Origin: Erythrobacter sp.
GTDB taxonomy: Bacteria > Pseudomonadota > Alphaproteobacteria > Sphingomonadales > Sphingomonadaceae
NCBI RefSeq assembly: GCF_024305245.1
Contig: NZ_JAMWYX010000001.1
Span: 124,001-188,000, forward strand
DNA: 64,000 nucleotides
Reading direction: 5' to 3'
The position numbers and the translations under genes were made by a program. The notes beneath the pieces were generated by a model. That model saw only the letters and a list, made by a program, of their open reading frames with translations. It did no database searches and was not told the origin of the DNA. Shown piece by piece: positions 1 through 64,000 of this stretch (positions are counted from its first letter, which is position 1; every line of letters begins with the position of its first letter).

Positions 1-117
1 ATCCGCGCCGCCTTCGACCAGCGCATCGAGATTGGCCGCCGTGTAGCCGTCGCCTGCGGTGATGAAGCAGACGAGCGCGGGGCGGGAGGCGGCGAAGGTG
101 GTTGAGAGGCGGGTCAT
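1..117 (-). CDS. trpA: Tryptophan synthase alpha subunit, N-terminal part (cut by window edge)
   Basis: Only the first 39 codons are inside the window. They begin [20 protein letters not shown] and continue with AGDGY, the start of the TIM-barrel alpha subunit that cleaves indole-3-glycerol phosphate to indole and passes indole to TrpB. The ATG at 117 overlaps the stop of the preceding small membrane-protein gene by four bases, so translation is probably coupled. It is the last visible gene of a minus-strand trpF-trpB-(small protein)-trpA series. The catalytic residues lie beyond the edge. The identification rests on the N-terminal sequence and the trpB neighbour. Confidence 0.9.
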   Translation of the reverse strand, partial: MTRLSTTFAASRPALVCFITAGDGYTAANLDALVEGGAD

Positions 118-353
118 TGGAAGTTACGATCTTTCATACGCTTGGTGCGGTCGCGTCGCTTTGCCCAGCGCTCATCTAGGGGAATGGTGAACATTGTGGC
201 CAAGGTCATGACTGCTGCCATTCCGATCCAGAAAGGCAAGGAAGAGAGCGTGTAATCAGCAAGCCCAATCCAATTCAGAAAGGCAAAGGCGCCGAATATC
301 CACGCGGTCCAAAGAACCGCATGGATCAGCGCCTTGACGAACAATCGCTTCAA
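114..353 (-). CDS. Small two-helix membrane protein between trpB and trpA
   Basis: A 79-residue protein that I do not recognise. Hydrophobic segments at about residues 8-28 and 39-58 suggest two membrane helices, followed by a very basic tail ([19 protein letters not shown]). The start is a TTG that overlaps the trpB stop as TTGA, and the stop overlaps the trpA ATG, so it is embedded in the trp operon with coupled translation at both ends. It has no obvious role in tryptophan synthesis. It could be a lineage-specific hitchhiker or an inner-membrane protein of unknown function. The tight packing supports a real gene. Confidence 0.72.
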
Positions 354-1564
354 AGCTCCACCCCGAGCTTCTCCGCCACGGTGAAAATATCCTTATCCCC
401 GCGTCCGCACAGATTCATCAGCACGATGCTGTCCTTGGGCATGGTCGGCGCGACCTTCGCCACAGCGGCAATCGCGTGGGCAGGCTCCAGCGCAGGAATG
501 ATCCCCTCGGTGCGGCACAGAAGCTGGAAGCCTTCCAGCGCCTCGTCATCGGTCACGGCGGTGTAATCGACGCGGCCCGATTCCTTCAGCCACGCGTGTT
601 CCGGCCCGATGCCGGGGTAGTCGAGGCCTGCGCTGATCGAGTGGCCCTCGGTGATCTGGCCGTCTTCGTCCTGTAGCAGGTAGGTGCGGTTGCCGTGGAG
701 CACGCCGGGCGATCCGCCGAGCAGGCTGGCGGCGTGTTCATCGCCGTCGAGGCCGTGGCCCGCCGCTTCGACGCCGAGCATCTTCACGTCGGCGTCATCA
801 AGGAACGGGTGGAACAGCCCCAGCGCGTTCGAGCCGCCGCCGATGCAGGCGACCAGCAGATCGGGCAGGCGGCCCGTGCGGCTCAGCATCTGCGCGCGCG
901 CTTCCTTGCCGATCACGCTCTGGAAGTTGCGCACCATCTCAGGGTAGGGGTGCGGGCCTGCGGCCGTGCCGATGATGTAGAAGGTGTCGTGGACATTCGC
1001 GACCCAATCGCGCAGCCCTTCGTTCATCGCATCCTTCAGCGTCGCGCCGCCGCTGGTGACGGGGATCACCTCCGCGCCGAGCAGCTTCATCCGGAACACA
1101 TTGGGCGATTGCCGTGCAACGTCCTCGGCGCCCATGTAGATCACGCAAGGCAGGCCGAATCGCGCGCAGACCGTGGCGGTGGCAACCCCATGCTGGCCCG
1201 CGCCGGTTTCGGCGATGATACGGGTCTTGCCCATGCGCATCGCCAGCAGAATCTGCCCGATGCAATTGTTGATCTTGTGCGCGCCGGTGTGATTGAGCTC
1301 GTCCCGCTTGAACCACACCTGCGCGCCGCCCAGCTCCTCGGTCAGGCGCGGGGCGAAATAGAGCGGCGAGGGGCGGCCGACATAATGTTCGAGCAGGTCG
1401 TCGAACTCGGCAGCAAACGCGGGGTCAGCCTGCGCGGCGCGATATTCGCGCTCGAGATCCAGCACGAGCGGCATCAGCGTTTCGGCGACATAGCGCCCGC
1501 CGAACTGGCCGAAATGGCCGCGATCGTCAGGCTGGTTGCGGAAGGAGTTGAGGGGTGTGTTCAT
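350..1564 (-). CDS. trpB: Tryptophan synthase beta subunit
   Basis: This PLP enzyme condenses indole with L-serine to form tryptophan, in an alpha2beta2 complex with TrpA. The 404-residue length is normal. The start chosen is [11 protein letters not shown] at 1564, because the typical N-terminal block [15 protein letters not shown] follows; further upstream codons would read through an intergenic repeat. The PLP-binding lysine is K97 in HTGAHKINN, and the phosphate-binding loop is GGGSNALG. It lies downstream of trpF across a 103-base spacer holding an inverted REP pair, and is coupled to the small membrane-protein gene. Confidence 0.97.
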
Positions 1565-1570
1565 GAATTT

Positions 1571-1661
1571 CCGTTCGGGCTGAGCTTGTCGAAGCCCTGT
1601 CCTTTCTTCGAGAGCGAGGCGTAGAAAAAGTGCAGCCCTTCGACAAGCTCGGGGCGAACGG
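1571..1661. repeat. Inverted pair of REP-like palindromic units inside the trp operon
   Basis: Two copies of a unit of about 28 bases lie head to head at 1571-1600 and 1633-1661. The shared core is CTTCGACAAGCTC followed by a G/C-rich segment and GAACGG, in opposite orientations, with about 32 bases between them. The pair can fold into a long stem-loop in the trpF-trpB spacer. This core is a familiar intergenic repeat in sphingomonad genomes (from memory), so the pair looks like a REPIN-type doublet. It could affect mRNA stability or the ratio of trpF to trpB expression. Confidence 0.8.
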
Positions 1662-1667
1662 GTATTT

Positions 1668-2303
1668 CTATGCAGGCCTTGCCGCTTTGCAGAAGGCAGC
1701 GATTTTGTCCACGTCCTTGAGGCCGGGTGCGCTTTCGACGCCGGAGGAGGTGTCGACCAGCGGCGCACCGGTCAGGCGGATCGCTTCGGCAACATTGGCG
1801 GGGGTGAGGCCGCCTGCAAGACCCCACGGGGTCGGCGCCTTGTAAGCCTTCAGCACGTCCCAATCGAAGCGCGTGCCATTGCCGCCCGGCAACCCGCTGG
1901 CAGGCGCATCGAACAACAGCATGTCCGCCGCGCCGTGGAACCGGGCTGCATCAACCAGCGAATCCGCATCGCGCACACCCAGCGCACGCCACGCCGCAAC
2001 GCCGGTATCGGCGCGGAAGCGGGCGAGGGTTTCGGGGGTTTCGCTGCCGTGAAACTGCACCACATCGGGGCGCACCTCGCGCACGGCTTCAGCCAGAAGC
2101 GCAGGCGAGGGGTTCACCATCAGCAGCACCATCTTGACCTGCGGCGGCGCCAATTCGCGCAGCCGCGCAGCCTCCGCCAGCGACAGATGACGCGGGCTTT
2201 TGGCGAAATGCACAAGGCCCACATAATCCGCCCGCGCTTGAACAGCAGCGGCGAGTGTTTCGGGTGTGGAAAGCCCGCAAATCTTGACGAGGGTGGAAGG
2301 CAT
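1668..2303 (-). CDS. trpF: Phosphoribosylanthranilate isomerase
   Basis: This enzyme converts N-(5-phosphoribosyl)-anthranilate to the ribulose derivative CdRP in tryptophan biosynthesis. At 211 residues it has the usual single TIM-barrel length. It opens with [12 protein letters not shown], carrying the catalytic cysteine of the KICG motif. DVVQFHGSE and a late [16 protein letters not shown] segment with [12 protein letters not shown] (phosphate-binding loop and Asp) match the family. The start at 2303 lies 9 bases after the GNAT stop, so the genes are probably co-transcribed. The downstream neighbour is trpB. Confidence 0.96.
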
Positions 2304-2312
2304 GGCGCGTCC

Positions 2313-2819
2313 CTACGCCGGGCCGAGCGGCTTTTCCAGCACGGCGAAGGTAATCGGCGGATCGCGCAGGACAGGGAAGGGCCGCGTCTCGCCGGTGCGC
2401 CGGTAACCGCGCCTTTCGTACCACGCGATCAGCGCATCGCGACTGTCGATCACGGTCATCTCCATCGCCGCGATACCGAGAGCGCGGGCGTGTTCCTCCG
2501 CCGCATCGAGCAACCGCCGTCCGATGCCGCCCGATTGCAGATCAGGCGCAACACTCAGCATGCCGAGATAGGCGAGCGCGGCGTCTTTCGCAGTCACGGC
2601 AACGCAGCCGATGAGGTCTGCTCCATCACGCGCCACCAGCATCGTCACAGCCGGATTGGGCAGCAGCGCCTCGACCTCACCGGGCGCGACACGTTCATCG
2701 TCGAGAATATCGGCCTCGTGGTTCCATCCGCGCCGCGCCGAGTCGCCGCGATAGGCGGATTCGAGCAGGGATTTCAGGCCAGCAGCATCATCGCGGGACG
2801 CCGCTTCGATGACGATCAA
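2313..2819 (-). CDS. GNAT-family N-acetyltransferase
   Basis: A 168-residue acetyl-CoA-dependent acetyltransferase of unknown substrate. The core fold is visible as GCVAVTAKDAALAYLGMLSV (beta4), followed by QSGGIGRRLLDAAEEHA, the acetyl-CoA pyrophosphate loop of the Q/R-x-x-G-x-G/A type, and AWYERRGYRRTGE at the C-terminal strand. The ATG overlaps the pyrF stop by four bases and its stop is 9 bases from trpF, so it sits inside a pyrF-trpF transcription unit. The context does not reveal whether the target is a small molecule or a protein N-terminus. Confidence 0.9.
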   Translation of the reverse strand: MIVIEAASRDDAAGLKSLLESAYRGDSARRGWNHEADILDDERVAPGEVEALLPNPAVTMLVARDGADLIGCVAVTAKDAALAYLGMLSVAPDLQSGGIGRRLLDAAEEHARALGIAAMEMTVIDSRDALIAWYERRGYRRTGETRPFPVLRDPPITFAVLEKPLGPA

Positions 2820-3490
2820 AGCGTCGCCTCGATCGCGCGGGCCGCTGCCTCCGGGTCTTCGGCGCGGCTGATCGGGCGGCCGATCACGAGCACGCTTGCG
2901 CCATTGTCACGCGCCTGACGCGGGGTGACGACCCGCTTCTGATCGCCGGTGCCGCCGCCAGTCGGGCGCAGGCCGGGGACGACGAAGTAGCCGTCCTTCC
3001 ACGCCTTTTTTACAAAGCCGACTTCCTGTCCGGAACACACCACCCCGTCCAACCCCGCCGCGTGGGCGAGTTCGGCGAGCCGCATCACCTGCGTTTCGGC
3101 GCTGCCGTAAACCCCGGTGGCGGTCAGATCATTGGCGTCGAGGCTGGTGAGCGTCGTCACGGCGACCACCTTGCAACCATCCGCAGCGGCAGCCTTGGCA
3201 TCCTCCATCATTGCCCGCCCGCCGCTGGCGTGAACGGTGACGATCGCGGGTTCGTAGACATGGATCGCCTGCATCGCGGCGGCGACGGTGTTGGGGATGT
3301 CGTGGAACTTCAGATCGAGGAAGATCGGCAGGCCCAAATGCGCGATTTCATGCACACCATGACTGCCGTGGGCGCAGAAAAATTCCAGCCCCAGCTTCAC
3401 CCCGCCGATATGCGATTTGACCTTGGCTAGCAGCGCTTTGGCTGGCTCGAGCTGCGGGATGTCGAGCGCGAGGTAGACCGGGTTGCTCAC
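2816..3490 (-). CDS. pyrF: Orotidine 5'-phosphate decarboxylase
   Basis: Catalyses the last step of de novo UMP synthesis, OMP to UMP plus CO2. The 224-residue protein carries the signature LDLKFHDIPNT at about residues 58-68, with catalytic Lys61 and the following Asp, and a C-terminal VPGLRPTGG phosphate loop. The ATG overlaps the stop of the LapA-domain gene by four bases, and its own stop overlaps the GNAT start, so three genes are translationally linked. The order lapA-like, pyrF, trpF, trpB is, from memory, common in sphingomonads. Confidence 0.97.
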   Translation of the reverse strand: MSNPVYLALDIPQLEPAKALLAKVKSHIGGVKLGLEFFCAHGSHGVHEIAHLGLPIFLDLKFHDIPNTVAAAMQAIHVYEPAIVTVHASGGRAMMEDAKAAAADGCKVVAVTTLTSLDANDLTATGVYGSAETQVMRLAELAHAAGLDGVVCSGQEVGFVKKAWKDGYFVVPGLRPTGGGTGDQKRVVTPRQARDNGASVLVIGRPISRAEDPEAAARAIEATL

Positions 3491-3867
3491 TTGGTAACTC
3501 CATCGCTGCCACTATCTGTCGGGGACAGCGGATCGGCCGGTTGTCCCGCTTTCATCCCGGAATTATCCACAGGCCTGTCCACGACTGCGGCTGGCGTCTG
3601 GGCGTCGTTCTGGCGGGCGAGCGCGGCGGTCTTGAGCGAGTTCTCCAGCGCTCGCACGCGGCGGTTGAGCCCCCATTTCACGCTCAGGTGATAGGTCAGC
3701 AGCGGGACGAACCCCAGCGCGAACGCCAGTAGCGCCAGCACCGGTAGCTTGGTTTCCATCACGAGGTTCTGCCACAGCGTCACCTCGACCGGCTTCCAGT
3801 TGTAGATCGAGAAGATCAGGAACCCGAGCAGCGCGAGAACCCAGATGATGGTGCGAAGGATCTTCAC
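3487..3867 (-). CDS. LapA-domain inner-membrane protein
   Basis: A 126-residue protein with two membrane helices (about residues 6-20 and 43-62) flanking a short IYNWKPVEVTLW segment, the pattern of the lipopolysaccharide assembly protein A (DUF1049) family. In enterobacteria LapA works with LapB in controlling LPS synthesis. No lapB is adjacent here, so the name describes the domain only. After the second helix a short basic/coiled region (NRRVRALENSLKTAALARQ) leads to a low-complexity Pro/Asp/Ser tail likely in the cytoplasm. It is the first gene of the pyrF-trp unit. Confidence 0.88.
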   Translation of the reverse strand: MKILRTIIWVLALLGFLIFSIYNWKPVEVTLWQNLVMETKLPVLALLAFALGFVPLLTYHLSVKWGLNRRVRALENSLKTAALARQNDAQTPAAVVDRPVDNSGMKAGQPADPLSPTDSGSDGVTK

Positions 3868-3943
3868 AGGCGGAGCCTCTCCCGTTGGCCTTGTGCTGCG
3901 GCGAGCCTAGGCGATTTGCCAACCGTGTCCAGCATCGCCGCCT

Positions 3944-5254
3944 TCAAGCGAACACCCGCGCGAAGATCGTGTCGACATGGGCAAAGTGGTACGCAAGGTC
4001 GAACTTCTCCTCCAGCTCTGCCGGGGACAGTGCGGCGGTCACATCGGGATCGGACTTGAGCAGATCGAGCAGCGACAGGCTGCCGCTTGATTCCCAAACC
4101 TTCATCGCATTGCGCTGCACCAGACGGTAGGCATCCTCGCGGCTTACGCCTGCCTGCGTCAGCGCCAGCAGGACCCGCTGCGAGTGGACGAGGCCGCCCA
4201 TGCTATCGAGGTTCTTCTGCATCCGCTCAGGATAGATCAGCAGCTTCTCGACCACGCCGGTCAGACGGGCGAGAGCAAAGTCGAGCGTGATGGTGGCATC
4301 CGGGCCGATGAAGCGCTCCACCGACGAGTGCGAGATATCGCGTTCATGCCACAGCGCCACATTCTCCAGTGCGGGCAGGGCATAGGCGCGGATCATGCGG
4401 GCCTGACCGGTCAGATTTTCGGTCAGGATCGGGTTGCGCTTGTGCGGCATCGCTGAAGAACCCTTTTGCCCGGGCGAGAAGTATTCCTCCGCCTCCAGCA
4501 CTTCGGTGCGTTGCAGGTGGCGGATCTCGACCGCGAGCCGTTCGATACTACCCGCGACGACCGCCAGCGTGGCGAAATACATCGCGTGGCGATCGCGCGG
4601 GATCACCTGTGTGCTGACCGGTTCGATGGCAAGGCCCAGCTTTTCGGCCACGTGCGCCTCGACCGCCGGATCGACATTGGCAAAGGTGCCGACCGCACCG
4701 CTGATCGCGCAGGTCGCGATTTCTGCCCGAGCCGCGACGAGCCGATCCCGGCAGCGGGCGAACTCGGCATAGGCCTGCGCCAGCTTCAGCCCAAACGTCA
4801 CCGGTTCGGCATGGATGCCGTGGCTGCGGCCGATGGTGGGGGTGTATTTGTGTTCCATCGCGCGGGTCTTGATCGCCGCGAGCAGCGCGTCGGTGTCTTC
4901 CAGCAGGATATCGGTCGCGCGCGCCAACTGCACCGACAGCGTGGTGTCGAGCACGTCGGAACTGGTCATGCCCTGATGCATGAAGCGCGCTTCGTCGCCG
5001 ACCTGCTCCGCCACCCAGGTGAGGAAGGCGATCACGTCGTGCTTGGTCACCGCCTCGATCGCGTCGATAGCCTCGACATCGATCTTCGGATTGGTCGCCC
5101 ACCAGTCCCACAGTGCCTTGGCCGCAGACGGCGGCACCACGCCGAGCTCGCCCAGCTTCTCGGTCGCATGCGCCTCGATCTCGAACCAGATGCGATATTT
5201 CGCCTCCGGCTCCCACAGGGCGGTCATGGCAGGGCGGGCATAACGGGGGACCAT
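3944..5254 (-). CDS. purB: Adenylosuccinate lyase
   Basis: This homotetrameric lyase removes fumarate from SAICAR and from adenylosuccinate in purine synthesis. The 436-residue length is typical of the bacterial short form. The fumarase/aspartase-superfamily signature SSAMPHKRNP, with the mobile loop of the active site, is present in the middle of the protein. The conserved GMTSSDVLDT and GRSHGIHAEP segments, the latter with a catalytic His, are also seen. The start MVPRYARPAMTALWEPEAKY is the classic N-terminus. It is separated by 76 bases from the downstream lapA-like gene and probably has its own promoter. Confidence 0.97.
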   Translation of the reverse strand: MVPRYARPAMTALWEPEAKYRIWFEIEAHATEKLGELGVVPPSAAKALWDWWATNPKIDVEAIDAIEAVTKHDVIAFLTWVAEQVGDEARFMHQGMTSSDVLDTTLSVQLARATDILLEDTDALLAAIKTRAMEHKYTPTIGRSHGIHAEPVTFGLKLAQAYAEFARCRDRLVAARAEIATCAISGAVGTFANVDPAVEAHVAEKLGLAIEPVSTQVIPRDRHAMYFATLAVVAGSIERLAVEIRHLQRTEVLEAEEYFSPGQKGSSAMPHKRNPILTENLTGQARMIRAYALPALENVALWHERDISHSSVERFIGPDATITLDFALARLTGVVEKLLIYPERMQKNLDSMGGLVHSQRVLLALTQAGVSREDAYRLVQRNAMKVWESSGSLSLLDLLKSDPDVTAALSPAELEEKFDLAYHFAHVDTIFARVFA

Positions 5255-5336
5255 CGGCGGCTCCGGATGAGGGGTCTGACTTGGGGGAGCGGCTAGGCGG
5301 GCCGGGCGCGGATGGCAACCCTGTCAAATCGGCCTG

Positions 5337-6119
5337 TCAGATAAGCCCCTTGGCGCGCAGGCTGGTGTGCCCTTCGCGGCCGATGATGACGTGATCGTGC
5401 ACGGTCACGCCGAGCAGCCGCCCCGCCTCGGCGATGCGCTGGGTGATCTGGATGTCGGCGCGGCTGGGTTCGGGATTGCCGCTGGGGTGGTTGTGGACCA
5501 GGATCATCGCCGAAGCGCCCACATCCATCGCCCGGCGGATCACCTCGCGCGGGTGGATCGCCGCTTCATCAATCGAGCCGTCGCCGAGATGATGATCCTC
5601 GATCAGCCGGTTCCGCGTATCGAGATACAGGATTCGCACCCGCTCCACCGTCAGATGCGCCATGTCCGTGGTGAGGTAGTCGATCAGCGCCTGCCAGGAA
5701 CCGAGCACCGGCTTCTTGATGATTTCGCCGCGCGTCATGCGGCGGGCGGCGGTGGCGACCGATTTGAGCGCGGCGGCGCTGGTTTCGCCCACGCCTTTGA
5801 CCCGTTGGAGCGCCTTGGGATCGGCATTGAGAACGCCTGCGAGGCTGCCGAACTGTGCGATCAGGGCCTTGGCGATGGGCTTGGTGTCGCCCTGCTTGAT
5901 CGCGGCGAACAGCAGGTATTCCAGCACTTCGTAATCGGCCAGCGCCTCTGCCCCGCCGTTCAGCAGCCGTTCGCGCAGGCGCGCGCGGTGGCCTGCACCG
6001 GCGGCCTTGCCCGCCTCCGGCGCTGGCCCGGAAGCGCTTGCATGCGCCTCGCCAAAATCGAAACCGTCTTCAGCTTCCGGCAATGCGACCCCCGGCAGGA
6101 ATTGACCCTGCTCTCTCAT
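5337..6119 (-). CDS. radC: RadC-family JAB/MPN-domain protein
   Basis: A 260-residue protein with a helix-hairpin-helix-like N-terminal half (RLLNGGAEALADYEVLEYLL, then AKALI...RVKGVGETSAAAL) and a C-terminal JAMM metalloprotease fold. The zinc-site motif H-x-H-x10-D is intact as HNHPSGNPEPSRAD. RadC was once linked to DNA repair; its biochemical role is still unclear and the JAMM fold suggests metal-dependent hydrolysis. The start at MREQGQFLPGV (6119) is preferred, because the longer frame adds a basic low-complexity stretch and runs into the divergent ydbH-like gene at 6157. Confidence 0.9.
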   Translation of the reverse strand: MREQGQFLPGVALPEAEDGFDFGEAHASASGPAPEAGKAAGAGHRARLRERLLNGGAEALADYEVLEYLLFAAIKQGDTKPIAKALIAQFGSLAGVLNADPKALQRVKGVGETSAAALKSVATAARRMTRGEIIKKPVLGSWQALIDYLTTDMAHLTVERVRILYLDTRNRLIEDHHLGDGSIDEAAIHPREVIRRAMDVGASAMILVHNHPSGNPEPSRADIQITQRIAEAGRLLGVTVHDHVIIGREGHTSLRAKGLI

Positions 6120-6156
6120 TGCCTTTGGGGGACGATGCGCGCAAGGGTGCGAAACG

Positions 6157-9100
6157 ATGGCGGTGCCCGAGACGCAAGCTGATACTCCTCCGCCCGCGGC
6201 CTCGCGCCGCCTGTGGCCACGTGGTTGGCGTGCCCGCTTCGGATTGGGCGGCGCAGCAGTGGCGCTCGCGGCAGGCAGCGTCGCGTGGTTCGATCGCGAG
6301 CGTATCGCTGGCGATTTCATCGATGATTACCTCGTTCAAAGCGGCGTTCCCGCCACATACGACATTATCGCCATCGGCCCCCGTGCACAGGTAATCGAGA
6401 ACCTCGTGATCGGCGATCCCGCGCGCCCCGATTTCACCGCGCGGCGGATGGTGGTGGAGCTTGGTGTGGGCTGGGCCGGACCCGAAGTGCGCCGCGTCAG
6501 GCTCGACGGCGCACGGCTCTTCGGCAGCTATCGCGGCGGCGAACTCAGCTTCGGTGCGCTCGATCCGCTGGTCTTTACCGACAGCACAGCGCCGCCCGCC
6601 CTGCCCGGCATCGACATGACGATCACCGATGCCCGCGCGTTGCTGGAGAGCGATTACGGCGACGTCGGCGTGAAGCTGGACGGGGAAGGGCGGCTGGATG
6701 ACGGGTTCGCCGGAAAACTCGCCGCCACAACGCGGGGAATCGGTACGCCAACCTGCCGCGCCGATGCTGCGACACTTTATGGCACGATCACGACCTCCGC
6801 CGGTGCACCGCGCCTTGCTGGGCCGCTGCGAATGTCCGGGCTGGATTGCGGCGGAGCGCGGCTGACGCAGGCCGATGTCGGCACCGAACTCACGCTCGCA
6901 CGCGATTTCGGCCGCGCTGAAGGCGACTTCGCACTTGAAGGCACCGGCCTTGCGTATGCCGACTATTCGGGTGCGACACTGACCGGCACCGGAAAGCTCG
7001 CATGGTCGGGCACAGGACTGGTGCTCGCGCATGATCTGGGGATTACCGATGTCGCGACGCCGCAGGGACGAATTGCCCGTTTCGCTGCCGAAGGGACGTG
7101 GAAGAGCGGCAGCGATGCGGCGCGCGGGACCTGGCAGGGGCGCCTTCAGGGCGAAGGGCTGGCGGCGGATGCGGCGCTTGGGCGGTCGCTTGCGTCGGCT
7201 GAACGCGGGCTCGAAGGCACCCTGCTTGCGCCGCTGATCGCAAAGGTGCGCGGCGGGCTGGCGGAGGCACTGGGCGGGGCCAGCTTCAGCGCCGAGGCTC
7301 TGGTGCGGCACAAGCCGGGCGAAGCGGCACTGGTCATCCCGGAAGCCGCTCTCACCAGCCGCGCGGGGGAGCGGGTCGCCGCGCTTTCGCAGGTCAATGT
7401 GGCGCTTGCGGACGGAGCGTTGGCGGGTCTGCGCGGCAATGTCCTGATCGGCGGCGCGGGCCTGCCCAATATCAATGGCCGGATGGAGCAGGGGGGTGGC
7501 GGTTGGGCGCTGCGGATGACGATGGCCGAATATAGCGCGGGCGCGAACCGGGTGGAGGTTCCGCGCCTGACCTTGCGGCAGGAACGCGGCGGTTCGCTGC
7601 GGTTCGACGGGACCGTGAGAGCCAGCGGCGATCTGCCGGGCGGCGCGATCAGCGGTCTCGACTTGCCGATCGAAGGGCGCTGGTCGGCGGCGCGCGGGCT
7701 TGCGCTCGGCACGCGCTGCACGGCCCTGCGGTTCGGATCGCTGGCGCTGTCGGGAATGGCGCTGGAAGGGCAGGGGATGACCCTGTGTCCGGAAGGCGAC
7801 GCGCCGCTGCTGGCGTATGATGATACGCTGCGGTTGGCGGCGCGCAGCGGGCCGGTGGAACTGGCCGGAACGCTGGGCGAAAGTCCGGCCTGGCTGTCCG
7901 CCCGCAGTCTTGCGTTACGCTACCCCGCACCGTTCGAGGTCGAAGGACTTTCGGCCCGCTTGGGCGCTCCCGGCAGCGAAGCGCGGCTGAGTGCGGCCAG
8001 CCTCACCGGCAGCCTTGCTGGCGACATCGGCGGCAGCTTTACCGGCGGATCGGCCGCGCTCGATCTCGTCCCGCTCGATCTGGGTGCGATCACCGGGCAA
8101 TGGTCCTTCGCCGATGGCGTCCTGCGCGTGGAGGAGGGGGCCTTCATGCTCACTGACCGCCCGGCTGAGGGACCGGAGCGATTCGCGCCGCTGCTGGCGC
8201 GAGGGGCGGTGCTGTCACTGGCGGATAATGCCCTCACGGCAACGGCAAGCCTGCGTCATCCGGCATCCGGCCGGGAGGTTGCCAGAATCGCCATCGACCA
8301 CGATCTGGCCAGCGCCGCCGGTGGCGCCAGCCTGACAGTGCCGGGCCTCGCATTCGATCCCGCCCTGCAGCCCGAAGACCTGTCCTACCTTGCCCAAGAC
8401 ATCATCGTTTTTGCCGAGGGCACTGTCTCGGGCACAGGCCGGATCGACTGGGTTGGCGACACCATCACCAGCAGCGGCACTTTCGGCAGCGATGGCCTTG
8501 CCTTTGCCGCCCCGTTCGGTCCGGTGCGCGGGTTGAAGGGAGATGTGCGCTTCACCGATCTGCTCAATCTCACCACCGCGCCCGATCAGGAACTCACCAT
8601 CGCCGCGATCAATCCGGGGGTGGAGGTGCTGGCGGGCAAGGTGCGATTCGATCTGAAAGACGGCGTGCTGCTCAGCCTCAAGGATGCGCGGTTTCCCTTC
8701 ATGGGCGGCAATCTGATCATGCGCCCGCTGGAAATGGACTTCAGCCAGCCCGAAGAACGCCGCTATGTGTTCGAAATCATCGGCCTCGACGCCGCCACGT
8801 TCGTTGCCGAGATGGAGCTGACCAATCTTTCGGCCACCGGAACCTTTGATGGGACGGTGCCGATTGTCTTCGACAAGGATGGCAATGGCCGGATCGAAGG
8901 GGGGGTGCTGCTCAGCCGCACCGGCGGGGGCAATGTCGCCTATGTCGGCGAACTCACCTACGAGGATCTGGGCACAATGGGCAATTATGCATTTTCCGCG
9001 CTGAGATCGCTTGATTACCGGCAGATGAGCGTGGGGCTGAACGGCAACCTTGCGGGCGAGATCATCACCAGCTTCCAGTTCGATGGCATCGGACAGGGCG

Positions 9101-9348
9101 AGGGCGCGAGCAGCAACTTCGTCACCCGCCGACTTGCGAAGCTGCCGATCCGCTTCAAGATCAACGTCCGCTCGGAAAATTTCTACCAGCTGGCGACCAT
9201 GGTGCGTTCGTTCTGGGACGTGGATTATCTCGGCAACCCGGTCGATCGCGGGTTGCTTCGGTCCGAAGGCGGCCGCTTCGTTCCCGCCAACCCCGTCGCA
9301 CCGTCCGGCAAACCTGTTCAACCTCCCGAAAGCGAAGACCAGCCATGA
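6157..9348 (+). CDS. ydbH: YdbH-family intermembrane lipid-transport protein (AsmA-like)
   Basis: A 1063-residue protein with a short cytoplasmic N-terminus, one membrane anchor at about residues 28-45 (GLGGAAVALAAGSVAWF) and a very long beta-rich periplasmic part built of repeated strand pairs, the architecture of the AsmA-like bridge proteins. The C-terminal region, with GGNVAYVGELTYEDLGTMGN and RFKINVRSENFYQL, fits the YdbH family. In E. coli YdbH, with the lipoprotein YnbE, forms a bridge carrying phospholipids toward the outer membrane, partly redundant with TamB and YhdP. Here the next two genes are ynbE- and ydbL-like, which strongly supports the call. Confidence 0.9.
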   Translation: MAVPETQADTPPPAASRRLWPRGWRARFGLGGAAVALAAGSVAWFDRERIAGDFIDDYLVQSGVPATYDIIAIGPRAQVIENLVIGDPARPDFTARRMVVELGVGWAGPEVRRVRLDGARLFGSYRGGELSFGALDPLVFTDSTAPPALPGIDMTITDARALLESDYGDVGVKLDGEGRLDDGFAGKLAATTRGIGTPTCRADAATLYGTITTSAGAPRLAGPLRMSGLDCGGARLTQADVGTELTLARDFGRAEGDFALEGTGLAYADYSGATLTGTGKLAWSGTGLVLAHDLGITDVATPQGRIARFAAEGTWKSGSDAARGTWQGRLQGEGLAADAALGRSLASAERGLEGTLLAPLIAKVRGGLAEALGGASFSAEALVRHKPGEAALVIPEAALTSRAGERVAALSQVNVALADGALAGLRGNVLIGGAGLPNINGRMEQGGGGWALRMTMAEYSAGANRVEVPRLTLRQERGGSLRFDGTVRASGDLPGGAISGLDLPIEGRWSAARGLALGTRCTALRFGSLALSGMALEGQGMTLCPEGDAPLLAYDDTLRLAARSGPVELAGTLGESPAWLSARSLALRYPAPFEVEGLSARLGAPGSEARLSAASLTGSLAGDIGGSFTGGSAALDLVPLDLGAITGQWSFADGVLRVEEGAFMLTDRPAEGPERFAPLLARGAVLSLADNALTATASLRHPASGREVARIAIDHDLASAAGGASLTVPGLAFDPALQPEDLSYLAQDIIVFAEGTVSGTGRIDWVGDTITSSGTFGSDGLAFAAPFGPVRGLKGDVRFTDLLNLTTAPDQELTIAAINPGVEVLAGKVRFDLKDGVLLSLKDARFPFMGGNLIMRPLEMDFSQPEERRYVFEIIGLDAATFVAEMELTNLSATGTFDGTVPIVFDKDGNGRIEGGVLLSRTGGGNVAYVGELTYEDLGTMGNYAFSALRSLDYRQMSVGLNGNLAGEIITSFQFDGIGQGEGASSNFVTRRLAKLPIRFKINVRSENFYQLATMVRSFWDVDYLGNPVDRGLLRSEGGRFVPANPVAPSGKPVQPPESEDQP

Positions 9349-9419
9349 CACATGCCGAATTGACCGTGCGCCTAGGCGCTGCCACGTCGTGTGACGCAAC
9401 ACGGGGAGGGCAGGCAGGG

Positions 9420-9623
9420 ATGGAACGGCGAGAATACGTGAAGGCCGGAGCTACTATGGCGGCAGCGGTGATCCTTTCGGCAGGCCTGGGCGGCTGCATC
9501 AACATAGCCGCCCCGGACGAACCGATCGTGATCGAACTGAACGTCAATATCCGGCAGGAAGTGATCTATCGTCTTGCCGAGGACGCGGCCAACACGATCG
9601 AAGAAAACGCGGACATCTTCTGA
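9420..9623 (+). CDS. ynbE: YnbE-family outer-membrane lipoprotein
   Basis: A 67-residue lipoprotein starting MERREYVKAGATMAAAVILS, with a lipobox ending LGGC at about residue 25, then a short acidic mature peptide (INIAAPDEPIVIELNVNIRQ). YnbE is the outer-membrane partner of YdbH and supplies beta-strand units to the end of the bridge. I chose the ATG at 9420 because a purine-rich stretch precedes it and the signal peptide then has a normal length. An ATG at 9345 overlaps the ydbH stop and would add 25 residues ahead of the signal peptide. The next gene is ydbL. Confidence 0.85.
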   Translation: MERREYVKAGATMAAAVILSAGLGGCINIAAPDEPIVIELNVNIRQEVIYRLAEDAANTIEENADIF

Positions 9624-9649
9624 TGGGCCGACGACGAGGAGGAAAAACG

Positions 9650-10030
9650 ATGCGCAGATTGACCTTTGGCGGACTTGCCGCCGCCGCGATGCTGGGCATG
9701 GTGGCAGCCCCGGCCATGGCGGATCGCGATCCTGCCTATGCTGCTGCGCGTGCGGCAGGCGAGGTGGGCGAACAGCCCGATGGCTATATCGGCATTGTCG
9801 GCCCCGCCAACCCGGCGTTGCAGCGGGTGGTCGACAACATCAATATCAAGCGTAAGGCAGTTTACTCGGAAAAAGCCAAGGAAAACAAGGCGACGATTGA
9901 GGCTTATGCGCTGAGCTCCGGATGCCAGGCAATCGCGCGCACCACGCCGGGCGAAAAGTATCGCGCGCCCGACGGCAGCTGGCAGACCCGCACCAGCGCC
10001 CCCCCGATCCGGGACCCGCGCTGTCCCTGA
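9650..10030 (+). CDS. ydbL: YdbL-family periplasmic protein (DUF1318)
   Basis: A 126-residue secreted protein. The signal peptide MRRLTFGGLAAAAMLGMVAA ends at PAMA. The mature part has NPALQRVVDNINIKRKAVYS, the conserved region of the DUF1318/YdbL family, and two cysteine-flanked stretches near the C-terminus. It is the third gene of ydbH-ynbE-ydbL. In E. coli YdbL is thought to act as a chaperone-like partner of the YdbH-YnbE complex. A strong ribosome site (GAGGAGG) lies just before the ATG at 9650, which favours this start over an ATG at 9623 that overlaps the ynbE stop. Confidence 0.88.
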   Translation: MRRLTFGGLAAAAMLGMVAAPAMADRDPAYAAARAAGEVGEQPDGYIGIVGPANPALQRVVDNINIKRKAVYSEKAKENKATIEAYALSSGCQAIARTTPGEKYRAPDGSWQTRTSAPPIRDPRCP

Positions 10031-10032
10031 TC

Positions 10033-10062
10033 TTTGCACGCCTGCAAAGGCAGGCGTGCAAA
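10033..10062. repeat. Perfect 13-base inverted repeat after ydbL
   Basis: The arms TTTGCACGCCTGC (10033-10045) and its exact reverse complement (10050-10062) surround a 4-base loop, 2 bases after the ydbL stop codon. There is no U-tract after it on the plus strand, so it is not a textbook intrinsic terminator. It may act as a 3'-end stabiliser or a symmetric terminator-like hairpin. Confidence 0.7.
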
Positions 10063-10090
10063 CAAGAGCCCAAACAAACACTCCCCCATG

Positions 10091-10119
10091 TTGACACCTA
10101 TGTGCCCCCCTTCTAAGGG
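10091..10119 (+). promoter_or_regulatory. Candidate promoter of the atpI-atpB operon
   Basis: A perfect -35 hexamer TTGACA (10091-10096), a 17-base spacer and a TAAGGG at 10114-10119 lie about 65 bases before atpI. The -10 is weak against TATAAT, but TAAGGG/T recurs at the same spacing before rpsF and dnaN in this window. The site sits in a G/C-rich inverted-repeat region (10102-10140) that could also fold in the RNA leader. Confidence 0.4.
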
Positions 10120-10182
10120 GGCGGCGCCCTCGGCGGGCACCTGGTTGCACGTGTCTCGTCCTTCCGTTTTCAGGAAACCGAC

Positions 10183-10530
10183 ATGAGCGATGAGAAACCC
10201 GCCCGAGAACCCATCGTCGAGGATGCGCGGATTGACGCGCTCGAAGCGCGGCTCAAGGTCGCACGCGAGCGTGAAGAGCAACGCAACCGGTCGCAGGTGC
10301 AGGGAACCGATGCGAATTACCGCAGCGGCAACCGCGCACTGGCCAGCCTCCTCGGCGGGATTATCGGTGGCCTGGTGATCGGCTTTGCGGTGGATGCGCT
10401 GGCCGGGATCGCGCCTTGGGGCCTGTTGACCGGACTGTTCCTCGGAACGGCGTCGGCCTTCAGAAGCATTATTCTTGGCGCGAAAACGCGCCCCGCAGAA
10501 GAGGCCGAAGGGCGTGACGGCAAGGGTTAA
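10183..10530 (+). CDS. atpI: ATP synthase accessory protein AtpI/AtpZ-like
   Basis: A 115-residue protein with a charged, probably coiled N-terminal region (RIDALEARLKVAREREEQRNR) and two membrane helices at about residues 49-70 and 76-95 (LLGGIIGGLVIGFAVDALAG and WGLLTGLFLGTASAFRS). This is the AtpI/AtpZ pattern. These proteins help assemble the c-ring or support magnesium handling and are usually dispensable. It is the first gene of the F0 cluster and is followed after 72 bases by atpB. The family assignment rests on position and topology more than on strong motifs. Confidence 0.85.
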   Translation: MSDEKPAREPIVEDARIDALEARLKVAREREEQRNRSQVQGTDANYRSGNRALASLLGGIIGGLVIGFAVDALAGIAPWGLLTGLFLGTASAFRSIILGAKTRPAEEAEGRDGKG

Positions 10531-10544
10531 ACCCCTGCTTGACC

Positions 10545-10568
10545 CGCCCTAGACCCCCTCTAGGGGCG
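10545..10568 (+). terminator. Weak stem-loop between atpI and atpB
   Basis: The arms CGCCCTAGA (10545-10553) and TCTAGGGGCG (10559-10568) form a short G/C-rich stem with a C-rich loop. Only GTGTTT follows, so termination would be partial at best. It could lower read-through from atpI or stabilise the downstream atpB message. Confidence 0.35.
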
Positions 10569-10584
10569 TGTTTCATGTGAAACA
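10569..10584. promoter_or_regulatory. parS-like site (predicted ParB binding site) upstream of atpB
   Basis: TGTTTCATGTGAAACA is a 16-base element with perfect 7-base inverted arms around a central TG. It differs at a single base from the broadly conserved bacterial parS sequence, whose centre is CG. It lies 18 bases before the atpB start codon, immediately after the small stem-loop. ParB-CTP clamps load at such sites and spread over neighbouring DNA. Whether this single-mismatch site is bound in the cell cannot be judged from sequence. Confidence 0.55.
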
Positions 10585-10602
10585 TTTGAGGACCGACAGA
10601 TC

Positions 10603-11394
10603 GTGGCAGCCGAAGAAGGCAAGGTCGATCCGATGAAGCAGTTCACCATCGAGCCCCTGTTCGGCTCGAACTGGCAACTGGCTGACGGATTGAACATCGC
10701 ATTCACCAACTCCGCGCTGTGGATGGCGGTGACCGCTGTTCTGGTGACGGCATTCGTCGCTGGCGGTATGCAGCGTCAGGTGGTGCCGGGCCGCTGGCAG
10801 ATGGCAGTCGAAAGCATGACCGGCTTCATCGACGATCTGCTCGAAGCCAATGTCGGCAAGGCCGGGCGCAAGTATGTTCCTTACATCTTCACGCTGTTCA
10901 TGTTCATCCTGTTCGGGAACCTGCTCGGCCTCGTGCCGGTCGGTCTGATCCCCGGGGTGCACGCATTCACTTTCACCAGCCACTTCACCGTCACCGGCGT
11001 GCTGGCGCTGATGAGCTTTGCCATCGTGCTGGTGGTCGGCTTTGCCAAGCATGGCTTGCACTTCTTCTCGCTGTTCGTGCCGAAAGACACACCGCTGGTC
11101 ATGGCGATCTTCATCGCCCCGATCGAGTTCGTGTCCTTCATGGTGCGTCCGTTCAGTCTTGCGCTGCGTTTGTTCGTGGCGATGATGGCCGGCCACGTGC
11201 TGCTCAAGGTGCTGGCGAGCTTCGTCATTGCCGGCGGCGGCGCAGGCATGGGCCTCGGCGTTGCAGTCGGCGTCCCCAGCTTTATCCTGATGGTCGCAAT
11301 CAGCGCGCTCGAGATTCTGGTTGCCGGCATTCAGGCTTATGTGTTCGCGCTGCTGACCTCGTTGTACATCAACGACGCGGAAAACCTTCACTAA
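10603..11394 (+). CDS. atpB: ATP synthase F0 subunit a
   Basis: The 263-residue membrane subunit holds the proton half-channels next to the c-ring. The essential arginine lies in the conserved helix RPFSLALRLFVAMMAGHVLL, and NLLGLVP and LEILVAGIQAYVFALL are the usual helix landmarks. I chose the GTG at 10603 (reading AAEEGKVDPMKQFTIEPL), because the Asp-Pro-Met-x-Gln-Phe block is normally preceded by several residues; an internal ATG at 10633 is the alternative. It follows atpI and precedes atpE. The F1 genes are not in this window, as is usual in alphaproteobacteria. Confidence 0.97.
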   Translation: MAAEEGKVDPMKQFTIEPLFGSNWQLADGLNIAFTNSALWMAVTAVLVTAFVAGGMQRQVVPGRWQMAVESMTGFIDDLLEANVGKAGRKYVPYIFTLFMFILFGNLLGLVPVGLIPGVHAFTFTSHFTVTGVLALMSFAIVLVVGFAKHGLHFFSLFVPKDTPLVMAIFIAPIEFVSFMVRPFSLALRLFVAMMAGHVLLKVLASFVIAGGGAGMGLGVAVGVPSFILMVAISALEILVAGIQAYVFALLTSLYINDAENLH

Positions 11395-11458
11395 GGACGC
11401 TTTTCGCGTTCTTCAAAACCCTCACCAACAACAAGATTTCTTCAAGGAGTTTAATACC

Positions 11459-11683
11459 ATGGACGCACAAGCTGCAGCTCTTCTGGGTGCCGGTCTCGCG
11501 GCGATTGGCGCTGGTCTGGCCGCTCTCGGCGTGGGCAACGTGTTCGCATCGTTCCTCGAAGGCGCGCTGCGCAATCCGGGTGCTGCCGACGCGCAGCAGG
11601 GCCGCCTGTTCATCGGCTTCGCGGCTGCCGAACTGCTCGGCCTGCTGGCCTTCGTGATCGCCGTTCTGCTGATCTTCGGCTAA
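11459..11683 (+). CDS. atpE: ATP synthase F0 subunit c
   Basis: The 74-residue proteolipid forms the rotating ring. Two hydrophobic helices flank the polar loop ALRNPGAADAQQ (with the conserved Arg-Asn-Pro that contacts gamma and epsilon). The proton-binding carboxylate is Glu58 in FAAAELLGLL. An AAGGAG ribosome site precedes the ATG at 11459. A strong hairpin follows the gene and probably protects its message, in line with the higher copy number of subunit c. Confidence 0.98.
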   Translation: MDAQAAALLGAGLAAIGAGLAALGVGNVFASFLEGALRNPGAADAQQGRLFIGFAAAELLGLLAFVIAVLLIFG

Positions 11684-11699
11684 TACCGGTGTATGGAGT

Positions 11700-11733
11700 G
11701 GCCGGGCGGCGCGTGATTTGCGCGCACCCGGCC
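11700..11733 (+). other. Intercistronic hairpin between atpE and atpF'
   Basis: The outer arms GGCCGGG (11700-11706) and CCCGGCC (11727-11733) and inner arms GCGCG/CGCGC make a stable stem-loop without a U-tract. It lies between the c-subunit gene, needed in many copies, and the b'-subunit gene. A role in mRNA stabilisation or partial read-through is inferred. Confidence 0.6.
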
Positions 11734-11769
11734 TCCCCGTCACATAGTTTGCGCTAGCAAAGGTCGATA

Positions 11770-12264
11770 ATGCCTCAGATCGTTCAAATCGCTGACACGC
11801 TTTCAAGCCAGGTGTTCTGGCTGCTGGTGTTCTTCGGCCTGACCTTCCTCGTCGTGGGGCTGGGCATGGTGCCGAAGATCATGGGCACGGTCGAGCTGCG
11901 TGACCAGCAGATCTCCGGTGACCTCGCCGCTGCGCAAGCCGCGCGCGATGCTGCCGACAGCGAGGAAGCAGCCTGGCGCAAGCGCGAAAATGAAAATCGC
12001 GCTGCCGCGCAAGCGGTGGTCGCCGAGGCCAAGGGTGCGGCGACCAAGGCGAATGAGGCGAAGCTGGCAGAGGCGCAGACGCGCCTCGATGCCCGTCTTG
12101 CCGAAGCCGAAGCCGGGATCGATGCCGCCCGCTCCAGCGCGCTGGCCGAGATCGAAGATGTTGCCGCCGATGCGGCGCGCGATATCGTTGCCCGCATCGC
12201 CGGCGCCGATGTCGAACCAGCCGCGGCGCAGGCTGCGGTCAAGGAGGTGATGGCGCATGGCTGA
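11770..12264 (+). CDS. atpF': ATP synthase F0 subunit b'
   Basis: A 164-residue stator protein with one N-terminal membrane helix (residues about 14-35, FWLLVFFGLTFLVVGLGMV) and a long Ala/Glu/Arg-rich coiled coil. Alphaproteobacteria and photosynthetic bacteria use a b/b' heterodimer, and two consecutive b-type genes are present here. The last 8 bases overlap the start of atpF, so the two stator subunits are translationally coupled. It is called b' because it comes first and has the shorter, more hydrophobic N-terminus. Confidence 0.93.
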   Translation: MPQIVQIADTLSSQVFWLLVFFGLTFLVVGLGMVPKIMGTVELRDQQISGDLAAAQAARDAADSEEAAWRKRENENRAAAQAVVAEAKGAATKANEAKLAEAQTRLDARLAEAEAGIDAARSSALAEIEDVAADAARDIVARIAGADVEPAAAQAAVKEVMAHG

Positions 12265-12787
12265 TATTCTCACGATGCTCGCCACCGGAGCGGATGGCTA
12301 CGCCGAACCTGCTGCGCTCGGGCTCGATTCCTATCAGTGGGTCGCGCTGGCGATGAGCGTGCTGATCGCGGTGTTCGTGTGGAAGAAGGTGCCCGGCATG
12401 ATCACCGGCGGGCTCGACAGCCGGATCGCCGAGATCCGCACCCAGCTCGACGAAGCCAAGGCTTTGCGGGCCGAGGCCGAAGCGCTGCGGGCGGAATATG
12501 CCGCCAAAATCGCTGCGTCCGAGAAGGATGCCGAAGCGATGCTGGCGGGTGCCCGCGAAGAAGCCGATGCGATCCTCGCCCGCGCCGAGGCCGATAGCGA
12601 CCTGATGGTCACTCGCCGTCAGCGCATGGCCGAAGACAAGATCGCCGCTGCCGAACGCGCTGCGGTTGCCGAGGTCAAGGCGCGCGCCGTGACCGCAGCG
12701 GCTGCCGCTTCGCGCAAGTTGATTTCCGAACGCCATGACAGCACGGCCGACCGGAAGCTCGCCGACGAAGTTATCGCTTCGCTCTGA
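12257..12787 (+). CDS. atpF: ATP synthase F0 subunit b
   Basis: A 176-residue stator subunit. A short periplasmic N-terminus is followed by a membrane helix at about residues 28-45 (YQWVALAMSVLIAVFVW), then a long heptad-rich coiled coil with alternating Ala and charged residues ending in KLADEVIASL. It pairs with b' to hold the F1 head through delta. The gene overlaps atpF' by 8 bases and is followed by a clear rho-independent terminator, so it closes the F0 operon. Confidence 0.95.
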   Translation: MADILTMLATGADGYAEPAALGLDSYQWVALAMSVLIAVFVWKKVPGMITGGLDSRIAEIRTQLDEAKALRAEAEALRAEYAAKIAASEKDAEAMLAGAREEADAILARAEADSDLMVTRRQRMAEDKIAAAERAAVAEVKARAVTAAAAASRKLISERHDSTADRKLADEVIASL

Positions 12788-12812
12788 TCTTGTTGCGAAC
12801 CTGCGATTTATG

Positions 12813-12841
12813 AAAGGGCGGTCCGTAGAGGCCGCCCTTTT
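12813..12841 (+). terminator. Rho-independent terminator of the F0 operon
   Basis: AAAGGGCGG (12813-12821) pairs with CCGCCCTTT (12832-12840), followed by T and TCGC. It lies 26 bases after the atpF stop. The same AAGGGCGG/CCGCCCTT stem type follows rplS. Confidence 0.85.
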
Positions 12842-12936
12842 CGCATGGTCCGCCCGTCGCACCGTCAGGGCAATCGATCCGGCACCGTGAAACAAACCCA
12901 CAAGGCGCGGCTTGCTCCTGATGAAAGGAGACTGCC

Positions 12937-13545
12937 GTGACACTTACCGCTTGTGCCATCAATTGCTCGCTCGCTCCCTCGGACAGTCGCGAAAGTTCGA
13001 CCGATGTGATGATCGGCGTGCTGCGCGACGCCTTCGCCGAACATGATGTTCGTGTGGCCGATTCGATCCGTATCGCCGATCACAACGTCAAGCCGGGCGT
13101 GACGTCAGACGAGGGCGAGGGCGACGACTGGCCGAAAATCCGCGAACGCATCCTTGCCGCCGATATCCTCGTGTTCGGCACACCGATCTGGCTGGGGCAG
13201 GCGTCCTCCGTCGCCAAGCGGGTGCTTGAGCGGATGGACGCCTTCCTGTCCGAAACCGACGATGCGGGCCGGATGCCGAGCTATGGCAAGGTCGCGGTAG
13301 CGGCAATCGTCGGCAACGAGGACGGCGCACATTGGGCAACCTCGCAGCTGTTTCAGGCGCTCAACGATACAGGCTGGACCATTCCGGCGGTGGCCGCGTG
13401 CTACTGGGTCGGCGAGGCGATGGGCAGTACCGATTTCAAGGATCTGGACCAGCAGCCGGAGAAGGTCACCCAGACGGCATCGATGGTCGCCAGCAATGCA
13501 GCGCACTTGGCGGGCCTGTTGAAGCGCGCGCCCTATCCGGGCTGA
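12937..13545 (+). CDS. Flavodoxin-like NAD(P)H-dependent oxidoreductase
   Basis: A 202-residue flavodoxin-fold protein. The N-terminal strand-loop AINCSLAPSDSRESST resembles the FMN phosphate loop of the NADPH-dependent FMN reductase family. ADILVFGTPIWLGQASSVAK is the conserved second flavin-contact loop (P-x-W), followed by the flavin-facing segment VAAIVGNEDGAHWA. It probably reduces FMN, quinones or azo compounds; the substrate is unknown. The GTG start at 12937 has an AAAGGAG ribosome site 6 bases upstream. Its 3' end overlaps the convergent quinone reductase gene by 13 bases. Confidence 0.85.
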   Translation: MTLTACAINCSLAPSDSRESSTDVMIGVLRDAFAEHDVRVADSIRIADHNVKPGVTSDEGEGDDWPKIRERILAADILVFGTPIWLGQASSVAKRVLERMDAFLSETDDAGRMPSYGKVAVAAIVGNEDGAHWATSQLFQALNDTGWTIPAVAACYWVGEAMGSTDFKDLDQQPEKVTQTASMVASNAAHLAGLLKRAPYPG

Positions 13546-14510
13546 AACACGATCTTGCCCACCAGTTCGCGCCGCGTCATCGCGGTGAAGCCTTCGCGCC
13601 AGCGCGATAGCGGCAGCACCCGGTCTATGGCGGGAGTGATGCGCTCTTGCTCTGCGAGAGCAGAGATTGCCTGTTGTATCTTCTGACCCCGCTCGGGAAA
13701 CCGCCGCGCATATTCTCCGGCGCGCAGGCCGATGATGCTGAACCCCTTGATCAGCGGAATGTTGGTCGCGATGTCGGCGATCCTGCCGGACGTGAAGCCG
13801 ACCACCATCAGTTTGCCGCCGAAAGCGACGCAGCGGGTCGATTCGTCGAACACATCGCCGCCGACGGGATCGAAGACGATGTCCGCCAGCGTGCCGCTGG
13901 TGATCTCCGCCACCTGTTCGCGGAAGCGCCGCTCAGCCAGAAGCACCGCATTGGGCCGGGCGAGGGCGGCGATCCGCTCCACCTTGTCGGGGCTTCCGGT
14001 CGAGGCAATCACCTTGGCACCCAATGCGATGGCCAAGTCGCAGGCGGCAAGTCCCACTCCGCCGCTCGCGCCGTGAACCAGCACCCATTGGCCTTCCTGC
14101 AACCCGCCCAGTTCGACCAGCCCGGTATAGGCGGTGGAGTAAGCCGCCCCCATCGCGGCGGCGGCGGGGAAATCCATGCCGCGCGGCATCATCGATAACT
14201 TGTCGGCAGCCACATTGGCGAGTTCGGCAAACGCGCCCGTCTTGTTACCGCCCATGACCCGGTCACCGGGCGCAAAGCCGCTGGCCGGGTCTGCCTCCAG
14301 CACTTCGCCTGCGAATTCCAGCCCGCTGGTGAAGGGCAGACCGGGTTTGAACTGGTAGCCGCCGCGGGTCATCAAGAGGTCGGGAAAGTTCAGCGAAGCG
14401 GCGCGCACCCGCACCAGCACTTCGCCGGGCGCGCGGACTGGTTCGGGGATGTCGGCAAGCACAACGCCGGACAGATCATCCGAGAGGTGCTCGACTCTGA
14501 GAGCCTGCAT
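13533..14510 (-). CDS. Zinc-independent NADPH:quinone oxidoreductase (MDR family)
   Basis: A 325-residue medium-chain dehydrogenase/reductase without the catalytic and structural zinc ligands, as in the quinone-oxidoreductase subfamily. The N-terminal GroES-like domain has SLNFPDLLMTRGGYQFKPGL, and the Rossmann domain carries VLVHGASGGVGLAACDLAIA for NADPH. It likely reduces quinones or enones, possibly as stress protection. It is divergent from nothing obvious: gloB lies 4 bases upstream in the same direction, so the two are probably co-transcribed. Its 3' end overlaps the flavodoxin-like gene convergently. Confidence 0.9.
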   Translation of the reverse strand: MQALRVEHLSDDLSGVVLADIPEPVRAPGEVLVRVRAASLNFPDLLMTRGGYQFKPGLPFTSGLEFAGEVLEADPASGFAPGDRVMGGNKTGAFAELANVAADKLSMMPRGMDFPAAAAMGAAYSTAYTGLVELGGLQEGQWVLVHGASGGVGLAACDLAIALGAKVIASTGSPDKVERIAALARPNAVLLAERRFREQVAEITSGTLADIVFDPVGGDVFDESTRCVAFGGKLMVVGFTSGRIADIATNIPLIKGFSIIGLRAGEYARRFPERGQKIQQAISALAEQERITPAIDRVLPLSRWREGFTAMTRRELVGKIVFQPG

Positions 14511-14514
14511 CGAC

Positions 14515-15270
14515 CTAGAAGTTGTCCTTTGCCGATCGCAACGCCGCGAAGGTTTCGTGCGGGGCGTTGCCGCCCCAGCGTGCCATCATCGCCGGATCGT
14601 CGGCGCGAAGGAAGGGATTGGTGGCCAGTTCGCGCTCGAGCGTTGTGGGCACGGTCCATTCGTCGCGCGCGCGCTTCGCTGTGATCTCGTCGGCATAGGC
14701 CTGAAGCGCGGCGTTGTCGGGATCGGCGTGGAGTGCGAATTTGGCGTTGGAGGCGGTGTATTCGTGCGCGCAGTACAGCACCGTTTCGGGCGGCAATGCC
14801 TTGATGCGCGCGAGGCTGTCCCAGAACTGACCCGGCTCGCCCTCGAACATCCGGCCGCAGCCCAATGCGAAGACGGAGTCGCCGACGAAGGCAATACCCG
14901 CGCTCGGCAGATGGAATGCAATGTGGCCATTGGTGTGGCCCGATACGTCGATGACCTGCGCTTCGACCGATCCGATCGTAACCGTGTCACCATGGGCGAT
15001 GATGCGGTCGACCGGGAACTTCCCTTCGACTTCGGCCGGGCCGGTAATGGTGCAGCCGGTGGCTTCCTGAATGACCGCGTTGCCGCCAGCGTGATCGGGG
15101 TGCCAGTGGGTGTTCCAGATCTGCGTGATCCGCCACCCTTTCAGATCGGCCTGGCGGAGATACTCCTTGCCGTCTGGCGTGTCGATCGCCGCCGTTTCGT
15201 GGCTGTCGGTATCGTGGATCAGATAGCCGTAGTTGTCGCTAAGGCACGGGAATTGGTGAACATGGATCAT
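14515..15270 (-). CDS. gloB: Hydroxyacylglutathione hydrolase (glyoxalase II)
   Basis: This binuclear metallo-beta-lactamase-fold enzyme hydrolyses S-lactoylglutathione to lactate and glutathione in methylglyoxal detoxification. The metal motif THWHPDHAGG is at residues 54-63, with further ligands in HTNGHIAF and VGDSVFALGCGR. The C-terminal KRARDEWTVPTTLERELATN segment belongs to the glutathione-binding helices. The start MIHVHQFPCLSDNYGYLI at 15270 gives 251 residues, the family norm; upstream codons would run through the rpsA terminator. The quinone oxidoreductase follows in the same direction. Confidence 0.95.
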   Translation of the reverse strand: MIHVHQFPCLSDNYGYLIHDTDSHETAAIDTPDGKEYLRQADLKGWRITQIWNTHWHPDHAGGNAVIQEATGCTITGPAEVEGKFPVDRIIAHGDTVTIGSVEAQVIDVSGHTNGHIAFHLPSAGIAFVGDSVFALGCGRMFEGEPGQFWDSLARIKALPPETVLYCAHEYTASNAKFALHADPDNAALQAYADEITAKRARDEWTVPTTLERELATNPFLRADDPAMMARWGGNAPHETFAALRSAKDNF

Positions 15271-15304
15271 GGCTTCCACCCTACAGGTTGCGCCGCCAAA
15301 GGGA

Positions 15305-15338
15305 AAGGCCCGCCTGCTCGGTTGAGCGGGCGGGCCTT
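15305..15338 (-). terminator. Terminator of rpsA
   Basis: The arms AAGGCCCGCCTGCTC (15305-15319) and GAGCGGGCGGGCCTT (15324-15338) pair with one mismatch around a 4-base loop. Read on the minus strand, the stem follows the rpsA stop by about 50 bases and is trailed by TCCCTTT. It separates rpsA from gloB. Confidence 0.75.
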
Positions 15339-15389
15339 CCATTCAGGCGCTAAAGTGACTCCTGCTTTCGCAGGTGCGTACCTCTAGCC

Positions 15390-17096
15390 TCAATCTTCCT
15401 TCTTCTTCAGCGCGGCGCCGAGGATGTCGCCGAGCGATGCACCCGAATCCGACGAACCGAACTGTGCCACTGCTTCCTTTTCCTCGGCGATCTGACGCGC
15501 CTTGATCGAGAAGTTCGGCTTCTTGGAACGGTCGAAACCGATGACCATCGCGTCGATCTTGCTGCCGACCTGGAAACGGTCGGGGCGCTGTTCGTCGCGG
15601 TCACGGCCAAGGTCGGCGCGCTTGATGAAGCCGGTTGCACCGTCTTCGCCAACCTGCACTTCGAGGCCGCCGTCGCGCACTTCGAGCACGGTGACGGTAA
15701 CGGTCTGGTTCTTGCGAAGAGCACCGCCGCTGGTGGCGCCTTCAGCCGAGGGCGCACCCTTTTCGAGCTGCTTCATGCCGAGGCTGATGCGCTCCTTGTC
15801 GACATCGACATCGAGCACGACGGCCTTGACCATTTCGCCCTTGCGGTGGAGCGCCAGCGCGTCCTCGCCCGAGATGCCCCAGGCGATGTCGGACATGTGA
15901 ACCATGCCGTCCACGTCGCCGTCGAGACCCACGAACAGGCCGAATTCGGTGGCGTTCTTGACTTCGCCTTCGACGACCGAACCGATCGGGTGCTTGTCGG
16001 CGAACTCGTCCCACGGATTGCCCTGGGCCTGCTTGAGGCCGAGGCTGATCCGGCGCTTGTCGCTGTCGACTTCGAGCACCATGACTTCGACTTCCTGCGA
16101 GGTCGAAACGATCTTGCCCGGGTGGACGTTCTTCTTGGTCCAGCTCATTTCCGAAACGTGGACGAGGCCTTCGATCCCGGCTTCCAGCTCCACAAAGGCG
16201 CCGTATTCGGTGATGTTGGTGACCTGACCCGACAGCTTCATGCCGACCGGATACTTGGCGGCCACGCCATCCCACGGATCGCTTTCCAGCTGCTTCATGC
16301 CAAGGCTGATGCGCTGCGTATCGGCGTTGATGCGCACGATCTGCACAGTCACGGTGTCGCCGATATTGATGACTTCGCTCGGGTGATTGACGCGCTTGTA
16401 GCTCATGTCGGTGACATGCAGCAGGCCGTCGATGCCGCCGAGGTCGACGAACGCACCGTAGTCGGTGATGTTCTTGACCACGCCGTCGATCACCTGACCT
16501 TCGGCCAGATCGTTGATCAACTCGCTGCGCTGTTCGGCGCGGGTTTCTTCGAGCACGGCGCGGCGCGAGACGACGATGTTGCCGCGGCGGCGATCCATCT
16601 TGAGGATCTGGAACGGCTGCGGAATGTCCATCAGCGGGGTGACATCACGCACCGGGCGGATATCGACCTGCGAACCGGGCAGGAACGCAACAGCGCCATC
16701 GAGGTCGACGGTGAAGCCGCCCTTGACGCGGCCGAAGATGCGACCTTCGACGCGCTTGCCTTCGCCGAATTCGCTTTCCAGCTTGTCCCACGCTGCTTCG
16801 CGGCGGGCGCGGTCGCGCGACAGCATTGCTTCGCCGTCAGCATTCTCGACGCGGTCGACGAAAACTTCGACTTCGCCACCGACGGTCAGGCCGTGGTCGT
16901 CTTCGCCGCGGGCAAATTCCTTGAGGGGGATGCGGCCTTCGCTCTTGAGGCCGACGTCGATCACGGCAAAGCCGTTTTCGATCGCAGTGACGGTTCCCTT
17001 GACGACGCGGCCTTCGAAGCCTTCGTCGCCGGCACCGCCGAGTTGTTCATTGAGCATCGCCTCGAAATCGGCGCGGGTGGGCATTTGGGTTGCCAT
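15390..17096 (-). CDS. rpsA: 30S ribosomal protein S1
   Basis: A 568-residue protein with six S1 (OB-fold) RNA-binding repeats. S1 unfolds mRNA and helps recruit leaders with weak Shine-Dalgarno sites. Repeat landmarks such as YGAFVDLGGIDGLLHVTDMS, EYGAFVELEAGIEGLVHVSE and EFGLFVGLDGDVDGMVHMSD are evenly spaced through the middle. The first two repeats are more divergent. A short C-terminal tail (SGASLGDILGAALKKKED) is typical of alphaproteobacteria. No good Shine-Dalgarno precedes the ATG at 17096, as is usual for rpsA. cmk lies upstream on the same strand, the usual order. Confidence 0.98.
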   Translation of the reverse strand: MATQMPTRADFEAMLNEQLGGAGDEGFEGRVVKGTVTAIENGFAVIDVGLKSEGRIPLKEFARGEDDHGLTVGGEVEVFVDRVENADGEAMLSRDRARREAAWDKLESEFGEGKRVEGRIFGRVKGGFTVDLDGAVAFLPGSQVDIRPVRDVTPLMDIPQPFQILKMDRRRGNIVVSRRAVLEETRAEQRSELINDLAEGQVIDGVVKNITDYGAFVDLGGIDGLLHVTDMSYKRVNHPSEVINIGDTVTVQIVRINADTQRISLGMKQLESDPWDGVAAKYPVGMKLSGQVTNITEYGAFVELEAGIEGLVHVSEMSWTKKNVHPGKIVSTSQEVEVMVLEVDSDKRRISLGLKQAQGNPWDEFADKHPIGSVVEGEVKNATEFGLFVGLDGDVDGMVHMSDIAWGISGEDALALHRKGEMVKAVVLDVDVDKERISLGMKQLEKGAPSAEGATSGGALRKNQTVTVTVLEVRDGGLEVQVGEDGATGFIKRADLGRDRDEQRPDRFQVGSKIDAMVIGFDRSKKPNFSIKARQIAEEKEAVAQFGSSDSGASLGDILGAALKKKED

Positions 17097-17491
17097 ATTG
17101 CAGGTCAGTCCTGTTTGTTCGTTGTGCTACCGGCCACCGGTTTTTCCGGGGTCTTAAACTGCCTCCCGTGCACCATTGCGCGGGCTTGCAGGGCAAGAGG
17201 CCGAGTGCTCCGCGTCGCCGGATGCGAAAACGCGAAGGTTCTTCAACCGTGAAAGATTGCGAGAACGGCCGCGCGCCTAGTCGAGCACCGGGCAAAAAGC
17301 AAGGATATTCCCCTCTGGCTCCCTGCGGCGCGGACCAGGCGGGCTGGCCTGTAGGAGACACATGAGACACTGTTCAGGACTCAAAAACCTGTTGCCGCTG
17401 CAATGGGGCAATACGGGCTGCATCGGGACAGGAAAAGGCGGGCGTGTCATAACGCGACTTTCCCGCATCGCGGACGAGTAGGAAAGCCCCG
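17097..17491. other. Non-coding spacer between cmk and rpsA
   Basis: This 395-base stretch holds no convincing gene. On the minus strand, arms GCGGG/CCCGC around 17433-17466 followed by a T-rich run could be a weak terminator for cmk. A CCGG-AAAAA-CCGG stem lies near 17133-17150 in the rpsA leader. TTGCTT-N17-TAGGCG (minus strand, around 17275-17305) is a possible but weak rpsA promoter. A G/C-rich segment at 17310-17370 could fold but matches no RNA family I know. Short open frames here lack ribosome sites. Confidence 0.5.
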
Positions 17492-18118
17492 TCAGGCCGT
17501 ACCCAACCGGGTGCGTACCGCCTCGATCACCGCCTCGATCGCCTGTTCACGGCCGAAACTGGTGGTGTCGATCACCAGCGCATCGGGCGCGGCGCGCAAA
17601 GGGGCATCGGCACGGTTGATGTCGCGCGCGTCGCGGCGGACGATGTCCTGCTCGATCTCGGCGAGCGGGATGTCGATTTCGCGGCCGGTCATTTCCAGCC
17701 ACCGCCGCCGCGCGCGTTCCTGCACACTGGCGGTCACAAACAGCTTCACGTCGGCATCGGGCGCGATGACGGTGCCGATATCGCGCCCGTCGAGCACCGC
17801 GCCGCCCGGTTGCAGCGCGAAGGCGCGCTGGCGTTCGTAAAGCGCACGGCGCACTGCCGGGTGCACCGAAACCCGACTGGCGAACCCGCCGGCTTCCTCT
17901 GAACGCAAGGCATCATCATCCAGCAACGCATCGGCAAAGTCGCACGCGGCCAGCGCCGCTGCCGGATCGTTCGGATCACCGCCGCCAAGCTGCACTTGCC
18001 GCCCGACCGCGCGGTAAAGCAGACCGGTATCCAGATGCGGCAGGCCGAAATGCGCGGCCAGTGCCTTGGCGATGGTGCCTTTCCCCGAAGCGGTAGGGCC
18101 GTCGACAGCGATAATCAT
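17492..18118 (-). CDS. cmk: Cytidylate kinase
   Basis: A 208-residue P-loop kinase that phosphorylates CMP and dCMP. The Walker A loop is GPTASGKGT (residues 7-15). LPHLDTGLLYRAVG, VLDGRDIGTVIAPDADVKLF and RARRRWLEM are the CMP-binding and lid segments of the family. It overlaps the stop of the S33 hydrolase gene by four bases. The run aroA, CBU_0592-type protein, hydrolase, cmk, then rpsA is an extended version of the widespread aroA-cmk-rpsA order. Confidence 0.96.
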   Translation of the reverse strand: MIIAVDGPTASGKGTIAKALAAHFGLPHLDTGLLYRAVGRQVQLGGGDPNDPAAALAACDFADALLDDDALRSEEAGGFASRVSVHPAVRRALYERQRAFALQPGGAVLDGRDIGTVIAPDADVKLFVTASVQERARRRWLEMTGREIDIPLAEIEQDIVRRDARDINRADAPLRAAPDALVIDTTSFGREQAIEAVIEAVRTRLGTA

Positions 18119-19134
18119 TCCGTAGTCTCGCGCGCGTCGATACGCATCATCCAGTCGCGATAGATCGCTTCGGCGACCGCGGGACGCTCACCGATGAACG
18201 CGTGCGACCCCCCGGGAACCACCGCCAGCTCTGCGCCGGGGGTCAGCGCGACGAAATCCTGCACGGTGTCGATCCGCGCTTCATCATATTGACCGACCAC
18301 GAACAGCACGCGGCTGCCATCGATCCGGGACAGTAGCGGCGTGGCGTCATAGTTGGCGAGCGAGCCCGACGCACGAAATTCGGTTGGTCCCCACATCGTG
18401 TTGTAGACCACGGCGTTCCCACCCTTGCCGCGATAACGCTGGCGAAAGGCGACGGCTTCGGGCGAGGGGGCAGGGCGGTCGGGACGGCCATTATAGGCGG
18501 CGTAGAAGGCGGCGGTTGCCGGTTCGCAGACGTCCGGCCCGGGCGGGGTCCGGCTTTCGCAGGCGCGGATTGCAGCGGCGACTTCATCCGGCAGGTCACG
18601 GATCAGCAGATTGGTGCCGGTGATCCAGTGCGGGGTGGAAATGAACGTGCCACTCAGCACCGCAGAGGCGGTGTGCTGTGGGTATGCAGCCGCATATTCG
18701 AGCGCAAGCGCCGATCCCCAGCTGTGGCCGATTACGTGCCAGCGTTCGACTCCGAGGCTCTGGCGGATCGCTTCGAGCTCGGCAACGAAGCGCTCGACCC
18801 GCCAGTTTGCCGGGTTTTCGGGGCGGTCGGACATGCCGCTGTCGAGCTGGTCGTAAAGGATGACGGCGCGCTGATCGGCAAGGCTCAGCAGCCCGCCGAA
18901 GCCCAGATGCGTACCGCCGGGGCCGCCGTGGATGATGATGACGGGGGTTGGCCCTTCGCCGATCACGCCGTTGACCCGCGCCCACACCTTCCCGCCCTCG
19001 ACAGAAACGCGATGTTCGGAGGTGGCAACCGACCAATCGGCTGCCGGGTCGTCAGGGAGAGCGCCGGTGTCCTGCGCCTGTGCGGCAAACGGCAGCAGGG
19101 CCAGCGCCGCGGCTGCGAGTATTCTGCAGATCAT
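18115..19134 (-). CDS. Secreted S33-type alpha/beta hydrolase (prolyl aminopeptidase-like)
   Basis: A 339-residue alpha/beta hydrolase with a signal peptide (MICRILAAAALALLPFAAQA, cleavage near AQA-QD), so probably periplasmic. The oxyanion motif IIHGGPGGTHLG and the nucleophile elbow GHSWGSAL are the S33 proline iminopeptidase signatures. The acid is the Asp in VGQYDEA and the His is in PGGSHAF. Four cysteines may form disulfides, fitting export. Substrate is unknown, perhaps N-terminal Pro peptides. It overlaps both flanking genes by four bases and sits between a CBU_0592-type membrane protein and cmk. Confidence 0.88.
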   Translation of the reverse strand: MICRILAAAALALLPFAAQAQDTGALPDDPAADWSVATSEHRVSVEGGKVWARVNGVIGEGPTPVIIIHGGPGGTHLGFGGLLSLADQRAVILYDQLDSGMSDRPENPANWRVERFVAELEAIRQSLGVERWHVIGHSWGSALALEYAAAYPQHTASAVLSGTFISTPHWITGTNLLIRDLPDEVAAAIRACESRTPPGPDVCEPATAAFYAAYNGRPDRPAPSPEAVAFRQRYRGKGGNAVVYNTMWGPTEFRASGSLANYDATPLLSRIDGSRVLFVVGQYDEARIDTVQDFVALTPGAELAVVPGGSHAFIGERPAVAEAIYRDWMMRIDARETTE

Positions 19135-19412
19135 CGCTGTTCTCCCTCAGAGGCGCTCGCCCGCCATGCGCGCACGAGCCCGAAAATCGCGATCGCGGCC
19201 CAGAAGCCTTCGAGCACGAGGCTGGCCCAGTTGGTGTGGACTAGTAGCGACACCGTCAGCAACGCCGCGCCCGTCAGGTTGGTGCCATGCAGCAGGAACG
19301 GGTTGGTCTGCTTCGCCAGCGTCAGGTAGGCATAGGCGCCGATGATGCAGGCGGTGCCGCACAGGCCGACGATGCTGGCCCAGTCGAGCGGGGCGTCAAG
19401 CGGAGTGGTCAT
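19131..19412 (-). CDS. CBU_0592-type small membrane protein
   Basis: A 93-residue protein with three predicted membrane helices: about residues 11-31 (IVGLCGTACIIGAYAYLTLA), 40-57 (LLHGTNLTGAALLTVSLL) and 62-82 (ASLVLEGFWAAIAIFGLVRA). Such three-helix proteins with an early GAYAYLT-like and a later EGFWAAIAIFGL motif are annotated as CBU_0592-like and have no assigned function. ATGA overlaps join it to aroA upstream and to the S33 hydrolase downstream. It is therefore co-translated with aroA. Confidence 0.85.
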   Translation of the reverse strand: MTTPLDAPLDWASIVGLCGTACIIGAYAYLTLAKQTNPFLLHGTNLTGAALLTVSLLVHTNWASLVLEGFWAAIAIFGLVRAWRASASEGEQR

Positions 19413-20728
19413 CGCCCGGCCTCGTCGAGCAGGCCCATGAAGGTGGGGAAACTGGTGTTGATCGGGGCGGTATCGTCCACATTGACGCCATGACGGCTCA
19501 CCAGGCCCGCCACCGCCATGCTCATAGCGATACGGTGGTCGAGCCGGGTGGCGACGCTTGCACCGGCGGGCGTGCCGGACAGCGGTTCGCCGCCGGCGCC
19601 GTGGATGGTGAGGCCGTCTTCATGCTCATCCACCCGCGCGCCCGCCAATTGTAGCGCGGCGGCCATCGCGGCGAGGCGGTCGCTTTCCTTGACCCGCAAT
19701 TCCTCCAGCCCGGTCGTGCGGGTGGTGCCGCTCGCCAGAGCGGCGGCAACGAACAGCACCGGGAATTCGTCGATCATCGAGGGCGCGAGGGCGGGGTCGA
19801 TATCAATGCCGGTGAGCTGCGCATGGCGCACCCGCAGATCGGCGACCGGTTCGCCGCCGACTTCGCGCGCATCGACTTCGGTGATGTCCGCGCCCATCTG
19901 GCGCAGCACTTCGAGCAATCCGGCGCGGGTCGGGTTGAGGCCGACATTGCGTATCGTCAGGTCGCTGCCCGGAACGATGCTGGCCGCAACCATGAAGAAC
20001 GCCGCCGAGGAGGGGTCGCCGGGCACGGTCACGTCCATCGGCTTGAGGTCGGCCTCGCCGTGAATGGCGATGATCCGCTCTCCGCCTTCTTCCGCGATTT
20101 CGAGCTTGGCACCGAAACCGGTCAGCATCCGCTCGGTATGGTCGCGGGTCGGCACCGGCTCGATCACGCGGGTCATCCCCGGCGTGTTCAGGCCCGCCAG
20201 CAGCACCGCGCTCTTGACCTGCGCGCTCGCCACCGGGAGCCGGTATGTGATCGGTACGGCGGGCGCAGCGCCGCGCAGCATCAGCGGGAGGGTGCCGCCC
20301 GGCGAGGCTTCGATGCTCGCGCCCATCTGTGCCAGCGGGGCGATCACGCGGTTCATCGGGCGGCCCGAAAGGCTGGCATCGCCCACAAAGGTCGCAGTGA
20401 TCGCGTGGCTGGCGACAAGGCCCATCAGCAGCCGGGTCGAGGTGCCCGAATTGCCCATGTCGAGCGCCTGTTTCGGCTCCAGCAGGCTGCCGAGTCCTGC
20501 GCCGTGCACTGTCCATGTGCCGTCATCGCTGCGGGTGATATCTGCCCCGAACTGGCGCATCGCGGCGGCGGTCGCCAGCACATCCTCGCCTTCGAGCAGG
20601 CCGGTAATCCGGCTCCGCCCCACGGCAAGCCCGGCGAACATCAGCGCGCGGTGGCTGATCGACTTGTCGCCCGGAACGCGGATAGTGCCGCGCAGGGGGC
20701 CGGATGGCGCAAAGGTGTGGCTGGTCAT
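19409..20728 (-). CDS. aroA: 3-phosphoshikimate 1-carboxyvinyltransferase (EPSP synthase)
   Basis: This enzyme joins PEP to shikimate 3-phosphate in the chorismate pathway. The start MTSHTFAPSGPLRGTIRVPG at 20728 gives 439 residues. GDKSISHRALM at residues 20-30 carries the PEP-binding Lys22. LDMGNSGTSTRLLMGL is the second conserved block, with Gly-Asn-Ser-Gly-Thr-Ser followed by Arg. The run of Ala residues and MGNSGTSTR resemble class II enzymes, though sensitivity to inhibitors cannot be judged. It is divergent from the FYDLN gene, heads a four-gene unit with 4-base overlaps, and precedes cmk-rpsA. Confidence 0.96.
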   Translation of the reverse strand: MTSHTFAPSGPLRGTIRVPGDKSISHRALMFAGLAVGRSRITGLLEGEDVLATAAAMRQFGADITRSDDGTWTVHGAGLGSLLEPKQALDMGNSGTSTRLLMGLVASHAITATFVGDASLSGRPMNRVIAPLAQMGASIEASPGGTLPLMLRGAAPAVPITYRLPVASAQVKSAVLLAGLNTPGMTRVIEPVPTRDHTERMLTGFGAKLEIAEEGGERIIAIHGEADLKPMDVTVPGDPSSAAFFMVAASIVPGSDLTIRNVGLNPTRAGLLEVLRQMGADITEVDAREVGGEPVADLRVRHAQLTGIDIDPALAPSMIDEFPVLFVAAALASGTTRTTGLEELRVKESDRLAAMAAALQLAGARVDEHEDGLTIHGAGGEPLSGTPAGASVATRLDHRIAMSMAVAGLVSRHGVNVDDTAPINTSFPTFMGLLDEAGR

Positions 20729-20912
20729 CAGGCGGCGGTCTTTGACAGCGCCCCGCGCTTCTGGCAAGGCGCGCCGCGCGCGGGCCGGGACGCTCTTGAT
20801 CATGCTCTTGATAAAGGGCTTGCCGGAACCCACAAATCCTGAACAAGTCACCCGTGATTGTGAATCCGTTTCGCTTGCCCCTGCCGGGGTCGGCCAGTTT
20901 TGAGGAATGAAA

Positions 20913-21251
20913 ATGGCAAAGCCCGAATGGGGTACCAAGCGTACCTGTCCCAAGTGCGGGGAACGTTTCTACGACCTGGGCAAGGATGACCCGGTCACCT
21001 GCATCGAGTGCGGCGAAAATTGGTCGCCCGAGCCGGTGCTGAAGTCCAAACAGCCGATTCCGTTCGAGGAAGAAAAGAAGAAGAAAGACGTCGAGGCCGA
21101 TTCCGATCTGGGCGGCGATGAGACCGATGATCTCGATGACATCGAGGACATCGACGACGATGACGATTCGCCCGATAATGATGTCGATCTCGGCGGAGAC
21201 GACGATCTCGGCGTTGCCACGAACAAGGGCGACGACGACGACGAATCCTGA
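20913..21251 (+). CDS. TIGR02300/FYDLN acidic protein
   Basis: A 112-residue protein of the alphaproteobacterial FYDLN acid family of unknown function. The N-terminus AKPEWGTKRTCPKCGERFYD is diagnostic, with two CxxC pairs (CPKC and CIEC) forming a zinc-ribbon-like module, then a short basic patch (EEEKKKKDVE). The second half is almost pure Asp/Glu with Gly and Ser, a highly acidic tail. I prefer the ATG at 20913 because GAGGA lies 6 bases upstream; an ATG at 20907 lies directly against that site. It is divergent from aroA. Confidence 0.93.
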   Translation: MAKPEWGTKRTCPKCGERFYDLGKDDPVTCIECGENWSPEPVLKSKQPIPFEEEKKKKDVEADSDLGGDETDDLDDIEDIDDDDDSPDNDVDLGGDDDLGVATNKGDDDDES

Positions 21252-21372
21252 TGTTCCGCACGCCATCCGGCGTGCGAAATTCTCGGCTGGTCAGCCTTGC
21301 GGTTGCGTTGCAACCGTTTCAGCGATCGGCATTCGGTTTGGCTACTATCGCGCCGGATCGATCAAAATACAC

Positions 21373-21399
21373 TTGCAATGGGAGGGCGGCCCTTATAAT
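21373..21399 (+). promoter_or_regulatory. Promoter of the tRNA-Ala gene
   Basis: TTGCAA (21373-21378), a 15-base spacer and a perfect TATAAT (21394-21399) lie about 50 bases before the tRNA. The TATAAT falls in the loop of a strong hairpin (GGGAGGGCGGCC at 21380-21391 with GGCCGCCTCCC at 21400-21410), which may itself end the upstream FYDLN transcript. A 15-base spacer is short for a sigma70 promoter. Confidence 0.5.
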
Positions 21400-21451
21400 G
21401 GCCGCCTCCCGCAAGCAGAGCGCAATGCTTTGCTCGCATGATGACTGGCTC

Positions 21452-21527
21452 GGGGCCTTAGCTCAGCTGGGAGAGCGCAACACTGGCAGTGTTGAGGTCA
21501 GCGGTTCGATCCCGCTAGGCTCCACCA
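21452..21527 (+). tRNA. tRNA-Ala (anticodon GGC)
   Basis: A 76-base cloverleaf with encoded CCA. The acceptor strands GGGGCCT and AGGCTCC pair and include the G3:U70 wobble that identifies alanine tRNAs. The anticodon arm is CAACA-CTGGCAG-TGTTG, giving anticodon GGC (codon GCC). The T arm has GGTTCGATCCC. It lies in the spacer between the FYDLN gene and ffh. Confidence 0.97.
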
Positions 21528-21656
21528 GTCATTCTGATCCAAGTCGGAGAGTTCGCCCCTCGGGGGCCCTTTTCGCAACGCTGGCTGACGAGGTTTCGTC
21601 CGCCGGCGTTTTTCGCGTATTCCGGGGCCCACGGTTCCCGGCAGGAGAAGTTGGCG

Positions 21657-23138
21657 ATGTTTGACACTCTGTCCGACCGTCTTGGCGGGGTCTTTGACAA
21701 GCTCAAGGGCCGCGGCGCGCTGCGCGAACAGGACGTGCGCGATGCCATGCGCGAAGTGCGGATCGCGCTGCTAGAAGCCGATGTCGCGCTCCCTGTCGCC
21801 CGCCGCTTTATCGATGCCGTCACCGAAAAGGCTGTCGGTCAGGACGTGCTCAAGTCGGTCACTCCCGGCCAGCAGGTCATCAAGATCGTCCATGACGAGC
21901 TGGTGGCGACGCTCGGCGGGATGGAGACCGAGGGTCTGAACCTCGATGCCAAGCCGCCGGTCGTGATCATGATGGTCGGCCTGCAGGGCTCGGGCAAGAC
22001 CACCACCACCGCCAAAATCGCCAAACTGATCCGCGAACGCCACGGCAAGAAAGCGCTGATGGCCTCGCTCGACGTCAATCGTCCGGCCGCGCAGGAACAG
22101 CTTGCGGTGCTGGGCACGCAGGTGGACGTCGCGACCCTGCCGATCGTGCAGGGCCAGCAGCCGGTCGACATTGCGCGGCGCGCGATGGAAGCGGCGCGCT
22201 TGCAGAATTACGACGTGTTGCTGCTCGACACCGCGGGCCGCCTGCATGTCGATGATGCGCTGATGGCCGAGATGAAGGCGGTCGCGGGCGTTTCGACGCC
22301 GGGCGAAGTGCTGCTGGTGGTCGATTCGCTCACCGGTCAGGACGCGGTCAACGTCGCGCAGAGCTTCTCGGGCGAAGTGCCGCTGACCGGCGTGGTGTTG
22401 ACCCGCATGGACGGCGATGCGCGCGGCGGCGCGGCGCTTTCGATGCGTGCGGTCACCGGCAAGCCGATCAAATTTGCAGGCACCGGCGAAAAGCTCGACG
22501 CGATCGAAGTGTTCCGCCCCGGATCGGTCGCGGACCGCATTCTCGGCATGGGCGACGTTGTCAGCCTGGTCGAGCGCGCGGCTGCGACGATCAAGGAAGA
22601 AGACGCCGAAAAGCTTGCCCGCAACATGGAGAAGGGCAAGTTCGATCTCGACGATCTTGCCATGCAACTGCGCCAGATGCGGCAGATGGGCGGGCTGGGG
22701 ATGCTCGCCGGAATGATGCCGGGCATGAAGAAGGCCAAGGCGGCGATGGCGTCTTCGGGCATGGACGACAAGGTGCTGGTGCATCTCGAAGCGGTGATCT
22801 CCTCGATGACTCCGAAGGAGCGCTCCAATCCCGACCTGATGAACGCCAAGCGCAAAAAGCGCGTTGCGGCGGGCAGCGGCACCGATGTGCAGACGGTCAA
22901 CAAACTCCTGAAGATGCATCAGGAAATGGCCCGCGCCATGAAGCAGATCAAGAAGATGGGCGGCATGAAAGGCCTTGCCGCCATGTTCGGCGGCGGCGGC
23001 GGCGGCGGAATGGGCGGCATGGGCGGTCTTGGCGGCGGCGGCGCAGGTGGCCTTCCCGGTCTGGGCGGCCCCGGCGGAATGGGCGGCCCGATGGGCGGTT
23101 TGCCCGGTCTGGGCGGCCCTCCGCGCGGCAAGAAATAG
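21657..23138 (+). CDS. ffh: Signal recognition particle protein Ffh
   Basis: The 493-residue GTPase subunit of the bacterial SRP targets nascent membrane proteins to FtsY. N-terminal helical bundle, then the G domain with P-loop GLQGSGKTTTTAK (about 108-120), DTAGRLHVDD and TRMDGDARGGAAL, followed by the Met-rich M domain (MRQMGGLGMLAGMMPGMKKA) that binds SRP RNA and signal peptides. The last 50 residues are a Gly/Met/Pro-rich low-complexity tail, common in sphingomonads. AGGAGAAG precedes the ATG at 21657; an in-frame TTG at 21651 is less likely. It is followed by rpsP. Confidence 0.97.
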   Translation: MFDTLSDRLGGVFDKLKGRGALREQDVRDAMREVRIALLEADVALPVARRFIDAVTEKAVGQDVLKSVTPGQQVIKIVHDELVATLGGMETEGLNLDAKPPVVIMMVGLQGSGKTTTTAKIAKLIRERHGKKALMASLDVNRPAAQEQLAVLGTQVDVATLPIVQGQQPVDIARRAMEAARLQNYDVLLLDTAGRLHVDDALMAEMKAVAGVSTPGEVLLVVDSLTGQDAVNVAQSFSGEVPLTGVVLTRMDGDARGGAALSMRAVTGKPIKFAGTGEKLDAIEVFRPGSVADRILGMGDVVSLVERAAATIKEEDAEKLARNMEKGKFDLDDLAMQLRQMRQMGGLGMLAGMMPGMKKAKAAMASSGMDDKVLVHLEAVISSMTPKERSNPDLMNAKRKKRVAAGSGTDVQTVNKLLKMHQEMARAMKQIKKMGGMKGLAAMFGGGGGGGMGGMGGLGGGGAGGLPGLGGPGGMGGPMGGLPGLGGPPRGKK

Positions 23139-23191
23139 ATTTCAGTTCAATAGTTAAAGTTCAATTAATTCCAATCGAAAGGTAACATCAA

Positions 23192-23743
23192 ATGTCCATT
23201 TCCATCCGGCTTTCGCGCGGCGGTGCCAAGAAGCGTCCCTATTACCGTATCGTCGTGGCCGACACCCGCAGCCCGCGCGACGGCAAGTATCTCGAACAGA
23301 TCGGCACCTATAACCCGCTGCTCGCCAAGGACAGCGCCGAGCGTGTGAAGTTGAGCGAAGACCGCGCCCGTTACTGGCTCGGCGTCGGCGCGCAGCCGAC
23401 CGACCGCGTTGCCCGCTTCCTCGACGCCGCCGGCGTGCTCGAGCGCGCGGCGCGCAGCAACCCCAAGAAGGGCGAGCCGGGCGAGAAGGCCAAGGAACGC
23501 GCTGAAGAGCGTGCAGCGAAGATCGCCGAAGCCGAAGAAGCCGCTCGCACCGCTGAGGAAGAAGCCAAGGCCGCTGCCGCAGCACCCGCCGCTGAAGAAG
23601 CTCCGGCTGAAGAGGCGCCGGCTGATGAAGCTCCCGCCGAGGAAGCTGCCGCTGAAGAAGCGCCTGCCGCTGAAGAAGCGCCTGCTGCCGAAGCTGCTCC
23701 GGCCGCTGACGAGCCTGCCGCCGAAGAAAAGACCGAAGGCTGA
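23192..23743 (+). CDS. rpsP: 30S ribosomal protein S16 with long Ala/Glu extension
   Basis: Residues 1-80 are a normal S16: [34 protein letters not shown] and [20 protein letters not shown]. The rest, to residue 183, is a charged helix ([20 protein letters not shown]) and then a low-complexity tail made of repeated [10 protein letters not shown] units. S16 is usually 80-90 residues, so the protein is about double length, as in several alphaproteobacteria. The tail is probably disordered on the ribosome surface. It heads the rpsP-rimM-trmD-rplS block. Confidence 0.97.
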
Positions 23744-23751
23744 TTGCCGGA

Positions 23752-24252
23752 ATGACCAAGCCCGTCACCCTCGCCGCCATTGCCGGCGCACACGGGGTGG
23801 CGGGCGAGGTGCGCCTGAAGCTGTTCGGGGAGAGCGTGGCGGGGCTTTCCAGCCACAAGAGCTTCAATGACGGCGCGCTCACGCTGCTGAAAATCCGCGA
23901 CGACGGGAAGGGCGGGGCGGTCGCCCGCTTTGCTGAAAGCACCAGCCGCGCCGATGCGGAGCGGCTGCGCAGCACCCTGCTGACCGTTCCCCGCGATGCG
24001 CTGCCGCCGCTGCAAGAGGGCGAGTTCTATCACGCCGATCTGCTCGGCCTGCCGGTAGTCACCGACACCGGTGAGCCAGTCGGCAACGTGCTCGCGATCG
24101 AGAATTTCGGTGCTACCGACATTATCGAGATCACCCGCGATCCGGTGCCCGAAAAGGGGCCGAAGACCTTCATGGTGCCGATGATCCCGGCCGCGGTGCT
24201 GGAGTGGGACGAACACCGGCTTGTGATTGCGAGCGCTTTCGCCGAAGACTAG
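23752..24252 (+). CDS. rimM: Ribosome maturation factor RimM
   Basis: A 166-residue protein that helps assemble the 30S head and binds S19. The N-terminal RimM barrel opens KPVTLAAIAGAHGVAGEVRL, with a GAHGV..GEVRL landmark. The second PRC barrel contains EGEFYHADLLGLPVVTDTGE and ends with PMIPAAVLEWDEHRLVI. It starts 8 bases after the rpsP stop. In most bacteria trmD follows directly; here five accessory genes come between. Confidence 0.95.
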   Translation: MTKPVTLAAIAGAHGVAGEVRLKLFGESVAGLSSHKSFNDGALTLLKIRDDGKGGAVARFAESTSRADAERLRSTLLTVPRDALPPLQEGEFYHADLLGLPVVTDTGEPVGNVLAIENFGATDIIEITRDPVPEKGPKTFMVPMIPAAVLEWDEHRLVIASAFAED

Positions 24253-24257
24253 GGGCC

Positions 24258-24581
24258 ATGCTTACTGCCCTCATCGCAATCGTGCTGTTTGTGCTGTTCA
24301 TCCAGATGGTCACGCTTGGCGCAGTGCTGCTGACGCGGTTCGTTTTGGGTCGGCAAAGCCGGGCGCGCCGGGTGTTCGTGGCCGTCATGTGCGGTCCGCT
24401 AGCGATGATCGTGCCGACCTTCGGGTTGATCTATTCGGAGCAGGGTAACTTCGATCCCGAGCAGTTTGTCGGAATCGGCATATTGCTGGCGGTCGGTGCG
24501 ATGATCGCATGGCCGGTAGCCCACTTCGCCACGCGGCGGCTCGACCGGCTGACGCAGTTCGACCCCCGTGTTTTCGATTAG
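24258..24581 (+). CDS. Small membrane protein between rimM and trmD
   Basis: A 107-residue protein that I do not recognise. Three membrane helices are predicted at about residues 3-28 (ALIAIVLFVLFIQMVTLGAV), 39-57 (FVAVMCGPLAMIVPTFGLIY) and 70-89 (IGILLAVGAMIAWPVAHFA). The start at 24258 lies 5 bases after rimM; a longer frame would overlap rimM. The next gene begins 2 bases after its stop. It belongs to a co-directional set of five genes inserted into the rimM-trmD interval, and its function is unknown. Confidence 0.7.
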   Translation: MLTALIAIVLFVLFIQMVTLGAVLLTRFVLGRQSRARRVFVAVMCGPLAMIVPTFGLIYSEQGNFDPEQFVGIGILLAVGAMIAWPVAHFATRRLDRLTQFDPRVFD

Positions 24582-24583
24582 CC

Positions 24584-25141
24584 ATGCCAATGCCAGCGCC
24601 AGCGGTTGAGACGGAACTCTGGCATCGCATTGCGGCCCACCAGATCGGCCCATCGGGCGCATCGCTCACCTTCGCCGCGCGCCTCGCCCGCGAAAACCGC
24701 TGGAGCCTCGCGTATGCCGAACGGGTGATCTTTGAATACCGGCGCTTCTGCTATCTGGCGGTCACCGCCGGGCATCAGGTCACCCCGTCCGACGCCGTGG
24801 ATCAGGCGTGGCACCTCCATCTCACCTATTCGCGCGACTACTGGCAGACCTTCTGTCCTGATGTGTTGTGCACAGACCTGCACCACGGCCCGACCAAGGG
24901 CGGATCGACCGAACGCGATCGCTTCTACCGACAATATGCCGCAACTCTCGCAGCTTACGAGACCAGCTTCGGCGAGGCGCCGCCAGCGGACATCTGGCCC
25001 TCGGCCACAAGGCGGTTTTCCCGCGATCCGCAGAGTGTGCGCGTTAACTTTTTCGATGTTATCGTCCTTAGACGCCGGGTCGCTCTGGCGCTGGGTCTGG
25101 CCGCTTTGGTGGCGGGCTGGCTCGCGGGAAGGATAATGTAA
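24584..25141 (+). CDS. Glycine-rich-domain-protein-like (GRDP-type) protein with C-terminal anchor
   Basis: A 185-residue protein. The core has the spacing of the GRDP-like domain (PF07173): WHRIAAHQI, then ERVIFEYRRFCYL, and the characteristic D-x-x-WHLHL segment (VDQAWHLHLTYSRDYW) with later LHHGPTKGG and YRQYAATLAAYE. The histidines suggest a possible metal site. The last 22 residues are a membrane helix (ALALGLAALVAGWLAGRIM). It overlaps the following TIGR04222 gene by one base (TAATG). From memory these two families tend to be neighbours, but no function is established. Confidence 0.75.
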   Translation: MPMPAPAVETELWHRIAAHQIGPSGASLTFAARLARENRWSLAYAERVIFEYRRFCYLAVTAGHQVTPSDAVDQAWHLHLTYSRDYWQTFCPDVLCTDLHHGPTKGGSTERDRFYRQYAATLAAYETSFGEAPPADIWPSATRRFSRDPQSVRVNFFDVIVLRRRVALALGLAALVAGWLAGRIM

Positions 25142-25971
25142 TGCAGCTGTTCTCGTCCTGGACGGGCAGCGATTTCCTGTTGTTTTACGCTATGCTGCTG
25201 GGATTGGGGACCTACGCAGCGTGGTGGATACCGGCGCACCTGCGTGACGCCGGACGACCTGACGAATCCGCCGATCCTGAAAATCTCGCTATTCTCGCCG
25301 GAGGCGCATCGCGGTTTGCCGATTCGGTTCTGGCCGATCTGTTCGCGCGCGGCGCGTTGGTGGAAGCCGGCGCGGGCAAGATGGCTGTCGCACAGCGGAG
25401 CCTGCCGGCGACGCCCGCTGGCAAGGATCTGCTCGCCTTCGATGCACCGATTGCGCTGACCGATGCGCGCAAGCGGCTTGGCGTCCATGCCGAGCGGATC
25501 GCTGCGCGGCTGCGGCGCAACGGCTTGCTGCTGCGCTCGGAGCAAGAGAACCGGTTGCGCCTGCTCTCGATCACGCCGTTCGCGGCCTTGTTGCTGCTCG
25601 GCCTCTATCGCCAGCGGGCAGGCAGCGCGTTGGGCGAGCCGACCGGGTTCCTGATTGCCCTGCTGTTGCTGACCCTGGCGCTGGCGGTGTTCCGCTTCGT
25701 CAAGTCCGATCCGCGCACGACTGCCGGGATCGCCTCAGTCGAGCGCGCTCGCGGACAAGCCTCACGCCTCGCCCGCGCACCGCGCCCCGAAGAGGCAGCG
25801 CTGGCGGTCGCACTGTTTGGCACAGCCGTGCTGGTCGGCACGCCGTGGGAGCCGGTGCACGCGATGCGCCAGCAAAGCAGCGGCGACGGCGGCGGAAGCG
25901 GCGGCGACACCAGCAGCGATGGCGGCGGCAGCGGATGCGGCGGCGGTGGCTGCGGCGGTTGCGGGGGCTGA
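25141..25971 (+). CDS. TIGR04222-type membrane protein with Gly/Cys-rich tail
   Basis: A 276-residue protein of unknown role. A membrane helix at about residues 12-30, a soluble winged-helix-like region (about 45-140, with AGGASRFADSVLADLFARGAL), then two membrane helices near 147-157 and 171-187. The last 30 residues form a low-complexity tail of Gly, Ser and Asp that ends in alternating Gly and Cys (SGCGGGGCGGCGG). Such tails are typical of TIGR04222 members. Five residues from the end of the family's conserved region, HAMRQQSS, precede the tail. It is coupled to the GRDP-like gene by a one-base overlap. Confidence 0.8.
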   Translation: MQLFSSWTGSDFLLFYAMLLGLGTYAAWWIPAHLRDAGRPDESADPENLAILAGGASRFADSVLADLFARGALVEAGAGKMAVAQRSLPATPAGKDLLAFDAPIALTDARKRLGVHAERIAARLRRNGLLLRSEQENRLRLLSITPFAALLLLGLYRQRAGSALGEPTGFLIALLLLTLALAVFRFVKSDPRTTAGIASVERARGQASRLARAPRPEEAALAVALFGTAVLVGTPWEPVHAMRQQSSGDGGGSGGDTSSDGGGSGCGGGGCGGCGG

Positions 25972-25993
25972 ATTCCCGGCGTAAGCGGCGGGT

Positions 25994-26260
25994 ATGACGA
26001 AGCTTCCTGTCGTATTTGACCAAGCCGCGCCGATCCCTGTGCACGTGCTCAACAAAGGCGGCTCGCTGATCGCCGGGCGCGACACCCGCTTAGTTGCGCA
26101 GGGGGACGAGGGGGAGGCGACGTTTTTCGCCGAATTCGATTCTACAGAAATAGCCGCGTGGCTGACGAGCTTCGATACGGACAGGTATTATGCGCGGTCT
26201 GATGTGTTTGAATTGATGGTCGATACGCAGGCGAATGATGGAGTGAATTGGAATGGATAG
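25994..26260 (+). CDS. Hypothetical protein, 88 residues
   Basis: I do not recognise this small protein. It has no signal peptide or membrane helix. The N-terminal KLPVVFDQAAPIPVHVLNKG is hydrophobic and strand-rich, and the second half is acidic (GDEGEATFFAEFDSTEIAAW), so a small compact beta domain is possible. It starts 22 bases after the TIGR04222 gene, and its 3' end overlaps the next gene by 8 bases. The coupling and reading direction support expression with the trmD block. Confidence 0.6.
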   Translation: MTKLPVVFDQAAPIPVHVLNKGGSLIAGRDTRLVAQGDEGEATFFAEFDSTEIAAWLTSFDTDRYYARSDVFELMVDTQANDGVNWNG

Positions 26261-26576
26261 GGCGGTAGCGATGCTCCTGTTGGTTCCCCTTGGCCTCGGT
26301 TTGCTGACCGCCTTTATGGGAGCCGACCTTCTTTCGCGGCATCTGCTGAGTGTGCCAAAACGGTTTCGTTCGCTTTTCGCATTCGCTCTTTCTGCGGTCG
26401 CGGTTCTGTTAGCGCTTTATGGCCTCGACTTTGCTGGACAGGCACCCCGGCTTGCGACTGGGAACCCTCTGGACGGCAGCGGGGCAGTGATTGCGTTTTT
26501 CTTCGGGCTGCCCTTCTACCTTATCATTTTCGTCATCTGCTGGATTGTGGTCGCCAAGCGGTTTGGAAAACCATGA
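26253..26576 (+). CDS. Three-helix membrane protein preceding trmD
   Basis: A 107-residue hydrophobic protein that I do not recognise. Membrane helices lie at about residues 6-26 ([20 protein letters not shown]), 41-60 ([20 protein letters not shown]) and 80-101 ([20 protein letters not shown]), with a short basic C-terminus. It overlaps the previous gene by 8 bases and overlaps the trmD ATG by four. It is the last of the five genes wedged between rimM and trmD, and its topology resembles the small protein at 24258, though the sequences are not clearly related. Confidence 0.65.
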
Positions 26577-27316
26577 CCTTCGCTGCCACCATCCTTACGC
26601 TCTATCCCGAGATGTTCCCCGGGCCGCTTGGCGTGTCGCTCGCTGGCCGCGCTATGGTGGAGGGCAAGTGGGCGTGCGAGGCGGTGCAGATCCGCGATTT
26701 TGCCACCGACAAGCACCGCACCGTCGATGATACGCCCGCAGGCGGCGGGGCGGGGATGGTGCTGAAGTGCGATGTGCTGGCGCGGGCTTTGGACAGCGCG
26801 CCTTCCGCTGGTCGCCCCATTCTCGCCATGACACCGCGTGGCAAACCCATCACCCAAACACGCATCCGCGAGCTCGCAAGCGGCCCCGGCGTGATCATTC
26901 TGTGCGGGCGGTTCGAGGGGTTCGATGAGCGCCTGTTCGACGCCCGTCCGGAGATCGAACAGGTCAGCCTCGCCGACATCGTCCTGTCCGGCGGCGAGAT
27001 GGCTGCGCTCACCATCCTTGACGCTTGCATTCGGCTGCTTCCCGGCGTAATGGGCGCGGCTTCCAGCGGGGATGAAGAGAGCTTCGAACAAAGCCTCATC
27101 GAATACCCGCACTATACCCGACCTCAGCAATGGGAAGGGCGCACGATCCCCGAAGTGCTGCGATCGGGGGATCATGCGAAGATCGCTGCTTGGCGCAAGG
27201 CAAGGAGCGAGGAAGACACACGGTCACGCAGGCCGGACTTGTGGGAGCGCTATGAGGGCGCTCGGGTCCAACCTGCCTCTGGCGCGCGGCGAAAAGACAA
27301 GGAACCGGACCAGTGA
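26573..27316 (+). CDS. trmD: tRNA (guanine-N1)-methyltransferase
   Basis: This SAM-dependent knotted (SPOUT) enzyme methylates G37 of tRNAs reading CNN/GNN codons and so prevents frameshifting. The 247-residue protein begins [20 protein letters not shown]. It carries [17 protein letters not shown], then the trefoil-knot SAM site [15 protein letters not shown] and [18 protein letters not shown]. The start overlaps the preceding small membrane-protein gene by four bases, and its stop overlaps the rplS GTG. Confidence 0.97.
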
Positions 27317-27681
27317 ACCTGATCCAGCAAATCGAAGCCGAAGAAATCGCCAAGTCCGGCAAGGACATCCCCGAATTCCGCGCAGGCGACACCGTCCGCG
27401 TCGGCGTGAAGGTGAAAGAAGGCAACCGTGAACGTGTTCAGAACTACGAAGGCGTCGTGATCGCCCGTTCGAACCGCGGCATGGGCAGCAACTTCACCGT
27501 GCGCAAGATGAGCTTCGGCGAAGGCGTCGAGCGCGTTTTCCCGCTCTACTCGCCGATCGTCGAAAGCATCACCGTGGTCCGCCGCGGCGTGGTGCGTCGT
27601 GCGAAGCTCTATTATTTGCGCGGCCGCACCGGCAAGAGCGCACGTATCGCAGAGCGCCGCGATTTCGCTCCCAAGGCGTAA
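27313..27681 (+). CDS. rplS: 50S ribosomal protein L19
   Basis: A 122-residue protein at the 30S-50S interface. Landmarks are [40 protein letters not shown] and [20 protein letters not shown]. The start is a GTG at 27313 that overlaps the trmD stop as GTGA. It closes the ffh-rpsP-rimM-trmD-rplS block and is followed by a strong terminator. Confidence 0.97.
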
Positions 27682-27704
27682 GGCTTACCAGCCAGCAATT
27701 CGCG

Positions 27705-27732
27705 AAGGGCGGTCCTGCGGGGCCGCCCTTTT
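27705..27732 (+). terminator. Rho-independent terminator after rplS
   Basis: AAGGGCGGTCC (27705-27715) pairs with GGCCGCCCTT (27721-27730), followed by TT. It lies 23 bases after the rplS stop and is nearly the same stem as the one after atpF. Confidence 0.85.
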
Positions 27733-27750
27733 GCATTCCGGACGGTTTTT

Positions 27751-27829
27751 CGTCATTGCGAGCGCCAGCGAAGCAATCCAAGGTCCAGCCTTGGATTGCC
27801 GCGCCGCCTGTCGGCGGCTCGCAACGACG
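27751..27829. repeat. REP-type palindromic element before the DPP IV gene
   Basis: A palindromic unit of about 79 bases. The outer arms CGTCATTGCGAGC and GCTCGCAACGACG enclose an inner perfect hairpin GCAATCCAAGG / CCTTGGATTGC (27773-27783 and 27789-27799). This core is a dispersed intergenic repeat in many alphaproteobacteria (from memory). It lies between the rplS terminator and the start of the DPP IV gene, ending only 13 bases before the ATG. Confidence 0.85.
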
Positions 27830-27842
27830 AGGTGAGCCTTGA

Positions 27843-30071
27843 ATGCGTTCCATAATTGCTGCTGTTGCCGTGTGTCTTGCTATTCCCGCCCTTGCGGAGG
27901 GTGTCATGCCTGAGGAAACCCCCACGCTCAGCTTCGAGCGGGTCTTTGCCAGCCCGGATCTCAACGGCGAAAGCCCGAGATCGGCCAAATTGTCGCCCGA
28001 TGGCCGCTACCTGACCCTGCTGCGCAACCGCGCCGACGATACCGAGCGTTACGATCTGTGGGCCTTCGACCGCCAGCGCAAGGAATGGGCCATGCTGGTC
28101 GATTCGGAGAAGCTGGGCAGCGGACGCGAGCTTTCCGAAGAAGAGAAAATGCAGCGCGAGCGTGGGCGGATCGGCAACCTGAAGGGGATCGTTTCCTACC
28201 AGTGGTCGAGCGACGGTGAGGCGCTGCTGGTCCCGCTCGACGGCGATCTGTATCTGGCGAAGCTCGACGGGACGATCATCCGGCTTACCGATACCAAGGA
28301 AACGGAACTCAATGCGGCGTTGAGCTCCAAGGGCGGATTCGTTTCCTTCGTTCGCGGCCGGCAGCTTTGGGTCGGCGAGATTGGCGGCGAAGCTGCGCCG
28401 ATCACGCCCTTGGAAAGCAACAAGGATGTGCGCTGGGGCGAGGCCGAATTCATCGCACAGGAAGAAATGCGGCGAAACCAGGGTTTCTGGTGGAGCCCTG
28501 ACGATCAACGCATCGTCGTCGAGCGGTTCGATGAAAGCGGAGTGGAAATCGCGCGCCGGGCGGCAATCGGCGCCGACGGAACGCGCATCTTCGAACAGCG
28601 CTATCCGTTTGCCGGTACGCCGAATGCGGTCGTCTCGCTGTTTGTCATGAACCCCGATGGCAGCGAACGGGTCGAGATCGATCTGGGCGATAATGACGAT
28701 ATCTATATTCCCGCCGTCGACTGGGCACCTGACGGCAAGGCGATCTATGTGCACCGCCAGAACCGCGATCAGACCGTGCTCGACATTCTGAAGGTCGATC
28801 CGGCGACCGGATCGAGCGAGGTGCTGTTCACCGAAAAAGCGGCGATTTCCGATTACTGGCTCAATCTGGGAAGCGATTATCGCTGGCTGAAAGATGGCTC
28901 CCTGATCTGGTGGTCGGAGCGTGACGGTTTCGGGCATCTTTATCGGTTTGCTGACGGTGAATGGACTCAGCTTACCAGCGGCGAATGGGTGGTCACCGGT
29001 TTGGTTGGCGTGGATCAGGCTGCCGGCAGGCTCTATTTCACCGGAACCAAGGACGACGTGCTGGCGCAGCAGATCTATGCGCTCGACGTCGCCGAGCCGG
29101 GCGCAATCACCCTGATCAGCGATCCTGCCTTTGTCCACTCGGCCTCGATGGATGGTAAGGGACAGACGCTGCTCGTCACCCGTTCCAATGATGACACACC
29201 GCCGCAAAGCTACCTTGCCGACAGTGCCGGCAACCGGATTGCGTGGGTGATGGAAAACGCGCTCGACGAAGATCACCCCTATTCACGCTATCTGGCGGGT
29301 CACCGGCCGACACAATACGGCACGATCAAGGCGGAAGATGGCACCGACCTGTATTGGGAAATGGTCACGCCGGAACTCGAACCGGGCAAGCGCTATCCCG
29401 TGTTCTACCATCATTACGCCGGGCCCGGACCGCAGAAAGTCAGCAAGAACTGGGACGGTGCAGAGCGGCAGGCGATTGTCGACAAGGGCTATATCTGGTT
29501 CGTCCTCGACAATCGCGGCAGCGCCAATCGCGGCGTGGCTTTCGAACAGCCGATCTACCGCCGGATGGGAGGGGTCGAGGTGCGCGATCAGAAGGCGGGC
29601 GCGCAGTTCCTCAAGACGCTCGATTTCGTCGATCCCGACAAGATCGCCCTCGATGGCGGATCCTATGGCGGATACATGACGATCAAGCAGCTTCAGGCCG
29701 ATCCGGGCCTCTACGCCGCCGGGATTGCAGCTGCTCCTGTCACCCGCTGGGAATTGTACGATACCCATTGGACAGAGCGTTACATGGGCACGCCGCAGGG
29801 CAATCCGGAAGGCTATGCCAGCGCCAGTGCGGTCAAGGATGCAACGAAGATCAGCGATGCGCTGCTGCTGATCCACGGCATGTCCGACGACAATGTGGTG
29901 CTAGATCACACGACCGAGCTGGTGGCCGCAATGCAGGCGGCCAACGTGCCGTTCGAAATGATGCTCTACCCCGGCTTTGGTCACGCCATCCGCGGTCAGA
30001 ATATCAGCCCGCACCTTATGAATGCGAAGTTCCGCTTTCTGGAAGCGAACGGGGTTACACCGCCAGAGTGA
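27843..30071 (+). CDS. Dipeptidyl-peptidase IV-type S9 peptidase
   Basis: A 742-residue exported serine peptidase. A signal peptide (MRSIIAAVAVCLAIPALA) is followed by a DPP IV N-terminal beta-propeller with AEFIAQEEMRRNQGFWWSPD, the two-glutamate motif that binds the substrate amino group. The C-terminal alpha/beta hydrolase domain has catalytic Ser607 in GGSYGGYM, an acid in the SDD motif (about 682-683) and His714 in PGFGHAI. It releases X-Pro dipeptides from periplasmic peptides. Its ribosome site (GAGGTGAG) begins at the very edge of the REP element upstream. Confidence 0.93.
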   Translation: MRSIIAAVAVCLAIPALAEGVMPEETPTLSFERVFASPDLNGESPRSAKLSPDGRYLTLLRNRADDTERYDLWAFDRQRKEWAMLVDSEKLGSGRELSEEEKMQRERGRIGNLKGIVSYQWSSDGEALLVPLDGDLYLAKLDGTIIRLTDTKETELNAALSSKGGFVSFVRGRQLWVGEIGGEAAPITPLESNKDVRWGEAEFIAQEEMRRNQGFWWSPDDQRIVVERFDESGVEIARRAAIGADGTRIFEQRYPFAGTPNAVVSLFVMNPDGSERVEIDLGDNDDIYIPAVDWAPDGKAIYVHRQNRDQTVLDILKVDPATGSSEVLFTEKAAISDYWLNLGSDYRWLKDGSLIWWSERDGFGHLYRFADGEWTQLTSGEWVVTGLVGVDQAAGRLYFTGTKDDVLAQQIYALDVAEPGAITLISDPAFVHSASMDGKGQTLLVTRSNDDTPPQSYLADSAGNRIAWVMENALDEDHPYSRYLAGHRPTQYGTIKAEDGTDLYWEMVTPELEPGKRYPVFYHHYAGPGPQKVSKNWDGAERQAIVDKGYIWFVLDNRGSANRGVAFEQPIYRRMGGVEVRDQKAGAQFLKTLDFVDPDKIALDGGSYGGYMTIKQLQADPGLYAAGIAAAPVTRWELYDTHWTERYMGTPQGNPEGYASASAVKDATKISDALLLIHGMSDDNVVLDHTTELVAAMQAANVPFEMMLYPGFGHAIRGQNISPHLMNAKFRFLEANGVTPPE

Positions 30072-30146
30072 TACTGCCCGAGCGAATGCTTGCGTAAGGC
30101 GCAATCAACGCTATCTCGCAGGCGAGACTGATCAGGAGAACGTTTA

Positions 30147-31172
30147 GTGGGTTATCGGGTGGCAGTGGTCGGCGCGACCGGCAATGTCGGGCGCGAGATG
30201 ATGCAGGTTCTGGCCGAGCGCAACTTCCCGTGCGACGAGGTGGCTGCGGTCGCCTCGTCACGATCGGTCGGTAGCGAGGTCGAATTCGGCGACACCGGCA
30301 AGATGCTGAAGTGCAAGAATATCGAGCATTTCGACTGGGCTGGCTGGGATATCGCGCTGTTTTCGGCCGGATCCGGCCCGGCCAAGGAATACGCGCCCAA
30401 GGCGGCGGCAGCCGGTTGCATCGTGATCGACAATTCGTCGCACTACCGCATGGACCCGGACGTGCCGCTGATCGTGCCGGAAGTGAACCCGGACGCGATC
30501 GACGGCTACAAGGCCCGCAATATCATCGCCAACCCCAACTGCTCGACCGCGCAGCTCGTCGTCGCGCTGAAGCCGCTGCACGATTTCGCGAAGATCAAGC
30601 GCGTGGTGGTGAGCACCTACCAATCGACCTCGGGCGCGGGCAAGGCCGGCATGGACGAACTGTTCCAGCAAAGCCGCGCGATCTTTGTCGGCGATCCGGT
30701 GGAGCCTTCGAAGTTCACCAAGCAGATCGCCTTCAACGTGATCCCGCACATCGACAGCTTCCTCGACGATGGCTCGACCAAGGAAGAATGGAAGATGATG
30801 GTCGAGACCAAGAAGATCCTCGATCCCAAGATCAAGCTGACGGCGACCTGCGTGCGTGTGCCGGTGTTCGTCGGCCATTCCGAAGCGGTGAATATCGAGT
30901 TCGAGAACGAAATCAGCGCCGAACAGGCGCAGGATATCCTGCGTGAAGCCCCCGGCGTGATGCTGATCGATAAGCGTGAGGATGGCGGTTACATCACCCC
31001 GGTCGAATGTGTCGGCGATGCCGCGACATTCATCAGCCGCGTGCGCGAAGACCCGACGGTCGAGAACGGCCTGACGCTGTGGTGCGTCTCCGACAACCTG
31101 CGCAAGGGCGCTGCGCTGAACGCGGTTCAGATCGCCGAACTGCTCGGGCGGCGGCACCTGAAGAAGGGGTAG
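30147..31172 (+). CDS. asd: Aspartate-semialdehyde dehydrogenase
   Basis: This NADP enzyme reduces aspartyl phosphate to aspartate semialdehyde, the branch to lysine, meso-diaminopimelate, methionine and threonine. The 341-residue protein begins with the Rossmann motif VAVVGATGNVGREM. The nucleophile is Cys132 in ANPNCSTAQ, and TYQSTSGAGKAGMDEL and the C-terminal DNLRKGAALN fit the family. The start is a GTG at 30147 with CAGGAGAA 8 bases before it. The lipoprotein gene follows after 4 bases. Confidence 0.97.
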   Translation: MGYRVAVVGATGNVGREMMQVLAERNFPCDEVAAVASSRSVGSEVEFGDTGKMLKCKNIEHFDWAGWDIALFSAGSGPAKEYAPKAAAAGCIVIDNSSHYRMDPDVPLIVPEVNPDAIDGYKARNIIANPNCSTAQLVVALKPLHDFAKIKRVVVSTYQSTSGAGKAGMDELFQQSRAIFVGDPVEPSKFTKQIAFNVIPHIDSFLDDGSTKEEWKMMVETKKILDPKIKLTATCVRVPVFVGHSEAVNIEFENEISAEQAQDILREAPGVMLIDKREDGGYITPVECVGDAATFISRVREDPTVENGLTLWCVSDNLRKGAALNAVQIAELLGRRHLKKG

Positions 31173-31176
31173 ACTG

Positions 31177-31743
31177 ATGCGGATCGCTCTTTTTGCGCTT
31201 GCGGGCGCGCTGGCTCTTTCCGGCTGTGACAGCGGCGACGTGCCCAGTCCGGCCGAGCGTCAGCAGGGCCAGAATGAACAGCAGGCGGTGCCCGCCAACG
31301 TCGTCGTATTGCGCAGCGAAGGCCTGACCGCCGGCACGGAATCGTTCTTCTTCGCGGCCGGGCAAAAAGAAGTTGAAGCCGCGCTTGGCCGGGTGCTGGG
31401 CGCACCGCTGCGATCGGGCGAGAATGCCGAATGCGGCGCGGGGCCGATCACCTTCACCGACTTCCCCAACGGACTGACTGCGCATTTCCAGGACGAGCGG
31501 CTGGTCGGCTGGAACTGGCATCTGGCGCAGGACGGAGACTTGCCCGGCTCCGGCACCGTCAAACTGGGCGGCGACGTGCAACTCGGTTCGGCGCGGAGCC
31601 TTGTCGAAGCAGCGCCCGGCTATTCCCCCGTCGAAGGCAGCACGCTGGGCGAGGAATTCGCGCTGGGCGACCGGATCGGCGGCTTCGTTGCCGCCGACAA
31701 GGTCGAAATGCTTTATGCCGGAACGCAGTGCTTTTTCCGGTGA
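31177..31743 (+). CDS. Putative lipoprotein
   Basis: A 188-residue protein with a lipoprotein signal (MRIALFALAGALALSGC, lipidation at Cys17) and an Asp at +2 (CDSGD), which often favours inner-membrane retention in enterobacteria, though sorting rules may differ here. The mature part has the segments GQKEVEAALGRVLGAPLRSG and GLTAHFQDERLVGWN, with two further cysteines, and matches nothing I can name. It starts 4 bases after asd and the next gene starts 7 bases after its stop, so a shared message is likely. Confidence 0.75.
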   Translation: MRIALFALAGALALSGCDSGDVPSPAERQQGQNEQQAVPANVVVLRSEGLTAGTESFFFAAGQKEVEAALGRVLGAPLRSGENAECGAGPITFTDFPNGLTAHFQDERLVGWNWHLAQDGDLPGSGTVKLGGDVQLGSARSLVEAAPGYSPVEGSTLGEEFALGDRIGGFVAADKVEMLYAGTQCFFR

Positions 31744-31750
31744 GGCGCAC

Positions 31751-32404
31751 GTGACCCTGAGCGCCGATCTGTATTTCAGCTTTCGGTCGCCCTATTCCTA
31801 TCTGGCGATCGGGCGCTATCGGGCGATGGCCGAGGCATATGATCTCGCCATCGCGCTGAAGCCGGTTTATCCGCTGGCGATCCGCCAGCCCGACTTCTTC
31901 GAGCGCAATCATCCCAACTGGCTCGGCTACACCTTGCGCGACATGATGCGGGTGGCGCAGTTTCACGGCATTCAATTTGGCACGCCGCGGCCTGATCCGA
32001 TCATTCAGGACATGACGACGCGCCAGATTGCTTCCGATCAGCCCTATATCCGGCGGATAACCCGTCTGGGGCAGGCGGCGGCGCGGTGCGGGGCGGGTCT
32101 GGTCTTCGCGCATGAGGCCGCGCAGCTGATCTGGGGCGGAGCGACCAACTGGCATGAGGGCGATTACCTTGCCGGGGCGGCCGCGCGCGCGGGTCTCGAT
32201 CTAGCCGAACTCGACGCCGAAGTGGCCGCCGACGCCGACGCGCTCGATGCCGAGATCGCCGCCAATCAGGCCGCGCTGGAAGCGGCGGGTCACTGGGGCG
32301 TGCCGACGCTGGTGTTCGATGGTGAGCTGTTCTTCGGGCAGGATCGCGTCGAGATGGTGCAGTGGCGGATGGAGCAGAAGGGGCTTACGCTGCGGCATGG
32401 CTGA
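31751..32404 (+). CDS. 2-hydroxychromene-2-carboxylate isomerase (DsbA-like fold)
   Basis: A 217-residue glutathione-dependent isomerase-like protein with a thioredoxin/DsbA fold of the kappa-GST class. The active-site stretch YFSFRSPYSYLA carries the glutathione-activating Ser13 in place of a CxxC. GHWGVPTLVFDGELFFGQDR near the C-terminus is the cis-Pro region. The GTG at 31751 is preferred because a longer frame overlaps the lipoprotein gene. Family members act in polycyclic aromatic degradation; no such genes are nearby, so the physiological substrate is unclear. It overlaps the next gene by 8 bases. Confidence 0.88.
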   Translation: MTLSADLYFSFRSPYSYLAIGRYRAMAEAYDLAIALKPVYPLAIRQPDFFERNHPNWLGYTLRDMMRVAQFHGIQFGTPRPDPIIQDMTTRQIASDQPYIRRITRLGQAAARCGAGLVFAHEAAQLIWGGATNWHEGDYLAGAAARAGLDLAELDAEVAADADALDAEIAANQAALEAAGHWGVPTLVFDGELFFGQDRVEMVQWRMEQKGLTLRHG

Positions 32405-33149
32405 TCAATTCACCTCCTTCGACGGCACCAGCCTAGCGATCCACACCGAAGGCGAGGGCAGGCCGGTGATCCTGCTACACGGGCTGTTCTCCTCGGCCCA
32501 CATGAACTGGATCAAATGGGGTCACGGGCAGAGGCTCGCAGCTGCGGGCTTCCGCGCGATCATGCTCGACTTCCGCGTTCATGGGGACAGCGCGGCACCG
32601 CATGATGCGAGCGCCTATCCCCCCGGCGTGCTGGTGCGCGACGTTGCCGCGCTGGCAGAGCATCTGGGGCTCGTGCCCGGCATGTTCGATCTGGTAGGCT
32701 TCTCGTTGGGCGCGCGCACGGCGATCCATGCGGTCGCCCATGGTATTCTCGAGCCGCGCAGATTGGCGATCTGCGGCATGGGCGTATCGGGCCTTGCCGA
32801 ATGGGAGCGCCGCGCCAGCTTCTTCAAGCGGGTTATCGACGAATTCGACACGATCAAGCCGGGCGATCCGGCTTATGTCGCGCGGACCTTCCTGAAATCG
32901 CAAGGCGTCGATCGGGTCGCGGCGCGGTTGCTGCTCGATGCGATGGATGATTTCGATCTTACGAAGCTCGCCACCATCACCATGCCCGCCGCTGCGATCT
33001 GCGGATCGGAGGATGACGATAACGGCTCGGCCGAGGAACTGGCCGCGATGCTGCCGGATGCGCGCTATATCGCAGTGCCGGGCAGTCATCTCAATAGCGT
33101 AACCAAGCCCGAGATGGGCGAGGCGATTGTCTCGTTCCTGTCCGAATGA
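32397..33149 (+). CDS. Alpha/beta hydrolase
   Basis: A 250-residue cytoplasmic alpha/beta hydrolase. The oxyanion region is VILLHGLFSSAHMNW, and the nucleophile Ser103 lies in LVGFSLGARTA. The acid is probably in CGSEDDDN and the His in VPGSHLN. The family resembles the esterase/ring-cleavage hydrolase group; the substrate is not identifiable. The start at MADQFTSFDGT overlaps the isomerase gene by 8 bases. It is the last gene of the asd-led run. Confidence 0.85.
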   Translation: MADQFTSFDGTSLAIHTEGEGRPVILLHGLFSSAHMNWIKWGHGQRLAAAGFRAIMLDFRVHGDSAAPHDASAYPPGVLVRDVAALAEHLGLVPGMFDLVGFSLGARTAIHAVAHGILEPRRLAICGMGVSGLAEWERRASFFKRVIDEFDTIKPGDPAYVARTFLKSQGVDRVAARLLLDAMDDFDLTKLATITMPAAAICGSEDDDNGSAEELAAMLPDARYIAVPGSHLNSVTKPEMGEAIVSFLSE

Positions 33150-33229
33150 GCCGGGCGGCTTGATTCGCCTTCCGGTGACGTCCACACCCTGACGCATTGT
33201 CGCTCAAGGGTCGCACGCGGAGGTTTGCC

Positions 33230-34240
33230 ATGAGATTGATCGCCGTACTGACTGGCGCATGCTGCGTTGTGCTGGCTGCCTGTGCGCCGGTCGAAGCGAC
33301 TCGTGAGGCTGGGCCGCAGGCGATGGCGCCGACGCTGTTTGTTGCGGCCAAACGCGGCAACACTCTGTCGAAGGTCGATCTGGCGAGCGGGGGGGAAGTT
33401 CTGCGCCTGCCGAGCTGCACCAACCCGCATGAACTGGCGACCTCGCCCGATGGGCAGCACGTGGCGCTCGCCTGCTACGGCGGAACGACGGTGGATGTGT
33501 TCCGCACCGACAATCTCGAACGGGCCGCCAGCATCGATCTCGGCGCGAACGCGCGCCCGCACGGGATCGTGTGGCACCCGGGCGGCGATCTCTACGCTAC
33601 TGCTGAAGGGCGGCGTTCGGTGTTCTGGATCCGTCAGCCTCTGTCCGAAACACGCGAGTTGTTCGAATACGGCACTGGCAAGCAGGGCAGCCACATGCTC
33701 GCCGTAAGCCCCGATGCGCGCACCGCATGGACCACCGATCTGGGCTCACGGACTGTCACGCGCGTCGATCTCGTCACCCGCCGCGCGCCGCTTTCGGTGG
33801 CGGTGGGCGAGGAGCCGGAAGGCATCGCTCTGTCACCCGATGGCACAATCCTGTGGGTCTCCGCGCGCGGATCGAACCAGGCCTTTGCGCTCGATCCGGT
33901 GACGATGGAGGTGCGCGAGACCGTGGCGACCGGCCGCTTCCCGCTGCGCATCGCGGTCCGTCCAGAAGGCGACGTGGCGGTCACGTCCGATCTGCAGGAC
34001 GGCAGCCTCAGTGTGATCGACACCGCCAGCGCCGAAGTGATCCGCACCATTGCCGTCTCCAGCCCCGCAGAGGTCGAGGCGCGGTTTCAGGTCACGATCC
34101 TGTGGTCGGACGATGGTTCCAAAATCTACGTCGCCGAAACCGCCAGCGACACCGTTGCCGAGGTCGATTACGCCAGCGGCACGGTGCTGCGCCGCCTGAC
34201 TGTGGGCGAGGGCGGGGACGGGATGGCGATCCTGCCTTGA
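33230..34240 (+). CDS. YncE-like beta-propeller lipoprotein
   Basis: A 336-residue protein with a lipoprotein signal (MRLIAVLTGACCVVLAAC). The mature part is a seven-bladed propeller made of repeats such as HELATSPDGQHVALACYG, PHGIVWHPGGDLYATAEGRR and PEGIALSPDGTILWVSARG, a YVTN/YncE-type pattern. These proteins often bind ligands or peptides in the periplasm; the ligand is not known. Its stop overlaps the TTG start of the rimB-like gene, so these are co-translated with rimK. A purine-rich stretch precedes the ATG at 33230. Confidence 0.85.
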   Translation: MRLIAVLTGACCVVLAACAPVEATREAGPQAMAPTLFVAAKRGNTLSKVDLASGGEVLRLPSCTNPHELATSPDGQHVALACYGGTTVDVFRTDNLERAASIDLGANARPHGIVWHPGGDLYATAEGRRSVFWIRQPLSETRELFEYGTGKQGSHMLAVSPDARTAWTTDLGSRTVTRVDLVTRRAPLSVAVGEEPEGIALSPDGTILWVSARGSNQAFALDPVTMEVRETVATGRFPLRIAVRPEGDVAVTSDLQDGSLSVIDTASAEVIRTIAVSSPAEVEARFQVTILWSDDGSKIYVAETASDTVAEVDYASGTVLRRLTVGEGGDGMAILP

Positions 34241-34719
34241 AGGATGTGAAACCTCTTCCGGTGGTCGGTTGGCGCGAACTCGTCAGCTTGCCCGAACTGG
34301 GTCTTGCCGGCATCCCGGCGAAGATCGACACCGGCGCGCGCACGTCCTCGCTCCATGCCGAGGTGATCGATGACTTTGTCCGCGCCGGCCAACGCTTCGT
34401 GCGATTCGCGGTGGATTGGGATGGCAAGCGCCACTGCTGCGAGGCGGTGCATGTCGATCTGCGCGGTATCACCAGTTCGAACGGCGAGAGCCAGGAACGC
34501 TTTGTCATCAAGACGCCGCTGACGATCGGTAATTACAATTTCCGGGCGGAGATCAGCCTGGCGGACCGTTCCCAGATGCAATTCCCGATACTTATCGGGC
34601 GGACCGCGCTCAGGCGACGTTTCGTCGTCGATAGTGGTCATTCTTGGCTGCAATCGGCGGCAATTGCGGATAGAGGCGCAGCCGCCGGTAGATCGCCGGT
34701 TTCGAAAGGGTTTCCATGA
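34237..34719 (+). CDS. RimB-like aspartic/zinc protease (retropepsin-like)
   Basis: A 160-residue protein of the PF05618 family, variously named ATP-dependent zinc protease or RimB. The retropepsin-like catalytic motif is [11 protein letters not shown] (residues 31-41). In Pseudomonas RimB interacts with RimK and trims its poly-glutamate product. The start is a TTG at 34237 that overlaps the propeller stop as TTGA (a GTG at 34246 is an alternative), and its stop overlaps the rimK ATG. The pairing with rimK strongly supports the call. Confidence 0.88.
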
Positions 34720-35621
34720 AAATCGCGATGCTGGCGCGCAACGCCAATCTCTATTCGCACAAGCGCCTGAAGGAAGCCGCCGAGGCGCGCGGCCATACGC
34801 TCGATATTCTCAACACCCTGCGCTGCACGGTGCACATCGCCAGTCACCGTCCGCAGGTGTTCTATAACGGCGAGCCGGTGCCCGCCTATGACGCGGTAAT
34901 CCCGCGGATCGGGGCGTCGATCACCAACTACGGCCTTGCGATCCTGCGTCAGTTCGAAATGCGCGGGTGCTGGCCGCTCAACGAAAGCGTCGCCATCGGC
35001 CGCAGCCGCGACAAGCTGCGCAGCTTGCAGATCCTCGCCAAGCACGGGCTGGGCCTGCCGCTGACCGCCTATGCCAATGATCCCAAGCAGGCCGAGGAGA
35101 TCATCAAGGCAGTCAAAGGCCCGCCGGTCGTCATCAAGCTGATCGAGGGCACCCAGGGAATCGGGGTGGTGCTGGCCGAGACGATGAGCAGCGCCAAGTC
35201 CGTGATCGAGGCGTTTCGCGGTGCGAATGTGAATATTCTGGTGCAGGAATTCATCAAGGAAGCCGGCGGCACCGATATCCGCGCGCTGGTGGTGGGGGGC
35301 AAGGTTGTCGCTGCGATGAAGCGCACCGGCGCGCCGGATGATTTCCGCTCCAACCTCCACCGCGGCGGCAGCGCTCAGGTCATCAAGATCACGCCCGAGG
35401 AACGCTCCACTGCCGTGCGCGCGGCCAAGCGCATGGGGCTGAACGTGTGCGGGGTGGACATGCTGCGCAGCAATCACGGCCCCGTCATCATGGAGGTCAA
35501 TTCCTCGCCCGGCCTCGAAGGCATCGAAAGCGCGACCGGCAAGGACATCGCAGGCATGATCGTGGATTTCATTGCCGCCAATGCCAAGGACGGGCAGACC
35601 AAGACCAAGGGGACCGGGTAA
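34716..35621 (+). CDS. rimK: Ribosomal protein S6--L-glutamate ligase
   Basis: A 301-residue ATP-grasp ligase that adds glutamate residues to the C-terminus of S6. The preATP-grasp region starts [20 protein letters not shown], and the ATP-grasp lid and metal sites include [39 protein letters not shown] and [13 protein letters not shown]. It overlaps the rimB-like gene by four bases. S6 itself (rpsF) is encoded about 3.2 kb downstream on the other strand in this same window. Confidence 0.95.
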
Positions 35622-35656
35622 GCCAGTTTCGGCGCTTCACAGGGAGGGAAAGTCCG

Positions 35657-36052
35657 ATGCAGATCACAACGCATAACCCAACGCCGTGGCTTCAGCACTT
35701 CGGGCTCAACCACGCTGTCGAAGTCAGCGGTGGCACTCGGACGCTCTACCTGTCCGGCCAGACCGCGTCCGATCCCGACGGCGCGCCGCTGCATCCTGGC
35801 GACATTGTGGCGCAGTACAAGGCGGCGTGGGCGTGCCTGGTTGCTGCGCTGGAGGCGGCGCAGATGACGCCTGCCAACCTCGTGCGGATGAACATCTACA
35901 CCACCGATGTCGATGCCTTCATGGCGACGGCTGAAGAGACCACCGCGCTGCATATCGCGGCCGGCGCGCAGATATCCTGCACCTTGCTGGGGGTAGCGCG
36001 GCTGTATGATCCTGCGATCATGATCGAACTGGAAGCGACGGCGGTCGCCTGA
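35657..36052 (+). CDS. RidA-family enamine/imine deaminase
   Basis: A 131-residue member of the RidA/YjgF family, trimeric proteins that hydrolyse reactive enamines and imines from PLP enzymes. TLYLSGQTASDPDGAPLHPG, NLVRMNIYTTDVDAFMATA and the C-terminal LYDPAIMIELEATAVA match, although the canonical catalytic Arg motif is less clear than in archetypal RidA. The ATG at 35657 has an AGGGAGGGAA ribosome site; a longer frame overlaps rimK. It is 35 bases after rimK and converges on amn. Confidence 0.88.
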   Translation: MQITTHNPTPWLQHFGLNHAVEVSGGTRTLYLSGQTASDPDGAPLHPGDIVAQYKAAWACLVAALEAAQMTPANLVRMNIYTTDVDAFMATAEETTALHIAAGAQISCTLLGVARLYDPAIMIELEATAVA

Positions 36053-36058
36053 TCGCGC

Positions 36059-37495
36059 TTACCGGAACGGCGGCTCGTTGAACGCCCGCAGCTTGCGGCT
36101 ATGCAGCCGGTCGCCTTCGTCGCGCAAGCGCGCCACAGCGACGATGCCGATCTGCAAGTGCGCCGCGATGGCTTCCTCGTAGAACTTGTTGGCTTGTCCC
36201 GGCAGCTTGATCTCGCCGTGCAGCGGCTTGTCCGACACGCATAGCAACGTGCCGTAGGGCACCCGGAAGCGGTAGCCTTGGGTGGCGATCGTGGCGCTTT
36301 CCATCTCGATCGCGATCGCGCGGCTTTGCGAAAACCGTTTGGCGGAGGAGGAATAACGCAGTTCCCAGTTGCGATCATCGGTGGTGACGACCGTGCCGGT
36401 GCGCATCCGCTGTTTCAGGTTCGCGCCCTGTACGCCGGAAACTTCTTCGGCAGCGAGGGCCAGAGCCTGCTGGACTTCGGCAATCGGCGGGATCGGCACT
36501 TCGGGCGGCAACACCGCATCGAGCACATGATCATCCCGCAGATAAGCGTGAGCGAGCACGAAATCGCCAATCTTCTGGGTCGAACGCAGGCCGCCGCAGT
36601 GGCCGATCATCATCCACGCATGCGGGCGCAGCACCGCGAGGTGATCGCAGATCGTCTTGGCGTTGGACGGGCCGACGCCGATGTTCACCAGCGTGATCCC
36701 GCGTCCGTCCTCGCGGATCAGGTGGTAGGCGGGCATCTGGTGCCGGCGCCATGCGGTATCGTTGAGCTGATCCTGCGCGTGAGGGGTGTTTGCGCGGATG
36801 TCGAGCCCGGCGGCACCGGTCAGTGCGACATAGCCGTTATCGCCGATCTGCTTGGCGCCCCAGTTCACGAATTCATCGACATAGCGGTGATAGTTGGTGA
36901 ACAGGATGAAGTCCTGAAAGTCGGCCACTTCGGTGCCGGTATAGTGCTTGAGCCGGGCCAGCGAGTAATCGGTGCGCAACCCGTCGAACAGCGACAGCGG
37001 CATGTCCTGATCTTCGTCGAACTCGATCCCGTCGGACAATTCGTCGCCGATCAGCGCAAGGTCGGTCGACGGGAAGTGCGCCGCGATTTCCTGCGGGGAG
37101 ATCCCGACCATTGCCGCCCCGGCTTCGCCATCGAGTACGTAGGGGAACGGGATTTCCTGACGCGAACGTCCGACGCTGATTTCGATCTCGTACGCGTCCC
37201 CGATCAGTTCGAGCTGTTCGGTGAGGTAGGATGCGAACAGATCGGGGCGGGTGATGGTGGTGGTATAGCTGCCGGGCATTTCCAGCCGCCCGAACGCGCG
37301 GCTGCGATCGCGCGGAGCGCCGATCCCGGCATAGGTCAGGGTGAGTTGCGGATAGGCGTAGCTGCCGTCCTCGCGCTTTCTGAGCGGAGGCACCGTGCCG
37401 TTCTTCCCGAAGGCGATCACATCGTCACGCAGGGCGCTGACGGCGGCATCATAATGCTGCTGCAACTGGGCGAGGACGTTCGGGATGTCGATCAT
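36059..37495 (-). CDS. amn: AMP nucleosidase
   Basis: A 478-residue enzyme that splits AMP into adenine and ribose 5-phosphate. The N-terminal domain (about 1-170) is specific to AMP nucleosidase, and the C-terminal half is a purine nucleoside phosphorylase fold with NIGVGPSNAKTICDHLAVLR, IGHCGGLRSTQKIGDFVLAH and AIAIEMESATIATQGYRFRV (the ribose-binding Met-Glu-Ser segment). It ends 6 bases from the ridA stop, convergently. The gene upstream on this strand is rplI, separated by a terminator. Confidence 0.94.
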   Translation of the reverse strand: MIDIPNVLAQLQQHYDAAVSALRDDVIAFGKNGTVPPLRKREDGSYAYPQLTLTYAGIGAPRDRSRAFGRLEMPGSYTTTITRPDLFASYLTEQLELIGDAYEIEISVGRSRQEIPFPYVLDGEAGAAMVGISPQEIAAHFPSTDLALIGDELSDGIEFDEDQDMPLSLFDGLRTDYSLARLKHYTGTEVADFQDFILFTNYHRYVDEFVNWGAKQIGDNGYVALTGAAGLDIRANTPHAQDQLNDTAWRRHQMPAYHLIREDGRGITLVNIGVGPSNAKTICDHLAVLRPHAWMMIGHCGGLRSTQKIGDFVLAHAYLRDDHVLDAVLPPEVPIPPIAEVQQALALAAEEVSGVQGANLKQRMRTGTVVTTDDRNWELRYSSSAKRFSQSRAIAIEMESATIATQGYRFRVPYGTLLCVSDKPLHGEIKLPGQANKFYEEAIAAHLQIGIVAVARLRDEGDRLHSRKLRAFNEPPFR

Positions 37496-37576
37496 GGCGG
37501 CTGATGTGCTCCGTTGTTGTTATCTTTCAGCGACAGGACGTACGTGCGCGGCGCATGTTCCGGGCCTGCTTACAGA

Positions 37577-37611
37577 AAGGGCGCGGAGGTCATGCCGACC
37601 ACCGCGCCCTT
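37577..37611 (-). terminator. Terminator of the rpsF-rpsR-rplI operon
   Basis: AAGGGCGCGG (37577-37586) and CCGCGCCCTT (37602-37611) form a perfect 10-base stem. Read on the minus strand it lies about 33 bases after the rplI stop and is followed by TTCTG. It isolates rplI from amn. Confidence 0.75.
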
Positions 37612-37644
37612 CCGTATTCTGTCGGCCTTGCGGGGCCGGGAAGG

Positions 37645-38262
37645 TCAGGCGTCGTCGCCGTCTTCGCTGCGCTCTTCGAGCAGTTCGGCGGGGATTTCAC
37701 CGGGTTCGAGGTTGGTGTCGATGCGGGTGGCATCGGCCTGTTCCTCGATCTCGCGCTGTTCGTCTTCGAACATCTGCGCCAGCACGTCGACGCCGTCGCT
37801 CTGCAGCTTGGCTTCGTCGTCCGAACGCGCGACGTTGGCCTTCACCGTGACGCGCACTTCGGGGTGAAGCGCGATGGTGACATCGTGCATGCCGATATTC
37901 TTGATCGGTGCGCCCAGAATGACCATGCGCTTGTCGATCTCGTGGCCCTGATCGGCGAGCCCGGCGACCATGTCGCGGACGCTGACCGAACCGTAGAGCT
38001 GCCCGGCGTTCGATGCGGCGCGGATCAGCACCACTTCTGCGCCGGCGATCTTTTCGCCCTGCTTCTGGGCTTCGTCGCGGCGTTCGGCATTGTCTGCCTC
38101 CAGCCGGTCACGATTGGCTTCGAACACCTTGCGGTTGGCATCGTTGGCACGAAGCGCCTTCTTCTGCGGAAGCAGGAAGTTGCGTGCGTAGCCATCCTTC
38201 ACGGTGACGACGTCACCGATCGAGCCGAGCTTTTCGATCCGTTCGAGGAGAATGATATCCAT
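37645..38262 (-). CDS. rplI: 50S ribosomal protein L9 with acidic extension
   Basis: The N-terminal 150 residues are a regular L9: [20 protein letters not shown] with [20 protein letters not shown], a long helix and a C-terminal domain ([12 protein letters not shown]...). The protein continues to residue 205 with an acidic tail ([19 protein letters not shown]...), about 50 residues longer than the common form. It is the last gene of rpsF-rpsR-rplI, 13 bases after rpsR. Confidence 0.96.
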
Positions 38263-38275
38263 GTCGTCTCTCCTC

Positions 38276-38500
38276 CTACTTCACGATGTACGGAAGCAGG
38301 CCGATGTGGCGTGCACGCTTAATCGCCTTGGCGAGTTCGCGCTGCTTCTTGGCGGAAACGGCGGTGATGCGCGAAGGCACGATCTTGCCGCGTTCGGACA
38401 TGAAGCCCTGCAGCAGGCGCACGTCCTTGTAATCGATCTTCGGGGCGTCCTTGGCCGCGAACGGGCAGGACTTGCGGCGGCGGAAAAACGGGCGGGCCAT
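38276..38500 (-). CDS. rpsR: 30S ribosomal protein S18
   Basis: A 74-residue basic protein beginning [20 protein letters not shown], with [20 protein letters not shown] and [20 protein letters not shown], all diagnostic of S18. Its partner S6 is encoded directly upstream; rpsF and rpsR overlap by one base. The two cysteine/zinc ligands of some S18 forms are not complete here (one Cys). Confidence 0.97.
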
Positions 38501-38865
38501 CAGTCGCGCTCCTCACGTTCGACGCGGCGTTTCCGCTCGCGTTCGTTCTTGCGCATCATCACCGAGGGGCCTTCCTCGTGCTCGTCGACGCGGATGGTCA
38601 CGTAGCGGATGATGTCTTCGTTGATACGGGTCTGGCGCTCGAGCTCGGCAACAACGCTGCCGGGGGCTTCGATGTTGAGCATTACGAAATGCGCCTTGCG
38701 GTTACGCTCGATCTTGTAAGCGAGCGATTTCAGGCCCCAGGTTTCGGTCTTGGTGACCTTGCCGCTGCCTGCCTCGACGATTTCGGTGGCTTGCGCCGCC
38801 AGCGCGTCGACCTGAGCCTGGCTCAGATCTTGACGCGCGAGAAAGATGTGCTCGTAGAGCGCCAT
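38500..38865 (-). CDS. rpsF: 30S ribosomal protein S6
   Basis: A 121-residue protein starting [20 protein letters not shown], with [20 protein letters not shown] and [20 protein letters not shown]. It ends in a charged tail, [19 protein letters not shown]. In E. coli S6 is the substrate of RimK, whose gene is present at 34716; the C-terminal residues here are Glu-Glu-Arg-Asp, so a glutamate-addition site of the E. coli type is not obvious. I chose the start at 38865, as the longer frame reads into the leader. Confidence 0.96.
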
Positions 38866-38977
38866 CTCGCGTCCTTTCATGTTACTGCCGATCGCTGGCT
38901 TCATCCGCTCGTGCGAACGGGGCCCCTCCGGCTTTCTTCGATACCTCGCGAGGGCGGTTCCCTTGCGAAGAGCGCGG

Positions 38978-39005
38978 CCCTTACAGCTTTGCGGGCCAAT
39001 TGCAA
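38978..39005 (-). promoter_or_regulatory. Promoter of rpsF-rpsR-rplI
   Basis: Read on the minus strand, TTGCAA (39005-39000), a 16-base spacer and TAAGGG (38983-38978) precede rpsF by about 105 bases. The -10 hexamer is of the same TAAGGG/T type as those before atpI and dnaN in this window. Confidence 0.45.
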
Positions 39006-39079
39006 GACTTGTCGGGAGCATCACGGACGGGCAGGCGATTGCCGAGGCGCAAATGATTCGCGCACAAAGGGGAAATAAC

Positions 39080-40027
39080 GTGCCGTCAGGTCTTGTCGCA
39101 CTACTCGACGATATTTCCGTGATCGCCAAGGCCGCTTCGGCCTCGATCGACGATATCGGCCTTGCGGCCAGCAAGGCGGGCAGCAAGACCGCCGGTGTGG
39201 TGATCGACGATGCGGCGGTGACGCCGAGCTATGTCACGGGCCTTTCCCCGGCGCGCGAACTGCCGATCATCTGGAAGATCACCAAGGGCAGCCTCAAAAA
39301 CAAGCTGCTGATCCTGCTGCCGGGCGCTTTGGTGCTGTCCGAATTTCTGCCGGGCGCGATCATCTGGCTGTTGATGCTGGGCGGCGCCTTCCTGTGCTAT
39401 GAAGGCGCGGAAAAGGTGATCGAGAAGCTCGGCGGGGACAAGCACGGCAAGACGCTGGAGGACGAAATCCGCGATCCGGTCGCCTTCGAGAAAAAGCGCG
39501 TTGCCGGGGCGATCCGCACCGACCTGATCCTGTCGGCGGAAATCATGGCGATTACGCTCAACGAGGTGTCGGCCGAAACCCTGCTGATCCGCGCCGGGGT
39601 GCTGGCGGTGGTCGCTGTGGTCGTGACCGTGGTGGTCTATGGCGCGGTCGGGCTGATCGTGAAGATCGACGATGTTGGCCTCTATCTCACCAAACAGGCG
39701 AACGCGGCTAAGCAGGCTTTCGGCCATTTCCTGCTGCGGTTCGTGCCGAAACTGCTCGTCGCGCTGTCGATCATCGGCACTGTCGCGATGTTGTGGGTCG
39801 GGGGCGGGATCATCGTCCACGGCACCCACGAAGTCGGCTTCAATGCCATCTACAATGTCGTTCACGGCGCTGAATATGCCTTGGCGGGTGCAACCGGCGG
39901 CGCGGGCGGAGTGCTGGGCTGGGTCACATATGCGGCATTGTCGGCTGTGGTCGGTCTGGTGCTGGGCGCGGTGATCGCATTCGTCCTGCACAAGGTGCTG
40001 GGCGTCGGCGCCGAGGAAGCGCACTAG
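39080..40027 (+). CDS. DUF808 family inner-membrane protein
   Basis: A 315-residue polytopic protein of the DUF808/YedI family. The N-terminus [20 protein letters not shown], then [19 protein letters not shown], is the family signature, followed by five or six membrane helices in the second half (for example [20 protein letters not shown] and [19 protein letters not shown]). The function is unknown. The start is a GTG at 39080 preceded by AAAGGGGA; upstream in-frame codons read into the rpsF leader. It is divergent from rpsF and is followed 8 bases later by a GST gene. Confidence 0.9.
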
Positions 40028-40035
40028 CTCGGGCC

Positions 40036-40683
40036 ATGATGACACCCGTTCTCCACACCTGCGCCGGTTCGCGGGGATTGCGCGCGACCTGGGCGGCGGA
40101 AGAAGCCGGGGTGCCAATCGACCTCAGGATTCTGCCGTTCCCGCCGCGCTATCTTGCGCCTGAATATCTGGAGCTGAACCCGCTCGGCACGGTTCCGTTG
40201 CTGATCGACGGCGACACGCGGCTGACCGAAAGCTGCGCCATTGCGCATTACCTTGCCACACGCGGCGGCACCTCCGAACTCGCCATTGCACCGGGGGAGC
40301 GCGATTACGGCGAGTATCTCGATTATACCTACCACGCCGACGCGACGATCACTTTCCCGCAGACGGTCTATATGCGCTTTGCCATCTTCGAGAAGGACAA
40401 GGGCTGGGCCGATGCGGGCCACGCCTACGCCAAGTGGTTTCACAAGCGCTTGGTGAAAGTCGAACAGCGCCTCGATGTCCGCGAATTCCTGTGTGCGGAT
40501 CGCTTTACCGTGGCCGATATCTGCGTCGGCTATGCGCTGATCCTAGCGCAGAGTGTCGGGCTGGACGATGGCGTGCCGCAAAGCCTCAAGGACTACCGCG
40601 CCCGCCTGACCGCGCGGTCCGCATACCAGCGGGCGGTTGCACGCGAAGAAGCGGGACGAACTGCGCTGAACCGCGAGGGCTGA
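40036..40683 (+). CDS. Glutathione S-transferase family protein
   Basis: A 215-residue two-domain GST. The thioredoxin-like N-terminal domain has HTCAGSRGLRATWAAEEAG, YLELNPLGTVPLLIDGDTRL with the conserved cis-Pro and TESCAIAHYLATRG. The C-terminal helical domain contains FLCADRFTVADICVGYALIL, the N-capping box. The catalytic residue in the first motif would be a Ser. Substrate unknown. It starts 8 bases after DUF808, so the pair may be co-transcribed. Confidence 0.9.
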   Translation: MMTPVLHTCAGSRGLRATWAAEEAGVPIDLRILPFPPRYLAPEYLELNPLGTVPLLIDGDTRLTESCAIAHYLATRGGTSELAIAPGERDYGEYLDYTYHADATITFPQTVYMRFAIFEKDKGWADAGHAYAKWFHKRLVKVEQRLDVREFLCADRFTVADICVGYALILAQSVGLDDGVPQSLKDYRARLTARSAYQRAVAREEAGRTALNREG

Positions 40684-40729
40684 GCCTCGCAAGTCCGGTC
40701 GCTCGTCGGGGGTCTACCCGCCAGCCGTA

Positions 40730-40969
40730 TCAGGTGGCACTGCGATCCAGATCATGCCCGCAGCGGGTGCACACGCGGTTCGGCCACGGAACCACGAAAA
40801 TCCCCCGGAAAAAGGCGTTCTTGCCGCACGCCGGACAGTTGAAGCGCAGCATCGGCGCATTGGCGATCACCAGCAGCACGATGGCGGCGGCAAAGGCCAG
40901 ACTGGAATGACCATGGAACCGGTCGACCACCACCACCAGCAGCACCGCCAGCGTCAGCACGCCCATCAT
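40730..40969 (-). CDS. Two-helix membrane protein with zinc ribbon
   Basis: A 79-residue protein. Two hydrophobic segments (MMGVLTLAVLLVVVVDRF and AFAAAIVLLVIANAPML) are followed by a treble-clef/zinc-ribbon-like tail with CPAC and CTRCGH, separated by about 17 residues. The start is uncertain. An ATG at 40969 gives 79 residues. A CTG at 41008 would overlap the stop of the upstream Mur ligase gene as CTGA and would be the arrangement expected of a coupled gene. Function unknown. Confidence 0.6.
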   Translation of the reverse strand: MMGVLTLAVLLVVVVDRFHGHSSLAFAAAIVLLVIANAPMLRFNCPACGKNAFFRGIFVVPWPNRVCTRCGHDLDRSAT

Positions 40970-41004
40970 CCGCCAGGCATGACGTGCAGCGCGGGCATAA
41001 AGCG

Positions 41005-42432
41005 TCAGGGCAGGCGGGTGAGCAGCGATTGCGCGAACTCCGTCAGCGTATCGTCGCGCGCGCCCATCACCACGACCCTGTCTCCCGGCCGGGCAAGTGC
41101 GGCGATCCGTATGCCGCAATCCTCGCGTGCCGCAATATGTTCGGCCTTTCCGCCCGCCGCGTTGATCAGCTGCACGATCCGCTCGGCGCCCTCGCTACGG
41201 TCGACCGTCCCGCCGAAATAGACCGGATCGCACATGATGGTGATGTCGTCCGGCCCCAGTTCGCGGGCGAAAGTCTGCGCCAGCTCCGCGCCCATCTGGC
41301 GCAAGGGGCCGTAACCGTGGGGCTGGAAGAACGCGATCACCCGCCCGTGACTGGCCTTCAGCGTCCTGAGCGTCGCTGCGCATTTTTCAGGGTTGTGTCC
41401 GAAATCGTCGATTACCGTCACGCCCTGCGCGCTGGTGCCGATCACGTCGAACCGCCGCGAAAGCCCGGCAAAGCTGCGGAGCGCATAGGTTGCGTTACCG
41501 ACCCCGATACCGGCCGCGCTCGCGGTGGCGATGGCAGCGAGCGCATTCGAGAGATTGTGCAGGCCCGGCATCGGCAGGATCAGCGGGAATACCTCGCGCC
41601 TCAGGTTGTCTATCACCGCTGCGCGAATGCCGAACTCGCTCTGATCGATCGAGTCCGGGTCGACGGTGATGTCCGCATTCCGGCTATGCACGCCGAAGGT
41701 GACGCAATGCGCCGCACGCGGCACCAGATACCCTGCTTCCGGACTGTCGAGGTTGATCACCGCCGTTCCGGCCCTGGCAACGAAATCGCCGAACAGGACG
41801 CGCAACTCCTCGATACTCTTGTGATCGAGGCTGACGTTGAGCAGCACGCCGATGGTGGGCCGGTAGAGCGCAATCGACCCGTCGCTTTCATCGACTTCGC
41901 TGACGAACAGTTCCGGACGGCCGATGCGGGCGCTGGCGAAGGGATTTTCGGCGCTGACGAAGTTCTTCATCACGGCGCCGTTCATCACGGTCGGGTCGTA
42001 ATCGCCTTCATGCAGGATCCACGCGATCATGCCGGTGACGGTCGACTTGCCCGAAGTGCCGCCGACTGCAATCGAAAAACCGGCTTCGTTGAACAGCGCG
42101 GAGAGCAGTTCGGCGCGGCTAAGCCTTTCGCAGCCGAGTTCTTTCGCTCGCGCGACTTCGGGCACGGTGTCCTCGATCGCGGCCGAGGCGACCAGCACCT
42201 GATCGGGCGAGGTCACGCCGCTGCCATCCTGCGGGAACAGCGTAAAGCCGCGACTTTCCAGCCACGCGAACTTGGCGGGCGTGCGTCCGGAATCGCGGCT
42301 GCGGTCCGATCCTGCAACCGGATGGCCCAAGCCATGCGCGATCTGTGCAAGCGGGAGCATGCCCGACCCGCCGATGCCGCAAAAGAATAGCGGGCGCCCC
42401 GTGAGCGTCCCGACTTCGACCCCGTTATCCAT
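41005..42432 (-). CDS. Mur ligase family protein, MurC/Mpl-like
   Basis: A 475-residue three-domain Mur ligase. GIGGSGMLPLAQIAHGLGH is the N-terminal UDP-MurNAc loop, AVGGTSGKSTVTGMIAWILH the ATP P-loop, and VIDDFGHNPEKCAATLRTL the C-terminal ligase domain. It differs from a standard MurC in many blocks. Because it is divergent from an LD-carboxypeptidase gene 55 bases away, a peptidoglycan-recycling role (joining a murein tripeptide to UDP-MurNAc, as Mpl does) is plausible; MurC activity is the alternative. I chose the ATG at 42432. Confidence 0.85.
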   Translation of the reverse strand: MDNGVEVGTLTGRPLFFCGIGGSGMLPLAQIAHGLGHPVAGSDRSRDSGRTPAKFAWLESRGFTLFPQDGSGVTSPDQVLVASAAIEDTVPEVARAKELGCERLSRAELLSALFNEAGFSIAVGGTSGKSTVTGMIAWILHEGDYDPTVMNGAVMKNFVSAENPFASARIGRPELFVSEVDESDGSIALYRPTIGVLLNVSLDHKSIEELRVLFGDFVARAGTAVINLDSPEAGYLVPRAAHCVTFGVHSRNADITVDPDSIDQSEFGIRAAVIDNLRREVFPLILPMPGLHNLSNALAAIATASAAGIGVGNATYALRSFAGLSRRFDVIGTSAQGVTVIDDFGHNPEKCAATLRTLKASHGRVIAFFQPHGYGPLRQMGAELAQTFARELGPDDITIMCDPVYFGGTVDRSEGAERIVQLINAAGGKAEHIAAREDCGIRIAALARPGDRVVVMGARDDTLTEFAQSLLTRLP

Positions 42433-42487
42433 ATCCCGCAGGGTTATTGACTTGCGCCGAGCCTGACAAGCAACATAGGCAGGGCAC

Positions 42488-43318
42488 ATGACGAATATCG
42501 CAATCTGCGCACCGGCCACGCCGATCACCCGCGAGCAGAGCCTTGCGCTGGAGGAACTGGTTGCAGCGGAGTTTCCCGCGCACCGGGTGACGTTTCACGA
42601 TCAGTGCTTCGAACGGCAGGGGCACTTCGCCGGGGATGACCTGCGGCGACTGACCGCGCTGCTCGAATGCGCCAATGATCCGGCATTCGATGTCGTGTGG
42701 TTCGCGAAAGGAGGATACGGCTCCAACCGGATTGCAGAAGCGGCGGTGGCGCAGATGAATGCGAGCGCGCGGGCCAAAACCTATGTCGGGTTTTCCGACT
42801 GCGGATATCTGCTCGCCGCGCTTTACCGGGCGGGTATCGGGCAGAGCGTGCACGGCTCAATGCCGGTCAGCGCTCGTTCCGAAGGAGGGCGCGAGGCGAT
42901 CCGGCGGGTGCTGAACTGGCTTCAGGGTGACACCAGCGGAGTCGAACCCACTCTCGACGGCAGCACGCCGGCAGCAGCGTTCAACCTCATCACGCTGGCG
43001 ATGATCGCGGGCACCCCGATGATGCCCGACCTTAGCGGCCATGTGGTGATGGTGGAGGAAGTTTCCGAACATCTTTATGCGATCGACCGGATGTTCTTCC
43101 ATCTCGCCGGAACGCTGCCGCGCATCGCCGGGCTGCGATTGGGCTCGATTACGGACGTTCCGGAAAACTATGTCGAATTCGGCCAGTCGGAGGAAGATAT
43201 CGCCCGTTTCTGGTGCGCGCGGGCGGGCGTTCCTTACCTGGGCCGCGCGCTGATCGGGCACACATCTGCCAACAGGGTTGTGCCCTTCGGACTTGCCAGC
43301 CCGCCCGCGCAGACGTAA
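42488..43318 (+). CDS. ldcA: LD-carboxypeptidase (peptidase S66)
   Basis: A 276-residue cytoplasmic serine peptidase that removes the terminal D-Ala from murein tetrapeptides during recycling. WFAKGGYGSNRIAE is the family's Gly-rich loop. The nucleophile Ser lies in YVGFSDCGYLL, the Glu in VMVEEVSEHLYAIDR and the His in IGHTSANRVVPFG. The gene is divergent from a Mur ligase related to Mpl, so the two could make a recycling pair. fabD follows 34 bases after its stop. Confidence 0.87.
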   Translation: MTNIAICAPATPITREQSLALEELVAAEFPAHRVTFHDQCFERQGHFAGDDLRRLTALLECANDPAFDVVWFAKGGYGSNRIAEAAVAQMNASARAKTYVGFSDCGYLLAALYRAGIGQSVHGSMPVSARSEGGREAIRRVLNWLQGDTSGVEPTLDGSTPAAAFNLITLAMIAGTPMMPDLSGHVVMVEEVSEHLYAIDRMFFHLAGTLPRIAGLRLGSITDVPENYVEFGQSEEDIARFWCARAGVPYLGRALIGHTSANRVVPFGLASPPAQT

Positions 43319-43352
43319 CCGCGCCCGCCAAAATAGAGCGAAAACGGGGTTG

Positions 43353-44294
43353 ATGATGCGCGCGTTTCTTTTTCCGGGGCAGGGTAGCCAAAAAGTCGGC
43401 ATGGGGGCCGAGTTGGCCGACGCGAGCGAGGCCGCACGCGATGTGTTCGGCGAGGTCGACGAAGCGCTGTTGCAGAAGCTTTCCACCCTGATGCGCGAAG
43501 GGCCGGAAGATCAGCTGACCCTGACCACGAATGCGCAGCCCGCGATCATGGCCAATGCGATTGCCACGCTGCGGGTGCTGGAGCGCGATTTCGGCATCAA
43601 GCTCGAAGCGCACGGAAACTGCGTCGCGGGCCATTCGCTGGGCGAGTATGCGGCGCTGTGTGCGGTGGGGGCGTTCAGCCTTACCGATACCGCGCGCCTG
43701 TTGAAGCTGCGCGGCCGGGCGATGCAATCCGCGGTGCCGGTGGGCGAAGGCGCAATGGCAGTGCTGCTGGGCGCGGATATCGAACAGGCCAAGGCGCTGG
43801 CCGAGGCCGCTGCGCAGGGCGAAGTCTGCGAAATCGCCAACGACAATGATCCGACACAAGTCGTCATCTCAGGTCACACAGCCGCGATCGAGCGCGCCGT
43901 TGCACTGGTCAAGGAGTTCGGGATCAAGCGCGGCATGATCCTCAATGTTTCGGCCCCATTCCACTGTTCGCTGATGCAGCCCGCTGCCGACCGCATGGCC
44001 GAAGCATTGACTATCACCTCGCCTGCCGCGTTCACTCTGCCGGTCTACGCCAATGTTACCGCCGCCGCCGTCACCGATCCCGAGCAGGAGCGCGCATTGC
44101 TGGTCGAACAGGTCACCGGCCGCGTGCGCTGGCGCGAAAGCGTGCTTGCCATGCGTGCCGATGGGGTCGAAAGCTTTGTCGAGCTGGGCGCCAAGGTGCT
44201 TGGCCCGATGGTCAGCCGGATCGACAAGGATGCGCAGGTGACCAACCTGATGACGATGGCTGACCTCGAGGCGTTTGCGAAGGAGATGGCATGA
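43353..44294 (+). CDS. fabD: Malonyl-CoA:ACP transacylase
   Basis: A 313-residue enzyme that loads malonyl units onto acyl carrier protein for fatty acid synthesis. RAFLFPGQGSQKVGMG is the start of the family, the nucleophile is Ser95 in VAGHSLGEYAAL, and the catalytic His is in SAPFHCSLM. Two in-frame ATG codons, 43353 and 43356, are adjacent; either is possible. The stop overlaps the fabG start by four bases. Confidence 0.96.
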   Translation: MMRAFLFPGQGSQKVGMGAELADASEAARDVFGEVDEALLQKLSTLMREGPEDQLTLTTNAQPAIMANAIATLRVLERDFGIKLEAHGNCVAGHSLGEYAALCAVGAFSLTDTARLLKLRGRAMQSAVPVGEGAMAVLLGADIEQAKALAEAAAQGEVCEIANDNDPTQVVISGHTAAIERAVALVKEFGIKRGMILNVSAPFHCSLMQPAADRMAEALTITSPAAFTLPVYANVTAAAVTDPEQERALLVEQVTGRVRWRESVLAMRADGVESFVELGAKVLGPMVSRIDKDAQVTNLMTMADLEAFAKEMA

Positions 44295-45058
44295 TGTTTT
44301 CATTGAAGGGCATGAATGCGCTGGTCACCGGCGCAAGCGGCGGGATCGGATCGAGCATTGCCCACGCGCTCGCCAGCCAGGGCGCGCGGTTGGCGCTGTC
44401 GGGGTCGAACGCGGCCAAGCTGCGCGCCTTCCGCGATGAACTCAACGAAACCTACGCCCATCACGATCACGACGGCCATGTCGAGATCACCTGCGATCTG
44501 GGCAACACGACGCAGGTCGAGGAGTTGATCCCGGCGATGCTCGATACGCTCGGCACGATGGATATTCTCGTCAATAATGCCGGGATCACCCGCGATAACC
44601 TCGGCATGCGGATGAAGGATGATGAATGGGATCAGGTGATCCGCATCAACCTCGAAGCCGGGTTTCGCCTGATGCGCGCGGCCGCGAAGCCGATGATGAA
44701 GGCGCGGTTCGGGCGGATCGTCAACATCACCAGTGTCGTGGGCGCGACCGGCAATCCCGGCCAGATGAACTATTGCGCGGCCAAGGCGGGTCTGACCGGC
44801 ATGACCAAGGCGTTTGCGCAGGAAGTCGCCAGCCGCGGCATCACCGCCAACTGCGTCGCCCCAGGCTTCATCCGCACCGCGATGACGTCAGCGCTTGATG
44901 AAAAGCAGCAGGCGGCGATCAATGGCCGAATCCCGATGGGCCGGATGGGCGAGGGCAGCGAGGTCGGGGCCGCCGTCGCCTTCCTCGCCAGCCGCGAGGC
45001 GGCCTATGTCACCGGAGAAACGCTGCACGTGAACGGCGGAATGGCGATGTTGGGCTGA
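44291..45058 (+). CDS. fabG: 3-oxoacyl-ACP reductase
   Basis: A 255-residue short-chain dehydrogenase for the first reduction of the fatty acid cycle. The cofactor motif is NALVTGASGGIGSSIAHAL, NNAGIT follows, and the catalytic triad lies in NITSVVGATGNPGQMNYCAA with Tyr and then Lys (YCAAK). The protein includes a His-rich insertion (YAHHDHDGHVEIT), which is unusual in this loop. In most bacteria acpP and fabF come next; here dnaN does. Confidence 0.93.
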   Translation: MMFSLKGMNALVTGASGGIGSSIAHALASQGARLALSGSNAAKLRAFRDELNETYAHHDHDGHVEITCDLGNTTQVEELIPAMLDTLGTMDILVNNAGITRDNLGMRMKDDEWDQVIRINLEAGFRLMRAAAKPMMKARFGRIVNITSVVGATGNPGQMNYCAAKAGLTGMTKAFAQEVASRGITANCVAPGFIRTAMTSALDEKQQAAINGRIPMGRMGEGSEVGAAVAFLASREAAYVTGETLHVNGGMAMLG

Positions 45059-45083
45059 TCGACGGGTGCTGGGTCTGATCGGA

Positions 45084-45100
45084 GGGGTAATGTTTACCCC
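45084..45100. promoter_or_regulatory. Short palindrome in the dnaN leader region
   Basis: GGGGTAA (45084-45090) and TTACCCC (45094-45100) are perfect arms around TGT, about 40 bases before the dnaN promoter hexamers. The next bases, TTATCCCCA (45101-45109), match the DnaA box consensus with one change. A protein-binding role is inferred. Confidence 0.4.
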
Positions 45101-45138
45101 TTATCCCCAGCCGAGTAACCGCTGGCAAAGCCGCCAAC

Positions 45139-45166
45139 TTGCCCGTTTCGCCGCCTGCGCTAAGGT
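45139..45166 (+). promoter_or_regulatory. Promoter of dnaN
   Basis: TTGCCC (45139-45144), a 16-base spacer and TAAGGT (45161-45166) lie about 75 bases before the dnaN ATG. The preceding GC gives GCTAAGG, close to the alphaproteobacterial -10 pattern. The same TAAGG type occurs before atpI and rpsF. Confidence 0.45.
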
Positions 45167-45241
45167 TTTATGCACTTTCCGGCGCTTGGGGGCGATTCCT
45201 CGCGGCTCCTGCGCCACAAACAGGAACGATAGGGACAAGCG

Positions 45242-46369
45242 ATGAAGGCCACGATCGAACGCGCGACGCTGCTGCGATGCCTTTCCCATGTTCAATCGGT
45301 GGTTGAGCGGCGCAACACTATTCCGATCCTCTCGAACGTCCTGATCGACGCCAGCGACGGTGGCTCCGTCCGCGTGATGGCGACCGATCTCGATCTGCAG
45401 GTGGTCGAAACGATGTCGGCATCGTCGGTCGATCAGCCCGGCGCGATCACGGTGTCCGCGCACCTGCTGTTCGACATCGCGCGCAAGCTGCCCGAAGGCA
45501 GCCAGGTCAGCCTGACCACCAACGACAACCGTTTGGAGGTCAAGGCCGGCCGGTCGAACTTCAAGCTGCCGACTCTGCCGCGCGATGATTTCCCGGTGAT
45601 CGTCGAAGGCGACCTGCCGACCAGCTTCGAAATGCCCGCGCGTCTGCTGGCCGAACTGATCGACCGAACCCGCTTCGCGATCTCGACCGAGGAAACGCGC
45701 TACTACCTCAACGGCATCTTCTTCCACGTCACCGACGAGGACGAACCCCTGCTGAAAGCCGCCGCCACCGATGGCCACCGCCTCGCGCGCTTCACCGTTC
45801 CGCGCCCCGATGGCGCTGCCGGTATGCCCGACGTGATCGTGCCGCGCAAAGCCGTGGGCGAATTGCGCAAGCTGTTGGACGAGGCGCTGGACGGCAATGT
45901 TCTGATCGACCTTTCAGCCAGCAAGATCCGCTTCACCTTCGGCGGCGAGGGCGGGGTGGTGCTGACCAGTAAGCTGATCGACGGCACCTTCCCCGATTAC
46001 AGCCGCGTGATCCCGACCGGCAATGACAAGCTGCTGAAGGTCGATCCCAAGCTGTTTTTCTCCGGCGTTGACCGCGTCGCCACCATCGCCACGGAAAAGA
46101 CCCGCGCGGTCAAGATCGGGTTGGATCATGACCGCGTAACGCTGTCGGTCACTTCGCCCGACAATGGCACCGCGGCCGAGGAAATTGCGGCGGATTACAA
46201 GTCCGAAGGGATGGAGATCGGCTTCAACGCCAATTATCTCAAGGACATCCTCGGCCAGATCGATGCCGAAACGGTCGAACTCCACCTTGCGGATGCGGGC
46301 GCACCGACGCTGATCCGCGAGAACGAGGCAAGCCGCGCGCTGTACGTTCTGATGCCGATGCGGGTGTGA
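45242..46369 (+). CDS. dnaN: DNA polymerase III beta subunit (sliding clamp)
   Basis: A 375-residue clamp with three similar domains. It opens KATIERATLLRCLSHVQSVV, has RNTIPILSNVLIDA and ATDGHRLARFTVPRP, and ends SRALYVLMPMRV with the hydrophobic C-terminal strand where clamp-binding motifs dock. dnaN is not beside dnaA here; fabG precedes it and DUF2855 follows, overlapping the stop by one base (TGATG). It has its own promoter region, with a DnaA-box-like sequence upstream. Confidence 0.97.
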   Translation: MKATIERATLLRCLSHVQSVVERRNTIPILSNVLIDASDGGSVRVMATDLDLQVVETMSASSVDQPGAITVSAHLLFDIARKLPEGSQVSLTTNDNRLEVKAGRSNFKLPTLPRDDFPVIVEGDLPTSFEMPARLLAELIDRTRFAISTEETRYYLNGIFFHVTDEDEPLLKAAATDGHRLARFTVPRPDGAAGMPDVIVPRKAVGELRKLLDEALDGNVLIDLSASKIRFTFGGEGGVVLTSKLIDGTFPDYSRVIPTGNDKLLKVDPKLFFSGVDRVATIATEKTRAVKIGLDHDRVTLSVTSPDNGTAAEEIAADYKSEGMEIGFNANYLKDILGQIDAETVELHLADAGAPTLIRENEASRALYVLMPMRV

Positions 46370-47451
46370 TGACCATCACCCAGGTCCACGTTCGCAAAAA
46401 TGCGCTGACCGACGCGGCGCTGGCCGAAGTGCCGCTCGCGCCCCTCGCCGATGGGGCGGTGCGGCTTGTGATCGAGAGTTTCTCCGTCACCGCCAACAAC
46501 ATCACTTACGCGGTGGTGGGCGACGGGTTCAAATACTGGGATTTCTTCCCCGCGCCGGACGGCTACGGCATTGTGCCGATGTGGGGCCACGCGCAGGTGA
46601 TCGAAAGCAATCACTCCGACATCGCCTTTGCCGAGCGGGTGTATGGCTACTTGCCGATGGCGAGCCATCTGGATGTTCGGCCCGGCAGGATCACCGCGTC
46701 GGGCTTCATGGACACGACAGATTATCGCCAGCCGATGAGCCCGGTCTACAACAGCTATACGCGCCTTGCGGCCGATCCGGAGCATGATCCGGCGCGTGAG
46801 GCCGAGCGCATGATCTTCGGCCCACTGTTCCGCACCGGCTTCCTGATCGAATACTTCCTGCGCGCCAATGACTGGTTCGGGGCCGAGCAGTTGGTGGTCA
46901 CCAGCGCTTCGTCAAAGACCGCGATGGGGCTGGCCAGCGTGGCACGGCAGAACTCGCCCGGTATCCGGCGCATCGGCCTGACGTCCAAAGGAAATGTCGG
47001 GTTCGTCGAAGCCAGCGGACTGTACGATCAGGTCGTCGCCTATGACGATCTGGAGCGCCTGGCCGTGCTTCGCAGCGTCAACGTCGATTTCGCGGGCAAT
47101 GCCGAACTGCTCGGCCAGTTGCACCGCCACTTCGATGCCGCGCTGGCGCATTCGGCGCTGGTCGGCGTGACCCATATCGAAGCGCGCTCGACCTTCGGCG
47201 GCGGTGAGGCAATGCCGGGGCCGAAGCCCGTCCTGTTCTTCGCGCCCGACCATGCCGTGGCCTTTTTCAAGGCGCATGGCGCAGATGAAGGCGGCAAACT
47301 GGTCGCCGCGGCGTGGAGCGAATTCCTCAAGGCGGCAGAAGGCACGGTCGCGATCGAACGGCACAAGGGGCTTGAGGCAGCGCGCGCCGTGTTCCTCGAA
47401 ATGGTGTCGGGCAAGGTCGACCCGGCCAAGGGCATCGTGATCGAGCCCTGA
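46369..47451 (+). CDS. DUF2855 family protein
   Basis: A 360-residue protein of the DUF2855 family. VTANNITYAVVGDGFKYWDF and GIVPMWGHAQVIESNHSDIA are family landmarks, and the middle contains a putative Rossmann-like segment (EQLVVTSASSKTAMGLASVA). Remote similarity to the medium-chain dehydrogenase/reductase fold is possible. No catalytic function is established. The ATG at 46369 overlaps the dnaN stop by one base, so expression is coupled to the clamp gene. Confidence 0.88.
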   Translation: MTITQVHVRKNALTDAALAEVPLAPLADGAVRLVIESFSVTANNITYAVVGDGFKYWDFFPAPDGYGIVPMWGHAQVIESNHSDIAFAERVYGYLPMASHLDVRPGRITASGFMDTTDYRQPMSPVYNSYTRLAADPEHDPAREAERMIFGPLFRTGFLIEYFLRANDWFGAEQLVVTSASSKTAMGLASVARQNSPGIRRIGLTSKGNVGFVEASGLYDQVVAYDDLERLAVLRSVNVDFAGNAELLGQLHRHFDAALAHSALVGVTHIEARSTFGGGEAMPGPKPVLFFAPDHAVAFFKAHGADEGGKLVAAAWSEFLKAAEGTVAIERHKGLEAARAVFLEMVSGKVDPAKGIVIEP

Positions 47452-47485
47452 GCCGGGTGCCCCGACCGGGCGGTGCGGCGGCGGA

Positions 47486-49252
47486 TTACTCCGCCGCTTC
47501 CGCCATCTCCACCCGCTGCGGGCCGCGGATCAACCCGCCGGGAGTTTCGCCGGTCCATGTGCCGTCGCGGAAGGTGACGGTGCCGTTCTTGATCGTGCAG
47601 ACATAGCCAACAGCCTTCTGCAACAGCCGCTTGCCGCCTGCCGGAAGGTCGAAGGCGAGCCACAGCTTGCCCAGCTTCAGCCGGTCCATATCGATCACGT
47701 TGAGATCGGCGAGATAGCCCGGCGCGATTACGCCGCGATCCTCCAGCCCGTAGAGCAGTGCGGTGTCGCGGCACTGGCGCTTGATCGCCTGCTCCAAGCT
47801 GATGCGCTGCCCGCGCTTGCGGCTTTTCACCCAGTGTTCGAGCATGAAGGTGGGTGAGGCCGCATCGCAGATCGTCCCGCAATGTGCGCCGCCATCCGAC
47901 AGCGAGTTCACCGTGTCGTCGGCGTGCTGGAGCGGGTGGAGGAAATCGAGGTTCCCTTCCGCATAGTTGAGGATCGGCAGGTAGATGAATCCCTTTCCGT
48001 CATCGCGGCACAGCAGGTCGTATGCATATTCCTGCGCGTCGATACCGGCCGCCGCAGCGCGCGCGTTGACGCTGGCGTCCGGCCCCGGCTCGTAATCGAA
48101 ATCGGGATCCATTTCATATTGCAGCGCCCAGCCCTGGGTGATCACCATCACCACGCCGATGATGTCCATCGGCGCTTCGCTGTAGTCGTTCGGCTCGGCC
48201 AGCAACTGCGCCTTGAACGCCGGATCGAGCAATTTGGCCTTCTGTTCTTCCCACGGCAGTTCCTTGATCGCCTGCCAGCTCGGGCGGAAGGCGAAGGGGT
48301 TCACCGTGCCCTGCCACGCCATGATGATGCCGTTGCCGCGCAGGGCGATCTGGGCGACGATGTTCGCGCCGTTGTCGTTCTCGGCGCGCATCTGGGCAAT
48401 CTGCTCGTCGAGCGACATTTCCTTGGCGATCGATTGGAGCGCGGCGAAGGTGACGGGAATGCCGGCCTCGCGCGAAAGCTGGCCCATCCATTCGAATTCG
48501 TTCCATTCGCGCTTCAGGTCGCTCGCCATTTCGAACACCGCATGACCGCCCGCCGCTCTGGCGCGGCCCATCGCCTTGCCGATGGCGACGAGTTCTTCCG
48601 GCGTGGCGGTGGTGCCGGGGACGAGTTCGCCGTCGACCGACTTGTGCAGCACGGTGCGCGAAGTGGAGAAACCCAGCGCGCCCGCACGCACGCCTTCTTC
48701 GACGATGGCGGACATGGCGGCGATATCGTCCGCTGTCGGCACCGCGCCGGGCTGCTCGCGGTCACCCAGCACAAAGGCGCGTACCGCGCCATGCGGGACA
48801 TGGGTGCCGACATCGACCGTGCGGGGCAGCTTTTCGAGCGCGTCGAGATATTCGGGGAAGGTCTCCCAGTCCCACGTCATGCCTTCGGCCAGCGCCGTGC
48901 CGGGGATGTCCTCCACCCCTTCCATCAGGCTGATCAGCCATTCGTGGCGGTCGGGCTTGGCGGGCGCGAAGCCGACGCCGCAATTGCCCATCACCACGGT
49001 GGTGACGCCGTGCCAGCTGGAGGGCGCCATTTCCTGATCCCAGGTCGCCTGCCCATCATAATGGGTGTGGATGTCCACAAAACCGGGCGCGACGACCTTG
49101 CCGGTCGCGTCGATTACCTCGGTAGCGGTGCCGCTGATCTGGCCCACGGCCGCGATCAGCCCGTCCTTTACGGCGACATCGCCGGCAAACGCCGCAGCGC
49201 CGGTGCCGTCGACGATTGTCCCGCCACGGATGATCAGGTCATATTGCGCCAT
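47486..49252 (-). CDS. N-acyl-D-amino-acid deacylase family amidohydrolase
   Basis: A 588-residue amidohydrolase of the D-aminoacylase type. It begins QYDLIIRGGTIVDGTGAAAF, with metal ligands in GFVDIHTHYDGQATWD, then TTVVMGNCGVGFAP with the metal-bridging Cys, HAVFEMASD in the middle and VNSLSDGGAHCGTICDA near the C-terminus (the catalytic Asp in SDGGAH). Substrates could be N-acyl D-amino acids, but related enzymes act on other amides, so the substrate is uncertain. It is divergent from the GDPD gene across a 104-base spacer. Confidence 0.88.
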   Translation of the reverse strand: MAQYDLIIRGGTIVDGTGAAAFAGDVAVKDGLIAAVGQISGTATEVIDATGKVVAPGFVDIHTHYDGQATWDQEMAPSSWHGVTTVVMGNCGVGFAPAKPDRHEWLISLMEGVEDIPGTALAEGMTWDWETFPEYLDALEKLPRTVDVGTHVPHGAVRAFVLGDREQPGAVPTADDIAAMSAIVEEGVRAGALGFSTSRTVLHKSVDGELVPGTTATPEELVAIGKAMGRARAAGGHAVFEMASDLKREWNEFEWMGQLSREAGIPVTFAALQSIAKEMSLDEQIAQMRAENDNGANIVAQIALRGNGIIMAWQGTVNPFAFRPSWQAIKELPWEEQKAKLLDPAFKAQLLAEPNDYSEAPMDIIGVVMVITQGWALQYEMDPDFDYEPGPDASVNARAAAAGIDAQEYAYDLLCRDDGKGFIYLPILNYAEGNLDFLHPLQHADDTVNSLSDGGAHCGTICDAASPTFMLEHWVKSRKRGQRISLEQAIKRQCRDTALLYGLEDRGVIAPGYLADLNVIDMDRLKLGKLWLAFDLPAGGKRLLQKAVGYVCTIKNGTVTFRDGTWTGETPGGLIRGPQRVEMAEAAE

Positions 49253-49356
49253 GTTCTCTCTCCCTTATGGAAGGGATGATGTCGCAAACCGGGCGGCCCT
49301 ACAAGAGGGCGGTGATCCGGACGACAAAGCGCAAGGCAGAGCCAGAGGGCAGAACA

Positions 49357-50310
49357 ATGGGATATCGTGAGATTTTGAGGGCCGGTTTTGCGGGACTTGC
49401 AGGGCTTGCCGCACTGGGCGCGCCGCTTTCCGCGCAAGATGCGGGGCCGTGGCGGATGACGCCCGAAAGCGACCTATCGGCGATGCTCGATTGCTTCGAG
49501 GCTGCGGGACAGACGCTGATTTCCGCGCATCGCGGCGGGCCGACGCCGGGCCTGCCGGAAAACGCGATCCCGACGATGGACGCATTGCTGGCCGCGCATC
49601 CGGCGATCATGGAAGTCGATGTCGCGCAGAGCGCCGACGGGGTGCATTTCCTGCTCCATGACGACCGGCTCGATCGCACCACCACCGGCTCGGGCGAGGC
49701 TGCCGCGCAGGATTGGGCGACGCTGAAACAGCTTCGCCTGAAGGACAACTGGGGCTGGGTCACGCCCTATGCGATCCCGACGCTGGCCGAGGCGCTGGCG
49801 TGGGCCAAGGGGCGTACTGTGCTGCAGCTCGATTTCAAACGCTCGGCCGATTACGCCGAGGTGGTCGCAGCGGTGCGCGAAGCGGGGGTGGCCGACAGCG
49901 TCATCCTGATCGCCTATTCAGTCGGTCAGGCGCGCGCCTTGCACGAACTCGCGCCCGAGATGCTGCTGTCGGTGTCGGTCGAGGCTCCGGGCGATGTGGC
50001 CGAACTCAAGGCGGCCGGTATCCCGGAAGCCCGCATGGTCGCCTTCACCGGCACCCTCCTGCCGCGTCCGGAACTTTACGCCGAACTCGACCGCGCCGAT
50101 ATCGAGGTGATTTTCGGCACGCTCGGTCGCCCGCCGCGCTCGTTAGACGCGGTGATCGACCGGTACGGCCTGGACGCGCGCTATGCCGATCTGGGGCGCG
50201 AAGGCGCCGATATCCTCGCCACCGACCGACCGCGCGAAGCGGCAACCGCGCTGGCCGAGGCAGGGCGGTTGCCGAAAGCGGGGCAGTGCGGGGTTAGCCG
50301 CGGCGGGTGA
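49357..50310 (+). CDS. Secreted glycerophosphodiester phosphodiesterase
   Basis: A 317-residue GDPD-family enzyme with a signal peptide (GFAGLAGLAALGAPLSAQD). The catalytic region has ISAHRGGPTPGLPENAIPTM with the first His, then MEVDVAQSADGVHFLLHDDR with the Glu-x-Asp pair and the second His in LLHDDRLDRTT. It hydrolyses glycerophosphodiesters to glycerol 3-phosphate, which could scavenge phosphate or carbon from phospholipids. I chose the ATG at 49357 after AGAGGGC; a longer frame adds a basic stretch before the signal peptide. Confidence 0.9.
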   Translation: MGYREILRAGFAGLAGLAALGAPLSAQDAGPWRMTPESDLSAMLDCFEAAGQTLISAHRGGPTPGLPENAIPTMDALLAAHPAIMEVDVAQSADGVHFLLHDDRLDRTTTGSGEAAAQDWATLKQLRLKDNWGWVTPYAIPTLAEALAWAKGRTVLQLDFKRSADYAEVVAAVREAGVADSVILIAYSVGQARALHELAPEMLLSVSVEAPGDVAELKAAGIPEARMVAFTGTLLPRPELYAELDRADIEVIFGTLGRPPRSLDAVIDRYGLDARYADLGREGADILATDRPREAATALAEAGRLPKAGQCGVSRGG

Positions 50311-50327
50311 GCCGGAGCGGTTGACCG

Positions 50328-50510
50328 TCAAAGGCGCTTGCCCAAGCCCTTCGCTGCCTTCCAGCCCAGAACGAACAGAATCAGACTGCCGATCAAGGCG
50401 AGCACAAAAATGATGATCGCGATATCGACCAAGGCACCCGCGATGCCGCCGAAGCCGAGTACAGCCGCGATAAGCGCGATGATCGCAAGTGTAATAGCCC
50501 ATCCATACAT
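50328..50510 (-). CDS. DUF1328 family small membrane protein
   Basis: A 60-residue hydrophobic protein with two membrane segments ([20 protein letters not shown] and [20 protein letters not shown]) and a basic end ([12 protein letters not shown]), the YtjA/DUF1328 pattern. Function unknown, but members often belong to stress regulons. A GGAGGA ribosome site lies 9 bases upstream, and a likely EcfG-type promoter sits just before it. Confidence 0.92.
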
Positions 50511-50538
50511 AAATATTTCCTCCGTAATGTGATCACAC

Positions 50539-50564
50539 TACGGTTTCAGGAACATGTATGTTCC
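50539..50564 (-). promoter_or_regulatory. Probable EcfG (general stress) promoter before the DUF1328 gene
   Basis: Read on the minus strand, GGAAC (50564-50560), a 17-base spacer and CGTA (50542-50539) match the alphaproteobacterial EcfG consensus GGAAC-N16/17-CGTT with one change. The predicted start lies about 20 bases before the ATG. The -35 also forms part of the near-palindrome GGAACATGTATGTTCC (50549-50564). Confidence 0.55.
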
Positions 50565-50620
50565 ACAAACGCGGCCAGTTGCCGCGTCCGTGGGATGAGC
50601 TTTACTTGTGCAGGGCCAAA

Positions 50621-51484
50621 TTAAGCGGCCGCTGCCCGTTTGACTTCCTTCACCGTGTCCGGCGCATCGAGGAATTCGCGGATCGCAGCCACGCTTTCAT
50701 CGGCGTGGGTCAGCAGGAACAGGTGCCCTCCGCCAGCAAAGGTTTCAAGCCGCGCATTGGGGATCATCGCCTTCAGGATCTTGCCATTGATGACCGGGAC
50801 GATCTGGTCGTCCTCACCCATCATGATCAGCGTTTCCTTTTTCATGAAGGGCAGGGCAGGCAGGCTGCTCCAACCCATCATGCACATCAGCTGATACATG
50901 TAACCGCGCGGGGAAGGGGGCTTCAACCGCCCGATATGGCTGTCCTTCTGGTGACCGGCCCCGTCCTTGTCGAGGCCGCCGTACAGCGTGGCGAAGTGTT
51001 CGTTCATGAATTCGGGGTCGATATAGCGGCGCGGATCGGCCATCTTGGTGAAGGCGGCCGGGTTGCCCGGCACCATGATCATGCCCGGCGTGGTCGCGAT
51101 CAGGGTCAGTCGCCGGGTGCGCTTGGGGTGCTGGAGGGCAAAGTGCTGCGCCATTGCGCCGCCCCACGAAACGCCCATCACGTCGACTTCATCCAGCCCG
51201 AAGCGCCCCAGCAACTGCGCGGCTGTCCAACTCATGGTCGCCGGGTTGTAAGGGACCACCGGATCAGGCGATTCGCCCGTGCCCGGCATGTCGAACATGA
51301 TGAAGCCGCGTTCCGGCATGGAGGCGGCGAGCGGAGCGACCGCTTCGATATTGGCGCCGATGCCGTTGAAGAACAGAACCGGCAGATGATCCGACGGCAT
51401 ATCGAGCCGCCAGGCCGCAACCCGTAGCGTCCGGCCGCCTACCTGTTCCATTGTGACGACTGCGCCGTCCATTGCATTGGCCAC
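50621..51484 (-). CDS. phaZ: Intracellular PHA depolymerase PhaZ (medium-chain type)
   Basis: A 287-residue alpha/beta hydrolase that mobilises stored polyhydroxyalkanoate. VLFFNGIGANIEAVAP is the oxyanion region, VMGVSWGGAMAQHFALQHP the nucleophile elbow, and GEDDQIVPVINGKIL and GGGHLFLLTHAD hold the acid and His; MVPGNPAAF and DPRRYI are further landmarks. These blocks resemble the Pseudomonas medium-chain PHA depolymerase. I prefer the GTG at 51484 with AAAGGACGGG before it; an in-frame TTG and ATG lie further upstream. It follows phaC by 132 bases. Confidence 0.85.
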   Translation of the reverse strand: MANAMDGAVVTMEQVGGRTLRVAAWRLDMPSDHLPVLFFNGIGANIEAVAPLAASMPERGFIMFDMPGTGESPDPVVPYNPATMSWTAAQLLGRFGLDEVDVMGVSWGGAMAQHFALQHPKRTRRLTLIATTPGMIMVPGNPAAFTKMADPRRYIDPEFMNEHFATLYGGLDKDGAGHQKDSHIGRLKPPSPRGYMYQLMCMMGWSSLPALPFMKKETLIMMGEDDQIVPVINGKILKAMIPNARLETFAGGGHLFLLTHADESVAAIREFLDAPDTVKEVKRAAAA

Positions 51485-51616
51485 GAAAAACCCGTCCTTT
51501 CTGTGCGCCTTTCGAGGCGCGGATTGAGCGCGTGTCGTCGATCCCGTGACGATCGCGCCCATGATAATCTTCGCGCAGGCACTGCCCCCCGGCAATACCT
51601 ACGCTGCACTGCAATA

Positions 51617-53314
51617 TCAGACTTCTTCGATAACGTAGAGTCCCGGAGCAGGGTCGGTCGGCTGATAGGTGCCATTCCCGAGTTCAGCCGGTGCGGGTTT
51701 CTTCTTGCCGGACCGCGCCTGCACCCATTCCATCCAGAGCGGCCACCAGCTGCCTTTGACTTCCTCGACGCCTTTCAGCCAGTCGTCGCCGGTGGCGGGC
51801 AGCTTGCCCTTTTTCTTCTGGACGAAGTATTTCGCCTTGGGATTGGTCGGCGGGTTGAGGATCGCCTGCATGTGGCCCGATTGGCTGAGCACGTAGGTGA
51901 CATCCTTCGAACCGAACAGCTGGGTCGAACGATAGGTCGCCTTCCACGGCGTGATGTGATCGGTCACCCCGCCCAGAATGAACAGATCGGCGGTGACCTT
52001 CGACAGGTCGATCTTGTGATCCACCATTTCCACCTCGCCCTGCTTGGTGAAGGCGAGCGTTTCGTAGACGGTGAGGAAATCGCCCATCAGGCTGGCCGAA
52101 AGGTTGGTGGCATCGGCGTTCCAGAACAGCACGTCGAAGGCTGGCGGATCGGCGCCGAGCAGGTAATTGTTGATGACGTAGTTCCAGACGAGATCGTTCG
52201 GGCGCAGCCATGCAAAACCGCGCGCCAGATCATCGGCCTTGATCACGCCCGCCTTGCTGGCGCGCTGGCGGGCGATCTTCATGCCGTTTTCGGACACTAG
52301 CGATCCGGCTTCGATATCGGTCGCCTTGGGGTGCAGCACGCAGACCATCAGCGTCAACGTGCCGAGCAGGTCGGAACCATCGGCGGCAAGCTTGCTGGCG
52401 AGCATCGCGGCGGTCTGTCCGCCCGAACAGCCGGCGGAAACATTAACTTTCTTGGCCCCCGTGATCGCCGCGACCGCCTCCATCGCTTCGCGGCAGGAAT
52501 GGACGTAGTCGGCCATGCCCCACTTGCCCTGTTCCTTGGTCGGGTTGCGCCAAGATATCACGAAGGTCTGGATGCCGTTGTCGAGCTGCCATTTGACCAC
52601 CGACTTATCCGGGCTGAGATCGTTGATATACATCTTGTTGATCTGCGGCGGGATGGTGAGTTGGGGGATTTCGTACACCTCGTCGGTCGTCGGGGCGTAG
52701 TGGATCAGCTCCATCATCTCGGTCCGCAGCACCACCGAACCCTTGGACGTCGCGACATTCTCGCCCAGCTTGAACGGGCGCTTGTCGACCTGACTGACCA
52801 TGCCCTTGTTGTGAACGAGGTCGTTATAGGCGTTTTGCAGGCCCTTGATCAGGCTGAGCCCGCCTGAGTCGATCACCCGCTTCTGCGCCGTCGGATTGCC
52901 GGCCAGCGTGTTGGTCGGCGAAAGCCCGTCGAGGATGATATTCGCGATGAAATTCGCGCGGTTGCGTTCGAGTTCGTCGAGGTTCAGTTCATCCAGCCAG
53001 CTGCGCATGCCCTTTTGAACGGCCAGGTAATATTGTGCCCCTGCGCGGAAGAACGGGTTGTACTGCCACGCAGGGTCCATGAACCGCTTGTCCTTGGGAT
53101 CGGGCGCGAGTTCGCTCTTGCCGGTCATGATCTTGACCATGTCTTGCGCCATCGCGGTCGAGTGCCGGATGAACCGCGAGGGATCGGAAGCAGTCTCACG
53201 CAGCAAAAGCGCAACCGCACTGACGAAATCCTCTCGCGCAACGCCGATCAGTGGCCCCAGCGCAGTGGTCGACTGGGCAGCTTCATTCTCGAGCCGTACT
53301 GTGCTGTCTGGCAT
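51617..53314 (-). CDS. phaC: Polyhydroxyalkanoate synthase, class II-like
   Basis: A 565-residue enzyme that polymerises hydroxyacyl-CoA monomers on the surface of PHA granules. The nucleophile is Cys296 in SAGCSGGQTAAML, with Asp452 in VTDHITPWKATYRS and His481 in LSQSGHMQAILNPPTNPKAK completing the triad; these positions agree with those recalled for Pseudomonas PhaC1. The C-terminal LNPPTNPKAKYF and SWWPLWMEW also resemble class II. The conserved G-x-C-x-G-G box reads A-G-C-S-G-G, so the usual first glycine is an alanine. phaZ follows. Confidence 0.92.
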   Translation of the reverse strand: MPDSTVRLENEAAQSTTALGPLIGVAREDFVSAVALLLRETASDPSRFIRHSTAMAQDMVKIMTGKSELAPDPKDKRFMDPAWQYNPFFRAGAQYYLAVQKGMRSWLDELNLDELERNRANFIANIILDGLSPTNTLAGNPTAQKRVIDSGGLSLIKGLQNAYNDLVHNKGMVSQVDKRPFKLGENVATSKGSVVLRTEMMELIHYAPTTDEVYEIPQLTIPPQINKMYINDLSPDKSVVKWQLDNGIQTFVISWRNPTKEQGKWGMADYVHSCREAMEAVAAITGAKKVNVSAGCSGGQTAAMLASKLAADGSDLLGTLTLMVCVLHPKATDIEAGSLVSENGMKIARQRASKAGVIKADDLARGFAWLRPNDLVWNYVINNYLLGADPPAFDVLFWNADATNLSASLMGDFLTVYETLAFTKQGEVEMVDHKIDLSKVTADLFILGGVTDHITPWKATYRSTQLFGSKDVTYVLSQSGHMQAILNPPTNPKAKYFVQKKKGKLPATGDDWLKGVEEVKGSWWPLWMEWVQARSGKKKPAPAELGNGTYQPTDPAPGLYVIEEV

Positions 53315-53498
53315 CGGATCCCCTATTGTCTTGTTGTTATTTTCCCCGGCTCAAGGCCGCAGCCAAGATGCAGCCAGCGAGACCAACTTGCAAGCACTGG
53401 TGCGGGGGTGCTGCCGGCCAGCATTTCCGCGCATTTAAAGGTTTTGTTAACCGATCCGATTCACGCTTTTCGAAGGGGTGCTGGGGCATTGCCTCGTC

Positions 53499-56216
53499 AT
53501 GTCAGGCTCGCCCGCCAAATTACCTGCAACACACGGATTCGTCGCGACCGACCTAACGGAAGTCGATGCCGTCGACGGGCGCGCTGCGCCGGACGAAGGC
53601 GACACGCGCGCTGCGGGTGAACGACGGGCGAGCGAGCGTCTGCAACCGGCACGGCTCGCGGATCTGGCGCAGGACGCCAACGAATCCATAGAGGAACAGC
53701 GGTTCTATCTGCCGCAGGGCGCCCGCGGCATGGCGGTTTCGCTGATTGTCGCCCTCGGCATTGCTGCTGCAGTTTCACCCGCCTTGCCGGAATGGCCCTC
53801 GGCGCTTGCGGCGGTGATTTCCATCGGCCTGTTTGTAGCCTGCCCCTGGTTCGCCGCGATCGAGCGCCGAAACGAAGCTTCGCTTCCGACGCGATTGCTG
53901 CTGGTCGTGGTGGCCAATCTCCTGCCGATGGCCTGCGCCGGCTTCGTGCTGGGATCGGGGATAGCCGACGGGCTGCCATGGCAGTGGTCGGTCGCCACGC
54001 TGGTGTGCATCAATGCGGCGGCATCCGTATTGTTCGTAGGGCGCATCGCCTCGCTGTTCGGTGCCAAGATCGCAAGCTGGGCAGGGCTCGTGCTGATCGC
54101 AACGCCAAGCCCGCTCACCGTCGCTGCGTTAACCGGTGCGGGGGTTACGCTGGCCCTGATCGCGCGGGTAGAATGGCGAGCGGCCGAGCGACGCCGCGAA
54201 CTTCGCAATGCGCGCGAGCGGGTCGCAGCGCGGGCAGAGGACATCCTCAAGAGCTTCGAGGAAAGCGGGCAGGGCTGGTTCTGGGAAACCGATCGACGCG
54301 GGCTGATTACCTATATCTCGCCGAAGGTGGCGTCCTTGCTGGCGCGCGGGGAAGAGAGCTTGCGCGGGGTTCCGCTGCGCGAAATCATGGGTTCCGGCCC
54401 CGAAAATGCCGAGGCCGAGCGTTCGCTCGCCTTCCATGTTTCGGCGCGCTCGGCGTTTCAGGATCTCGAATTGCTTGCGGCCGCGCCCGGGGAAGAACGC
54501 TGGTGGGCGCTGACGGGGCGTCCGGTTTACGATTCCTACAAGAACTTCTGCGGGTTCCGTGGACATGGAACCGATCTGACCGAACAGCGCCGCAGCGAAC
54601 AGCAGGTTTCGCGTCTGGCGCTTTACGATTCGCTGACCGGCCTGGCTAACCGCGTCCAGATGAGTCAGGCGCTCGAACAGATTCTTGCCGCCCCGGCCAA
54701 GCGCGAACGCGCGTGCGCCGTGCTGATGCTGGATCTCGACCGGTTCAAACAGGTCAACGACACGCTCGGCCATCCTGCTGGCGATGCCTTGCTGAAACAG
54801 GTGGCGCAGCGGCTCGAACGCGTGATCGGTGCCGATGGACGCTGCGGCCGGTTGGGGGGTGACGAGTTCCAGATCATTCTGCCCGGGGACCGCAGCCGCG
54901 AACAGCTGGCAACATCAGCCGACGATGTGATCGAGGCTCTTTCAAAGCCCTATATGATCCTGGGGCAAAGCGTGGTGATCGGTGCCTCGGTCGGGATTGC
55001 GCGCGCACCGACGGACGGGAATACAAGCGAGCTGCTGATCCGGAATGTCGATCTGGCGCTCTATGCCGCGAAGGACGCCGGACGCGGGGTGTTCCGCTTC
55101 TACGAGCCGGGACTACATGCCGCGGTCGAGGAGCGGGCGGAGCTTGAGCAGGATTTGCGCGGCGCGATCACGCGCGGCGAATTGCAGCTTTGCTATCAGC
55201 CGATCGTGTACGCCGCGAGCGAGACAGTCGTCGGTTTCGAGGCGCTGATGCGCTGGAACCATCCGCGCCGCGGATTGCTTTCGCCGTCGCGCTTTATCCC
55301 GATTGCCGAAGATTCGGGCCTGATCGAACGGCTCGGCCAATGGGCCTTGCAGACTGCCTGCGCCGATCTTGCGCGCTGGCCGGAGAAGATTCGCTGTTCG
55401 GTCAATGTTTCGGCAATGCAATTCGCCAACCCCGAACTGCCGACCATCGTTGCCAGCGCGTTGGCGCATAATGGGATTTCGCCTTCGCGGCTCGAACTGG
55501 AGATTACCGAAAGCGTATTCGTCAGCGATACGCCGGGGATCGAGGCGACGTTCCGGGCGCTCAAGCAACTGGGTGTGCGATTGGCGCTCGACGATTTCGG
55601 GACCGGCTATTCTTCGCTCGGCTACCTTCGCAAAGCGCCGTTCGATCGCATCAAGATCGACCGCAGTTTCGTGCGCGGCGCGACCGAACAGGGCAGCCGC
55701 AACGGGGCGATCATCGCCGCTATCACCAGCCTTGCCGAAGTGCTGCACATGGATACCACCGCCGAAGGGGTCGAAACCCACGACGAACTGGAACTGGTCC
55801 GGCTGCTCGGCTGCAGTCATGTGCAGGGGCACATCTATTTCGAACCGATGAGCGTCGAAGATGCCGCCGCGCTGGTTCTGGGCGATCTTGTTGCTGTTGC
55901 CAGCGGTCCGCTCTCGTCCCGCGCGCAGCGGCATGTTCTGCTGCGCCGGGTCATATTGGTGCATGGCGGCGGCCGCCAGAATGTGACCTTGCGCAATATC
56001 TCCGAAGGCGGCGCCATGATCGAAGGCTTGTGGAACATGGAGGTGGGCTGCGAAGTGCGGATCGAATTCAGCCCGGCCCAAGCGGTCAACGGACAGATCC
56101 GCTGGTCGCGCGAGAACCGGATGGGTATCGAATTCCATCTGCCCTTGCGCACACGAGACGATGGCTCCTTCGCACTGCCCAGAGGCAGCCATGTGGAGCT
56201 GGCCGATCAGGCTTAG
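53499..56216 (+). CDS. Membrane PAS-GGDEF-EAL-PilZ protein (cyclic-di-GMP turnover)
   Basis: A 905-residue protein. The N-terminal region (about 70-220) has several membrane helices, followed by a PAS domain (ESGQGWFWETDRRGLITYIS), a GGDEF domain with GRLGGDEF at 451-458, an EAL domain with EAL at 581-583 and DDFGTGYSSL (698 onward), EGVET (756-760), and a C-terminal PilZ-like region with NVTLRNISEGGAMIEGLW. Both catalytic motifs are intact, so it could make and break cyclic-di-GMP. ATG at 53499 is preferred; a GTG at 53478 is possible. Confidence 0.93.
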   Translation: MSGSPAKLPATHGFVATDLTEVDAVDGRAAPDEGDTRAAGERRASERLQPARLADLAQDANESIEEQRFYLPQGARGMAVSLIVALGIAAAVSPALPEWPSALAAVISIGLFVACPWFAAIERRNEASLPTRLLLVVVANLLPMACAGFVLGSGIADGLPWQWSVATLVCINAAASVLFVGRIASLFGAKIASWAGLVLIATPSPLTVAALTGAGVTLALIARVEWRAAERRRELRNARERVAARAEDILKSFEESGQGWFWETDRRGLITYISPKVASLLARGEESLRGVPLREIMGSGPENAEAERSLAFHVSARSAFQDLELLAAAPGEERWWALTGRPVYDSYKNFCGFRGHGTDLTEQRRSEQQVSRLALYDSLTGLANRVQMSQALEQILAAPAKRERACAVLMLDLDRFKQVNDTLGHPAGDALLKQVAQRLERVIGADGRCGRLGGDEFQIILPGDRSREQLATSADDVIEALSKPYMILGQSVVIGASVGIARAPTDGNTSELLIRNVDLALYAAKDAGRGVFRFYEPGLHAAVEERAELEQDLRGAITRGELQLCYQPIVYAASETVVGFEALMRWNHPRRGLLSPSRFIPIAEDSGLIERLGQWALQTACADLARWPEKIRCSVNVSAMQFANPELPTIVASALAHNGISPSRLELEITESVFVSDTPGIEATFRALKQLGVRLALDDFGTGYSSLGYLRKAPFDRIKIDRSFVRGATEQGSRNGAIIAAITSLAEVLHMDTTAEGVETHDELELVRLLGCSHVQGHIYFEPMSVEDAAALVLGDLVAVASGPLSSRAQRHVLLRRVILVHGGGRQNVTLRNISEGGAMIEGLWNMEVGCEVRIEFSPAQAVNGQIRWSRENRMGIEFHLPLRTRDDGSFALPRGSHVELADQA

Positions 56217-56306
56217 CAAGTGATTATCCTAAGGCTTTAACTCTTCGGCTTAGTCAAAAAATAACCATCCAGCTTTACTCCTGACACAGCAATCGGAGCA
56301 ATCCGC

Positions 56307-58535
56307 GTGAAAGCGGGTGCTGCGAAATTGGAGGTTGTGCCGAAAGTGTCCCTTAAGGGTCTCTTGTCAGTCCGTGGTTCTGCCGCGTCGCGCGCGCCGC
56401 GCGGCGAAGTCGCTTCGGCCCTGTCCGATGGCGAACGACTGGCGATGCTCGATGAACTCGAACGATCGGGGTTGGGCTGGTTCTGGGCGAGCGATGCCGC
56501 AGGCAAGCTGACCTACATTTCGGCCAAGATTGCCGAGCGGCTCGATGTGTCGCTCGATACCTTGCTGGGCCAACCGCTCACCGCGATCTTTACGGCGGCC
56601 GAACGCGAAGGCCGTTCCAAGTCGTTGCCGCTGATGATGGGCGCGCACAAGGCCTTTTCCGGCATGGCAGTGCGCGCGGCGCGGCGGCCCGATGGCCCGG
56701 TTCTCCGGCTGGCAGGGCAGCCGATCTTCAGCGACGGCGACCGGTTCCTCGGTTTTCGCGGCACCGGCGCGGATATTACGAACGAATTCTTCCGGGAGGA
56801 GGAGACCGCTCGCCTTGTTCGGGTCGATTCGCTCACCGGCCTGTCCAACCGCCATCGCATGGCCCACCACATCGAAACCACCCTGACCGCGTTCAAGGCG
56901 GCGAAACGCAATTGCGCGGTTATGATGCTGGATCTCGACCGGTTCAAGCATGTCAACGATACGCTGGGCCATGCTGCCGGCGACCAATTGCTCAAACAGG
57001 TTGCAGAGCGCCTGACGCGCGCGATCGATCGTGAGTGCGAAATCGGCCGATTGGGCGGCGACGAATTCCAGGTCATGCTGCCTGATATCGACGACCGCGG
57101 CGTGCTGGGCGAACTGGCGGCAAAGATCATCGCCATGCTGCGCCAGCCCTATAGTCTGGACGAAGGGCGCTGTGTGATCGGCGCATCGGTGGGTGTCGCG
57201 ATTGCTCCGCATGACGGCGTGACCTGCGACGAAATCGTGCGGGCTGCCGACCTTGCGCTTTATGCCGCCAAGAACGGTGGACGCGGGCAATATCGTTTCT
57301 TCTCGGGCGAGCTTGAGAATGAGACGATCTTTCGCCGCAGGCTGGAACAGCATCTCGGAGAGGCGCTGCAAGAGGAGCAGCTTTTCCTGCAGTTCGAACC
57401 GATCGTCGACGCCGCGTCGCAGGCGGTGCAGGGGCTCGAGGCGCATGTGTGCTGGGACCACGCCGAACGCGGGATCATCGATCACGAGGAGTTCGCCCAG
57501 ATCGTCGAAGGGTCGAGCCTGCTTGGCGAGGTCGGGATGTGGGCGATCGGCGAAGCCTGCCGCAGCGCGGCGCAGTGGCCCGAGAACCTGCGCATTGCGG
57601 TCAACGTGCCGGTGCCGCTGTTCCTGTCCGAGACCTTCGTGGAAGACGTCAGCGCGGCGCTGGATGCCACGGGCATCGCAGCCGGAAGGCTGGAACTGGA
57701 GATCAGCGAGGCTGTATTCTTCGGCGACACCACGATCGTCGACCGCACGCTGGCAAGCCTGTTCAAGCTCGGCGTGCGCATGACGCTGGACGAATTCGGC
57801 TCGGGCTATTCCTCGCTCGCCTATCTGCGCCGTGCTCCGTTTGATGCCATCAAGATCGATCAGAAGCTGGTGGCCGAATCCGAACGTCACGATAGCCGCG
57901 AACTGGGGCTGGTGCGCGCGATCGTGGCCTTGGCCGGAGCGCTGGGGATGGATACCATCGCCAACGGCATCGAAAGCCCGGCGCTGCTCGCGATGCTCAA
58001 CGAATCAGGGGTGCGCTATCTGCAAGGCCCGATTTTCAGCGAGCCGGTCGATCAGGATATGGTCGCTGATGAAATCGCCGGCGGAACATGGAAGATCACG
58101 CCCGATTCGAACCGCACCCGCCGGGCCAAGCGACGGACCGTTTTCCGTAAGATTCAGGTGTTCCACGATGATTACGCCTACGAGGTCACGCTCCGCAATC
58201 TGTCCCGGACCGGTGCGTTCATTCAGGGTCTGGCGGATGTGCCCAAGGGAACGCAGTTCGTGGTGGATCTGGGCGGCGGACAGCTGGCGGTCGCGACCGT
58301 CACCCGATCGAGCGGCGACACGCAAGGCCTCGAGTTCGAACAATCGCTGATCGATGATGGCTCGGGCGGGCTGTGCACCCGCAACCGCGTCTCGCCCTAT
58401 GCCTTGGCCTCAGCCGGAGCACCGCTCGCTGCACTGGCGCCGGGGAGCTATCAGGGAATGATGGGCGGACTGATCGATCAGAGCGGCGCGCCCAAGTTCG
58501 GCTATGCCCCAGGCTCCCGGCTCGAAGCGGGCTGA
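56307..58535 (+). CDS. PAS-GGDEF-EAL-PilZ protein with degraded EAL site
   Basis: A 742-residue relative of the preceding protein without membrane helices, so cytoplasmic. A PAS domain (ERSGLGWFWASDAAGKLTYI), a GGDEF domain with intact RLGGDEF (about 248-254) and an EAL domain follow. In the EAL domain key residues differ: EAL is EAH (378-380), DDFGTG is DEFGSG (495 onward) and EGVE is NGIE (553-556). The C-terminal PilZ-like region has YEVTLRNLSRTGAFIQGL. It probably makes cyclic-di-GMP but does not hydrolyse it, with EAL acting as a sensor. It starts 90 bases after its neighbour. Confidence 0.9.
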   Translation: MKAGAAKLEVVPKVSLKGLLSVRGSAASRAPRGEVASALSDGERLAMLDELERSGLGWFWASDAAGKLTYISAKIAERLDVSLDTLLGQPLTAIFTAAEREGRSKSLPLMMGAHKAFSGMAVRAARRPDGPVLRLAGQPIFSDGDRFLGFRGTGADITNEFFREEETARLVRVDSLTGLSNRHRMAHHIETTLTAFKAAKRNCAVMMLDLDRFKHVNDTLGHAAGDQLLKQVAERLTRAIDRECEIGRLGGDEFQVMLPDIDDRGVLGELAAKIIAMLRQPYSLDEGRCVIGASVGVAIAPHDGVTCDEIVRAADLALYAAKNGGRGQYRFFSGELENETIFRRRLEQHLGEALQEEQLFLQFEPIVDAASQAVQGLEAHVCWDHAERGIIDHEEFAQIVEGSSLLGEVGMWAIGEACRSAAQWPENLRIAVNVPVPLFLSETFVEDVSAALDATGIAAGRLELEISEAVFFGDTTIVDRTLASLFKLGVRMTLDEFGSGYSSLAYLRRAPFDAIKIDQKLVAESERHDSRELGLVRAIVALAGALGMDTIANGIESPALLAMLNESGVRYLQGPIFSEPVDQDMVADEIAGGTWKITPDSNRTRRAKRRTVFRKIQVFHDDYAYEVTLRNLSRTGAFIQGLADVPKGTQFVVDLGGGQLAVATVTRSSGDTQGLEFEQSLIDDGSGGLCTRNRVSPYALASAGAPLAALAPGSYQGMMGGLIDQSGAPKFGYAPGSRLEAG

Positions 58536-58614
58536 CACGGCGATTCTGGCGGGGAAGGATGTTGCGTTTTTCTCGAATGACATCGCCGTGACCCGGCGCT
58601 AAGTCGCGGGAGCA

Positions 58615-60432
58615 ATGACAGACCTTTCCAAGATCCGCAATTTCAGCATTATCGCCCACATCGATCACGGCAAGTCGACGCTTGCCGACCGGCTGATCCA
58701 GTTCACCGGTGGCCTCACCGCGCGCGAGATGTCGGAGCAAGTCCTTGATAACATGGACATCGAGAAAGAGCGCGGGATCACCATCAAGGCCCAGACCGTG
58801 CGCCTCAACTACACGGCCAAGGACGGCGAGACCTATCAGCTCAACCTGATGGACACCCCCGGCCACGTCGACTTCGCGTACGAAGTCAGCCGCTCCCTCG
58901 CCGCGTGCGAGGGCGCGTTGCTTGTCGTGGACGCGGCACAAGGCGTCGAAGCCCAAACCCTCGCCAACGTTTACCAATCGATCGAGCACGACCACGAAAT
59001 CGTCCCCGTCATCAACAAGATCGACCTGCCCGCCGCCGAGCCCGAAAAGGTCCGCAACGAGATCGAGGAGATCATCGGCCTCGACGCATCGAACGCGGTC
59101 ATGACCAGCGCCAAATCGGGCATCGGGATCGAGGACGTGCTCGAAGCCGTCGTCACCCGCATCCCGCACCCGCAGGGCAAGATCGACGCGCCGCTCACCG
59201 CCAGCCTCGTGGATTCGTGGTACGACCCGTACCTTGGCGTCGTCATCCTCGTGCGCGTGATCGACGGCAAGCTGACCAAGGGCCTCAACATCCGCTTCAT
59301 GCAGGGCGGCACCCAGCACCTCGTCGACCGCGTCGGCTGCTTCACCCCCAAGCGCACCGACCTTGGCGAACTCGGCCCCGGCGAAATCGGCTTCATCACC
59401 GCCCAGATCAAGGAGGTGGAGCAGGCCCGCGTCGGCGACACCATCACCACGGTCAAAAACGGCGCGAGCCAAGCGCTGCCGGGCTACAAGGAAGTGCAGC
59501 CGGTGGTGTTCTGCGGGCTGTTCCCGGTCGACGCCGCGGACTTCGAAAAGCTGCGCGAAAGCATCGGCAAGCTGCGGCTGAACGACGCCAGCTTCTCCTA
59601 CGAGATGGAATCCAGCGCCGCGCTCGGCTTCGGCTTCCGCTGCGGGTTCCTCGGCCTGTTGCACCTTGAAATCATTCAGGAACGGCTCAGCCGCGAATAC
59701 GACCTTGACCTCATCACCACCGCGCCTTCCGTGGTGTACCGCATCCATCTTGGCCACACCAAGAACGAGGATGCCAAGGTCATCGACATCCACAATCCCG
59801 CCGATTGGCCGGATGTGAACCGGATCGAGATGATCGAGGAACCGTGGATCAAGGCGGTGATCTACACCCCCGACGAATATCTCGGCAGCATCCTGAAACT
59901 GTGTCAGGATCGCCGCGGCGTGCAGACCGAACTCACCTATGTGGGCGGCCGCGCGCAGGTGACGTATGAACTGCCGCTCAACGAAGTGGTGTTCGATTTC
60001 TACGACCGGCTGAAGTCGATTTCACGCGGATATGCCAGCTTCGATTACGAACAGATCGGCAACCGCGAAGGCGATCTGGTGAAGATGAACATCCTCGTCA
60101 ACGCCGAAGCGGTCGACGCGCTCAGCCTGATCGTCCACCGCCACGTCGCCGAAGAGCGCGGGCGCGGCATGTGCGAACGCCTGAAAGACCTGATCCCGCG
60201 CCACCTGTTCAAGATCCCGATCCAGGCCGCGATCGGCGGCAAGGTGATCGCCCGCGAAACCATCGCCGCGATGCGCAAGGACGTGACCGCCAAGTGTTAC
60301 GGCGGGGACATCTCGCGCAAGAAGAAGCTGCTGGACAAGCAGAAGAAGGGCAAGGCGAGAATGAGAGAGTACGGCAACGTCTCTATTCCTCAGGAAGCTT
60401 TCATCGCCGCTCTTCGTATGGGTGAAGAGTAA
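58615..60432 (+). CDS. lepA: Elongation factor 4 (LepA)
   Basis: A 605-residue translational GTPase that can back-translocate ribosomes. G1 is [14 protein letters not shown], the G2/G3 segments are [16 protein letters not shown] and [17 protein letters not shown], and the C-terminal domain ends [19 protein letters not shown]. From about 60355 codon usage changes abruptly (AGA, TCT, ATT, CCT, CTT, CGT) from the gene's usual GC-rich choices. A second copy of the final 19 codons plus stop, with native-type codons, lies at 60492-60551, so the end was probably replaced by incoming DNA. Confidence 0.97.
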
Positions 60433-60759
60433 CCTCTCTCATTCTGAGGATGCGGGAGCGCCGCAGGCGGCCTGCCCCGGCGAAGGCCGGGGGGAATGTC
60501 TCGATCCCGCAGGAAGCGTTCATCGCGGCGCTAAGAATGGGCGAGGAGTAACGCTCTCTGTCTCTGTCCTGCAAAAGAGTTGATCTGAAATTCAAACGCG
60601 CGGGCTATGCTCTTGCAATAAGTCTGTTAGAAAACAAAAAGTGACGGGGTCCCGCTGCCAGATCATCGCAATGGGTCGCTTCAGCAAAAGCGTTTATCGC
60701 CACGTTGTCTATGGGGGAGGATTGAAGTGACCTCCTGTTGAAGAAAAGCGGATCAAAAA
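60433..60759. other. Island boundary region after lepA
   Basis: No gene is seen here. Bases 60475-60492 form a CCCCGGC-GAAG-GCCGGGG hairpin of a kind common between sphingomonad genes. The displaced lepA end lies at 60492-60551. After about 60580 the sequence becomes AT-rich. A 19-codon open frame at 60671-60730 (MGRFSKSVYRHVVYGGGLK) lacks a ribosome site and similarity that I know. Confidence 0.6.
60492..60551 (+). repeat. Displaced second copy of the lepA 3' end
   Basis: This 60-base stretch encodes [19 protein letters not shown] and a stop, exactly the last 19 residues of LepA plus stop. It aligns without gaps to 60373-60432. Twelve of the 20 codons differ, all synonymously (13 base changes). 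The copy has GC-rich codons like the rest of lepA, whereas the in-frame copy is T-rich. It is not attached to an open reading frame of its own. It is best explained as the original lepA end pushed downstream by integration of foreign DNA carrying a substitute end. Confidence 0.88.
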
Positions 60760-62108
60760 GTGGAAATGCACAAATCGATCAAATGGCTTCATCTCTCGGA
60801 TGTTCATTTTTCCGGTAGAAACTCATACGATCAAAACCGGCTAGTTTCCGCCCTGTTGAAATCATTGCCAAATTTAACCCAGAGGTTTGGCGCTCCGGAC
60901 TTCGTTTTTTTACGGGTGACATCGCTAATACCGGTAAGGCCGAATAATATCGCGAAGCAGAAAAATTCTTTGAAGATTTGTTGTCCACGTTGGGATTGGA
61001 ACGAAAGAGGTTACTTTTGGTCCCAGGCAATCATGATGTGGACCGCGCATTCAATGCAGGCCTTAGCCGAGAATTCAACGAACGAAGAGATATCGATAAC
61101 CTGTTCGGGGGCAACTCGGTTTATAAAATAGAAAAACGGCAGCGTGCTTTCAAAGAATGGTATGAGGGTTACTTTACCGATCGTCAATTTCCATTAGAGT
61201 CGACGACTTATATCATTGAAAACTTTGAAAATCAAGGGTTACCGATTGAGATCGTCGGAATAAATTCGGCGGCATTTTCATTTGACGACCAGGATCAGGG
61301 AAAACTTATTATTTCCCAGCGTTGCATTGAAGAAATTAACAAATCTCAGCGCGCCGATGGAACTTTGAGAATTGGTCTAATTCACCATCCGTTGTCTTGG
61401 CTATCTGAGATCGAGAGGTTGCCTGTCCGAGCTGCAATTAGTGATGCGTTTGATTTATTGTTGCATGGCCATTTGCATGGGAACGAGGTTGAGATCGCGC
61501 ATGGCTCAAGCGGGCACTTGATTACGATAGCTAGTGGAGCTTTGTACCAAGGCTCGAATTGGTTAAATGTTGCTAATTTTGCAACACTCGCGGGTTCGGA
61601 TTTAACTGTTCAACCAATTCGGTATCATGATTCACCGAGGGAGATTTGGACACAGGATACCTCACTTTTCCCGAATGATCCGGCATATGCTGGTCGCTTT
61701 TTCGTCCAGCGCCGCAGAAAAGATACAACAGGCGCATTGCTGTCGATTGAGGGCACCTCAATCGAGCAAATCCTTACAGCAGATAACTTATCCGGCGGAT
61801 GGCAAAGCGGCCTTTTCGTGGCACCTTCCGGAAAGCTGATCTACACTGAGCCCCGCCTTTGCCGCAAACCGCAATCAGCGGCATTGGAATTCGATGAGAC
61901 CTTGGATGCAATTTCTATCTCGGATTTTCTAGAGTGTAGAAAATCGTATGCAATCGACACTCGCTCTGAATATGGCGGATCAACCTTGCTCGGCAGGCTC
62001 TCGACTGAAATGTCGCTTCGCGGAATGAGTTATTTTTCCGGCGATGCGCGCACTTTACCCAATTATAAGAAAAAACTCGTTGAGAGTATAACAAATGGTA
62101 AAAAATAG
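60760..62108 (+). pseudogene. Calcineurin-like metallophosphoesterase, first part of a broken MPE-STAND gene
   Basis: The phosphoesterase domain is readable across two frames. The first frame gives IKWLHLSDVHFSG, then at a T-run (60905-60911, seven T where eight are needed) it shifts; the continuing frame gives TGDIANTGKAE, a TAA stop at 60945-60947, and YREAEKFFEDLLSTLGLERK with VPGNHDVDR, HHPLSWLSE and LHGHLHGNE. Metal-ligand motifs D-x-H, GD, GNHD and GHLHG are all present. After about 61900, a degenerate P-loop-like segment (SEYGGSTLLGRLSTEMSLRG) follows. The frame ends at 62106-62108 by a shift in an A-run. It is AT-rich and foreign in composition. Confidence 0.85.
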
Positions 62109-62140
62109 AAGACAAGTCAATTATTATATTATTAGATAAT

Positions 62141-63826
62141 GTGGATCTCGAGAGAGATCGAAAGATGATTTCTGAACTCGGTAAAATTGAATGCGTATCC
62201 CGTATTATTGCTGTTTGTGCCAATAGAGGGCTTACGCCAGCAAGTGGGATTGTGTTGCAAGAGATTGGCCTCCAGTTCGAACAATTGTACCTTTGGACAC
62301 TGTCGCGCGCTCAGATTAGGGAGTTGACAGAATCGTTTTTTGACACAGACGATTTTGAGATGACTTCACTAGTCACTCAAAAGGTGTATGATGATCTGCT
62401 GGGTCTGTGCATACCTTTGACTCCTAATAACGTCATTATGTACATGAAAATACTTTTCGTTGATGGGAATTTTATTCCTATAAACCGAGTTGATATTCTT
62501 CAGAAATTTTTGATGGACTCATTGAGAAGGCCGAGCGATAGTTTTACGGGTTCCTTCAATTATAGAAATAAAATCGATATTATTGCGGAATTTTCTAAGC
62601 TATTACTTCGAGAAGAAAGGGGGTACTTCACACAAAAGGACTGGCTTAATTTTTGTGATGAGTTCAAAGCGAGGACACTTTTAGGTTTTAATTCCAACTC
62701 TATTTTAGATGAAATTCTAGAAGCCCGCATATTTGCGAGATCAGGAGAGCGTATCTTTTTCAGGTATGGATTTTTCTATTCTTTCGCCCTTGGATCTGCC
62801 TTGAATAGCGATCAAGGGGCACTTGATGAATTTCTCCAAGATCGTAACTACACTAGCGTCTCTGATGTGCTTGATGTTGTGACTGCACTAAATCCAAATA
62901 GCGACCGAATAATCGATGCGTTAGGTAGTGATCTTGTCCGGGCACTTCAAGAGTTTCAGGAGCAAGTAGTAAAAGAAAATTTTGACCCTTTGTTGGATGC
63001 TCTTTGGGCGTCAAATGATAAAGAAGATGAGCAGACATGGCAGCCTATTGCGAAAGCAATTTCCGAGGGGCCCGAAAAGCCCGAGAAGATTGATAGCCTC
63101 AAGTCATCTTATTTGGCAGAGGCTCGGACCGCTGATCAAGAAGTAACAATAAAAAAGTTCCACGAAATTGAATACAATTTGGTTATAATTAAAAAAAATC
63201 TTGTCGAGGTTTTGAAGAATGTCAACGACGTTGATCGTGATAAGAAGGTGTCTGCTTATGAGAGCCTTCTAAAAGCTGAGCTTTGTTCTTTCCAAGTTGG
63301 AACGGTATTTGCACCCGAGTTGGCTCAAAGTAGGTTTTATCGTTGGGGTGCCATAGCCTTCCTCGACTTTAACAAGGCTGCAAAGGATTTAAATCCCGTG
63401 TCGGCTGAAGCCATCTCGAATGTCGTTGTTTCGCTGTCGCGTTCCGTTGCGATAAAGAGCCGTCAAGATCTTGCATTTCAGAAGCTCGGAGGAATTTTTG
63501 CTGACCGAGCACTAAGGACTGTTTCAGTAGGTTATCTGGAGGTTTTGAATTTTTACCACCTGATAGGCGGCAGAGCTGAGGGATGGGAGAAAGCGGCAGA
63601 GCACCTGCTTGAGAAGGCAAGTCCGGGGAGTCTGTACCTTTTGATAATGTTACGGGGAATATTGGATGAACTTAAGCATGACGTGGTCAGGATAGGCGAC
63701 CGCTCAAAACTTAAGCGCCTCGTAGCTTATACACGGGCAAAGCGTATGTACGTCGTTTCAAAGCCAAGTGATCAGCAGATCGCGAATTTTATTCAAAAAA
63801 TGAGCAAGGAAGAGTTGATAGCGTAG
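62141..63826 (+). CDS. C-terminal part of a STAND-type NTPase (likely fragment of the upstream gene)
   Basis: As an independent gene this would be a 561-residue AT-rich protein with a GTG start. Read in the same frame from 62102, the sequence just before the GTG gives KIEDKSIIILLDNVD, a Walker B-like strand. SRIIAVCANRG follows as a sensor-like element, and FEQLYLWTLSRAQIRELTESFF resembles the helical/winged-helix part of STAND NTPases. Beyond about residue 200 it is helical, without named domains. It would join the preceding frame if the A-run at 62100-62105 held one more A. I regard it as the second half of the same gene. Confidence 0.7.
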   Translation: MDLERDRKMISELGKIECVSRIIAVCANRGLTPASGIVLQEIGLQFEQLYLWTLSRAQIRELTESFFDTDDFEMTSLVTQKVYDDLLGLCIPLTPNNVIMYMKILFVDGNFIPINRVDILQKFLMDSLRRPSDSFTGSFNYRNKIDIIAEFSKLLLREERGYFTQKDWLNFCDEFKARTLLGFNSNSILDEILEARIFARSGERIFFRYGFFYSFALGSALNSDQGALDEFLQDRNYTSVSDVLDVVTALNPNSDRIIDALGSDLVRALQEFQEQVVKENFDPLLDALWASNDKEDEQTWQPIAKAISEGPEKPEKIDSLKSSYLAEARTADQEVTIKKFHEIEYNLVIIKKNLVEVLKNVNDVDRDKKVSAYESLLKAELCSFQVGTVFAPELAQSRFYRWGAIAFLDFNKAAKDLNPVSAEAISNVVVSLSRSVAIKSRQDLAFQKLGGIFADRALRTVSVGYLEVLNFYHLIGGRAEGWEKAAEHLLEKASPGSLYLLIMLRGILDELKHDVVRIGDRSKLKRLVAYTRAKRMYVVSKPSDQQIANFIQKMSKEELIA

Positions 63827-63885
63827 CGGCTTAATCGGCATCCAGCAGGTGGTTACCCTCTCCGTTCCGGGGAGAATCGCCGTCT

Positions 63886-64000
63886 TCAAGGATCAAACCC
63901 CTCATCCTTCAACGTCCACTCCGTCTTCGGCGGCTCCGGCTCCGGCGACACGTACGGCCCCGGCGGTGTTGACCAGGGGCCGTCGCTCAGCGGCGTGATA
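63886..64000 (-). CDS. C-terminal part of an unidentified protein (cut by window edge)
   Basis: The last 37 codons of a high-GC, minus-strand frame, reading PLSDGPWSTPPGPYVSPEPE and ending LKDEGFDP. The Pro-rich stretch and GC-rich codons are native in character, so the AT-rich block ends close to 63830. The product is unknown. The evidence is an open frame with consistent codon use and a stop at 63886-63888. Confidence 0.5.
   Translation of the reverse strand, partial: ITPLSDGPWSTPPGPYVSPEPEPPKTEWTLKDEGFDP

What the first reader, a model, noticed from the sequence alone, without database searches (positions are those of the whole stretch)
60355..60551. The lepA 3' end is duplicated with only synonymous differences, a scar of site-specific insertion
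The last 19 codons and stop of lepA (60373-60432) recur at 60492-60551. The encoded residues are identical, yet 12 of 20 codons differ, all synonymously. The in-frame copy uses T-rich codons unlike the rest of lepA, and the detached copy uses the native GC-rich style. A simple tandem duplication would give near-identical DNA, so one copy must come from a different lineage in which selection kept the protein. The simplest account is a mobile element that integrates at the lepA 3' end and supplies a replacement end. The two copies are only 59 bases apart, so most of the element may have been lost, or further DNA was later inserted to the right.
Basis: partly seen in the sequence, partly recalled or inferred. 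Interest (0 to 1): 0.82.

Follow-up and report, generated by a model that had tools for sequence, protein, structure and literature searches.

The report
Stacked replacement ends of lepA
In this bacterium the tail end of a conserved gene (lepA) has been swapped for a foreign copy that encodes the same protein, with old tails left stacked beside it, and the same kind of swap is seen in some of its relatives at a spot where anti-virus genes come and go.

Summary
lepA in the window (58615-60432) ends in a foreign-looking but synonymous 3' end; the native-style end lies 59 bp downstream (60492-60551) and a third, decayed end at 60614-60723. Relatives show the same: 16 of 102 lepA loci carry 18 detached lepA ends (0 in reversed sequence). 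Synonymous divergence jumps in the last 25 codons of lepA, not clearly at the ends of recN, ligA or bamD; sharp jumps cluster at codons 574-588 (31 of 39). Recoded ends, a two-hairpin motif and detached ends are scattered over the lepA tree, and the window's end is closer to two species' ends than their gene bodies are, so the end moves horizontally. The inserted piece looks like a compact 119-bp unit: codons 587-605, stop, one arm of a 12-bp inverted repeat, two hairpins; one relative has two in tandem. Its strong matches lie only at lepA. The neighbouring slot is a defence-gene hotspot; no tyrosine integrase was found near it. So a mobile piece supplying a replacement end is broadly supported, an integrase island mostly deleted is not. 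The agent is unknown: a site-specific tiny unit, or one-sided homologous uptake.

The parts
58615..60432 (+). lepA (elongation factor 4), 605 aa
   Evidence: ORF; Pfam GTP_EFTU and LepA_C
60358..60432 (+). recoded 3' end of lepA, codons 582-605 plus stop (replacement end, copy 1)
   Evidence: GC3 0.52 over the last 25 codons versus 0.87; synonymous jump; nearest matches are ends of species with more distant bodies
60373..60491 (+). inferred 119-bp insertion unit: lepA codons 587-605, stop, right arm, GGATGCGGGAG, two hairpins
   Evidence: repeat spacing 119; like architecture in 9 loci; tandem units in G345
60358..60369 (+). left arm of 12-bp inverted repeat AGAATGAGAGAG, inside lepA codons 582-585
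60434..60445 (+). right arm of the inverted repeat CTCTCTCATTCT, just after the stop codon
60448..60458 (+). GGATGCGGGAG, same sequence as lepA codons 582-585 in many relatives
   Evidence: direct comparison
60459..60474 (+). hairpin 1 CGCCGCAGGCGGCCTG
   Evidence: (one exact match in own genome, two more at 2 mismatches elsewhere)
60475..60492 (+). hairpin 2 CCCCGGCGAAGGCCGGGG (two pairs with compensatory change across relatives; last base shared with copy 2)
60492..60551 (+). detached native-style lepA end, 19 codons plus stop (copy 2)
60614..60723 (+). decayed older lepA end, about codons 568-605 (copy 3)
   Evidence: nhmmer E 4e-6; tblastn piece
60760..62108 (+). AT-rich cargo: metallophosphoesterase part of a broken defence-type gene, in two frames
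   Evidence: PADLOC PDC-S60 E 1.6e-24 for 60978-62108
62141..63826 (+). AT-rich cargo: C-terminal part with weak nSTAND NTPase match
   Evidence: E 4.2e-4, under the curated cut-off
63886..64000 (-). 3' part of the conserved right neighbour F1 (weak Sf6 terminase small-subunit-like match), which continues beyond the window; right border of the variable slot

Best explanation
The 3' end of lepA is a recurrent landing site at the left edge of a defence-gene hotspot. A small horizontally moving unit (here 60373-60491) enters between lepA codons 586 and 587. It brings codons 587-605 with a stop, so lepA stays whole, and pushes the old end to the right, where it decays. Later arrivals enter at about the same point, so ends stack with the newest on the left; the window has three. 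Shown: horizontal origin of the in-frame end, recurrence, scattered distribution, clustered left boundary, recurrent hairpin/codon-587 junction, stacking. Inferred: that the piece moves as a unit, that a recombination activity supplied in trans acts at this point, and that the inverted-repeat arm (complementary to codons 582-585 just upstream) and the hairpins are its recognition or DNA-end structures. It works like gene-end-restoring integration by genomic islands, but without an island or integrase in sight.
For: Synonymous differences in the last 25 codons of lepA are 0.51 versus 0.18-0.35 in the other windows (229 pairs of at least 95% aa identity). In the same-genus set the last window of lepA is 0.58 (others 0.26-0.46), while the last windows of recN (0.49), ligA (0.51) and bamD (0.51) lie at or within the top of their own ranges (0.37-0.52, 0.35-0.57, 0.27-0.51). 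39 of 86 lepA genes show a sharp jump against their nearest relative, 31 of them at codons 574-588 (reciprocal pairs are counted twice). 18 detached ends in 16 of 102 loci, 0 in reversed sequence. On a tree of codons 1-577 of 99 genes, 12 rows with AGA/AGG-recoded ends need 12 changes, 9 hairpin-block rows 9 and 16 detached-copy rows 16. A hairpin model searched over 396 Sphingomonadales genomes gave 8 matches at E 2e-10 or better in 7 genomes (own included), all at lepA, two of them 114 bp apart in G345 with lepA ends between and after them. 7 of 92 lepA ends have at least 9 nt of perfect pairing between codons 581-586 and the first 25 nt after the stop, in covarying versions; 7 of 1368 swapped pairings reach that.
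Against: No recombinase gene was found in or near the locus, and no circular or excised form was seen. In-frame and detached copies share no exact overlap longer than 8 nt, as conservative site-specific recombination would leave unless drift erased it. Left boundaries fall into two main clusters (579-581 and 585-588), not one; 8 of 39 lie far upstream (439-544), and long detached copies start near codons 547-551, as ordinary recombination would give. The 12-bp arm pairs with codons outside the inferred unit. In 4 of the 9 hairpin loci (L078, L094, L096, L104) the in-frame end is not AGA-recoded, and in L078 and L104 other repeats stand in place of the arm. Hairpin covariation is modest: 2 of 5 measures are no better than shuffles, and the fold of 60352-60495 has z -1.9 with 8 of 200 shuffles as stable.
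Confidence: 0.5

Rival explanations
1. Ordinary uptake of relatives' DNA. Incoming lepA-end-plus-slot DNA recombines by homology on the left, in a relatively conserved lysine-rich stretch of lepA, and joins illegitimately on the right (homology-facilitated illegitimate recombination, HFIR). The old end is left behind. Repeated lepA ends then allow misaligned exchange that adds or drops units.
For: Codons 569-580, just left of the main boundary, have lower synonymous difference (printed values 0.03-0.53, 6 of 12 at 0.12 or less). Detached copies start at several points (about codons 547-551, 568, 581, 587-588, 590, 596; from the profile coordinates). Detached ends sit beside cargo in a hotspot with turnover. 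HFIR is a described process (abstract of PMC3240628).
Against: Nearly the same hairpin/codon-587 junction is seen in 9 loci whose records bear several genus names, and two tandem units of different sequence share it in G345; this needs one founder event plus spread as a block. On recount the lysine-rich run is not nearly invariant, so I lowered this rival slightly (from 0.33).
Confidence: 0.3
2. One reading: a normal integrase-bearing island entered at the lepA 3' end and was almost wholly deleted.
For: Replacement end plus displaced native end is the classic attL/attR layout. In L046, L053, L097 and L103 a gene stands between lepA and a detached end (three of the four read by eye from the sequence).
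Against: No integrase match within the held 20 kb of lepA in 10 genomes, four of them with shorter contigs. Integrase is not among the 25 commonest Pfam families of each set of slot proteins (148 in all; rarer families were not shown). Slots bounded by a conserved right-hand gene are at most about 5.6 kb; unbounded ones were not measured. The compact unit is found in several species.
Confidence: 0.1
3. A homing nuclease or RNA-guided nuclease cuts the native lepA end; recoded ends are immune and spread by repair, as in the fungal mitochondrial C-terminal duplications.
For: Synonymous recoding with the native end left detached is what PMC3630166 reports for fungal mtDNA (passages read). HNH_2 is the commonest slot family (4 of 69 and 7 of 79 members).
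Against: HNH-family proteins are in slots with recoded (L042) and unrecoded (L035) ends; the window has no nuclease between the ends (59 bp). PADLOC HNH models match such proteins, one of them described as a type II restriction enzyme.
Confidence: 0.05
4. Simple tandem duplication followed by drift.
For: Two copies in tandem.
Against: 12 of 20 codons differ with no amino-acid change even in the copy that is no longer part of lepA, GC3 0.47 versus 0.79, and copy 1 matches the ends of L017 and L011 better than their bodies match.
Confidence: 0.02

Closest known systems
Genomic islands that reconstitute the gene they insert into (passages of PMC12884075; phage 21/e14 in E. coli icd is recalled only)
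   Same: Insertion in a gene, supplied replacement end, displaced native end, sporadic distribution
   Different: No integrase found, no identity block over 8 nt, unit about 119 bp, repeated stacking at about one point in several species
Mobile endonuclease (mORF) C-terminal duplications of fungal mitochondrial genes (passages of PMC3630166)
   Same: Foreign in-frame C-terminal end with synonymous differences; native end detached downstream
   Different: No endonuclease between the ends here; bacterial chromosome; hairpin unit
REP/MITE-type palindromic repeats
   Same: Short, hairpin-rich, inverted-repeat arms
   Different: One exact copy in the own genome, strong matches confined to lepA; carries a protein-coding gene end
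Homology-facilitated illegitimate recombination (abstract of PMC3240628)
   Same: One homologous and one illegitimate junction would give this layout
   Different: Would not by itself give nearly one right junction in several species

Membership tests
Integrase-mediated genomic island with gene-end reconstitution | Host gene kept whole by an end supplied with the insertion | tested here: met
   605-aa LepA intact, native-style end detached
Integrase-mediated genomic island with gene-end reconstitution | Integrase gene in the element | tested here: not met
   no PF00589 match within 20 kb of lepA in 10 genomes, as far as contigs reach; serine recombinases not searched
Integrase-mediated genomic island with gene-end reconstitution | Exact identity block at both ends (attL/attR) | tested here: inconclusive
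   longest exact run shared by copies 1 and 2 is 8 nt (read); drift could have erased a block
Integrase-mediated genomic island with gene-end reconstitution | Sporadic distribution among relatives | tested here: met
   12 rows/12 changes, 9/9, 16/16; 33 of 96 inner branches weakly supported
mORF C-terminal duplication | Endonuclease gene between new and old C-terminal ends | tested here: not met
   59 bp between the copies
mORF C-terminal duplication | Foreign synonymous in-frame end, native end detached | tested here: met
REP/MITE repeat | Multiple dispersed copies per genome | tested here: not met
   one exact match in 3.5 Mb, two at 2 mismatches; one model match in the own genome
Homology-facilitated illegitimate recombination | Variable illegitimate right junction | tested here: inconclusive
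   near-fixed junction in the hairpin class, variable starts in the other detached copies
Known Rfam RNA | Match to a curated family | tested here: not met
   0 matches to E 1 in 60300-60800

The most novel reading that the evidence does not exclude
A new kind of tiny mobile unit: about 120 bp, with no enzyme of its own, carrying the end of the gene it enters, folded into hairpins, and with an arm complementary to the target just upstream that directs it to one point between lepA codons 586 and 587.
Probability: 0.15. Interest if true: 0.85.

Novelty: new variant of a known kind. Interest (0 to 1): 0.6.

Why it matters
It shows a housekeeping gene whose end is repeatedly swapped, near one point, next to a defence-gene hotspot that has no visible recombinase. 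How such hotspots gain and lose cassettes is open; here arrivals leave scars in order (detached gene ends), so they can be ranked in time and their junctions read.

Tried and rejected
Simple tandem duplication: rejected. End-of-gene codon relaxation: not supported by the recN, ligA and bamD controls. Genomic REP: rejected. Known RNA family: none. Phage or plasmid form of the unit: IMG/VR pattern scans gave one contig, which holds whole lepA and restriction-modification-like genes read by eye, so I take it for a chromosomal piece. The lepA tails in the plasmid listing (20 of 49 rows seen) were on chromosome-sized records or annotated as lepA. The phage hits were weak (best E 1e-3, at most 66.7% identity, for example Listeria and Enterococcus records) and not followed. 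Duplicated end of the right-hand gene F1: no shared motif seen by eye at the right border. Literature: the listings of searches showed no account of lepA as such a site in this group, and searches returned no paper; only open-licence papers are held. One search was flawed (minus-strand loci read unreversed) and is replaced. The tree (12, 8 and 15 changes) was misaligned for lepA genes of other length and is replaced (12, 9 and 16). Rows dropped: 7 named loci in which my lepA finder failed and 4 duplicates; 7 rows with other C-terminal length before (they stayed); one search also required a start Met, leaving 86. Only slot ORFs of at least 130 aa in slots with a recognised right border were scanned (148); some may be spurious antisense ORFs.

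Full report
What is there. The window lies in a 3.5-Mb genome whose closest named relatives in the lepA scan are Porphyrobacter/Erythrobacter. lepA is 58615-60432. Its last 19 codons and stop recur at 60492-60551, 79% identical in DNA and 100% in protein. The in-frame copy has GC3 0.47, the detached copy 0.79, the lepA body 0.87. Recoding starts at codon 582. A perfect 12-bp inverted repeat flanks the recoded end: 60358-60369 in lepA, 60434-60445 just after the stop. A third, decayed end (about codons 568-605) lies at 60614-60723. Then comes AT-rich DNA (GC 0.38-0.49) with a broken metallophosphoesterase/nSTAND-type gene, and at 63886 the conserved right neighbour F1 on the minus strand.

Whose end is it? 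Copy 1 is 95% and 91% identical to the ends of G016 (L017) and G003 (L011), whose lepA bodies are 88% identical. Copy 2 has no such outliers: its best match is 88%. Among the 15 closest bodies, identity to copy 1 ranges from 0.67 to 0.91 and to copy 2 from 0.74 to 0.88. So copy 1 looks horizontally acquired; that copy 2 is the native end follows from its style rather than from a close sister.

It is recurrent. Over 99 distinct lepA genes the last 25 codons differ synonymously at 0.51 versus 0.18-0.35 in the other windows for close pairs (229 pairs), and at 0.53 against a mean of 0.31 (sd 0.04, highest 0.41) over sliding windows for pairs of at least 92% aa identity. In the 30 same-genus lepA genes the last window is 0.58 against 0.26-0.46. 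The last windows of recN (27 sequences), ligA (27) and bamD (17) are 0.49, 0.51 and 0.51, at or within the top of their own ranges. Against the nearest relative, 39 of 86 genes have a strong jump towards the end, and 31 of these fall at codons 574-588 (reciprocal pairs are counted twice). As a control, 12 of 86 show a jump in either direction within the first 300 codons, 7 of them before codon 42. Detached lepA ends: 18 in 16 of 102 slots, all on the lepA strand, none in reversed sequence. On a MAFFT-aligned tree of codons 1-577, 12 recoded rows (codon 582 AGA, or codon 584 AGA/AGG) need 12 changes, 9 hairpin-block rows 9, 16 detached-copy rows 16. Caveats: 33 of 96 inner branches are weak, and there is about one genome per species, so loss could explain part of the scatter.

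Anatomy of the unit. In 9 loci the gap between the lepA stop and the detached end holds GGATGCGGGAG (exact in 6 of 9; the sequence of codons 582-585 in many relatives), hairpin GCGCC..GGCG and hairpin CCCC..GGGG, then within a base or two codon 587 of the detached end. A tenth locus (L085) has only part of the first hairpin and no detached end. Two pairs of the second hairpin show compensatory change; cells changed on both sides and the covariation score exceed all 500 shuffles, but the numbers of such pairs and pair types do not (393 of 500 reach them). The RNA fold of 60352-60495 is only modestly stable (z -1.9). In 7 of 92 loci the arm after the stop pairs perfectly with codons 581-586 over at least 9 nt, in covarying versions; 7 of 1368 swapped pairings do so. 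37 of 396 genomes had some match at E 0.001; of 23 weaker loci that I could inspect, 2 (L164, L168) hold the lepA end and the other 21 do not. G345 carries two tandem units 114 bp apart: lepA end, arm, hairpins, lepA end, arm, hairpins, decayed lepA end. G148 has the hairpins but no detached end that I can see. In the own genome the hairpin-1 pattern has one exact match and two at 2 mismatches elsewhere. In 4 of the 9 loci (L078, L094, L096, L104) the in-frame end is not AGA-recoded, and L078 and L104 have other repeats instead of the arm.

Setting. Between lepA and F1/BamD most relatives have cargo of their own, up to about 5.6 kb where a right border was recognised; a few gene families recur and some slots are nearly empty (80-360 bp in L040, L049, L064, L089). 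Among 148 slot proteins the commonest PADLOC matches include restriction-modification proteins, PifA, AbiU, Thoeris ThsA/ThsB, UG5-nitrilase, AriA, GajA-like proteins and HNH nucleases (first 25 of 202 and of 275 families shown). Integrase is not among the 25 commonest Pfam families shown (of 45 and 84), and no PF00589 match lies within 20 kb of lepA in 10 genomes, as far as contigs reach. In L046, L053, L097 and L103 a gene stands between lepA and a detached end.

How it works, and how sure. The firmest statement is that lepA 3' ends in this group have been replaced repeatedly by horizontally acquired, protein-preserving ends, with old ends displaced to the right. I put the mechanism at about even odds. 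The near-fixed hairpin/codon-587 junction, the tandem units and the arm complementary to the DNA just upstream favour a small unit entering at one point. The lower divergence of codons 569-580, the scattered starts of other detached ends, the far-upstream jumps (8 of 39) and the absence of any recombinase favour homologous capture on the left with an illegitimate right junction. Neither is proven.

Relation to the known. Islands that rebuild the gene they enter are well known (passages of PMC12884075). Fungal mitochondrial elements replace C-terminal ends synonymously and leave the native end detached (passages of PMC3630166). HFIR was seen in the abstract of PMC3240628. Phage 21/e14 in icd is recalled, not read. 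The combination found here (tiny, enzyme-less, stacked, lepA-specific) matches none of these in full.

Noticed in passing
L033, L034, L041, L044, L053, L058, L102, L114 just after the lepA stop: Another conserved, strongly palindromic sequence (AGCCCCGCG...GCGAGAGGC...CCGGCCGGCGGG...) follows lepA in many relatives; a strict pattern found it once per genome, beside lepA, in 3 of 6 genomes. In L081 a copy lies at the F1 side of the slot in reverse orientation. Best Rfam hit is far below threshold (asX3, 18 bits versus 40).
   Followed up: partly
window 60760-63826: A metallophosphoesterase/nSTAND-type defence gene (PADLOC PDC-S60) that is broken into separate frames.
   Followed up: partly
slots of the 102 lepA loci (Erythrobacteraceae and other Sphingomonadales): The lepA-to-BamD interval is a hotspot for varied anti-phage systems; no integrase among the commonest families.
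   Followed up: yes
window 63886 onward and L151-L153: F1, a conserved protein with a weak Sf6 terminase small-subunit-like match, borders the slot and has two further matches in the own genome.
   Followed up: no
L046 and L103: A small lysine/alanine-rich gene (looks like DUF6481, name recalled, read by eye) stands between lepA and a detached lepA end in both; a similar one follows lepA in L164.
   Followed up: no
L086 and L147 after the lepA stop: A repeat of CCCTGAGCTTGTCGAAGGG type directly abuts a short detached lepA end (about 9 codons) in both genomes.
   Followed up: partly
window 53478-58535: Two neighbouring GGDEF-EAL-like genes upstream of lepA (read from the translations).
   Followed up: no
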